Assembly: GCA_029781115.1 (NCBI GenBank)
Contig: JAKOXG010000015.1
Location: forward strand, 1-38,227
From: Candidatus Cloacimonadota bacterium
GTDB taxonomy: Bacteria; Cloacimonadota; Cloacimonadia; Cloacimonadales; Cloacimonadaceae
DNA: 38,227 nt
Direction: 5' to 3'
A program made the translations under genes and the position numbers. Below the pieces are notes generated by a model. It was not told the origin of the DNA. It saw only the letters and a list, made by a program, of their open reading frames with translations, and made no database searches. Positions 1-38,227 of the stretch are shown here, one piece after another (position 1 is the first letter of the stretch; each line of letters starts with the position of its first letter).

Positions 1-2
1 AG

Positions 3-530
3 ACGGTGCAGCTCAGTTGGCAGATGCCTGATACAGAGCGTGGCTTCAGGGGTTTTCGCATCTATCGGGATGATGAGCCTTATGCCGATATAAATGATAC
101 TGCACACTGCTATTTTCAGGATTCAGTTGCACCGGGCGATACCCTCACCTACTATGTGGTGGCTCTCTATGGCAATGTGGAATCCGCACCCAGCAACAGC
201 GTGACAGTGATCACAGACGAGGTGGGCAATGCCGATGAGCTCGCACCACCATTGATCAGCAAGGTGCTGATCTCACCTAATCCTTTCAGTGAGATCGCGG
301 TGATCCATTATGAGCTGGGCAAGCGGGCAGAGCTGGAGATAAAGGTCTATAACATCAGGGGACAACTGGTGAGAACGCTTTACAAGGGTAAGCAAGGCAA
401 AGGTGAACAAGCCTTGGCTTGGGAAGGATGCGATGACAATGGCAGGTATGTGGCCAGTGGAGTGTATCTGCTGCAGATGAAGCTGGACGGGAAGGCGCAG
501 AAGCCAATGAAGCTGGTGAAGGTGAGGTAG
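3..530 (+). CDS. Secreted protein, C-terminal part (Fn3-like plus FlgD-like tail), 5' end outside window
   Basis: This is the 3' end of a longer gene. The frame is open from the window edge, and the only early start candidate is a GTG at position 6 with no ribosome binding site in view. Residues about 1-70 read like a fibronectin type III module (GFRIYRDDEPY, then TYYVVALYGNVES). The last about 85 residues are a FlgD-Ig-like / Por-secretion-tail type domain: SPNPF near residue 91, then VYNIRGQLVRTL and GVYLLQMKLDG. In related bacteria such tails end large secreted or cell-surface proteins and act as the sorting signal or a surface module. Nothing here shows the catalytic or adhesive part of the protein. 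The TAG stop at 528-530 is followed at once by GC-rich repeats. Confidence 0.75.
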   Translation, partial: TVQLSWQMPDTERGFRGFRIYRDDEPYADINDTAHCYFQDSVAPGDTLTYYVVALYGNVESAPSNSVTVITDEVGNADELAPPLISKVLISPNPFSEIAVIHYELGKRAELEIKVYNIRGQLVRTLYKGKQGKGEQALAWEGCDDNGRYVASGVYLLQMKLDGKAQKPMKLVKVR

Positions 531-531
531 G

Positions 532-590
532 GGCCGGCTGCGGGCCGGCTGCGCCGGCCAGGTGTTAGGTTTTAGGTGTTAGGTGTTAGT
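532..590 (+). repeat. GC-rich hairpin plus TTAGGTG-type heptamer run
   Basis: An 11-bp unit GGCCGGCTGCG occurs twice in tandem at 532-553. The second copy forms a perfect hairpin, GGCCGGC-TGC-GCCGGCC, at 543-559. It is followed by four heptanucleotides (GGTGTTA, GGTTTTA, GGTGTTA, GGTGTTA) at 561-588 and then by TGCTGCGCTGGTTTC. Hairpin, heptamers and CTG(A)CGC-like tail are also the last three modules of the composite repeats at 622-1036 and 36415-36801, so this is probably a partial copy of that family. Confidence 0.85.
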
Positions 591-621
591 TGCTGCGCTG
601 GTTTCGGGGGTGCCTACGACA

Positions 622-1036
622 AGTCGTCAGTAGTCAGTCGTCAGTAGTCAGTCGCTGCGCTTTGTTCAGAGCTGCGCATGCTATCTTCATGGAGGGAGTC
701 CGTGTAGAGAAGGGATTATCCCGCGAAACAGGGCTGAAATGGCTTGGTGTAACTATAACCTTGGTTGTGGGTTAGCGTTGGCTCACAATGAGGAATTGGC
801 TATTGATGCGGTGCAAGCTGGTATTTTACTTTCCGCCGAAGGGTGATAATATTTGCATCTTTTGTATGCCTTCTATTTGCAGGCGATTACGAGATTATTT
901 CTTTGGATTTTTGGCGTCGAAGTGAGATCGTCAGTGTATATAGTGAAGGCATGTTTTTCGGGAGTCGATTTTGCATAAGCGGTGTTGAGCCGGCTGTGCC
1001 GGCCAGGTGTTAGGTTTTAGGTGTTAGATCTGACGC
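622..1036 (+). repeat. Composite dispersed repeat, copy A
   Basis: The modules in order are: an AGTCAGT/CGTCAGT heptamer run (623-654) followed by CGCTGCGC; an unmatched spacer; a body from about 739 to 950; an unmatched stretch; a hairpin GCCGGC-TGT-GCCGGC (989-1003); a TTAGGTG-type heptamer run (1006-1027); and CTGACGC (1030-1036). The body aligns with the reverse complement of about 36465-36676. Exact shared words include TTACGAGATTATTT (887-900 against 36516-36529 reversed) and ATCGTCAGTGTATAT (927-941 against 36475-36489 reversed). The start codons and short reading frames inside are interrupted, so no gene is supported. This repeat fills most of the 650-bp gap between the first gene and malQ. 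Confidence 0.8.
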
Positions 1037-1181
1037 AATCGTTTAGATACGAGTGAGTTAGGTAGAACTTTCGATGAGTGAGGGAGGGAGAGTAGCTGCG
1101 CCGCAGTTGTGAGTTGTGAGCGGCGGCCAAAAGTTGCTGGAAGCGGTGTTTCAGGATGAGAATATGGTAGATAGTGATTGC
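1037..1181. other. Remaining gap before malQ
   Basis: No gene is supported here. The stretch contains one more 7-bp tandem duplication, AGTTGTG twice at 1105-1118, inside GCTGCGCCGC...GCGGCGGCC, where GCCGC and GCGGC flank the duplication as a small inverted repeat. I see no clear rho-independent terminator for the convergent malQ operon that ends at 1182. Confidence 0.5.
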
Positions 1182-2660
1182 TCACAATTCCCACTCGATG
1201 CGCCATTCCCAGTTGCCCAAGGGCGTACCGGGGATGTTCATGCGGGCTTCAGCACCTAAGTTGAGCAGGTCTTGCATGGGGAAGATGCAGGTTTCGCAGC
1301 CGCTATTGATGGCAACTTGCATCATCAGGTCTGCGGCGTTGGTGGCTCGGGTGCCTTCGTCCATCACGTTCTCAAATCTGGGGTCTTCACGGCGGTGCTG
1401 CATGTAGTCAATGAAGTGCCGGTATTCTTGGGACTCGGGATCCAATTCTTCAAACCATTGGCGGGTGGTAGGGTTGTCGTGTGTGCCGGTGTAGATGATG
1501 CGGTTGGCGGGGAAGTGCTCTACATCAGGGTGGCAGTCCTGCCAGCAAAATTGGAGGATGATCATGCCATCGAAGCCCAAGCGGTCGCGAACTTCGCAGA
1601 CATTGGGGGTGAGGATGCCCAAGTCTTCGGCGATAAAGCGTTTGGCGGGATAATCTTGGAGCAGCCTCTCAAATAGTTGTTCGCCGGGGGTGGGGAGCCA
1701 GCTGCCTGCTTTGGCGTCGGTAGGCAGCTGCGGTTCGGAAGTGATGGGATCGACGGGACAGTCTATGCTCCAATGGTTTACGTAGCCGATGAAGTGGTCC
1801 AGCCGCAGCCTCTCTACATAGTCCATGCTGGCGGAGATACGCTGCTCAAAGAGCTGAAAGACTTCATTTTGCTTTTCGTCCCAGCGGTAGATGGGGTTGC
1901 CCCAGAGTTGGCCATCTTCGCTGAAGGCATCGGGTGGCACACCGGCGACTCTTTGGCGGAGGCCGTGTTCGTCCAGATAAAAGAGTTCCGGATGCGCCCA
2001 AAGCTCTGCGCTGTGGTAGGATAGATAGATGGGCAGGTCGCCCCAGAGCTGAATGCCTATCGCCTTTAAACCTTGAGAGAGGGCGGACAGCTGCTCCTGC
2101 AGAATGGCCTGGATGGCGGCTTGGATGCGCATTTGGTGCCCGAAATCATGGAGCAGTTCCTGCCAAAGCTCTTCGCTGTAAGTCCTGTGTTGCAGTGGCC
2201 AGGAGCTCCAATGCGGCGAATCATAAAGGTGATCCAAGAGCACAAAGGCGATGTAGGGTTTGAGCCAAGCGGCGTTGGTTTGGATGAAGGAGTCGAGGTC
2301 GTGCCGTTTCAGATAAGCGTTTGCGGCTTGGTCCAAGAGCTTAGTTTTGACCCTGGTTACTTCTTCGAAGTGGATGCGGTTTGAGGCAGGAATACGAGCA
2401 TTTTTCAAGGCGGGCAGGTCTATCAAGCCGGCTTCATACAAGAGTTCAGGGCTCACCAAAAGCGGATTAAGGGCAAAGGCGGAGATGGGGTTGTAAGGCG
2501 AATTGCCATAACCGGGGTGGTTGAGGGGCAGGATCTGCCAGATTTCATAGCCCTGTTCCTTGATCAAAGTGGCAAAATCCAAGGCAGTTGGGCCAAAATC
2601 GCCAATGCCGAAGTCGCCCGGCAGTGAGCTGATGTGGAGCAGGATACCTTTCTGTTTCAT
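1182..2660 (-). CDS. malQ: 4-alpha-glucanotransferase (amylomaltase, GH77)
   Basis: MalQ transfers alpha-1,4-glucan segments between maltodextrins or to glucose, in cytoplasmic glycogen/maltodextrin metabolism. The 492-residue length is normal for bacterial GH77. Family signatures are complete: LLHISSLPGDFGIGDFG at the N-terminus, QILPLNHPGYGNSPYNP, and the three catalytic acids. These are the nucleophile in RLDHFIGY (D288), the acid/base in IAEDLG (E345) and the transition-state stabiliser in GTHDN (D395). The C-terminus NIPGTPLGNWEWR is also typical. The start MKQKG is chosen because its ATG shares an ATGA with the holA stop; an in-frame ATG nine codons upstream lies inside holA. It is the last gene of the minus-strand operon. 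Its pairing with a replication gene looks like loose operon packing, not a shared pathway. Confidence 0.95.
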   Translation of the reverse strand: MKQKGILLHISSLPGDFGIGDFGPTALDFATLIKEQGYEIWQILPLNHPGYGNSPYNPISAFALNPLLVSPELLYEAGLIDLPALKNARIPASNRIHFEEVTRVKTKLLDQAANAYLKRHDLDSFIQTNAAWLKPYIAFVLLDHLYDSPHWSSWPLQHRTYSEELWQELLHDFGHQMRIQAAIQAILQEQLSALSQGLKAIGIQLWGDLPIYLSYHSAELWAHPELFYLDEHGLRQRVAGVPPDAFSEDGQLWGNPIYRWDEKQNEVFQLFEQRISASMDYVERLRLDHFIGYVNHWSIDCPVDPITSEPQLPTDAKAGSWLPTPGEQLFERLLQDYPAKRFIAEDLGILTPNVCEVRDRLGFDGMIILQFCWQDCHPDVEHFPANRIIYTGTHDNPTTRQWFEELDPESQEYRHFIDYMQHRREDPRFENVMDEGTRATNAADLMMQVAINSGCETCIFPMQDLLNLGAEARMNIPGTPLGNWEWRIEWEL

Positions 2661-3664
2661 TTGCAGTCCATGATCCTGATGGCGCAAAGCTCCAGCAGTG
2701 TGTGGGGCGTGCTCATGCTGAGTTTGAACTGGCTGTCTGTTTCCAGCAGGATCCGCATGATGCAGCGCATCTGCTTGAGGGTGTAGCTCTTGGAGAATTG
2801 GATAAACTCTTGCCTTTGAGTGGGGAAGAGGTCGCCCAGGTGCTTGTTTGCGATTTCGGTGTCGCTGATTTTATTGGCTTTGAGGGCCAAGATGTTGTGG
2901 ATGGAGTTGTAGAATTTGTTGAATTGGAAAAAGACCTGCAGGCCTTCCCAGTCGGAATCCAGCATCCTGTTGATGGTCTTGAGGCATTCGGGCAGGTCGC
3001 GTCTGCCCAGAGCTCTGTAAAAGTCAATCATGGTGCCCACTCTGGAGGTGCCCAAGCTGCGTTCCACGTCTTTTGCACTCACGCTGTAGCGGTCTTTGGA
3101 CATCAGCAGCAGCTTCTCCAGCTCGTTGTAGGCGATGGCATAATCCAGTTCCACCCTTGCCAGAAAGGCACTTCGGGCGGAGGCGTCCATCTGCTTGCCT
3201 TTTTGTTTGAGGACAAAGTCCAGCCACTTTTGGAGGTCGTAATGGCTGCGGGGCGGGTCGCAGACTATCTCCAGAGAGCTTTGACGCACTGCTTTCCAGA
3301 CACTGAGGCGTTTATCTATCTTACTGGCGTGAAGCACCAGGCTTTGGATCTCGGATGTGTCTTTGAAATAGGCGGTTAGAGCTTGTTGGTCTGCAGCTTT
3401 CAGCATTTCAGCGTTGCGGATCACGATCAGCTTGCTGCTGGCAAAGATGGAGTAGGTATCCAGCACCTCGCCGAGCTCATTCCTCTGGATGTCATCGCCA
3501 TAAAGGTTGATGGTTTCGATGTCTTGCTGTTGTTTGAGTTCGGATTGGATTATCCTCAGCACATAGTCGCTCTGCCAGGCGTCCGTGCCCAGCAGGAGGT
3601 AGTTTTGCCCCAAGCTCACCATCTGAGGCTTGAAGGAAAGTGCGTCTAAGCTGCCTTTGTTCAT
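2657..3664 (-). CDS. holA: DNA polymerase III, delta subunit
   Basis: Delta is the clamp-loader subunit that opens the beta sliding clamp. The 335-residue protein has the expected N-terminal opening (NYLLLGTDAWQSDYVLRII), a conserved strand region (FASSKLIVIRNAEML near residue 75-90) and the mid-region with LQKWLDFVLKQKG, as in HolA/YqeN proteins. It lacks an intact Walker A, as delta normally does. The C-terminal helical collar domain (LLLETDSQFKLSMS... LLELCAIRIMD) is present. It starts 4 bases downstream of the uppP stop and overlaps malQ by 4 bases, so it is translationally packed in the operon. Identification rests on overall pattern rather than a catalytic motif. Confidence 0.88.
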   Translation of the reverse strand: MNKGSLDALSFKPQMVSLGQNYLLLGTDAWQSDYVLRIIQSELKQQQDIETINLYGDDIQRNELGEVLDTYSIFASSKLIVIRNAEMLKAADQQALTAYFKDTSEIQSLVLHASKIDKRLSVWKAVRQSSLEIVCDPPRSHYDLQKWLDFVLKQKGKQMDASARSAFLARVELDYAIAYNELEKLLLMSKDRYSVSAKDVERSLGTSRVGTMIDFYRALGRRDLPECLKTINRMLDSDWEGLQVFFQFNKFYNSIHNILALKANKISDTEIANKHLGDLFPTQRQEFIQFSKSYTLKQMRCIMRILLETDSQFKLSMSTPHTLLELCAIRIMDCK

Positions 3665-3668
3665 GGGG

Positions 3669-4472
3669 TTATCTCACCAATAGAAAGATGCTGAGCAGGC
3701 CGGCAGCCCAGCAGTAATAGGCAAAGTATTTGAGCTTGCTTTTCTGGATGAGTTTGATCATGAGCGAGATGACCAGATAGCCAGAGATAAAGGCACAGAG
3801 CATGCCTGTCAGGTAGATAAAGAAAAGCTGTGTGTTCAAGGATTGCAGGGATTTGAACTCTTTGAGGTTGGCGGCGAGGATAGCGATGATGGAGAGCAAA
3901 AAGGAGAAGCTGGCGGCATCTTCACGCTTGATGCCGGCAAAGAGCGAGGCGCTGATGGTGGAGCCGGAGCGTGAGATGCCGGGGATGATGGCGATTCCCT
4001 GCATCAGGCCGATGAAGGCTGCGCGGGGCCAACCCATAGCGGTGATGCGGATGGTGCCCTCTTTCATGTAATCTGAGGCAAAAACGAGGCCGCCTGTGAT
4101 CAACAGCATAAAAGCGACGACTAAAGGCTTTTGGAAGAGGGCTTCAAAATAATGTCCCAAGGTCAGGTAGATCACTCCGGTAGCCAAGGTGGCGACGATC
4201 AGGTAAAAGACGAGCCTGCGGTTGTCGCGGTGTTTGGGGTCTTGGTCTTTGAAACTGAATACCGATACTGTCATCTCCCAGAGCATCTTGCGGTAGTAAA
4301 GCAGCACAGCAAAGAGGGTGCCCAGGTGCAGAAATACTTCAAAGGTGATGTTTTGGGAAGACTGGAGCTGTAAAAACTCCTGGGCCAAGACGAGGTGGCC
4401 GGAAGAGCTGACGGGAAGGAACTCTGTGAGCCCTTGGATGATGCCTAAGATAATGGATTGCAAATAAGACAT
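3669..4472 (-). CDS. uppP: Undecaprenyl-diphosphatase UppP (BacA)
   Basis: UppP dephosphorylates undecaprenyl diphosphate at the inner membrane to regenerate the lipid carrier for peptidoglycan and other envelope glycans. The 267-residue polytopic protein carries both family signatures: GLTEFLPVSSSGHLVL at residues 14-29 (with E17 and H26) and GISRSGST at 165-172 (with R168). The start MSYLQSII is chosen because it begins at the first hydrophobic helix; the 39 codons upstream in frame lie within the preceding gene and encode an unrelated, polar stretch. It begins 7 bases after the stop of the deacetylase gene, which fits an envelope theme. Confidence 0.95.
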   Translation of the reverse strand: MSYLQSIILGIIQGLTEFLPVSSSGHLVLAQEFLQLQSSQNITFEVFLHLGTLFAVLLYYRKMLWEMTVSVFSFKDQDPKHRDNRRLVFYLIVATLATGVIYLTLGHYFEALFQKPLVVAFMLLITGGLVFASDYMKEGTIRITAMGWPRAAFIGLMQGIAIIPGISRSGSTISASLFAGIKREDAASFSFLLSIIAILAANLKEFKSLQSLNTQLFFIYLTGMLCAFISGYLVISLMIKLIQKSKLKYFAYYCWAAGLLSIFLLVR

Positions 4473-4479
4473 ATAACAC

Positions 4480-5772
4480 TCATATGATTTTGGGAACGTA
4501 GTAGCGTCCACTCTTGGAAAGCGGAACCAGGGTAAAGCCCGCTTTGGTGATTCTATCGATAAACTTTTGCAGATACACCAGTTTTTCACGGCTGTGACAG
4601 TGGGTGATGGCGATCAGGTTTGGGTTTGATTGGCTCATGGATTGAAGTTGCTTGATCTTGGCATCCATGTTTGCATCTGAGATGTTGGGGGCGTCCAAGA
4701 AGATGTGGTTTCTATAGGCGGGTACATGCGCTTTCTGGGCTTCAGAATAGGCGACGGAGACGTTTGAGGTACGGCTGTCCAGGAAGAGCTTGTTCCGCTC
4801 CTTCAGCACCGACATCACATGCCGCATCACATCTTTATCTGTGGTGGCGAAGCTGCCCATGTGGTTGTTGATGCCGATGCAGAGGTGCAGTTGGTCAAGG
4901 TGTTTGGTCAAAGTTTTGCGGATTTCCTGCTGGCTCATCTGCACCAAGATGGCACCTTTGCCGGGGTTAACTTGCGGGTAGCCAATGGGTTCCATGGGGA
5001 TATGGGCAATGGACTCACGCCCCTGAGCGTGCGCTCTTTCCATTGTGGTGACGCTATTTTCATAGCCGGGCATGATGGCAAAAGTGACGGCTTGAGGCAG
5101 GAACAAGAAGTCGTCCAATAGCTTGCCGCCGATCTCGCCAAAGTCATCGACTACGATGGCTAAGGTCTTGGGCTGAGCCTTGTCTTTGTAGGCTTTGGAA
5201 TCGAGGTAAATCTCCAGCTTCCAAGTGGTTTTGGAATCTGGGAGGCTGAAGGAGAGGCTCTGCCTTTTGCCTCGTTCAACGGCGTTTACCATCTTGGCGC
5301 CGGCGCGCTCCATGCGGCCTTTGATGACCATGTTGGCATAGTAGAGGTCGTAGACGTTTTGATCCAGCGGGACTTGGTAAGTGATGGTGTTGCCTCGTTT
5401 TTGCTTTTTGTAGAGCTTTTCACCCACGCCCAGTTCCTTGAGTGTGGCGATGATGGAAGGCTCCAGGTCTGGCTGGGAAGTGCTCTTCTTCACTGCCTTG
5501 GCTGGTGTTTTGTCCTTTGTTTTGTCCTTGGTTGCAGTGCTGCGTTTGGCTTGAGCCTTCTTTGCCGGAGTGGCTTTCTGAGCGACTTTTTCGGCATCCT
5601 TGTCTTTTGGTGCAGGCTCGGTCTTGATGGGTTGCAAGATGAGCCAGATAGCCACCACGGCTACCAGTCCCATCAGGATATATGGCAGCAAGCCTTGATC
5701 TTGCTTCTTTTTCTTGGCCTTGCTGGTTTTTCTCTTGGTTGTCTTAGTTGGTGTCTTCTTGGGTTTGTTCAT
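4480..5772 (-). CDS. Divergent polysaccharide deacetylase family protein (YibQ-like), membrane anchored
   Basis: A 430-residue protein with three parts. Residues 1-27 are strongly basic and Lys-rich. A single transmembrane segment follows at about 29-47 (LLPYILMGLVAVVAIWLIL). A Lys/Ala-rich periplasmic linker runs to about residue 100. The C-terminal half has the divergent polysaccharide deacetylase fold: LAIVVDDFG, HIPMEPIGYP, GINNHMGS, LFLDSRTS and AITHCHSREKL. The DD, NNHMGS and DSRTS motifs are those conserved in this family, which is probably periplasmic; substrates are poorly known. Its start overlaps the upstream membrane-protein gene by 29 bases, and the only other Met in the N-terminal part is inside the membrane segment, so the upstream ATG is the credible start. 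uppP lies directly downstream. Confidence 0.85.
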   Translation of the reverse strand: MNKPKKTPTKTTKRKTSKAKKKKQDQGLLPYILMGLVAVVAIWLILQPIKTEPAPKDKDAEKVAQKATPAKKAQAKRSTATKDKTKDKTPAKAVKKSTSQPDLEPSIIATLKELGVGEKLYKKQKRGNTITYQVPLDQNVYDLYYANMVIKGRMERAGAKMVNAVERGKRQSLSFSLPDSKTTWKLEIYLDSKAYKDKAQPKTLAIVVDDFGEIGGKLLDDFLFLPQAVTFAIMPGYENSVTTMERAHAQGRESIAHIPMEPIGYPQVNPGKGAILVQMSQQEIRKTLTKHLDQLHLCIGINNHMGSFATTDKDVMRHVMSVLKERNKLFLDSRTSNVSVAYSEAQKAHVPAYRNHIFLDAPNISDANMDAKIKQLQSMSQSNPNLIAITHCHSREKLVYLQKFIDRITKAGFTLVPLSKSGRYYVPKII

Positions 5773-6637
5773 TTATTTGCTCTATGATAGGTTGTTTGTC
5801 ATATTTGCGGGGTTTGATGGGGTGTAAGAAACGAGTAATCTGGGTGGCTAACCACACCAGAGGGATGAAGAAAAAAGATGAACACAGAGCTGCGAAGGTG
5901 ACCAGGATCACATTTATGCTCAAGGCAATGGTGCTGCTCAAGGAGATGAGGTTGAGTTTGAAATCGAGCCCCAAAGCATGAAAGATGGGATAGTAGATGT
6001 AATCCTGCCAATTGATGTAAGCTCTGCAAAAGAGGAGGATAAGGAAGATGTGCAACAGGTTGAAAGTATGAAAACGGTAAGGATGATGACGAGCGAAGAT
6101 TCTCACTCTGGCTAAAGCATTGGGGAAGGAGTGGCCGAGCTTTTGCCAGGGTTCCGTCCAGCTGTGGCTGAGATGGCTGATCAAGATGGCAAAGATGCCC
6201 AAACCTCGGGCAGTCCAGGAAGCTATCGCCTTCTCACTGATCAGGATGCCATAGAAGTATTTGAAGAAGATCGCCAAGAGAAACAGGATGGCAAAGCAGA
6301 ACAGGCAGGTGAGGAGATACTTGTGAAGCTCAATGATAAATAATTTGAATTCGGCTTTGGTGTGGGGTGCGGAGACGTAGTATTTGGCGATGATAAAGAG
6401 AACGTAGACCGCTAAAAACAGGAAGATGCACAAGGGTAGATAGTGCATCTTGAAGGTCAAGAGCTCGGAGACTACATGCAGCAATTCCAATGCGTCCAGC
6501 CAATATAGCAGCAAAACAGGGAAGATGAAGACCTGGATGCCGTTGAAGCCACCAAGCCAATACTTCAGCAAGCTCCGGCCAAGGGTTTTATACAGAGGCT
6601 GGGGTTTGGGTGGTTGTAGGTTGGGCGTCATCTCCAT
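5744..6637 (-). CDS. Polytopic membrane protein of unknown function
   Basis: I do not recognise the family. The 297 residues contain about six hydrophobic segments: IQVFIFPVLLLYWLD, LPLCIFLFLAVYVLFIIA, a third around LTCLFCFAILFLLAIFF, a short one at GIFAILISHLS, LLHIFLILLFC, and ALSINVILVTFAALCSSFFF. The N-terminus is Pro/Gln-rich and the C-terminal tail is charged (KPRKYDKQP..., then Glu/Gln-rich). Start: the ATG at 6637 has a GGGAG about 10 bases upstream and overlaps the barrel gene by 10 bases. An ATG two codons in would give an exact ATGA overlap, but its GGAG abuts the start codon. Its place between a beta-barrel gene and an anchored deacetylase gene suggests an inner-membrane partner in envelope biogenesis (inference only). 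Confidence 0.75.
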   Translation of the reverse strand: MEMTPNLQPPKPQPLYKTLGRSLLKYWLGGFNGIQVFIFPVLLLYWLDALELLHVVSELLTFKMHYLPLCIFLFLAVYVLFIIAKYYVSAPHTKAEFKLFIIELHKYLLTCLFCFAILFLLAIFFKYFYGILISEKAIASWTARGLGIFAILISHLSHSWTEPWQKLGHSFPNALARVRIFARHHPYRFHTFNLLHIFLILLFCRAYINWQDYIYYPIFHALGLDFKLNLISLSSTIALSINVILVTFAALCSSFFFIPLVWLATQITRFLHPIKPRKYDKQPIIEQINEQTQEDTN

Positions 6638-8130
6638 AGGTATTGCACTCCCAGGCGGAACTCTTGATTTTGCACGGGTAAGCCATTGAAAATGACCAAT
6701 GAGCGTCCCAGCAGGTTGAGTATTTCAGCTTGCAACCGAAGCTGAGGCAAGGGATTCCAGCTGCCGCCGAAGTCCAAGCTCAAGGCTTCGGGCAGGCTGT
6801 GTCCCTGATGGTCTTTGCAGTTGTAGCTCTGTTTGAACTGTAAAAAGAGAGTATAGTCTTGCTTTTCACGGCGTAAAGAGGTGTTGGCTTCAAAGATGGG
6901 ACTATAGGGGGCGCGGATGTGGTTTTGATGGGGCAGATGCTCAAGATTGGCGATCAGGCTTTGGTTCAGGGTAAACCAGGGGAACTTCAGCAGCGCGGCT
7001 ACCTGCATCCGGTTGTGCCATTTGGGCTGAAGGATCAGCAGTGGGATGGGCTCAGTTTGCTTTTGGATAAGCACTTCCGCATTGTAGATGTAACTGCTAT
7101 AGATGCCTACGGAGATGTTGTTTTGAGGGCTGTTGTCCCGATAGCTGTAGGAGCCAAACAAAGCGGGTAATGAGCGCTGTAGCTTGAGCTGCAGGTTGAG
7201 GGGCGCCATCTGGGCACGGCCTTGATCCGTCTGTCCGGCCCAGTGATGATCTGCCAGCAACATGCTTCTGCTGTAGTGTTTCAGGGTGGGCACATTGGCC
7301 ACGCTGAGCAACCATTTGGGACTGGGGCTGTGTTGCCAATAGATGTCAATGGCAGGCAGGATGTGGCTCATATCACTCATTAAGCCGAACTTCTGGAGCT
7401 TGAGGTCTTTGTAGCCCATCTGGGTGCGCCAGGTGCTGAGCATGGCGAATCTGCCCAGAGAGGTGCCCAAGAGGTTCTCTATAGCATGATTGTTGAATGA
7501 GATGGTGTGACTGTGCCACAAGCCAGGTTGCATGTGCTTTGTGCTCAGCCCGTCATGAAAGTGTGAGCTGTTTTCCCACCAAAGGCGGGTGTGTATGTCC
7601 TTTAGCAGCCAGCTGTTATCTTGTAGCTCATCAAGGTCAAAGGCGACACTGAAGAGAAAGGCGTTGCCTTGATAGCCCTTGGCACTTGCATCCTGATAAC
7701 GCAGTGCGGTGGCTATCTTGAGGTCATCATGAGCCTGGAAAGCGGTTCCCAACATATAATCCTGGTGGTTGAAGCCTTTACTATAGAACTTGTCATGGAC
7801 ATCCACTCTCACAAATTCCAATCTGGGGTGCAGATTGTAAAGGGAGGCACTCAATTTGAAACTTGGTGCAATAGACAGATCCGCTGCGAACCTGCCCTTC
7901 AGCTTGGGAAGCTCTTCTTGGGTCTGCATGGGTAGGAACTGCTGAGTGGAGGGGATGAAATCTGGCAGGCTATCCCGCAACTCTGCGCTCTCAAATGATA
8001 GTGCTCCCCGGGGTCCCAGAGGTATCTTCACCTGTCCTTCACCCAAGACTTCCAAACTGGGCAGCACGTGGGGCTTAGCTGCCAGAAAGCCGCACAGACA
8101 GAGCAGAACAAGGATTGGCAGCTTTCTCAT
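6628..8130 (-). CDS. Putative outer-membrane beta-barrel protein
   Basis: A 500-residue exported protein. It has a signal peptide (MRKLPILVLLCLCGFLAAK) and then a short linker with GPRGALSFESAELRD. The rest is a long run of alternating polar/aromatic strands such as PSFKLSASLYNL, RLRLQAEILNLLGRSL and the terminal EFRLGVQYLWR. Aromatic-rich amphipathic strands that run to the very C-terminus are typical of outer-membrane barrels, including TonB-receptor-like barrels. No plug domain is visible and the length is short for a TonB receptor, so transport of a specific ligand is not supported. It shares ATGA with the upstream TPR gene and overlaps the downstream membrane-protein gene by 10 bases. 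Confidence 0.75.
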   Translation of the reverse strand: MRKLPILVLLCLCGFLAAKPHVLPSLEVLGEGQVKIPLGPRGALSFESAELRDSLPDFIPSTQQFLPMQTQEELPKLKGRFAADLSIAPSFKLSASLYNLHPRLEFVRVDVHDKFYSKGFNHQDYMLGTAFQAHDDLKIATALRYQDASAKGYQGNAFLFSVAFDLDELQDNSWLLKDIHTRLWWENSSHFHDGLSTKHMQPGLWHSHTISFNNHAIENLLGTSLGRFAMLSTWRTQMGYKDLKLQKFGLMSDMSHILPAIDIYWQHSPSPKWLLSVANVPTLKHYSRSMLLADHHWAGQTDQGRAQMAPLNLQLKLQRSLPALFGSYSYRDNSPQNNISVGIYSSYIYNAEVLIQKQTEPIPLLILQPKWHNRMQVAALLKFPWFTLNQSLIANLEHLPHQNHIRAPYSPIFEANTSLRREKQDYTLFLQFKQSYNCKDHQGHSLPEALSLDFGGSWNPLPQLRLQAEILNLLGRSLVIFNGLPVQNQEFRLGVQYLWR

Positions 8131-11021
8131 CTTTGGGTATCCAGAAGGTCGTTGATGATGATGATCTGTTCATCGGATAGCTGGCTTTGCACTTCCCACA
8201 GGGTGAGCTGTGCTTCCTTGAGTGCACCGCTATTGATCAGGCTGAGGATATAGTGATATTGAGCTTTATTCTGGATTTGGGGATAGTCACGGTAGAGCAC
8301 CCGGATGCGCTTGAATGAAGCTGTGCTGCGAGCGTAATCCCCTTGCAAATACATGATATAGGCAAGCTCGTATTCCGCTTGACCGCGGATAAACTGATTG
8401 GCGGCAGAATCCAGGATGCTGTTGGCGATTTGGGCAGCTTGCTCGTATTCTTGGACTGTGATCAGGTATCTGATTCTGTTGATCGTTGCTTGGGGGTATT
8501 CTGCCGTGTAGCTCTGTCCAGCTTCCCAGATTTCTTCATAGTCCAAGTAGCCGTTTTGTTCAGAGATTTCCAGCCAGGAGAGCCAGTTTGTGCCATTGGG
8601 TTCCTTTTCAAAGAGCTCCGAGTAAAACCTTTGTGCCTGAGCGAAGTCTCCGGTGCGCTTGGCCAAATCTGCCAGAGTGGCAAGGCTTTGGGGGTCTTGG
8701 GCTTCATCGTAGATCTCGCTCACAAGCTGTTGGGCTTTCTGCTGTTGGTTTAGCTGCACCAGGGATTGAGCCAAGAGCAGGTCAAGTTCTGCTGTTTTGT
8801 GGTTTGGAAAGCGCTGTCTCAGCTCCTCCGCTTCCTGGAGCACCTGAGTCCACAAGCCCAGGTCTGCAAAGTGTTTCACCACCAGATAGTTGATCTCAAA
8901 CTGGATGTATTCACTCTGGAAGGTGTCTGCCATATCCATGAGTTCGGTGAGCATTGCCACGTCGGTCAAGTTGTCCAAACACAGGCTGAGACCGTTGAAA
9001 GTGTCGTGCAGGATGCCCAGCTCCTCAGATGAAAAGCCTGTGTGAGAGCGGAAGCGTGTGAGGATGTTTGTCCAATCCGCAAAGGATTGCTCTATTTCGC
9101 CCAAGTTGTAGTAGGTTTGGGCGATGTGGGTGAGCACATTCACAAAGAACTCTGATTCCGGATAGTTATCGATGAAGCGGTCGTAGATTTCCATGGCACG
9201 GTTGAAGGCTTTCCCGGCATAGGCAGCGCGTCCGGCCTGGTATAGGTAGCTGTCCACATCAGGGTTGAGCTCGCTGAGGGTTAGGAAAAGCTGGGCTGCC
9301 TCATCAAAGCGTTTGAGGAAGTAGAGGGTATATGCTTGATAACTGCCTGCTTCCTGCTCCAAAGATGGATTTGTAGCCATGGTTTGAGCCTGCTGGTATA
9401 GTTCCAGAGCAGTGGCGAAGTCGCGCTGGTTAAAGCTGAGGCTGGCTTCCAGGATCAAGCTCTCGTAATCCTTGTAAATACTGTTGACCTGGCTCAGATA
9501 CTGCTGTGCTGAAGCGAAGTCATCCAGATAGTAACAGCATTGCGAGATGCGCAAAAACACGGTGCGGGCAGAAGGATTATCCGGCGAGATGGCCTGATAG
9601 TAAGCCAATGCTTCCTCATAGCGTGAGGCCAGGAAACTGATCTCTGCCAGGATGAAGTTTGCCTCATCATAGAAAGCGGATGTGGGGTATTGCTCAATGA
9701 CGATTTGCAGGTTTTGCTGGGCGCGCTGGTAGTTCTGCAGCTCATACTCCATTTTGCCGATCAGGAAGAAAGCTTTTGCACGGCTGATGCCGCTGGGGAA
9801 GCTGTTTAGATATTTGTTGTAATTCTCGATAGCCAAGGGCTTTTGCTCCATCAGGAGGTAGGCATCTGCGATCCCCGTCTGCACCCTGTCCAACATATCC
9901 ATCGGCAGCTCATAGTCCTTGGCTTGGATCCAGTATTTCAGGGCTGTTTTGGCATTATCAGCCTCCATGGTAGCCATGAGCACGTATTGATAGCCCCTCA
10001 TATTGCCCGGCAGAGGAGTGTCTATATAATCCTGCAGCAATTGCTTAGCCCTGTCAGGATCGCTGAGGTGCATGATCTGCAGATGTTCAAGATAGCTAAA
10101 GAAGGCAAGCTGCGGGTCTGTATCAGCGATCAAATCCCTGAAGATGCTGTCTGCTTGCTCGATCTTACCGTCGTGTTTATAGATGAGTGCCTGGAAAAAC
10201 CTTGCCTGCGGGTTGCTAAGGTCTATTTGATCCAGCCTCTCTTGAGCTCGGGGGTAATCCTGCAGCTGGATATCTTTCTGGGTCAGGATGAGGTTCGTGA
10301 TGGTCTCTGAATCCTCGTCCAGGGGCGGATTTGCCTCCAGGAAGCTATCCATTTCTTCGTAGCGCTGATTCTGCAGCAGGTGCCTCAGCCACTGGAAGTT
10401 CATGTTGGTCACCAATAAAGTATCCGCTGCGGCTTGCGCCCTGAGCTCCAAGGCATTTTCTTCATGATCGATGCGCAGGAGCAGCTTGAAGTATTCCAGG
10501 TTGAGCTCGCTATCGCTGCCGTCGATGGCGTAAGCTTTGCTATATTCATGTTCTGCGGAGAGATATTGCTCCAAAGCTTGATAGCATTTACCCCTTAGCA
10601 GGCTTCCGTTGAAGATGTAATAGGGATGGTCACTTTGCCGGCTCAAGGCTCGCAGGGCTTTGAGGGCTTCATTGAGCTTGCCGTTTTGAAACAGAGCGAG
10701 GGCATAATTGAGGCTCACATCCGCAGTGATGCTCGCATGCAAGCTTTTTGAAGTGAGGGGTTCATAGAGATTTTCAGCCAGGGTGTAATCTGCCTGAGCG
10801 AGGGCGATATTGGCTCTGATGTAATCCAGATAATCCATAAACTCGCTATTTGGATAGGTCTGGACAAAGTAATCTATCTCATCCAAAGCCTCGGAGTAGT
10901 CCTGCAGATCATACAGCTCGATAATGTATGCATAATCGTCCTGTTCCCTGAGGCTTGCCGAGAACAAGGGAACAAGTATGGTGAGGATGAGCAGGCTCAT
11001 CAACAGGGATATTCTCTTCAT
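8127..11021 (-). CDS. Secreted/periplasmic tetratricopeptide-repeat protein, 964 residues
   Basis: A signal peptide (MKRISLLMSLLILTILVPLFSAS) is followed by almost uninterrupted TPR-like helical hairpins. Examples are YSEALDEIDYFVQTYPNSEF at residues about 38-57, GKLNEALKALRAL, QNYQRAQQNLQIVIEQYP, FNRAMEIYDRFIDNYPESEF and GDFAQAQRFYSELFEKEP. The spacing and the YP/NYPESEF endings resemble the TPR arrays of BamD/CpoB/TolA-associated proteins, which act as periplasmic scaffolds. No enzymatic domain is visible. The start is fixed by ATGA overlap with the kinase stop, with AAGAGG placed as a ribosome binding site. It is the first gene after the kinase, and with the following barrel gene forms a possible exported pair. 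Partner proteins are unknown. Confidence 0.85.
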   Translation of the reverse strand: MKRISLLMSLLILTILVPLFSASLREQDDYAYIIELYDLQDYSEALDEIDYFVQTYPNSEFMDYLDYIRANIALAQADYTLAENLYEPLTSKSLHASITADVSLNYALALFQNGKLNEALKALRALSRQSDHPYYIFNGSLLRGKCYQALEQYLSAEHEYSKAYAIDGSDSELNLEYFKLLLRIDHEENALELRAQAAADTLLVTNMNFQWLRHLLQNQRYEEMDSFLEANPPLDEDSETITNLILTQKDIQLQDYPRAQERLDQIDLSNPQARFFQALIYKHDGKIEQADSIFRDLIADTDPQLAFFSYLEHLQIMHLSDPDRAKQLLQDYIDTPLPGNMRGYQYVLMATMEADNAKTALKYWIQAKDYELPMDMLDRVQTGIADAYLLMEQKPLAIENYNKYLNSFPSGISRAKAFFLIGKMEYELQNYQRAQQNLQIVIEQYPTSAFYDEANFILAEISFLASRYEEALAYYQAISPDNPSARTVFLRISQCCYYLDDFASAQQYLSQVNSIYKDYESLILEASLSFNQRDFATALELYQQAQTMATNPSLEQEAGSYQAYTLYFLKRFDEAAQLFLTLSELNPDVDSYLYQAGRAAYAGKAFNRAMEIYDRFIDNYPESEFFVNVLTHIAQTYYNLGEIEQSFADWTNILTRFRSHTGFSSEELGILHDTFNGLSLCLDNLTDVAMLTELMDMADTFQSEYIQFEINYLVVKHFADLGLWTQVLQEAEELRQRFPNHKTAELDLLLAQSLVQLNQQQKAQQLVSEIYDEAQDPQSLATLADLAKRTGDFAQAQRFYSELFEKEPNGTNWLSWLEISEQNGYLDYEEIWEAGQSYTAEYPQATINRIRYLITVQEYEQAAQIANSILDSAANQFIRGQAEYELAYIMYLQGDYARSTASFKRIRVLYRDYPQIQNKAQYHYILSLINSGALKEAQLTLWEVQSQLSDEQIIIINDLLDTQR

Positions 11022-14000
11022 GTTACCTCTTTGGGGGAAGTGTCAGATTCACTTTGTTGATAGTCTTTATAGGGGAGGATCATGAACACGGTGGTTCCTT
11101 CTTGTTCTTTACTTTTGATGGTGATAAACCCTCCATGCAGCTGCACAATACGCTTGGCCATGGCGAGTCCCAGGCCCAAACCGCTGGATTTATACTCCAC
11201 GGTGCCCATCTTGTGGGAGTAGATTTCGTTAAGCTCAAAGAACTTTCTAAAGACATTGTTCAGCTGATATTCAGGAATGCCGATGCCGTTGTCTTGCACA
11301 TAGATCACCAGAGTTTCCTTGTTGTTGATCTTCTCGCTGGGGAAGACGGAGCGTCTGGCACCGATCACGATGGAACCAAAGTCGTTGGTAAAGCGGATGG
11401 CATTGAGCACCACGTTGTGCACCATACGGTGGATGGCCTCCCAGTTGACATTGATCTCGGGTAGACCTTCCTCTATTTCCATCCTGATAGACATCTTGCG
11501 GTTGCGCGACAGAATCTCCACTTCGTGATGCACCAGCTCCAGGATTTCCGAGATGTCAAAGGGAGCCTTGGTGAGGTGGGTAGCGAGGTTGTAATCGTTC
11601 ATCACCATGATGTCTGTGGTGGTTACGATCAGCTTGCGCACGGAGGTTTCCAGCTTTTCAAGCAGCTCCTGCTTTTCCTGTTCATCCGCATAGAGGTTCC
11701 TCTTCAGACGGGAAACATATCCCTGTACCACGGCCAAAGGTGTGTTCAGTTCATGTGAAACGATGGCCATAAACTCATCTTTGATGGCCTCATATTCGTT
11801 TATCTCCCGGCTCTTCTTGAGGATGGATTCATATTGATGGGCGTTTTTGTAGGCAATGCTCAATTGCGCCTGGAACAAGCCCAGGATGTCGTCTTTGAGA
11901 TACATCTCACGGCTGCTGTCGCCCATATTGTCCAGATATAGATAGGCTACGGAGGTCTCGTCGATCAGGATAGGGCAGCAGAAGATATTGTGGATAGCAT
12001 AGTCTTGCACGCTGATGGCATGTTTGAAGCTCTGATCTTCGGCTGCGTTGAAGGTGATCACGGGCTTGAGCGTGTTTTTGCACATGCTCAGAGCTGTCTT
12101 GCTGATTCCGGCCACACTGGTGAGGATCTGCTTCCTGTAGTCCAGCTGCACCTTGTAGAGACTGTTCCCGTCAGGGTCCCAAGTGATGAGGAAGCCGCGG
12201 GTGGCATTGGTGAAATCAATGGCAGAAGACACGATTTCACGCTCCAGATCGTGCATCTGTACGATTCCCATCAGTCTGTGGGATATCTGGATCAGCTCGC
12301 CCATCTTCTCAGAGCGCTTGGTGATGCGGCTATAGTCATTTACTCTGATCAGCAGCGCAGTGAGGTGTTGCTTGATGTTTCTCAGCAGGTTGAGTTCCGA
12401 CTTGGTAAAGGGCAGCTCACCCGCATCGTTCAGGATCAGGTAACCCTTTCTTTGTGAACCGGATATCAGTGGGATGACCAGATGATTGCGCCCTTCCAGC
12501 TCCAGCTCTGTGATCTGATCACTGTCAAAAGCCTCTTCGATGACAGGGTTCAGCTCCTTGGGTATGATCTGACTTTGGCTGTAATTGTGGCAATGGAAGC
12601 AATAGAAGTTTGATATCCTCTCCGAATAAGCCATCAAGATAAAGCCATCCGGGTGAATCACTTTGTTGAGTCCGATCTCTATCAAAAACTTGACTCTATC
12701 CACACTATTGATATTGGCGATGTTGTAAAGGAGCTCGTTCCATTTGTTGCGCAGGTCTTTGCTACGGGAGGCGATGGGGAGGATGTTGAAGCGCTTTATC
12801 TGCTTTTGTTCAAAGCTATTGGCTTTCAGATAGCTTTCTTTGTCTTCCGGGTCGATATCCTCTGTGATTTGCTCCAAAAACTCCCGATACTGCTCGACTT
12901 CCTGCCTGAATGTCTTTTCCACCCCGAGTTCAGACAAGCTCTGCAAGCGGATCTGCCATAGCTCCACCTGCAGCTGATAATAGCTGTTTTCTTTGCAGAC
13001 GAGGCTGAGCTGATAAGCATCCCTGAGGATCTTCCTCAGAGGGATCTCCGGGTTGATCATATCCAGCAGCAAGAGCTGAATCTTGATCTTGGTCTCCCAG
13101 TAGAGATATTGATGGTTCTCGATGGATTCCAGGGTCTGCACTGCCAGCTCTCTGGCCTTTTCATAATCCTCCAAACCATAGTAGCAGCTTATCTGCATCA
13201 CGTTAAAGACGGCAATGGCATAGTTGTTATTGATTTCACCGGCAAAGCGCATGGCTTGATGCAGCTCGGAAAGAGCCAGCCCATAATCCTTCACGCTAAG
13301 AGCGATCATGCTCTGCACGTTGTGATAAAATTCTTCTTCATGAACGTGTTTATAGTTGATATGCACATTCTTGCGGATGAGACGGCGCAGCTTTTTGACG
13401 TTGGCTGTCTCGTGCAGATAGTAGAAATAGGTCTTCACCAAGGGGTTGATGGTCTCGATGGTGCCTTCAATGAGCTTGGGATCAGTCTCTTGGATAAACT
13501 GGAAGTAGTAGCCAAAACCGTGAATCTTGCTTTTGGCCAGGGCCAGGTTGCGCAGGATGCTCTGTAGATGTCTGTTGCTATTGATGCTCTTGAGAAGCTT
13601 TTTAGAGCTATTCAGCATCTCCTCCGCTTTGATAAATCTCCCCATCTTGATGTAAGCTTCACCTTGGTTTAGCAGAGCCAAAGCTTTGCTGGCAGTGAGG
13701 TTGAGCTCACTGGAATAGGCATAGCCCTGCTGAGAATATTCCAGAGACTGCTGAGTGAAGCCCTGCTTGAGATACAGGTCTGCCATATTGTTGTAGATGA
13801 GTCCCAGATAGCGTTTGATGTTGTTTCGCTTCCAGATTCCCATGGCGATGTTGAGGTGCTCGCTGGCTTCCTCAATGTTTTTCATCCTGCTGTAGAACAC
13901 ACCCAGGTTGTTGTGCATGGAAGCCAGGTTGATCAGCACTTGCGTATCGTGATCCGGAGGCAGGTCTGCCAGAAAGTCCTCGATCATATTGATAGCCAAC

Positions 14001-16534
14001 CCGGTTTCTCCAGTGGATGCATGATAGATCGCCAATTGATCTACATAGCGGATTTTCAGCTCCAAATTGAGTTCTTCAGGGTCGATTTTATCCAGATAGC
14101 TTTTGGAGAGAGCATGATCGTATCTGGAGGATACCTTGGCGAGATTCAGGTAGCTGAGCATCTTCTGGCGTCCGGTGAGGGCAAGTTCTGCCGCTTTTTC
14201 AAAGTGTTCCATCGCACCCTCGATATCCTCTGCCAGGATTCTTAAAGCGCCCAAGACCTGATATTTCTCAAAGATGTCCGGGATCATGTCTGCGCTTTCC
14301 ACCACGAAGTCAGCCCGATGATAAAAGCCGGTGGTCAGCGTTTTATCGAGAAACTCCCTGAGGTCTTTGATCTTCTCTGCATCCGGTATCCCGGGCTTTT
14401 CAGGGTCGTCCATCATCCCCAAGGCGCAATCTATGCGCAGCACGTTGATGATGGCGTCATAGGCCTTTTCCTGCTCAAAATCGGCATTGTAGATGGCGTA
14501 AAGCTTTTTATAATACTCCCGCTCGCTGAGCAGGTCTTGAGCCATGGCTGCGTTTTGGATCAATCCCAAGCAGATCTGAGCATCATCCACCCTCTGATCC
14601 TTGAAATATGCCAACACATCCCGGGAAATCTGGATCACTTCTTCGGGAGTGTTTTGGCCCAGATACTTCTGATGCGCTTCCCAGAAGGTATAGTAGTAGT
14701 ATCTGCCCCTCTTGATGAGGATTTCGTTGTGGATGGCGTCGTTGAGCAGGTTGTAAAGCTGGTAATCCTTGAGCTTCAGCAGGTTTATGATCAGGTTGCG
14801 GCTCAAAGGCGTGCACACCACCGCCAACTTCTGCAGGTGCTTATTATTTCTGCCATACACCCTGTTGATGCGGGCATCTATCGCTTGGTTGAGCAGGGCA
14901 GGAAGCTGGTAGCCATCAAGGTTTTTGGGGAATTGCAGACCGTCATCATGGACGATCTGTTTGCGCTTGATGAGGTCTACCAGAATCTCCCGGATAAAAT
15001 GGGGATTTCCAGCCGAGCGTTTATAGAGACTGACAGCAAAATCATCCGGCAGATGGCTGTCCAAGAGCCGGTTCATATAGCTGATGGACTCCTCTTCGGT
15101 GAGCAGCGGCACATGGATGAGCACGCTGTTTTCTATCAGGCGCAATCTGTTGAAATCATTGCCTGCCAAAAGCACCAGGATGGGGAGCTCGATGATGTAT
15201 TTGGAAAAGTAATTGAGGAAGTCTATGGTGTAGCGGTGCACATATTGGAAGTTGCGGATGATGAAGATAATGGGCTTTTGCTTGGCCAGTTCCGTGATCA
15301 GCAGCCTGGCAGACTCAAAATCCTGCTTCAGCTCTTCCGCATTTTGGCTCTGTCCTTTGGGTTGTTTCTGCGAGCTGAAGAGATAGCTGCGGAACTTGTC
15401 GCTAATGTTTTTCAGGCTTTTCAGCTCTGCGATCTTCTCTTCGGGCAAGGTTCTGAGGTATTCCTTGATCAGGGCAAAGAAGGCCTCATGATCCGTGCGC
15501 GTGCAGGTGTAATCCAGATGGAAAAACTCGCCTCCCAGCAGGTGATAGCGGAACAGCGAGAGGATATTGTCCTTCCCCAGGCCGTCTCCACCGATGAGTG
15601 TGATGATCTTGCCGTTGGAATCCCGGATCGCCGGAATGTAATCCAGAATATGCCGCGTATACTGCTTTCTCACCATGTAACTGTTGAAGCGCAGCGTATT
15701 TGCCAAAGACCAGCTGAGGCTGAAGGGATAGGTGCGTCCGGAGGTGCGATTTACATAGGAAATGATTTCCTGAGCATTTTGGAACCGGTTTTCGGGGTTC
15801 CTCTCCAGCAGGTAGAGAATCAGCCTTTCCAGATGGTTTGGGATGTCTTCATTGAGGGAGGTGGGGAAGGGCGGGATGAAATACTGCTGGCTCCCGTTCA
15901 TCATCGCGGTGATCTGCTCCAAATCAAAGGGGAAGTTTTGCGTGCAAAGCCTGTATAAGAGCACTCCGAGTGAATAAAAGTCCGCCGTGGGGCCAGGTTC
16001 TTTGCCCATAAACACTTCCGGTGCGATATAGGGCAGCGAACCGCTCACCGAATTCTTGTCCTTTTCCTGATTCACCTTGGAAAAGCCATAGTCTATTACC
16101 TTCAGTTCCAAGGAATTGCCGGTGGTGCGATAGAGCACGTTTTCCAGCTTCAGATCCCGATGCAGGATGTTTTGGCTGTGCAACGCATGCAGGGCGTAAC
16201 TGATTTGCACCACGATGTCATAAATCTGATCCAGTTTGCCCTTGCTGAAGCGGAAATTGGCCAGAGTCGAACCCTCAAAGTATTCACTGATAAAATAGAT
16301 ATGATCGGACACATGGCCAAAATCTACCACATGAATCAGGTTGGGGTGCTCAATCTGAGTGACGCGGTGCATCAGCTCCGGATTAAAGTTGGCAAAGAAA
16401 TCCTCGCTGGAAAGGTATTGAAAGAGCTTCAGCGTGTACAGCTTGTCGCTGCGGATGTCTTTCACCTTATACACCTGAGCCCAAGCTCCGGTGCCAAGAA
16501 CTTCTAACACTTCATATCTATGGTCTATAAACAT
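11018..16534 (-). CDS. Giant dual-type signalling protein: Ser/Thr kinase, NTPase-like, TPR, two GAF, histidine kinase
   Basis: The domains of this 1838-residue soluble protein, in order, are as follows. (1) An N-terminal Hanks-type kinase, residues about 5-265: glycine loop LGTGAWAQV (13-21), K36, HRDLKLEN with catalytic D127, a DYG at 148-150 in place of DFG, and YIAPEV. (2) An AAA_16-like region at about 290-650 with a P-loop-like GGDGLGKD (315-322) and the sensor-like GNPHFIREILVDL. (3) A long TPR/helical region at about 650-1200. (4) Two GAF-like modules at about 1270-1560. (5) A histidine kinase: VSHELNTPL with H1594, N-box around N1711, DNGIGIP with D1748, and GLGLGLAM. No transmembrane helix or receiver domain is seen. 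Such fusions are known from cyanobacteria (HstK type), myxobacteria and others. A GGAGAG lies about 10 bases before the ATG. It heads the operon, and no response regulator is encoded in the window. Confidence 0.93.
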   Translation of the reverse strand: MFIDHRYEVLEVLGTGAWAQVYKVKDIRSDKLYTLKLFQYLSSEDFFANFNPELMHRVTQIEHPNLIHVVDFGHVSDHIYFISEYFEGSTLANFRFSKGKLDQIYDIVVQISYALHALHSQNILHRDLKLENVLYRTTGNSLELKVIDYGFSKVNQEKDKNSVSGSLPYIAPEVFMGKEPGPTADFYSLGVLLYRLCTQNFPFDLEQITAMMNGSQQYFIPPFPTSLNEDIPNHLERLILYLLERNPENRFQNAQEIISYVNRTSGRTYPFSLSWSLANTLRFNSYMVRKQYTRHILDYIPAIRDSNGKIITLIGGDGLGKDNILSLFRYHLLGGEFFHLDYTCTRTDHEAFFALIKEYLRTLPEEKIAELKSLKNISDKFRSYLFSSQKQPKGQSQNAEELKQDFESARLLITELAKQKPIIFIIRNFQYVHRYTIDFLNYFSKYIIELPILVLLAGNDFNRLRLIENSVLIHVPLLTEEESISYMNRLLDSHLPDDFAVSLYKRSAGNPHFIREILVDLIKRKQIVHDDGLQFPKNLDGYQLPALLNQAIDARINRVYGRNNKHLQKLAVVCTPLSRNLIINLLKLKDYQLYNLLNDAIHNEILIKRGRYYYYTFWEAHQKYLGQNTPEEVIQISRDVLAYFKDQRVDDAQICLGLIQNAAMAQDLLSEREYYKKLYAIYNADFEQEKAYDAIINVLRIDCALGMMDDPEKPGIPDAEKIKDLREFLDKTLTTGFYHRADFVVESADMIPDIFEKYQVLGALRILAEDIEGAMEHFEKAAELALTGRQKMLSYLNLAKVSSRYDHALSKSYLDKIDPEELNLELKIRYVDQLAIYHASTGETGLAINMIEDFLADLPPDHDTQVLINLASMHNNLGVFYSRMKNIEEASEHLNIAMGIWKRNNIKRYLGLIYNNMADLYLKQGFTQQSLEYSQQGYAYSSELNLTASKALALLNQGEAYIKMGRFIKAEEMLNSSKKLLKSINSNRHLQSILRNLALAKSKIHGFGYYFQFIQETDPKLIEGTIETINPLVKTYFYYLHETANVKKLRRLIRKNVHINYKHVHEEEFYHNVQSMIALSVKDYGLALSELHQAMRFAGEINNNYAIAVFNVMQISCYYGLEDYEKARELAVQTLESIENHQYLYWETKIKIQLLLLDMINPEIPLRKILRDAYQLSLVCKENSYYQLQVELWQIRLQSLSELGVEKTFRQEVEQYREFLEQITEDIDPEDKESYLKANSFEQKQIKRFNILPIASRSKDLRNKWNELLYNIANINSVDRVKFLIEIGLNKVIHPDGFILMAYSERISNFYCFHCHNYSQSQIIPKELNPVIEEAFDSDQITELELEGRNHLVIPLISGSQRKGYLILNDAGELPFTKSELNLLRNIKQHLTALLIRVNDYSRITKRSEKMGELIQISHRLMGIVQMHDLEREIVSSAIDFTNATRGFLITWDPDGNSLYKVQLDYRKQILTSVAGISKTALSMCKNTLKPVITFNAAEDQSFKHAISVQDYAIHNIFCCPILIDETSVAYLYLDNMGDSSREMYLKDDILGLFQAQLSIAYKNAHQYESILKKSREINEYEAIKDEFMAIVSHELNTPLAVVQGYVSRLKRNLYADEQEKQELLEKLETSVRKLIVTTTDIMVMNDYNLATHLTKAPFDISEILELVHHEVEILSRNRKMSIRMEIEEGLPEINVNWEAIHRMVHNVVLNAIRFTNDFGSIVIGARRSVFPSEKINNKETLVIYVQDNGIGIPEYQLNNVFRKFFELNEIYSHKMGTVEYKSSGLGLGLAMAKRIVQLHGGFITIKSKEQEGTTVFMILPYKDYQQSESDTSPKEVT

Positions 16535-16566
16535 TATACGGGTTCTCTCCAGTTTTTTGGTGACTC

Positions 16567-16595
16567 TAATCTTTGAAACTGAGCTCTGTTGTCAA
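16567..16595 (-). promoter_or_regulatory. Candidate sigma-70-like promoter of the kinase operon
   Basis: On the minus strand a perfect TTGACA (16595-16590) is followed 17 bases later by AGATTA (16572-16567), a weak -10 match. A one-base shift gives AAGATT with a 16-base spacer. Transcription would begin near 16560, leaving a leader of about 26 bases that contains GGAGAG before the ATG at 16534. Confidence 0.4.
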
Positions 16596-16655
16596 CCATA
16601 ATTTTGCCTCAAGTCAGCTTTTGTTACTGAAACGGAGGTTGTTTGTATCTTAACT

Positions 16656-16682
16656 CATTGAAATCAATGCCATTACAATGGC
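16656..16682. promoter_or_regulatory. Two abutting perfect palindromes upstream of the kinase promoter
   Basis: CATTG-AAAT-CAATG (16656-16669) is followed directly by GCCATT-AC-AATGGC (16669-16682), sharing one base. Side-by-side short dyads about 60-90 bases upstream of a promoter are the form expected of transcription-factor operators. No T-run follows, so termination is unlikely. No known operator consensus is recognised. Confidence 0.4.
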
Positions 16683-16767
16683 GGCAAGAAAAGACGCTCA
16701 CCTGACTTATTGTCTGTGCATATTAAGGAAAGGGGAGGAGGGAGTGTACCATGCCTTACGAAATAAT

Positions 16768-16937
16768 CTCCTTACCAGCTCCGTGCTTACTCACCCGCCC
16801 GGTGATGCCGTGGAGATACTCGGGTTTTTCCCGAGAGGCTCCGGGTAATCACCGGGAGGCTAAGCAAGGAAGAGGTGGGTAAGCAACCACTTTTTGATGG
16901 GATCTTGCCTGCGCTCCACCCTTCTTCAAGTAAGGAG
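16768..16937. repeat. Nested inverted repeat, possible structured RNA or mobile-element relic
   Basis: There are four nested complementary pairs. The inner pair is CTCGGG-TTTTT-CCCGAG (16819-16835). Around it lies CCCGGTGAT (16798-16806) with ATCACCGGG (16848-16856). Next is TGCTTACTCACC (16784-16795) with GGTGGGTAAGCA (16874-16885), 11 of 12 matching. The outermost is CTCCTTAC (16768-16775) with GTAAGGAG (16930-16937). No reading frame of any quality covers it. The rest of the 600-base gap (16535-17134) holds the promoters and palindromes listed separately and otherwise nothing I can assign. Confidence 0.6.
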
Positions 16938-17091
16938 GAATTAAGGTGGCTCGCAGGAGCGGAGGGGGTAAGACACTGCTTCAGGTATCCAATCATGTTC
17001 TGCCACAAGGCAAAGCGTAGTCATTCTATATGGTATCCCTTGTCTACCATAGTGTTACCGCAATGTAGTTTTGGGTTGTTTCAGATTAGAC

Positions 17092-17120
17092 TTGACATTT
17101 TTAGCCCCCAATAAAAGATT
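17092..17120 (+). promoter_or_regulatory. Candidate promoter of tRNA-Phe
   Basis: TTGACA at 17092-17097, then a 17-base spacer and AAGATT at 17115-17120, ending 14 bases before the tRNA. The -35 is perfect and the -10 is weak. Position and orientation suit the tRNA gene. Confidence 0.45.
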
Positions 17121-17134
17121 GCATCCGAAGCGGT

Positions 17135-17210
17135 GGCGAGATAGCTCAGCCGGTAGAGCAGAGGCCTGAAAAGCCTTGTGTCCCCAGTTCGATTCTGGGT
17201 TTCGCCACCA
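17135..17210 (+). tRNA. tRNA-Phe (anticodon GAA)
   Basis: A full cloverleaf of 76 nt with encoded CCA. The acceptor stem is GGCGAGA with TTTCGCC (one G-U pair). The D arm is GCTC...GAGC. The anticodon stem is GAGGC/GCCTT around the loop CTGAAAA, giving anticodon GAA. The T arm is CCCAG-TTCGATT-CTGGG. The discriminator A and CCA end at 17210. A run of seven T follows (17211-17217) and may help termination, although no separate hairpin precedes it. The gene converges with the glycosyltransferase operon ending at 17235. Confidence 0.97.
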
Positions 17211-17234
17211 TTTTTTTATGCCCGGATTTTGGGA

Positions 17235-18305
17235 CTATTTCAGCAGCTCTTTCACTGCCTGCTGCAGCAATTCTCCCCTTCTCTCCTGTGAAAAGTTGGT
17301 TGCCACATGTTTTGATATTTCAAGGGGATGCAGTTCTGTTTCGGTGGCTTTGATGAGGGCCTGCTTCAGGCTTTCGGCATCACGTTTGTCAAACACCACT
17401 CCATAATCTCCAATGACGGTGGGTATGCCGGCCACATTTGAGCCAATTGGCACACAACCCATTAACATAGCCTCCATGAGCGCATTGGGCATGCCCTCAG
17501 AAATGGATGCCTGAATGTAATAACGACTGATTCTCATCAGTGCCAATACCTCTGAGTGAGGGATGTAGCCGCGCAGAGTCAGGTTTTCCGGCAGCTCACC
17601 ACCCAAGAGCTGGACAAACTCATCCTGCCACTTGGGGTCGATGCCCACGATTTCAAATTTCCGCTCTGGGAGGAGCACAGCCATTTGCGCCACTAAGTCC
17701 AAGCCTTTATTGAAGATATCCAGATATCTGGGTGTGGTCCCCACAGCCAAAAAAACATCCCGGCGTTCTTGAGTGATGAGCTCTGCATCCGGTACATCCA
17801 CCGTCAACGCATTGTAGATTACTTTGGCTGGAGTTTTCAGATCTTTTATCAGGCGATACACGCCCTCAGAATGTCCGGCTGGATTGTAGAAAGTGTTTGA
17901 TGAATCCAGCAAAGCCTCATGGTTGCTGATGATCAGGTCGCAGTTTTTGAGGGCAAAGGAGGCAAACCTGGCTCTAAAGGGTGAGCAATAGACGCCCATC
18001 TGCAGCTCGGGATAGCAGACAGCGTCGTAACCTCCGATGAATACACCGCAGGGGAGCCCCAGCAGCTTGGCCAAAAACACCGCCACCGCAGCATGATAAT
18101 CCGCAAACCAGACGAAGATAAGCTGATATCCGCCCAAGAGTATCTCGGATATAATGCCCAAGATGCGCAATAGGTAGTCCAGCCTGCCCTCGGACTGCAT
18201 GAGGTTGTAAGTCGTTAGTTCACAGCTTTCACTCAGCAGCTTGGCGTCCACTCTGGTGAAGGTGGAGTCGTTTGGAGTTATCAGTAATGCTTTTGGTTTT
18301 TTCAT
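17235..18305 (-). CDS. GT4-family glycosyltransferase
   Basis: A 356-residue cytoplasmic GT-B enzyme that probably transfers a sugar from a nucleotide donor to an envelope glycan. The C-terminal donor-binding half is typical: LAVGTTPRYLDIFNKGLDL, then FEIVGIDP, LTLRGYIPHSEVLALMR, and ISEGMPNALMEAM with the EX7E motif (E270 and E278). It continues VPIGSNVAGIP. The N-terminal acceptor half is less conserved, with FIGGYDAVCYPELQMG. The ATG overlaps the preceding glycosyltransferase by 4 bases. It is the last gene of the xseA operon. Donor and acceptor cannot be read from sequence. Confidence 0.9.
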   Translation of the reverse strand: MKKPKALLITPNDSTFTRVDAKLLSESCELTTYNLMQSEGRLDYLLRILGIISEILLGGYQLIFVWFADYHAAVAVFLAKLLGLPCGVFIGGYDAVCYPELQMGVYCSPFRARFASFALKNCDLIISNHEALLDSSNTFYNPAGHSEGVYRLIKDLKTPAKVIYNALTVDVPDAELITQERRDVFLAVGTTPRYLDIFNKGLDLVAQMAVLLPERKFEIVGIDPKWQDEFVQLLGGELPENLTLRGYIPHSEVLALMRISRYYIQASISEGMPNALMEAMLMGCVPIGSNVAGIPTVIGDYGVVFDKRDAESLKQALIKATETELHPLEISKHVATNFSQERRGELLQQAVKELLK

Positions 18306-19582
18306 ATTATCTCGGAGATGAGTTTGTGTAGTTGTTTTGCCTGATTTTCACGGCTGTATTGTGCCAAAACGGCTGGATTGGTCTGAATCTGGGGCAATCT
18401 GCCTTCTTGGTGTTCTTTTAGCAGCAGCAGGATCTGTTCTTTGATCTTTCCCACCTCGGCATCGGAAGCAATATAGCCGATGCCAGCCTCTCTAAGTAGC
18501 TGTGCAGCTGCACCTTGGGTCGGCACAATGGCCAATACCGGTTTGCTCAATCTCATGTATTCAAAGACCTTGGCTGTGAGCACGGAATCCGTGTTTTCGC
18601 CCCCGGGGATATAGAGCAGCAGCACATCCGCCTGTGAACTGGCTTGCAGGTTCTCTTTGTAAGCTTGATGCGGCTTGATGCTCACCATTGGGGCCAAATG
18701 GGCATATTTTCCCATCACAAAAGCCGGTTTATTGTGACCCCGGATGCAAAAGTGCAGGCTCTGCTGATCAATCTTTCCTGCTTCCAAAAGCTCGCTCACA
18801 GCCTGCCAAAGCGCATCCGGCTGCCTTCTATCGTAAAAGCTGCCGCTATAATAGACCTGCAGGGTGGCTGAGTCGTGCTTGCGCATTTCCGGTAAGGAGG
18901 CAAAGTCCTCTTCATCAAAACCGTTGGATATCACTTGCGAGGGCAGATCCTGCAGGAATGGATAGCGCCTGATGAAGTTATCTTTCATCATTTGCGTGAG
19001 ATACACCGCTGCAGAGGCTGATCTGAGCGCCTTGCTTTCCAGCAGATGCTCTCTATTGGTGGCTTTTGGGATCTGAGGGTTGTTGATCCATTCGGGGTTG
19101 TTGAGCCATTCATCACGCCAATCCAAAATGTAAGGGAGATCGTATTTCTCTTTGAGATAGAGAGCCAGTTTCAGTGCTGCAGGCGGGCCTATGCTCACGA
19201 TAGCGATCTGGGGCTTAGTTGCTCCCTTCATCACCTTGTCTATCTTTCTTTTTGCAAAGGGTAGCCAGAGAATGTGTGAGCCGGTGAAAAACAGGCGTTT
19301 ATCCAGCCACAAAACCAGCCTGGAGAGCTTCAAGCCATGCAACAGCTTATAACACCAAGCGGGATCGGGAAATAGGGCTCTGTGCACCTTCACTTGGGTA
19401 GGGATGTCTGCCAGGGTGCTTCTATCCCGCTTAATCTTTGCCAGAAATGGCGATGCAGCTATCACGCTCAACTCACAATCGAGCTTGGAGAGATACTTCA
19501 CCATCTTTACAGCTCGCAGGGATGCCACCGCGGCTAAGGGCGGGAAATAAAAGGAGATATAGAGGATGCGTGTTTTAGCCAT
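18302..19582 (-). CDS. GT4-like glycosyltransferase
   Basis: A 426-residue GT-B type protein. Its N-terminus ILYISFYFPPLAAVASLRAVKMVKYL is the usual opening of group 1 glycosyltransferases (acceptor side). DLPYILDWRDEWLNNPE resembles the conserved DLRDEW region found in many surface-polysaccharide enzymes. Donor-side features include VISNGFDEEDF, LQVYYSGSFYDRRQPD, ADVLLLYIPGG and TAKVFEYMRLSKPVLAIVP. It probably acts with the downstream glycosyltransferase and the upstream flippase on one glycan. The gene overlaps the flippase gene by 8 bases and the next glycosyltransferase by 4. Sugar specificity is unknown. Confidence 0.87.
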   Translation of the reverse strand: MAKTRILYISFYFPPLAAVASLRAVKMVKYLSKLDCELSVIAASPFLAKIKRDRSTLADIPTQVKVHRALFPDPAWCYKLLHGLKLSRLVLWLDKRLFFTGSHILWLPFAKRKIDKVMKGATKPQIAIVSIGPPAALKLALYLKEKYDLPYILDWRDEWLNNPEWINNPQIPKATNREHLLESKALRSASAAVYLTQMMKDNFIRRYPFLQDLPSQVISNGFDEEDFASLPEMRKHDSATLQVYYSGSFYDRRQPDALWQAVSELLEAGKIDQQSLHFCIRGHNKPAFVMGKYAHLAPMVSIKPHQAYKENLQASSQADVLLLYIPGGENTDSVLTAKVFEYMRLSKPVLAIVPTQGAAAQLLREAGIGYIASDAEVGKIKEQILLLLKEHQEGRLPQIQTNPAVLAQYSRENQAKQLHKLISEII

Positions 19583-21065
19583 TATCTTCCATGCCTGTGG
19601 TAGCGTGTTTCTTCTTTTGGAAAAATGAGAGCAGGAAGCTCTTTACCAGTTCTATATCATAGGGATGGATGGCTTTAAACTGGTATCCCAGCAGAAGATA
19701 GACCAGGCAAAATGCTATCAAAGCGGCACCATAAGCCAAGTATCGATTGGGGCAGATGCTCAGGATGAGATAGGCTGTCAAGCCCGCTCCCAGAGTAGCT
19801 GCGGCAGTTTTAATCACTTGCCAGAGGGCGAAGAAGTCTCTGAGTCTCAGCTTGAGCTGCGTTTTCATCCACAAGAGATAGACGCCCGTGCTCAGCCAAG
19901 TGACAATCACGGTGGCCAGTGCGGCGCCCATCATGCCCATCTGGCGTACTAAGACGATATTCAGCACCAGATTGGCAGCTAAGGTAAGTATGGAATTGAA
20001 CATCACATGCTTGGTTTTTCCCAAGGCTATGAAGATGATGCCAAAGGTGGCGATTCTGAGCGGCAAAATGAGTAGATAGGTCTTGAAATAGGGCACGGAA
20101 ACCAAGTATTTGCTGCCGTAGAGGATGTAAAAGATAGGCTCGGCAAAGAGGAAGAACAGCGCAGCGAGCGGGAAGATGATCAGTGCGTTTTTTCTCACCG
20201 CTGCTTTGTAACGCATCGCCATGTCCGGGATGTCATCATGCGAGCTCATGGCAGGCAGCAATACGGAATTTACGGAGTTTGTAAAAATGCTCACAAAGGG
20301 CAGCTCCATCGCTCCGATAGAAAACACGGCAAAGGCAGCGGGATCAAAATAGCTACTGATCACCAGCTTGTCCAATTGCACACTCAGCATGCCAATCATA
20401 GACGAGATTCCCAAGGGTAACGCAAAGGAAAATTGAGTCTTAAGGAAGCCCTTGGGCATCCTTTGCAGGCGCGGAAAGCCGCGCAGCGCAATCCTGGTAT
20501 ACAACCACTGTAAGAAGGCTGAAGCCACCACAGCTATCGTTATATACAGCAGACTCTTGGTCCAGAATGCCACTCCCAGGATCAGGACAGCATCGCAACC
20601 CACACCAAAAAGGGTGAACTTGGCTGCACTCCTGGCATTGGAAAGCCCCAACATAAAGTAGTTGTATAGCGAGGAGGAGAACATGAAGATGGGGTAAACT
20701 GCGTAGATAACCAAGAGATAGGACAGCTTGGGGTTGTTAAACCAAGTGGCAATCGCATTTCTCAAGACCAGCAGCAAGAGCGCAAAGATCACGGACAGGG
20801 CAAAGGAAATGTTGATCAATCTGCCAATGTAGGCCTTTCTTTCCTCGGGGCTTTGGCGGGGCAAAAAGTAGAGAATGCTTTGCGGGATGCCCATCAGCAA
20901 TACCGCACTGATGGTGGAATAGATGAGGAAAAGTTGACGGTAGCTGCCCAAATCTGCAGGCGTGAGCAGCCTCGCCAAGATGATGCCGATAAGGCTCTTG
21001 ATGAAGAAACGGAAGAATTCCGCAGTGGTGATCAGAGCTGCTTGATGTCCGGCATCCTGTTTCAT
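19575..21065 (-). CDS. Wzx-like polysaccharide flippase (oligosaccharide/lipid exporter superfamily)
   Basis: A 496-residue polytopic protein with about 12-14 hydrophobic helices. It opens with the family pattern ITTAEFFRFFIKSLIGIILARLLTPADLGSYRQLFLIYSTI. Other family features are GIPQSILYFLPR near residue 60 and a C-terminal half with ALATVIVTWLSTGVYLLW. Such proteins move lipid-linked glycans across the inner membrane. It lies between the GHL10-like gene (1 base away) and two glycosyltransferase genes, which supports a glycan assembly role. A Wzy polymerase is not present nearby, so the glycan may be short or assembled with enzymes encoded elsewhere. The tail is short and charged (FFQKKKHATTGMEDNG). 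Confidence 0.88.
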   Translation of the reverse strand: MKQDAGHQAALITTAEFFRFFIKSLIGIILARLLTPADLGSYRQLFLIYSTISAVLLMGIPQSILYFLPRQSPEERKAYIGRLINISFALSVIFALLLLVLRNAIATWFNNPKLSYLLVIYAVYPIFMFSSSLYNYFMLGLSNARSAAKFTLFGVGCDAVLILGVAFWTKSLLYITIAVVASAFLQWLYTRIALRGFPRLQRMPKGFLKTQFSFALPLGISSMIGMLSVQLDKLVISSYFDPAAFAVFSIGAMELPFVSIFTNSVNSVLLPAMSSHDDIPDMAMRYKAAVRKNALIIFPLAALFFLFAEPIFYILYGSKYLVSVPYFKTYLLILPLRIATFGIIFIALGKTKHVMFNSILTLAANLVLNIVLVRQMGMMGAALATVIVTWLSTGVYLLWMKTQLKLRLRDFFALWQVIKTAAATLGAGLTAYLILSICPNRYLAYGAALIAFCLVYLLLGYQFKAIHPYDIELVKSFLLSFFQKKKHATTGMEDNG

Positions 21066-21066
21066 C

Positions 21067-22545
21067 TTAGTTAATCCCCTGTAACACTATGGGAATGTAA
21101 TAGTTATAGCTGCTGTTTTCCGGATACATGCGGATCACATATTTGCCCGCAGCCACCCGTTCCTGATCAAGGTCTTTGCCGTTCCAGACGTCACTTACCT
21201 GTCCCTTGGGGTAGTGGCGGCTGCGCGAGAAAAGCAGGTTGTCGTGAGCATCCCACAATTCCCAGGTCCAGATGCCTTCATGCGGGATGAGCAGCCCCAG
21301 GATATACTGACGTCCGTTGGGACTTATCTTGATGTCGGCAGCGAACTTATCGCCCAGCTCCTCAGGTGAAATGTCAATGCTGAATTGCGGGTCTTGGGAG
21401 TCTATTTCCAGCAGCAATTCCGGCGTGTAGCACATCTGCATCAGCTCGTCCCAAGCGTTTCCCTTTTTCAAACCTCCGTGATTGAATAGGCCTATGCCGG
21501 TAAATTCCTGGTCGCGTACGTATTTGATACGCTGGGCGATGTCCAAAATGGTGTAACCATGGTAAGCCTTGCGATTTGAGGGCAGCAGCGTTCCATCGTT
21601 TTGATCCCAGGCCCTCAAGCCAACCACGATGCGCTCGTCTTCATCAAACTCCTTCAGAAGGGTGAGTTGATCTACAAAAGTGGAGTATTTGGTGCTGTAA
21701 GCCATGAGATAAATGCAGTCTATGATGCCCTTGTCAAGCCAGTCTTTCCAGTCTTGAGCATAATACTGCGTTGCTGCATTATAATCCGAAAAAACGGCCG
21801 CACTCAACAGGATTCTGGGGTTGATTTCCTTCATTCTGTGATAGCACCTTTCCACAAAGCCGGTGATCAGATGCGTTCGCCACTCGTTCCAGCTCAATGG
21901 GCCATATTGCACCATGTGGTTTTCATAGCGTTGTTCCGAGATGGGGTGATAGCCCCAAGTGCTGCTTGGATAGCGGATGTAGTCGAGGTGGAGGCCATCC
22001 AGTTCCGGATAGTTTTGCACAATGTCGGAGAGCACATCCAACACATAATCTTGAACAGCGGGGATGCCGGGATCGATGAAATAGCCAAAGGCTTCGCTGC
22101 TGTTCATGCGTCTGTGCTTGGCGTCGTAAGTGATCCATTCATAATGGTTTTGGTAGATATAGTTACTTGCCACCAAGCTGGGCAAAGTGGGCGTGGCATT
22201 GAAAACTACCACCCAGGCATGCACGCGCAGATGCTTATCCTTTGCTTTATCAAGCACATAGGCCAGCGGATCGAAGGTGTGGTCTTTCAATACATGGCTG
22301 CGTGGCTCATTGTTTGGATAATCGTCAAAAAGTCGGTTGGGAGTGTATAAGGCGTCGGAGCGGTATCTTACCTCCACCAAAAGGTCTGTCTGACCGGAAG
22401 TTACGGCGTCGCTGATGAGCTCGTCAATGGCCTGAGGAGTAGTAATGTCCCAAGGTGTAGCCCAAAGTGCTCTTATCTCAGCAGCTGCAGTCGTTATTCC
22501 GGTGAGCATCAGCGCAATGAGCAGGATTCTGAGATAGCTCCTCAC
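21067..22545 (-). CDS. Exported GHL10-type glycoside hydrolase-like protein with FlgD-like C-terminal domain
   Basis: A signal peptide (MRSYLRILLIALMLTGITTAAA) precedes a GHL10 (DUF187/YngK-like) domain. It begins EIRALWATPWDITTPQAIDELI and continues DLLVEVRYRSDALYTPN. Conserved parts are VHAWVVVFN, YFIDPGIPAVQDYVLDV, LDGLHLDYIRYP, LSAAVFSDY and IDCIYLMAYST. The (beta/alpha)8 fold and the acidic residues after beta strands suggest a glycan-cleaving enzyme acting outside the cytoplasm. The last about 100 residues (VSDVWNGKDLDQERVAAGKY) are a FlgD-Ig-like module similar in style to the tail of the first gene in the window. It overlaps xseA by 4 bases. Its place with a flippase and glycosyltransferases suggests it trims the same glycan. 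Confidence 0.88.
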   Translation of the reverse strand: MRSYLRILLIALMLTGITTAAAEIRALWATPWDITTPQAIDELISDAVTSGQTDLLVEVRYRSDALYTPNRLFDDYPNNEPRSHVLKDHTFDPLAYVLDKAKDKHLRVHAWVVVFNATPTLPSLVASNYIYQNHYEWITYDAKHRRMNSSEAFGYFIDPGIPAVQDYVLDVLSDIVQNYPELDGLHLDYIRYPSSTWGYHPISEQRYENHMVQYGPLSWNEWRTHLITGFVERCYHRMKEINPRILLSAAVFSDYNAATQYYAQDWKDWLDKGIIDCIYLMAYSTKYSTFVDQLTLLKEFDEDERIVVGLRAWDQNDGTLLPSNRKAYHGYTILDIAQRIKYVRDQEFTGIGLFNHGGLKKGNAWDELMQMCYTPELLLEIDSQDPQFSIDISPEELGDKFAADIKISPNGRQYILGLLIPHEGIWTWELWDAHDNLLFSRSRHYPKGQVSDVWNGKDLDQERVAAGKYVIRMYPENSSYNYYIPIVLQGIN

Positions 22546-23879
22546 TTTTTCTTCTCCCTGCGGTGGATCTGGCGGACCTTGGAGCTGATGTCACCATCTT
22601 TGAAGCTGATGGTAACTTCATCATCTATAGATACTTGACTCACGCTATCTATGGGTTTGTCCGCCTTGGTCACATAGGCAAAGCCCTTACCAAGCATATT
22701 GTAAGGGGATTGCAGCTCCAGAAGCTCCTCTTTGTGCTCCACTTCTTGCCTTTTAGCCATTATAATCTGCTTCACCAATGAACTCAGCCGAGGTTCCAGC
22801 GTCTTGTCCAGATAGCTTCGGTGTTGTGCGATCCTTTCCTGTATTAGGCTGACCTGCATGTGCAGTTCTTTCTCTAAAACTTGCAGCTTATGCTTGGGAT
22901 TTATCAGCAGCTCCTGGCTCTTTTGCAATACCAGATGCGCTTGGTCTACACGTTGACGCATGGATTGCAACCTGCGCTCCGGATGTGCATTACCCATTCT
23001 GAAACGTGCATCAGATATCCTGGCGGAGGCTCTGTCCAAGGCAGCCCGCAAGATGCTCTGCATGCGCTGGCCAGATACGTCCAAAAGCCGCATGAGCTCA
23101 GCCTTATCCGGAACCGCCAGCTCTGCAGCTGCACTGGGTGTGGGTGCTCTGAGATCAGCTACAAAATCCGAAATCGTGAAGTCTATCTCATGACCCACCG
23201 CTGAGATGACGGGATGCGGAGATTGGTGGATGCAGCGTGCCAAAGCTTCATCGTTGAAGCACCATAAGTCTTCCTGCGAACCGCCTCCCCGTGTGATGAT
23301 GATGAGGTCTATATCGTCCCTCGAGCCAAAGTATTCCATGCCTTTTATCAGTGTAGCTGCAGCCATATCACCTTGCACCAATGCGGGATACACTTCCACC
23401 TGCACCGGGAAACGCCTTACGAGGATGTTCCTGATATCCTGCAGAGCAGCTCCGGTGGGGGAGGTGACTATGCCTATCTTGTTGGGAAACTTAGGGATCG
23501 GGCGCTTATGGCTTTCATCAAACAGCCCTTCTTCCTGCAGCTTTGTTTTCAAACGCTCAAATTGCAGAGCCAGATTGCCCTTGCCTGCCAAGCTAACATT
23601 TTGCACGTTAAGGTTATAGGTTCCACCCTTTTCGTAGAGGGTGAGCTTGCCAAAACAGACCACCTGTAGGCCATCTTCCATAGTGAAGTTCAGGTGGCTG
23701 TTTAGATTGCGGAAGAAGGTGCAGCGCAAAGTGGCGTTATCATCCTTGAGATTGAAATACATATGCCCGCTGGAGTGATGAACAAAATTGCTCACCTCTC
23801 CCTGCACATAGAGCTCTTCTATGTTGCTTTCGATCACCTGCCTGAGATGCGCTGAGACCTCGTAGACAGTAAAAATCAT
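22542..23879 (-). CDS. xseA: Exodeoxyribonuclease VII large subunit
   Basis: XseA with XseB degrades single-stranded DNA. The N-terminal OB-fold is clear (FTVYEVSAHLRQVIE, LYVQGEVSNFVHHSSGHMYF, LKDD). The catalytic region carries KIGIVTSPTGAALQDI, IITRGGGSQEDLWCFNDE, VISAVGHEIDFTISDFVAD and LRAPTPSAAAEL. A long coiled-coil follows, and the C-terminus AYVTKADKPIDSVSQV...ISFKDG is typical. Length is 445 residues from the ATG at 23879. I prefer this start because GGAAG sits 5 bases upstream and the strong promoter at 23939-23911 would leave only about 13 leader bases for the next ATG at 23891. No xseB lies next to it. It heads the operon with the glycan genes. Confidence 0.93.
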   Translation of the reverse strand: MIFTVYEVSAHLRQVIESNIEELYVQGEVSNFVHHSSGHMYFNLKDDNATLRCTFFRNLNSHLNFTMEDGLQVVCFGKLTLYEKGGTYNLNVQNVSLAGKGNLALQFERLKTKLQEEGLFDESHKRPIPKFPNKIGIVTSPTGAALQDIRNILVRRFPVQVEVYPALVQGDMAAATLIKGMEYFGSRDDIDLIIITRGGGSQEDLWCFNDEALARCIHQSPHPVISAVGHEIDFTISDFVADLRAPTPSAAAELAVPDKAELMRLLDVSGQRMQSILRAALDRASARISDARFRMGNAHPERRLQSMRQRVDQAHLVLQKSQELLINPKHKLQVLEKELHMQVSLIQERIAQHRSYLDKTLEPRLSSLVKQIIMAKRQEVEHKEELLELQSPYNMLGKGFAYVTKADKPIDSVSQVSIDDEVTISFKDGDISSKVRQIHRREKKK

Positions 23880-23910
23880 CAGTTCTTCCATAAGAAAAAC
23901 CACTTTCCAG

Positions 23911-23939
23911 AATATAAGTATTCTGTCAAGATGTTGGTT
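23911..23939 (-). promoter_or_regulatory. Strong sigma-70-like promoter of the xseA operon
   Basis: On the minus strand there is a perfect TTGACA (23939-23934), a 17-base spacer and TATATT (23916-23911), five of six matching the -10 consensus. The predicted start of transcription is about 23904, just upstream of the xseA start codons. This is the best promoter match I noticed in the window. Confidence 0.7.
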
Positions 23940-24089
23940 TAATCTTGTGACTATTGTCCTCACGACGGCTTGGAGCTCCGGTTTGTGTGGATTATTTAAC
24001 AAAGGTCGAGCCAAGGAGGCAAAGTGCTTGTCTACGTGTGGGCAAAGGGGTAAGCTGCACTATTATCAGCGGGTGCCTAAAATTTGACC

Positions 24090-24118
24090 TTGACAATAGA
24101 TGCCTGTTTTTCAAAACT
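24090..24118 (+). promoter_or_regulatory. Candidate promoter of the EnvC-like gene
   Basis: TTGACA at 24090-24095, a 17-base spacer and AAAACT at 24113-24118. The -10 is poor. An AGGTG lies about 9 bases before the ATG at 24151. The intergenic region is divergent with xseA, so a promoter in this direction is expected. Confidence 0.35.
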
Positions 24119-24150
24119 GAATCCAAAAACGACTTTAGGTGCTTTATACT

Positions 24151-25251
24151 ATGCGCAAATTTCTTATCGTGCTGATACTCATAACTTTGGCTGCTGCAGC
24201 CATCACGGACGAGCTGTCCGATAAACAAAAGCAGCTCCAAAACGTGCAGAGTCAGCTTCAAAAGGCTCAAAAACAGGCACAAGATACCGCAAGTAAAAAG
24301 CAAAAAGCACAGGGAGAAATCCAGCGCACAACTGCCCTGAAACGGCGCACAGACCAAAATCTATCCAAGCTCAGGAGTGTGGAAACTACCAAGCGGGATT
24401 CTTTGAACCGGGTGCACTCACGGCTGGAAGACGCCGAGCAGAGGCTGGTCAATCTGGATCACCTGCAAAATCATAATCTGGAGATGCTGATCAGGGCTGA
24501 TCGTTCCTACTCGGGCTCAAATATCCGCCACCGCGATCAACGCTTGCTCTCCATCGTGGCGGAGTATAACGAGCTCAAACTCACCAGTCTCAGGGGCTAT
24601 AAAACTGCACTAATTCACGAAAAAGCCTTGAAACAAAGCGAATTTAGCCAAGCGGTTTCTGAGGTGAGGAAGACCAGCCGGGAAGCCAATAGAATGCAAA
24701 GGACGCTCTCTTCCTTGCGTGCCGAGAGCTCTAAACTGGCTAAAGAGGAGCAGAGATTGCAGGCTCAGATCACCAAGCTCAAAAAAGATGCTGCTCAGTT
24801 GGAGAGCTTGATCAGCCGCCTCACCGCTTCCAGCAAAGGGACAGAGACAGCGTCTTATCAATTCACCGGCAACAAGATAGCTTGGCCGGTAAGAGGTAGA
24901 ATTATCCGCGGCTTTGGCTCAGAAACACGAGCCTATGGCACATCTGTGACTAACCAGGGTATTGATATCGCTGTGGCGGAAGGAACTGCTGTCAAAGCTG
25001 CAGATGCCGGCGAAGTCATCTTTGCGGATCGTTATAGCGGACAAGGGAATCTGGTGATTATAGATCACAAGAATGGCTTCTTCACCGTGTATGCCTACAA
25101 CAGCAGCATCAGCGTGTCGGTAGGCACCAAAGTGACCAAGGGGCAAGTGATTGCGCGTAGTGGTTCCACCGGTTCGGCTTCCGAGCCTTCGCTTCACTTT
25201 GAGCTCAGGAAAGACGGAAAATCCATAAACCCAATGAAATACTTGGAGTAA
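24151..25251 (+). CDS. EnvC-like murein hydrolase activator with degenerate LytM domain
   Basis: A 366-residue exported protein. The signal peptide (MRKFLIVLILITLAAAAI) is followed by a long coiled coil at about 20-235 (KQKQLQNVQSQLQKAQKQAQ and similar). The C-terminal LytM/M23 domain runs from about 245 to 366. The LytM zinc site is incomplete. The first ligand His is Asn268 (NQGID; D272 is kept), the YaH position is Asn317 (YAYNSS), and the HxH motif reads SLH with only H349 kept. This matches the EnvC subclass, whose LytM domain does not cut but activates cell-wall amidases at division, usually with FtsEX. No ftsE or ftsX is adjacent. The start is the ATG at 24151 at the head of the signal peptide. 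Confidence 0.88.
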   Translation: MRKFLIVLILITLAAAAITDELSDKQKQLQNVQSQLQKAQKQAQDTASKKQKAQGEIQRTTALKRRTDQNLSKLRSVETTKRDSLNRVHSRLEDAEQRLVNLDHLQNHNLEMLIRADRSYSGSNIRHRDQRLLSIVAEYNELKLTSLRGYKTALIHEKALKQSEFSQAVSEVRKTSREANRMQRTLSSLRAESSKLAKEEQRLQAQITKLKKDAAQLESLISRLTASSKGTETASYQFTGNKIAWPVRGRIIRGFGSETRAYGTSVTNQGIDIAVAEGTAVKAADAGEVIFADRYSGQGNLVIIDHKNGFFTVYAYNSSISVSVGTKVTKGQVIARSGSTGSASEPSLHFELRKDGKSINPMKYLE

Positions 25252-25269
25252 GCAAAAAGGGAAGCGCTT

Positions 25270-26391
25270 ATGAGAAAATTGATAGCACCTTCAGTCAGGA
25301 AACTGGAAAGATTTATGGCTAAAGAGGGCTTGGTAGGGAAAACTATTCTGCATCATACGGGATCGATGTTTGGCATAGGTTGTCTGGTCTCGGATCATGC
25401 CACAATTCAGCGGGTCTGCAAGCTGAAGCAGCGGGAAAACAGCAAAGGCTTCATCCTCCTGGTGCCAGATGTTGGGTGGTTTGAAGATAATGGAATACGT
25501 ATTCCGGCACCACTTAGCCCCTTGACCAAACAATACTGGCCGGGCAATCTGACCTTGGTTTTTGAGTGTGATCACCCACAATTTGAGCACGTTGCAGTGG
25601 ACGGTAAGGTGGCTTTTAGAGTCCCAAACGACGACCTCCTGCGGCTTTTGATAGACCTTGCCAACGAGCCTATGGTGAGCACCAGCGTCAATCTTTCCCG
25701 CCTGCCTGCGGAAGAGGATTACCGCAAGATAGTGCGTCAGTACAGCTCATGGTTTGATGTAGCTATCCATCCTGCTGTGAGGAGCTTACCTACCGATGCC
25801 AGGCATTCTACCGTCGTGGAATATATCGCAGGCGCAAACCAGCAAGCACCCGAGCTGAAATGCCTGCGTGAGGGCTCCATCCCCTTCTATGAGATAAAAA
25901 AGTCCTTCAGCACACCTCAGGTCACCTTTGTCTGCACGGCAAATATCTGCCGCAGTCCCATGGCGGAAAAGCTTTTCAACTACATAGTCCAACAGCGCAA
26001 CCTCAATGTGAGAGCGGATTCTTGCGGGCTGATCGAGGGTGGGCACATGATATCCACGGGGAGTTTGCAACTACTCTTAAACAAAGGCGTGTTGGAGGCT
26101 CAAAGCCATGTATCCAAACAGATTACGCCTCAGATAGTGAGTGAATCCTGGTTGCTGCTCACCATGGAGGAGAGGCAAAGGGATTTTATCCGCAACAACG
26201 AGCCTCATTTCAAGCATAAGATATTTACCTTGAACGAGATGGTGGGCGAGCAGGGCGACATCGAAGACCCCTACGGCAGCGAATTTGCCACCTATCAAAA
26301 GACATTTGAGATCATAGAAGACAGGGTCACCAGATTGGTTGATCTTATAGAGAATAGAAAACTTAGTTTAAGCAATGGAGATATTAAATGA
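25270..26391 (+). CDS. Fusion: TsaC/Sua5 (YrdC) domain plus low-molecular-weight protein tyrosine phosphatase
   Basis: Residues about 5-205 form a YrdC-type domain. Family patterns are [41 protein letters not shown] and [16 protein letters not shown], as in TsaC enzymes that make threonylcarbamoyl-AMP for the tRNA t6A modification. The usual N-terminal PTDTVYGLG reads [10 protein letters not shown] and is divergent. Residues about 216-365 are a low-molecular-weight phosphatase: [17 protein letters not shown] with the CX5R loop (C222, R228) and the general acid D333 in EDPYG. The loop residue that is Thr in arginine phosphatase YwlE is Ile226 here, as in tyrosine phosphatases. GGGAAG precedes the ATG, 18 bases follow the previous stop, and the stop shares ATGA with purL. 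Confidence 0.9.
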
Positions 26392-28598
26392 AACAAGTAG
26401 AGATCACTCCGGAAGTGATAGAAGAACACGGCCTCACCAGCGAAGAATACGAGTATATTTTGAGCATTATGGGGCGCACACCCACCATCGTGGAATTGGG
26501 TATTTTCAGCGTGATGTGGAGCGAACACGCCAGCTACAAAAACTCTGTAAAGCTGCTCAAGACATTGCCCAAAGATGGCCCCTACATGCTGGCTAAAGCT
26601 GGAGATGAAAACGCAGGCGTGGTGGATATCGGCGATGGTTTGGCGATCTGCTTCAAGATCGAAAGCCACAACCACCCTTCTGCCTTGGAGCCTTATCACG
26701 GCGCTGCTACAGGCGTGGGCGGCATTTTGCGTGACATCTTCACCATGGGTGCCCGTCCTATCGCTGCGTTGAACTCACTGAGATTTGGCCTCCCCAACAA
26801 CTTTGATACACGCTACCTGATCCGCGAAGCAGTGCATGGTATCTCATATTACGGCAATAGCTTTGGCGTTCCAACAGTGGGTGGAGAGATCTACTTTGAG
26901 CCCTGCTATGAGGGAAATCCCCTGGTAAACGCTATGGCTGTGGGCTTGGTAAAGCATGATAAGATCGCCCGTTCAGCCGCTAAAGGAGTGGGTAACTTGG
27001 TGGTCTATGTGGGTGCAAAGACAGGACGTGACGGCATTCACGGCACCACCTTTGCTTCCGTGGAGATCTCAGATGAATCTGCGTCCATGCGCTCCGCCAT
27101 CCAAGTGGGTGATCCCTTTTATCAAAAGCTACTCTTGGAAGCCACTTTGGAAGTAATCAACGCCGGCTTGGTGGTGGGAATCCAGGATATGGGCGCTGCC
27201 GGGCTTACCTGTTCCAGCTCCGAAATGGCCGGTAAAGGTGAAGTGGGCATAGAGATGCACACCGACAGAATTCCTCAACGTGAGGAGGGGATGACGCCCT
27301 ATGAGATCATGCTTTCGGAATCCCAGGAAAGGATGTTAGTGATCGTGGAGCCCAAGGATTATCCTGCGGTGGAAGCCGTATTCCACAAGTGGGACCTGGA
27401 AGTTGTGGTGGTCGGCGAGGTGATTGAGGAGCAGGTTTTGCGCATCGTCCATGATGGTGTGGTGGAAGCCGAGATCCCACCCGAATACCTGATTTTGGGA
27501 GGCAAAGCACCTGTTTACACCCGCGAAACCCAGGAACCGGAATATTTCCAAAGGTTGAAAAACACCGATCTTTCCAAGCTGGATCTATCCCAAGATCCTG
27601 CCAAGGAGCTGCTGGCGATGCTGGCGCATCACAACCTCTGTTCCCGAGCCAAAGTGTATCAGCAATATGACCATATGGTGCAGATCGGTACGGTGGTAGA
27701 GCCCGGTTCGGATGCCGCAGTAGTGGCTATCAAAGGCACAGATAAAGCCATCGCACTTTGCACGGATTGCAACAGCCGCTATTGCTACTTGGATCCCTAC
27801 GAGGGAACCAGAGCCGCTGTGGCAGAATCCGCACTCAACGTAGCCGTGAGCGGTGCAAAGCCTCTGGCTATCAGCAATTGCCTCAACTTTGGCAATCCCT
27901 ACAAGCCCGAGATATACTGGGGCTTCGGCCAAGCCATCAAGGGCATGGGCGATGCTTGCCGTGCTTTGGATACACCTGTCACGGGTGGCAACGTCTCTCT
28001 CTATAACGAAAACCCGGAAAGTGCCGTGTATCCCACACCCGTAATCGGTATGCTGGGTCTTTTGGAAGATATGAAGCTTGCGATCACGCAATTCTTTAAG
28101 AATGAAGGTGATCTGATCATGCTGGTCGGCAATCAGCCTCAGGATTTGGGCGCTTCGCAATATCTGGAAATGCGTCATGGCATGGTTGCCGGCAAAGTGC
28201 CCAAACTGGATATTGATGCGCATAAGCGCCTGATCGACCTGCTGCAGGAGCTCAGCTCTCAAAAGCTGCTCAAGAGTGCGCATGACGTTTCAGATGGCGG
28301 TTTGGGCGTTGCTTTGGCAGAGTGTCTCTTTGGCAATAGAGACCTGGGAGCGATGGTGACTCTTCCCACTCTGGATAACCCTATCTTGAGCCTCTTTGGC
28401 GAGGTGCAAAGCACGGTTATCATTAGCTTTAAGCCGTCTGACCTGGAGGCAGTCACACAGTTGGTGCAGCAAGCCAAGCTCAAGCACTGGATATTGGGAG
28501 AAGTCACTTCCGACGGCACTTTGAAGATAAAAGACACATTGGAGCTCAGCACCCAAGAGCTGTATAGCACTTGGAGAGATGCGCTTCAATTGAAATAA
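26388..28598 (+). CDS. purL: Phosphoribosylformylglycinamidine synthase, PurL subunit
   Basis: PurL is the ATP-dependent synthetase of step 4 of de novo purine synthesis, converting FGAR to FGAM with ammonia supplied by PurQ through PurS. The 736-residue length is that of the small PurL form. Motifs are complete: [83 protein letters not shown] and [17 protein letters not shown]. The start is fixed by ATGA overlap with the fusion gene. purS and purQ are not in the window. Confidence 0.97.
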
Positions 28599-28620
28599 AG
28601 GAAAAATCAAGGAGTAGGAG

Positions 28621-29190
28621 ATGAAGATGGGAATATTCTTCGGCAACCTGTTCTGGGGAATCCTCCTGATACTATGGGGAGTTTCCCTGATCCTAAGAGG
28701 CTTTGGTATCAATATACCTTTGGCCAAAGTCTTCTTTGCAATCGTCATTATCCTGTTTGGGATCAAGCTTTTGGTTGGTGGCTCTTTTAAATGCACCAGC
28801 GGCAAAGTTTACACGGAGACCAAAGGGCAATTCACCGAATACAGCACGGTGTTTGCCACCCAAAAGATTGATCTGACTCACCTGAAACCCGGTGACAAGC
28901 CCGTGAAGGTGAACGTGGTATTTAGTGCTGGGCAAGTCATCCTGCCAGATGATGTGGTCTTTGATTCCAAGCTCACCACGGTGTTTGGATCGCTCAGTAC
29001 GCCTGCAAAGACTTACTCTGGCATAGCTGATACTGCGCAAGTGATCAATCCCGATGCTAAGGGTGACAAGGTGTTTATGGAGTTGAACACAGTCTTCGGC
29101 CGCACAGAAGTAGTGGTAGTAGAACACGTGGACAGGCCAGAGGAAGTCGCACCTGCAGACAGCACGGTCACTGAGGACCAAACATTCTAA
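28621..29190 (+). CDS. LiaF-like membrane protein
   Basis: A 189-residue protein. Two hydrophobic segments at the N-terminus (about 5-25, FFGNLFWGILLILWGVSLIL, and about 34-53, LAKVFFAIVIILFGIKLLVGG) match the LiaF/DUF5668 two-helix module. The C-terminal part is a beta-rich domain with repeated TVFG motifs (STVFATQKIDL, TTVFGSLST, NTVFGRTEV), as in cell-wall-active antibiotic response proteins. Family members sense or modulate envelope stress. AAGGAG stands 6 bases before the ATG at 28621; a second ATG two codons later is less well spaced. The tail is Glu/Asp-rich. No LiaRS-type regulators are adjacent, so a link to stress sensing is inference. Confidence 0.75.
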   Translation: MKMGIFFGNLFWGILLILWGVSLILRGFGINIPLAKVFFAIVIILFGIKLLVGGSFKCTSGKVYTETKGQFTEYSTVFATQKIDLTHLKPGDKPVKVNVVFSAGQVILPDDVVFDSKLTTVFGSLSTPAKTYSGIADTAQVINPDAKGDKVFMELNTVFGRTEVVVVEHVDRPEEVAPADSTVTEDQTF

Positions 29191-29219
29191 CCAAAGAAAA
29201 CATATTAAAATACCTGTCT

Positions 29220-31349
29220 TTGCTGCTGCTCCTGTTTGGTTTAAGCCAATTGGGAGCAGTGGCGAAGCTTGGCTACGCCCTTAGCGGTGGAGGTGCACGG
29301 GGCTTTGCCCATTTGGGCGTGCTGAAAGTTCTGGAGGAATACGGCATTCAGCCAGACTACATTTGCGGCACCAGCATGGGCGCTGTGATAGGTGCACTCT
29401 ACGCTCAGGGCTATGATGCCCAGTCCATCCAGGATATGCTGCTCAAAGTGAAGTGGGAATACGCGATGGATGATTCTTACAAGCGCAAGGAGCTGCATAT
29501 TGGTCAAAAACGCTGGGCACCTTATGGAATCGCCAGCCTTGGCATTGACGACCAGGCAAAGATCAAACTGCCCTCATCTGTCTGGGTGGCCAATAGGCTG
29601 AATCTGGAGCTGGCCAAGCTCTTTGCCGGTTCTGGCTCGGATATGGACTTTACTCAGCTTCCTATCCCTTTCAGCTGTGTAGCCACCGATCTGCTTACCG
29701 GCGAGAAAGTGATCTTTACGGAAGGAAACCTGATGCAGGCTGTGCGTGCCTCGCTCTCTGTGCCCAGTATCCTGGAGCCTTTTGAGCTGGACGGGCATCT
29801 CTACATCGATGGAGGCGTGAGCCAAAACCTGCCCGCAGCTGAGACCAAGGAGATGGGTGCTGACTTCGTCATCGGCATCAAGACAAACTCACCGCTCAGA
29901 CCCAAGGAAGAGCTCAAGCACTTTGTCACCGTCTTTGATCAAACCCTCAACATCAGCATGATCAACAGTCTAAATCGCAGCTTGGACAGCTGTGATCTGC
30001 TTCTGGAGCCGGCTTTGAATGGCTTTTCTGCCATGGACTATGACAAAGCTTTACAGATCATCAATGCAGCAGAAGCCTATGCCAGAGCGCATTTGGCTGA
30101 GATCATAGAGTTTTACAACCTCAATGGACTGGAGCTGAAACGTGGGCAAGAGCCTCAGAGAGCTGCTTCCATGAAACTCAGTTCCATCAATATCTACGGC
30201 AATGAACACCTAAGCGCTGCCAAGATCAGGGAGTTTCTGGGGCTCAATATAGGAGAGCATTATACCACTACCCAATTGGTCAATGCCTGCTCCAAAGCTT
30301 GGAACTCTCAGCTTTTCCATACCATTTATCCCATAATAGAAACCACAGAAGAAGGCTGCCTGCTTTCCGTGTATGTAAAAGAGAAGGAGCGCAGCCAGTT
30401 GAGCGTGCTTTTGAGCTATACCTCGGAGGAGGGAGTGCAGGCTGGCGGCATCTTGAAGATGCAGAACATCCTGCTGAAAAACTCCAGCTTGATGACGGGG
30501 CTAAGTTTAGGCGGCAAAAACGAATACAATATCGACTATGTGAAGAACTTCGGCGAGCTCTGGGGTGCTTACTTCCGCATTTTTCATTATCTCAGCGAAA
30601 AGAAGCGCTATTATTACGATGCGGATTTCAACAAAGCCGCCAGCGTCAAATCTAGGGAGATTGGCTTTACTGCAGGGCTGGGCATGTTTGCCTCCAAATA
30701 CATCGTGGCCGAGAGCTTCCTCTACAGCTATCGAACCAAGATGCTGCAAGATATATCCACCGTGGCAGATATCGACTCTCTTTACCTCGTCTCCGGAGCC
30801 GGGATCAAGCTCTATCACGAGAGCCTGGATGATTACTACTTCCCACTTTCAGGCTTGAGGGCATCTCTCAAGCTCAACCTTGCCCGCAGCGGCTCAATCA
30901 GCGACTATATCTATTCCAAAGTTCAAGGCTCTGCCGAGCTCTACAGTCCCATCTCAGATCATCTTTCACTCAAACTGCGCCTCGACATAGGCTCTTGGTT
31001 CAATAAAAAACACTTCAATATCGATCCCTTCTATCTGGGCGGCTCCGGCGGCTACAAGGGCTATCACAAATACCAGGTGAGTGCGCCGGTGTATAAAATG
31101 GTAGACTTGGGTCTCACCTCAAAGGTCTGGAAAAAGCTCTTCGTCTCTGCCGGTGCGCAGGGACTGATCATAGATGAAATCGACAGTTGGGCAAATTCCG
31201 AGATCGTGTGGTGTGGCTATCTCGGCGCCGGAATCAACACTATCCTGGGGCCTTTACGCACTTCTTTCGGCATCAGAGAAGGCGGGAAGCCCAATTTCTA
31301 CATCAACTTTGGCTACGACCTCGATGTGTTCTATTTCTCCCGAAAGTGA
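29220..31349 (+). CDS. PlpD-like patatin phospholipase with POTRA and outer-membrane barrel (type Vd secretion)
   Basis: Residues numbered from TTG 29220. A signal peptide ends near GAVA, followed by a patatin domain: LSGGGARGFAHLG (oxyanion loop), GTSMG with nucleophile S52, and YIDGG with D197. A POTRA-like domain follows at about 325-390 (SSINIYGNEHLSAAKIREFL). From about 395 to 709 there is a 16-strand-type barrel ending FYINFGYDLDVFYFSRK. The barrel loop motif reads GGSGGYKGYHKYQ, close to the Omp85 lid motif. This order is that of PlpD-type proteins, in which a lipase passenger is exported and its barrel stays in the outer membrane. The start is uncertain: TTG removes the basic N-region of the signal peptide, and an ATT at 29184 with GAGGA upstream would restore it. 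Confidence 0.88.
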   Translation: MLLLLFGLSQLGAVAKLGYALSGGGARGFAHLGVLKVLEEYGIQPDYICGTSMGAVIGALYAQGYDAQSIQDMLLKVKWEYAMDDSYKRKELHIGQKRWAPYGIASLGIDDQAKIKLPSSVWVANRLNLELAKLFAGSGSDMDFTQLPIPFSCVATDLLTGEKVIFTEGNLMQAVRASLSVPSILEPFELDGHLYIDGGVSQNLPAAETKEMGADFVIGIKTNSPLRPKEELKHFVTVFDQTLNISMINSLNRSLDSCDLLLEPALNGFSAMDYDKALQIINAAEAYARAHLAEIIEFYNLNGLELKRGQEPQRAASMKLSSINIYGNEHLSAAKIREFLGLNIGEHYTTTQLVNACSKAWNSQLFHTIYPIIETTEEGCLLSVYVKEKERSQLSVLLSYTSEEGVQAGGILKMQNILLKNSSLMTGLSLGGKNEYNIDYVKNFGELWGAYFRIFHYLSEKKRYYYDADFNKAASVKSREIGFTAGLGMFASKYIVAESFLYSYRTKMLQDISTVADIDSLYLVSGAGIKLYHESLDDYYFPLSGLRASLKLNLARSGSISDYIYSKVQGSAELYSPISDHLSLKLRLDIGSWFNKKHFNIDPFYLGGSGGYKGYHKYQVSAPVYKMVDLGLTSKVWKKLFVSAGAQGLIIDEIDSWANSEIVWCGYLGAGINTILGPLRTSFGIREGGKPNFYINFGYDLDVFYFSRK

Positions 31350-31465
31350 TGACTAAACCCACGATTACCCTTGCCAAAAAGGCGACCACGCTTATATTTG
31401 AGATTGACACAATTGCCACTTCCAGAGTTTGGTTGTGGAAAGACTAATGATACAAGGAGCGAAAT

Positions 31466-32314
31466 GTGAAGAATCACATCTTATGGTTGATCACTCTGGC
31501 TTTGGCTTTTGGCTTTTTGATGGCTGAAGTCCCTGATATGGCCACGCTTAAAGAGGTCTTGAACAAGGCAAAAAGCGGTGATGTCGAAGCCCAGTTTCAG
31601 ATGGCAAGCTATTATGCCGAAGGAATTGGCGTGGTAGAAGACGCATCCGAGGCCATGCGTTGGATGCGGGAAGCCGCCACGGGTGACCACACCGAAGCTC
31701 AATATAGAATGGGAGCTTTTTACTCCCACAGCATTGAAGAGGCTATCCAATGGTTTACCAAAGCCGGTCAAAATGGCCATCTTGAGGCGCAAAGGCGCTT
31801 GGGTGCTCACTATGCCGGCAGCGGGAAGAATAAAGCAGAAGCCTTTAAATGGTTCCTGTTGGCAGCCCAACAAGACGATATAGAAAGTTCCTACGAGGTT
31901 GGCAACATATATTTTTATGGCATGGGAACAGCCAAAAACCTTACTGAAGCCTTCAAGTATTATCAATTTGCCGCAGAAGCGGATTACATTCCCGCACTGG
32001 TGGCCGTCGGAGAATGCTATCTGGATGGTGCGGGCGTGAAGAGTAATACCACCAAAGCCTTTCAAGCTTTTACCAAGGCGGCTGCCTCCAACCATCCCTC
32101 CGCTTTGTACAACCTCGGTTATTGCTACCATACGGGACAGGGCACAAGGATGAATACCATCAGAGCCAACGCCATGTATCAGCTTGCCGTGCACTTTGCT
32201 GCAGAAGAGCAAAAGGCGGCCTTCCAAAAGTATGTGGATGACACAGCAGCCAACCTCTCCATCGTGGATAGGGAAAAGGCAGATAAGATCAGGGATGAAT
32301 GGCTGGCCAAATGA
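31466..32314 (+). CDS. Exported Sel1-repeat protein
   Basis: A 282-residue protein. After a signal peptide (MKNHILWLITLALAFGFLMAE) it is built of Sel1-like repeats of about 36 residues: GDVEAQFQMASYYAEGIGV, DHTEAQYRMGAFYS, GHLEAQRRLGAHYAGSG, DDIESSYEVGNIYFYGMGT, DYIPALVAVGECYLDGAGV and NHPSALYNLGYCYHTGQGT. These alpha-solenoid repeats mediate protein binding. The start is GTG 31466, with AAGGAG six bases upstream. An ATG two bases earlier runs straight into a stop. The stop shares ATGA with hydE. No partner is identified. Confidence 0.88.
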   Translation: MKNHILWLITLALAFGFLMAEVPDMATLKEVLNKAKSGDVEAQFQMASYYAEGIGVVEDASEAMRWMREAATGDHTEAQYRMGAFYSHSIEEAIQWFTKAGQNGHLEAQRRLGAHYAGSGKNKAEAFKWFLLAAQQDDIESSYEVGNIYFYGMGTAKNLTEAFKYYQFAAEADYIPALVAVGECYLDGAGVKSNTTKAFQAFTKAAASNHPSALYNLGYCYHTGQGTRMNTIRANAMYQLAVHFAAEEQKAAFQKYVDDTAANLSIVDREKADKIRDEWLAK

Positions 32315-33381
32315 GATTCCCCCGCCCTTCACACGCTGAGCTGCTTGAACTGCTCTCGATCACAGACCCGGCAGAGCTGGATGCGCTTTACAAGCGGGCT
32401 TACGAGGTCAAAAAGCAGTATATCGGCACCAAAGTATGGTTCCGAGGCATCATCGAGCTCAGCAACATCTGTTCCAAAGACTGCTATTACTGCGGCATCC
32501 GCAGCAGCAACGCCAACGTCACCCGCTACACGGTTTCGCATGACGAAGTGGTCAAAGAAGCGCGCTGGTGCTATGAACAAGGCTATGGCTCCATCGTGTT
32601 GCAAGCCGGCGAGCGCAGCAACAAAGCTTGGACGGATCAGATCACAGACCTTATCTACGCCATCAAAGACGCAAGCGATGGCAAGCTTGGTATCACGATA
32701 TCCTTCGGTGAGCAGAGCAAAGAGGTGTATAAACAGTGGCTGGATGCAGGTGCACACCGCTATCTCCTCAGAGTCGAGACTGCCAATCCTGAGCTTTATA
32801 AGCAGCTGCATCCCGCAGGTCATTCCTTTGAAAACAGGGTGAAGAGCCTCGGCTACCTCAAAGAAGTGGGCTATCAGGTGGGAACGGGCGTGATGATGGG
32901 CCTGCCGGGTCAGACACTCGCAGACCTCGCCAACGATGTGCTGTTTTTTTACGATATCGATGTGGATATGATTGGCATGGGGCCCTTTATCCCTCACAAG
33001 GATACGCCCTTTGGCCACTTGGTGAGCAGCTTTGATGATACCCACGCCCTGCAACTGGGTCTCAAGATGATCGCCGCCTGCCGCATTTACCTCAAGGACA
33101 TCAATATCGCATCCACCACCGCTCTGCAGGCCCTCAAAAGTGACGGACGCGAGCTGGGACTTTTAGCGGGCGCAAACATCATCATGCCAAACGTCACAGA
33201 CACCAAATTTAGAGAGGGTTATCAACTCTACGAGGGCAAGCCAAACTTAAACGAGAATGCAAGCGAAACCATGCAGAGTTTGGAAGACAAAATCACAGCC
33301 ATGGGCGAAACCGTGGCTTATGGAGAGTGGGGCGATTCTGTCCACTTCTTCAAACGAACCAATCAATCAAAGACAATATAA
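32311..33381 (+). CDS. hydE: HydE-type radical SAM protein ([FeFe] hydrogenase maturation)
   Basis: HydE acts with HydF and HydG to build the organometallic H-cluster of [FeFe] hydrogenase. The 356-residue protein has the radical SAM motif CSKDCYYC (C54, C58, C61) with the HydE context ELSNICSKDCYYCGIRSSN. Other matches are IVLQAGERSNKAWTD, RYLLRVETANPELYKQLHP, GVMMGLPGQT, MIGMGPFIPHKDTPF and ASTTALQALKSDGRELGL. These favour HydE over biotin synthase. The C-terminal optional second cluster cysteines are absent, which is allowed in the family. The ATG lies in an ATGA with the Sel1 gene; an ATG four codons earlier is inside that gene. hydF, hydG and the hydrogenase are not in the window. Confidence 0.85.
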   Translation: MRFPRPSHAELLELLSITDPAELDALYKRAYEVKKQYIGTKVWFRGIIELSNICSKDCYYCGIRSSNANVTRYTVSHDEVVKEARWCYEQGYGSIVLQAGERSNKAWTDQITDLIYAIKDASDGKLGITISFGEQSKEVYKQWLDAGAHRYLLRVETANPELYKQLHPAGHSFENRVKSLGYLKEVGYQVGTGVMMGLPGQTLADLANDVLFFYDIDVDMIGMGPFIPHKDTPFGHLVSSFDDTHALQLGLKMIAACRIYLKDINIASTTALQALKSDGRELGLLAGANIIMPNVTDTKFREGYQLYEGKPNLNENASETMQSLEDKITAMGETVAYGEWGDSVHFFKRTNQSKTI

Positions 33382-33395
33382 AGGAGAATAAACCC

Positions 33396-33719
33396 ATGTT
33401 TCAAGGCGGAAAAAACATGCAAGACCTGATGAAAAAGGCCAAGCAGATGCAACAGGCTATGGAAAAGCAACAGAAAGAACTGGCGGAAACCATCATGGAA
33501 GCCACTTCTGGCGGCGGAATGGTGACTGTGAAAATGAACGGAAATGGTGAGCTTATCAGCATCAAGATAGAGCCCGAAGCTGTGGATCCGGACGATGTAG
33601 AGATGCTGGAAGACCTGATCATGGCCGCCTTCAGCGAAGTTCAGGCCAAAGTAAACGAAGCATCCAGTGAGATGATGCAAGGTCTCACAGGCGGGATGAA
33701 AATCCCCGGATTGTTCTAA
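33396..33719 (+). CDS. YbaB/EbfC nucleoid-associated protein
   Basis: A 107-residue DNA-binding protein. The N-terminal helix is rich in Lys and Gln (MQDLMKKAKQMQQAMEKQQK), followed by a strand with GGGMVTVKMNGNGELISIKI and a long helix (DPDDVEMLEDLIMAAFSEV). The C-terminus GGMKIPGLF is the family hallmark. It forms dimers that bind DNA broadly. It sits 3 bases before recR, the partner gene next to which it is found in many bacteria. AAGGAG lies 9 bases before the ATG; a second ATG 7 codons later is possible. Confidence 0.92.
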   Translation: MFQGGKNMQDLMKKAKQMQQAMEKQQKELAETIMEATSGGGMVTVKMNGNGELISIKIEPEAVDPDDVEMLEDLIMAAFSEVQAKVNEASSEMMQGLTGGMKIPGLF

Positions 33720-33722
33720 TCT

Positions 33723-34319
33723 ATGCTCAAATCACCACGTTTCGATGAGCTCGTAGCTAAGCTCAGCTCATTGCCGGGCATAGGCAAAAAGACGGCACAG
33801 CGTCTCGCCTGGCATCTCTTAAGCATTCCCAAGGAGAAGGCCTTGGAGCTCTCTACAGCCATCCAGAATGCTGTGGAAAGCTACACCACCTGCTCGATCT
33901 GCTGCATGCTCACCGAAACAAACCCCTGTACACTGTGCACTTCGCCGGAGCGGGACGACTCCCAGCTCTGCGTGGTGGAAAGCCATAGCGACGTTTTCAC
34001 CCTGGAAAGCATGAATGAATACCGGGGCAGATACTACGTCCTGGGGCACCTGCTTTCACCTTTGGATGGTTATGGCCCCGACGCTCTCGGCATCCCCGGC
34101 CTGCTCAAACGCATCGAGGAGCTGAAGCCCGAAGAGCTGATTTTGGCTCTCAAACCCAGTGCAGAAGGCGAAGCCACCATCCACTACCTCACCGAATTGC
34201 TCCAAGATCAGCCACTAAAGATCACCAGACTTTCCGTGGGCTTGCCCTTCGGCGGCGACCTGGAATACTCCGGTGCCCTCACCTTAGCCAACGCCTTCAA
34301 AAGACGTTTCCCCGCATAA
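33723..34319 (+). CDS. recR: Recombination mediator RecR
   Basis: RecR, with RecF and RecO, loads RecA onto gapped DNA. The 198-residue protein has the helix-hairpin-helix LSSLPGIGKKTAQRLAWHL, the zinc finger C57-X2-C60 with C69-X2-C72 (TTCSICC...PCTLC), and the Toprim segment QLCVVESHSDVFTLE with RYYVLGHLLSPLDG. The C-terminal LSVGLPFGGDLEYSGALTL matches the family. It lies in a tight run from hydE to the lipoprotein gene. Confidence 0.97.
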   Translation: MLKSPRFDELVAKLSSLPGIGKKTAQRLAWHLLSIPKEKALELSTAIQNAVESYTTCSICCMLTETNPCTLCTSPERDDSQLCVVESHSDVFTLESMNEYRGRYYVLGHLLSPLDGYGPDALGIPGLLKRIEELKPEELILALKPSAEGEATIHYLTELLQDQPLKITRLSVGLPFGGDLEYSGALTLANAFKRRFPA

Positions 34320-34325
34320 AGAACC

Positions 34326-34952
34326 ATGTTTACAGGAATTATCGAAGCCATCAGCCCCATCCTCTCGCTCAAGGATCGGGGTGGCAAACGCTACATCAAA
34401 CTCCAGCGTCCCCAGAGCTTTGAACACATCAAAGAGGGCAACAGCATCGCTTGCGACGGCATCTGTCTCACCGTGATCAGCTTTGATGCAGACAGCTTTG
34501 AGGTGGAATTGATGGCGGAGACTCTTAAGAAAAGCGCTGCGTCAAGCTGGAAGATCGGCTCCAAGATCAATCTGGAGCGTGCCCTGCGAGTGGGGGACAG
34601 GCTGGACGGGCATTGGGTGCAAGGCCACGTGGACAGCGTCCTCACCCTCAAGCAGATCAGAACGATAGACCAAACGCCTTACTATTACTTTTCCTACCCC
34701 AGAGAGGACGCCGAGCTCCTGGTGCCGCAGGGTTCCATCTGCCTCAATGGCGTAAGTCTCACGCTTGCTGAACTCAAGCCCGGCAGCTTTGCCGTCGCTT
34801 TGATCGGCCATACGCTGCAGAATTCCAATCTCAGCCTGCTTTCCGTGGGTGCCAAAGTCAATGTGGAATACGACGTCCTGGGTAAATACATCCTGCGCAA
34901 ACAGCAGCTCAAGCCCATCTCCAAGGAGTGGCTACATGAACAAGGTTTTTAA
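34326..34952 (+). CDS. ribE: Riboflavin synthase, alpha subunit
   Basis: The enzyme dismutates two lumazine molecules into riboflavin. Two tandem lumazine-binding domains are seen. The first (about 1-95) begins MFTGIIE, with SIACDGICLTV and VGDRLDGHWVQGHVDS. The second (about 96-200) has SICLNGVSLTLAEL and GHTLQNSNLS. The 208-residue length is normal. It starts 6 bases after recR; other rib genes are not adjacent and no FMN riboswitch is upstream, so its expression is probably set by the operon. Confidence 0.96.
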   Translation: MFTGIIEAISPILSLKDRGGKRYIKLQRPQSFEHIKEGNSIACDGICLTVISFDADSFEVELMAETLKKSAASSWKIGSKINLERALRVGDRLDGHWVQGHVDSVLTLKQIRTIDQTPYYYFSYPREDAELLVPQGSICLNGVSLTLAELKPGSFAVALIGHTLQNSNLSLLSVGAKVNVEYDVLGKYILRKQQLKPISKEWLHEQGF

Positions 34953-36222
34953 GCTTTGCCTCCTGCTTGTTGTCGTGCTCTTTCTGGCAAGCTGTGGCAG
35001 CAAGAAGAGCCCCACCGGCGGCCCTGTCGACCTGGAAAAACCGGAAGTGCTGAGCATCATCCCCGAGGAATACAGCCAACTCACCAGCGAAATCGAGATC
35101 ACCTTCTCCAAGGCGATGGACAAGCAGAGCTTTACCGAAGGCATCTACTTTCACCCGCCCATCATCAACAAGAAGATCAGCTACAGCGGCAGGACCTTGA
35201 ACATCAAGATCTTGGAGCCGCTACAGCCTGACTGCATCTACCACCTCACCTTGGGCAGCGGCATCAAGGATACCCGCTCAAACTCCATGAACAAGCCCAA
35301 CAGCTTTGTATTCTTGAGTGGAAAGCCAATCCAAAACCGCATCAGCGGCCAAGTGACCTATGAAAAGGCCAGCGACGCGGGCAAACCACTCACACTGACT
35401 CTCTTCTCTGCAGATTCTCTCCTGGTTTTGACCAAAGAGTTCAGCGGCAGCAGTTACCTCATTGATGCGCTCAACCCCGCCGAATACCTGATGCGTGCCT
35501 ATCAAGACCTGGATCTCAATAGTCGCTACGACTACGGTAAAGAGCCCTTCTTTGAACAATTGGTAGACGTTCGCAAAAGCAGAAGCTTCGACATCAACAT
35601 GACCTATGCAGACAGCAGCAGAGCGGTGATCCGCAGCGTTCGCCCCATCAGCAACACCGAGCTGGAAGTGCGGCTTTCCAAGACTCCTGTTTCCCTGGGT
35701 CAGATGAGTGCCACCGCTTCCGATGGCAGCAGCCTCGCCATCAGATACAGCGAACTCGCTCAGAATGTGCTCACCCTCATCACCGCCGCGCAAGACACGC
35801 TGCAATATCGGCTCACCATCAAAGACCTCATGGATAGCAAAGGCAACCACAACCCCGAGAGCAGCCTGGCCTATGCAGGTAGCAGTGTGCCGGATACCCA
35901 AAAGCCCACCATTCTTAGCTCCACGCCCCGCAATGGCACCAGCGTCAACAGCCTGGAACCGGTTCTGGAGCTGCGCTTTGACGAGATCATCCCCGAGCAG
36001 CACCTCAAGCTCAGACTGATTGCCACCGAATCCAACAAGGAAGTCCCGATAAAGATCCTCAAAGCCAACTCCAAAACCTGCAGGATCAAACCCGCCACCC
36101 CTCTGACCAACTACCGCAGCTATACCCTGATCATCCTGGCGGAAACCAGCGACAGCGCCGGCAATACCTTTGAGAAAGAACACAAGATCAGCTTTATGCC
36201 GTTGTTAGGTGTTAGGTCTTAG
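34936..36222 (+). CDS. Lipoprotein with bacterial Ig-like (Big_5/SbsA-type) domains
   Basis: A 428-residue lipoprotein. The signal ends in a lipobox, LASC with C20, followed by Gly, which favours the outer membrane. An Ig-like module runs from about 33 to 135 (PEVLSIIPEEYSQLTSEIEI, then TFSKAMDKQSFTEGIYFHPP), as in the Big_5/SbsA domain. A second such module lies near the C-terminus (KPTILSSTPRNGTSVNSLEP). Between them is a Gly/Ser-poor region with QDLDLNSRYDYGKEP. ATG 34936 has AAGGAG 7 bases upstream and overlaps ribE by 17 bases. The last residues LLGVRS and the TAG stop come from the heptamer repeat that follows, so the true end was probably set when the repeat arrived. Confidence 0.85.
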   Translation: MNKVFKLCLLLVVVLFLASCGSKKSPTGGPVDLEKPEVLSIIPEEYSQLTSEIEITFSKAMDKQSFTEGIYFHPPIINKKISYSGRTLNIKILEPLQPDCIYHLTLGSGIKDTRSNSMNKPNSFVFLSGKPIQNRISGQVTYEKASDAGKPLTLTLFSADSLLVLTKEFSGSSYLIDALNPAEYLMRAYQDLDLNSRYDYGKEPFFEQLVDVRKSRSFDINMTYADSSRAVIRSVRPISNTELEVRLSKTPVSLGQMSATASDGSSLAIRYSELAQNVLTLITAAQDTLQYRLTIKDLMDSKGNHNPESSLAYAGSSVPDTQKPTILSSTPRNGTSVNSLEPVLELRFDEIIPEQHLKLRLIATESNKEVPIKILKANSKTCRIKPATPLTNYRSYTLIILAETSDSAGNTFEKEHKISFMPLLGVRS

Positions 36223-36245
36223 GTGCTAGGTGTTAGGGCTGACGC
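36204..36245 (+). repeat. TTAGGTG-type heptamer run ending in GCTGACGC
   Basis: Five 7-bp units (GTTAGGT, GTTAGGT, CTTAGGT, GCTAGGT, GTTAGGG) at 36204-36238 run out of the lipoprotein gene and are followed by CTGACGC at 36239-36245. Unlike the other runs it has no GGCC hairpin in front; the gene is there instead. Together with the reversed run at 36424-36451 it brackets about 185 bases as inverted repeats. Confidence 0.85.
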
Positions 36246-36414
36246 TGGCTTCGAGGATACGCGTGCTCCTGTTGGGGATCAGTATAGTGCTGGAACTATT
36301 TATTATACCCACGAATTACACTAATTATGGGATGATAAGGGTAGTACGTTGCAAGAACAAAGGGCTTTAGCAGCATATGAATCCCCGCAAAAAGCAATAT
36401 AACCCCCGAAACGT
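36246..36414. other. Spacer between inverted heptamer runs
   Basis: A 169-base stretch with no credible gene, starting TGGCTTCGAGG as after the other heptamer run at 561-588 (TGGTTTCGGGG). It includes CACGAATTACACTAATTATG, reminiscent of the CGTG-type repeats further right but on the other strand. I see no terminator for the lipoprotein operon. Confidence 0.4.
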
Positions 36415-36801
36415 GCGTCAGCTCTAACACCTAAAACCTAACACCTAACACCTGGCCGAAGGCCTCCCTCTATAATATACACTGACGATGTTGCTGAGAC
36501 CTCGAAAACCCAAAAAAATAATCTCGTAAGCCACTGACCGGTATGGCTATACAAAAGGTGTAAATATTTATCCCATTCCGCGTAAATAAAAATACCCCGA
36601 GAGCCGCTTCAGAAGCCACTTTCCTTTTTACTGCATCGCTAACATTTACCCACACCCACAGTTACAACCAATCCATCAGTGGACATCCGTGTGTATCCGT
36701 GGAAGAATAAAAAGCCCAGAGGTGCAGATTGTACAAAAAGCAAGTGTATCCCTGAAACCAGCGTCAGCGACTGACTACTGACGACTAACCACTGACTACT
36801 G
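36415..36801 (-). repeat. Composite dispersed repeat, copy B (inverted relative to copy A)
   Basis: Read on the minus strand from 36801 down the order is: AGTCAGT/CGTCAGT-type heptamers (about 36801-36769), CGCTGACGC (36769-36761), a spacer, a body (about 36676-36465), a hairpin GGCC-TTC-GGCC (36464-36454), TTAGGTG-type heptamers (36451-36424) and GCTGACGC (36422-36415). The order and orientation match copy A at 622-1036. The body shares exact 14- and 15-base words and about two thirds identity by eye over the best 69 bases. A 61-codon minus-strand frame inside it (36470-36655) is not open in copy A, so I do not call it a gene. Confidence 0.8.
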
Positions 36802-36843
36802 CAGCTTGCTGCCCTTTCGTGTTAATTCGTGTAATTCGTGGAA
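36683..36843 (+). repeat. Pair of degenerate CGTGT...CGTGG short repeats
   Basis: ACATCCGTGTGTATCCGTGG (36684-36703) and TTCGTGTTAATTCGTGTAAT (36816-36835, continuing TCGTGG to 36841) are both built of 9-11-base units ending CGTGT or CGTGG. Both are followed by AAGAATAAAAAGC-like sequence (GAAGAATAAAAAGC and GAAGAAAAAGAAAGC). They lie about 135 bases apart as direct repeats and flank the AGTCAGT heptamers of copy B. Confidence 0.65.
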
Positions 36844-37040
36844 GAAAAAGAAAGCTGTTTTAATCTCGCTCCCCACAGCAGAGCACGCACATCCCCACAA
36901 CGCTGACGACGTAGCAGTATTGAAATCCATATTCGATTTTAGAAGCCTGAAAGTCGAATAAAGTATTTGACAGGTAAACGCCCTCGCAAAACAATGAGTC
37001 CAACGTGCTCTGCACAATACTATAACCGAGGACTCAGGAG
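36844..37040 (+). promoter_or_regulatory. Upstream region and promoter of the fic gene
   Basis: TTGACA at 36967-36972, a 17-base spacer and AACAAT at 36990-36995 (four of six matching). Transcription would start near 37002. GAGG (37028-37031) gives the better-spaced ribosome binding site for the ATG at 37041; an AGGAG directly abuts the ATG. The rest of this stretch shows no gene. Confidence 0.55.
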
Positions 37041-38174
37041 ATGAAGTTTGAAGATTTCACATCAGGTGTTTACCGAAACCAGTATCAATACAAGAGCTTC
37101 TTGCCCGCCACGATTAACCATGAGTGGACTTGGGATGACCCAAGGATCAACGTGTTGCTGGAAAAGGCGACCAAAGCATTGGGAGAGTTGAATGCTTTTT
37201 CCTTGATCGTGCCTGATGTTGATTTATTCATCCACATGCACGTCATCAAAGAGGCCAATACCTCCAGCAGGATTGAGGGGACAAAGACCGAAATAGATGA
37301 CGTTATCAAAGGAGTTGATTCAATTGAGCCGGAAAAAAGGGACGATTGGCAGGAGGTGCAGAACTACGTTCAGGCCATGAATGAAGCGATTCAGCAACTG
37401 GAGACTTTGCCCCTTTCTTTAAGACTGATCCGGCGCACCCATGAAATCCTGATGACCAGCGTGCGGGGCGAGCACAAAGCTCCAGGAGAGTTTAGAAACA
37501 GTCAAAACTGGATCGGGGGTTCTTCCTTGGCAGATGCTGCCTACATCCCTCCTCATGTCAGTGATCTGCCGGCTTTGCTGGACGATTTTGAGAGGTTCCT
37601 GCACAATGATAAGATATCAGTGCCGCATCTGATCAAATGTGCCTTGGCTCATTATCAGTTTGAGACTATCCATCCCTTCTTGGATGGCAATGGTCGTATC
37701 GGCAGGCTCCTTATTACCCTATATTTGGTCAGTAACAATCTGCTGCTCAAGCCCACTCTCTATCTTTCGGATTTCTTTGAAAAACATAGAGATCAGTATT
37801 ATGACTCGCTTTCCCGAGTTAGGATTTCAAATGACATTGGTCAGTGGGTGCGGTTTTTCCTGCAAGCCGTCATTGACACATCAGAAAAAGGAAAAAAGAC
37901 ATTTGAAAGCATCTTGGATCTGCACAGGAAAACAGAAGGCAAACTGGTGAAGCTTGGCAGAAGAGCGGAGAACGCCCGCAAGCTGTTGATGCACCTGTAC
38001 AAGTCGCCTACGATAACAATCAACGAAGTCCAAGACCTTCTGAATCTTAGTTATGCTCCTGCTAATAATCTTGTTAAGAGCCTCATGGAAATGAAAATCT
38101 TGCAGGAGGCTACAGGGGGGCCCAGAAATCGTATCTTCATATTTAGTGACTATATCAATACTTTTGGTAAGTAA
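37041..38174 (+). CDS. Fic-family protein (class II, autoinhibited AMPylator type) with C-terminal winged helix
   Basis: A 377-residue protein. Fic enzymes transfer a nucleotide monophosphate, usually AMP, to hydroxyl side chains of target proteins. The catalytic motif HPFLDGNGRIGR (H211 to R222) is intact. The inhibitory helix motif SSRIEGT (S75 or S76 to G80, with E79) lies N-terminal to the Fic core, which defines class II; its Glu normally blocks ATP. The flap region WIGGSSLADAAYIPP and the N-terminal Fic_N-like domain are typical. Residues about 305-377 form a winged-helix-like C-terminus (TINEVQDLLNLSYAPANNLVKSL), often linked to autoregulation. No partner antitoxin gene is present, as expected for class II. 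It has its own promoter and sits beside a repeat island, possibly mobile. Confidence 0.93.
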   Translation: MKFEDFTSGVYRNQYQYKSFLPATINHEWTWDDPRINVLLEKATKALGELNAFSLIVPDVDLFIHMHVIKEANTSSRIEGTKTEIDDVIKGVDSIEPEKRDDWQEVQNYVQAMNEAIQQLETLPLSLRLIRRTHEILMTSVRGEHKAPGEFRNSQNWIGGSSLADAAYIPPHVSDLPALLDDFERFLHNDKISVPHLIKCALAHYQFETIHPFLDGNGRIGRLLITLYLVSNNLLLKPTLYLSDFFEKHRDQYYDSLSRVRISNDIGQWVRFFLQAVIDTSEKGKKTFESILDLHRKTEGKLVKLGRRAENARKLLMHLYKSPTITINEVQDLLNLSYAPANNLVKSLMEMKILQEATGGPRNRIFIFSDYINTFGK

Positions 38175-38227
38175 AACAGTAAGTAGGGATGCCAAAGTAG
38201 AAATCAGTCCAGCCAAGATTAGAAGCT

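Follow-up and report, generated by a model that had tools for sequence, protein, structure and literature searches.

What is repeated at the two ends of this stretch of DNA, and what does it do there? The window analysed is the whole of contig C12, 38,227 bases of a 2.25-Mb Cloacimonadota assembly (genome G000), and two inverted copies, A and B, of a repeat lie near its ends. The original prediction described them as a composite element with heptamers, body and hairpin in a fixed order. The matter touches on a wider open question, that of how anti-phage genes come to be stably housed in bacterial chromosomes. All modules of both copies were recovered where they had been predicted, and the features of the window are as follows.

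622-652, ~735-950, 989-1003, 1005-1027 and 1030-1036, plus strand: heptamers, body, hairpin, TTAGGTG heptamers and CTGACGC of copy A
622..660, plus strand: AGTCAGT-type heptamers with CGCTGCGC, 5′ of copy A, a separate repeat
709..798, plus strand: 5′ extension of copy A, present in a minority of copies
820..949, plus strand: element proper of copy A, four blocks from GGTATTTTAC to AGTGAAGG, delimited by alignment of 23 own-genome copies (model hit C12:801-965)
927..949, plus strand: 3′ core (block 4) of copy A, ATCGTCAGTGTATATAGTGAAGG, from a pattern search over the genus
989..1036, plus strand: hairpin (GCCGGC...GCCGGC), TTAGGTG heptamers and CTGACGC 3′ of copy A, a separate abutting repeat
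1182..2687, minus strand: 4-alpha-glucanotransferase (MalQ) core gene on the 3′ side of copy A, syntenic with locus L135 of the congener G002, where it still adjoins an element
34849..36222, plus strand: conserved gene on the 3′ side of copy B, still adjoining an element in G002 (L140)
36801-36415, minus strand: copy B, with the same set of modules as copy A
36415..36464, minus strand: hairpin (GGCCTTCGGCC), heptamers and CTGACGC 3′ of copy B, a separate repeat
36467..36596, minus strand: element proper of copy B, from alignment with copy A and model search, including model R2 (see below)
36467..36489, minus strand: 3′ core of copy B, ATCGTCAGTGTATATTATAGAGG, from the genus pattern search
37041..38174, plus strand: Fic/DOC protein (Pfam Fic_N and Fic), accessory gene on the 5′ side of copy B

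The bodies of A and B align with 75.8% identity over 124 bp (E = 1e-15 in about 300 kb), and the match is therefore not due to chance. The fixed order of all modules did not hold up among the 32 full-length copies in the genome: AGTCAGT heptamers occur on the 5′ side of copies A and B only, TTAGGTG heptamers on the 3′ side of about 13, and heptamer and hairpin modules are found without the body at dozens of other genomic places. The unit is the body, to the exclusion of the composite; heptamers and hairpins are separate repeats that abut it, and the hairpins 3′ of the body are part of the adjacent repeat. The 5′ extension is common to copy A, its C13 duplicate, L010 a and b, L021, partly L018, L024, L026 and copy B.

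Further repeats were observed in these intergenic regions. An intergenic repeat of about 95 bp (CCTCCCGGGAAAAACCCGAGTATCTCCACGG...), seen at L082:3961-4124 and at more than 40 places each in G000 and the congener G005, often adjoins the element. A short hairpin repeat, GGTCGCTATGGCAAGCGACCATACAG, is present at many loci (for example L019 760-2026), and in G002 and G005 it is often flush with the element’s 5′ edge. Repeats of the CACGAATTACACGAATTAACACGAA type lie between genes at 36810-36850 of the window and at 16490-16830 of L342.

The element proper spans about 130 bp and comprises, in the aligned copies, four conserved blocks at nearly fixed spacing: GGTATTTTACTTTCC; AATATTTGACC..TTTTGTAT; CAGGCGGTTACGAGATTATTTTTTTGG; and the core, GATCGTCAGTGTATATWRTRRAGG. 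Fifteen core columns, ATCGTCAGTGTATAT, are invariant or nearly so in 23 copies from G000, and the core ends in a −10-like TATWRT, with an invariant A and final T, followed by RRAGGG. The blocks are gap-free in nearly all copies, the spacers vary freely in sequence and hardly at all in length, and the distance from TTTGTAT to the core is 76-80 bp in most copies of both subfamilies. No reading frame is shared across copies. The open frame of copy A has stops in many other copies and is shifted by indels between species; a protein-coding body was thus rejected, in agreement with the predicted lack of an open frame. The constant length and the blocks would also suit a small RNA gene or structured RNA, a reading made highly improbable by the lack of any consensus fold, compensatory pairs or covariation in the element alignments, by single-copy folds that are near random (z from −0.7 to 0.6 for G000 copies and −1.65 for one G003 copy) and by the absence of an Rfam match in the window, and a structured RNA family was rejected as a candidate. 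The element is absent from Rfam, in line with the earlier remark that it was not recognised from named families.

A search of the genome and its relatives, as the original prediction had proposed, found the body at 36 places in G000, with 32 full-length or strong copies in the model search. There are about 30 copies each in G002 and G005; a diverged version, GCCACAATAT..TCAAATGTTATA.ACTTTTTGTATCGGCATA..TGAATGGTATT..GCGTTTCCCTATGTATTATAGAGG, is found in G003 (21 near-full copies) and in G004 (17). Model R2, for which only the G003 and G004 copies were used, retrieves copy B in G000 with E = 4.5e-6, and the two versions are therefore homologous; 44 other genomes of the family gave no match in the R2 search. 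A strict pattern applied to 84,980 species genomes matched only in Cloacimonadota, a search of viral contigs, phages and plasmids returned no match, and nothing relevant was found in the literature on Cloacimonadota intergenic repeats. The element family is real, dispersed, lineage-specific and, as far as the literature searched shows, previously undescribed. At seven G002 loci (L228, L229, L230, L232, L233, L235 and L236) the 3′ core is preceded by other bodies or by none, and a further module (CCAGCTACCGCTGG...) is found ahead of the core in G002 and ahead of the element in G005.

Within the core, the variable base of TCGTCAG[N]GTATAT differs by species, being T in 31 of 32 copies in G000, G in 17 of 19 in G002 and A in 18 of 19 in G005. 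Cross-species pairs set by flanking genes share the same orientation in 27 of 27 cases (one pair is weak), and constrained columns at shared loci are usually 85-100% identical. Between G000 and G002, spacers at shared loci have reached the non-orthologous level (0.34 vs 0.32), with most constrained columns kept; in ten G003/G004 pairs the constrained columns are 92.5% and the variable columns 72% identical, beside flanks at about 95%. The retention of blocks at shared loci while their spacers are saturated argues that individual copies are under selection for their blocks; together with the species-specific base, it also suggests a putative partner molecule that would have changed along with the core.

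These observations bear on the predicted non-autonomous mobile element, that is, a MITE-like element that dispersed before the species diverged and later became fixed. The dispersed intergenic copies and the lineage-specific consensus are consistent with such an origin, as are some species-specific sites, such as the L082 locus, where the element is present in G000 and G002 and G005 has unrelated filler without it. Even so, it is very unlikely. No terminal inverted repeat joins the ends of copy A or B, and sharp ends, target duplications and empty sites, which the original prediction had suggested looking for, were sought with no clean example found. Old copies at shared loci keep their blocks though the spacers are saturated, they keep their orientation as well, and no close autonomous relative was found in viruses, phages or plasmids. 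An active MITE was rejected for lack of terminal inverted repeats and because shared loci keep orientation. Of the phrase “mobile or structural element”, the second half fits better, given the conserved blocks, the saturated spacers and the same loci and orientation across species.

The element lies at a border between two kinds of DNA. Its 3′ flank is a conserved core gene of ordinary function, and its 5′ flank is often different even between sister species; by our own tally of cross-species pairs, only the 3′ flank is conserved in 20, only the 5′ flank in 5 and both in 12. Homology between G003 and G004 ends at or inside the element’s 5′ edge in 5 of 11 pairs, with one further indel, and ends within 1 kb on the 3′ side in none of the 11. 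The sister genome lacks an orthologue for seven of the nine 5′-side segments tested. G004 appears to hold an insert of at least 3.7 kb at the L289/L313 locus, some 40-60 bp from the element on its 5′ side, although the two halves of this locus are on different contigs, and at the L020/L144 locus synteny returns 2.6-3.4 kb upstream, with unrelated genes between. Cargo orientation is not fixed.

A possible reading, if on balance a somewhat unlikely one, and the main rival to the one preferred below, is that of a cis-acting functional DNA site, regulatory, insulating or bound by a nucleoid protein, which selection keeps beside particular core genes; 5′ breaks and insertions would then pile up because the element and its core gene form a unit that is not to be split. 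Block-level constraint at orthologous loci, the co-inheritance of element and 3′ gene and the −10-like end of the core with its RRAGGG agree with this. It is harder to reconcile with 3′ genes that point either way relative to the element (about 14 in the same direction and 19 opposite) and share no function, for which reason a regulon of functionally linked genes was rejected. Nor is a −35 box apparent, and in several G003/G004 copies TTGACA motifs lie between the element and the 3′ gene.

Neighbours have also been reassorted between elements. For example, L137 combines the 5′ flank of L022 with the 3′ flank of L023, L118 combines the 5′ flank of copy B with the 3′ flank of L022, and L078 is a further case; the homologue of the copy B Fic/DOC gene in G005 accordingly lies 5′ of a different element, L118. 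This reassortment of flanks suggests that recombination may have occurred at or near the elements. The breakpoints vary, falling at the 5′ edge, in mid-body or near the core, and so also fit ordinary homologous recombination. The elements might then be passive repeats with no function of their own, their core homogenised and their neighbours shuffled by homologous recombination and gene conversion. That account draws on the reassorted neighbours, on breakpoints inside the element and on the many other repeats clustered at the same places; it is distinctly unlikely given the 5′/3′ asymmetry and the spacers, which are not homogenised within a genome (mean identity at variable columns about 0.42) while the blocks are fixed, a pattern that conversion alone does not predict.

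The contig ends C12:1-1036 and C13:116455-117638 share about 98% identity over a secretion-tail gene and the element and have different 3′ flanks. In this pair the element is kept with its 5′ neighbour, and the shared ends may represent either a duplication or an alternative arrangement.

The variable 5′ DNA includes type I restriction-modification, PD-T4-3 and PDC-M30A systems, a DarG-like macrodomain protein, OLD-like ATPases and toxin-antitoxin genes. The 89 proteins on the 5′ side matched 204 PADLOC families (SoFic among them) and the 107 on the 3′ side matched 18, counts that refer to families, of which a single protein may match many. Control loci with heptamer repeats and no element, however, matched 75 PADLOC families with 62 proteins, so that nearness to defence genes is not specific to the element. 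Repeat-rich gaps throughout the G000 genome commonly hold defence genes, and what is particular to the element is direction only, with accessory DNA on one side and core genes on the other. Variable defence genes do occupy a fixed position beside core genes here, the feature of a defence-island hotspot. Two elements have a CRISPR-like array some hundreds of bases away on their 5′ side, with 39 repeats at L026 (G000 C3, 4676-7439) and 6 repeats at L119 (G005 C34, 3851-4204).

The explanation preferred here, at a probability of roughly 0.42, is that proteins bind the element and that it marks where core genes give way to accessory insertion zones, perhaps also mediating the entry or swapping of DNA on the 5′ side. 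A trans-acting DNA-binding complex would read the blocks and would have co-evolved with the core; the element would tolerate the arrival or exchange of 5′ DNA, or take part in it, and could be a docking or recombination site for accessory genes. Counting against this explanation are the element-free control loci near defence genes, the varied breakpoints, the C12/C13 pair, the unfixed orientation of the cargo and the failure to find a dedicated integrase. A more far-reaching proposal, which is doubtful, is a chromosome-wide docking system of some 30 non-coding attachment sites per genome, in which the core would act as a species-specific key and defence modules would be inserted and exchanged on the 5′ side by recombination machinery yet to be recognised. 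If the preferred explanation is true, a non-coding marker of the core side at about 30 loci, its core changing in step across the copies of a species, would offer a testable handle, and the element would serve to flag accessory zones by sequence in a phylum of which few members have been cultured.

Several known systems invite comparison. ERIC/IRU and BOX are known intergenic repeats, and the present element resembles them in its length of about 130 bp, its tens of dispersed intergenic copies, its lack of an open frame and its restriction to one lineage. It differs in having no central palindrome or conserved fold, and in possessing a directional 3′ core with a species-specific base and a directional border between core and accessory DNA. 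Integron attC sites are marked by RYYYAAC/GTTRRRY boxes, a foldable single strand and an integron integrase. A likeness to attC sites and CALINs exists only in the manner of working, as repeated non-coding sites beside exchangeable, often defensive genes. The element is scattered singly, the orientation of genes beside it is not fixed, and attC was rejected because the conserved columns contain no RYYYAAC/GTTRRRY boxes and there is no foldable strand. No dedicated integrase or integrase expansion was found, each genome having only 1-3 tyrosine-recombinase matches.

Sites of the dif/Xer type have two partly symmetrical 11-bp arms around an ATAA-N6-TTATG core. Like these and cer-type sites, the element has a core of about 28 bp beside a longer accessory region, and the G000 core has TGTATATTAT in common with E. 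coli dif. Unlike dif, its core has no left arm, and about 10 of 23 copies lack TTAT. A dif-like site separate from the element, CGGATAA-TGCACG-TTATGTAAA, exists in the genus, and a Xer/dif site was rejected on the absent left arm and on this separate site in each genome. The probable chromosomal dif of G000 lies at C8:159180-159201 (CGGATAATGCACGTTATGTCAA), and each of the other five congeners has a closely similar site. A promoter for a phage-type single-subunit RNA polymerase found no support, the genome giving no PF00940 match, though control genomes were silent too. A replication-polar signal of the Ter or KOPS type was rejected, since elements on one and the same contig point in both directions.

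Heptamer repeats such as TAACTGA have been reported in Beggiatoaceae (PMC4679880), and AGTCAGT and TTAGGTG are intergenic heptamer direct repeats of the same kind; here, by comparison, the heptamers lie outside the element and occur without it. The defence-island hotspots of E. coli are set by flanking core genes, tRNAs and known mobile elements (PMC10121019). They share with the present loci the swapping of diverse defence genes at fixed positions beside core genes; what sets the Cloacimonadota loci apart is that a shared non-coding element recurs at about 30 of them.
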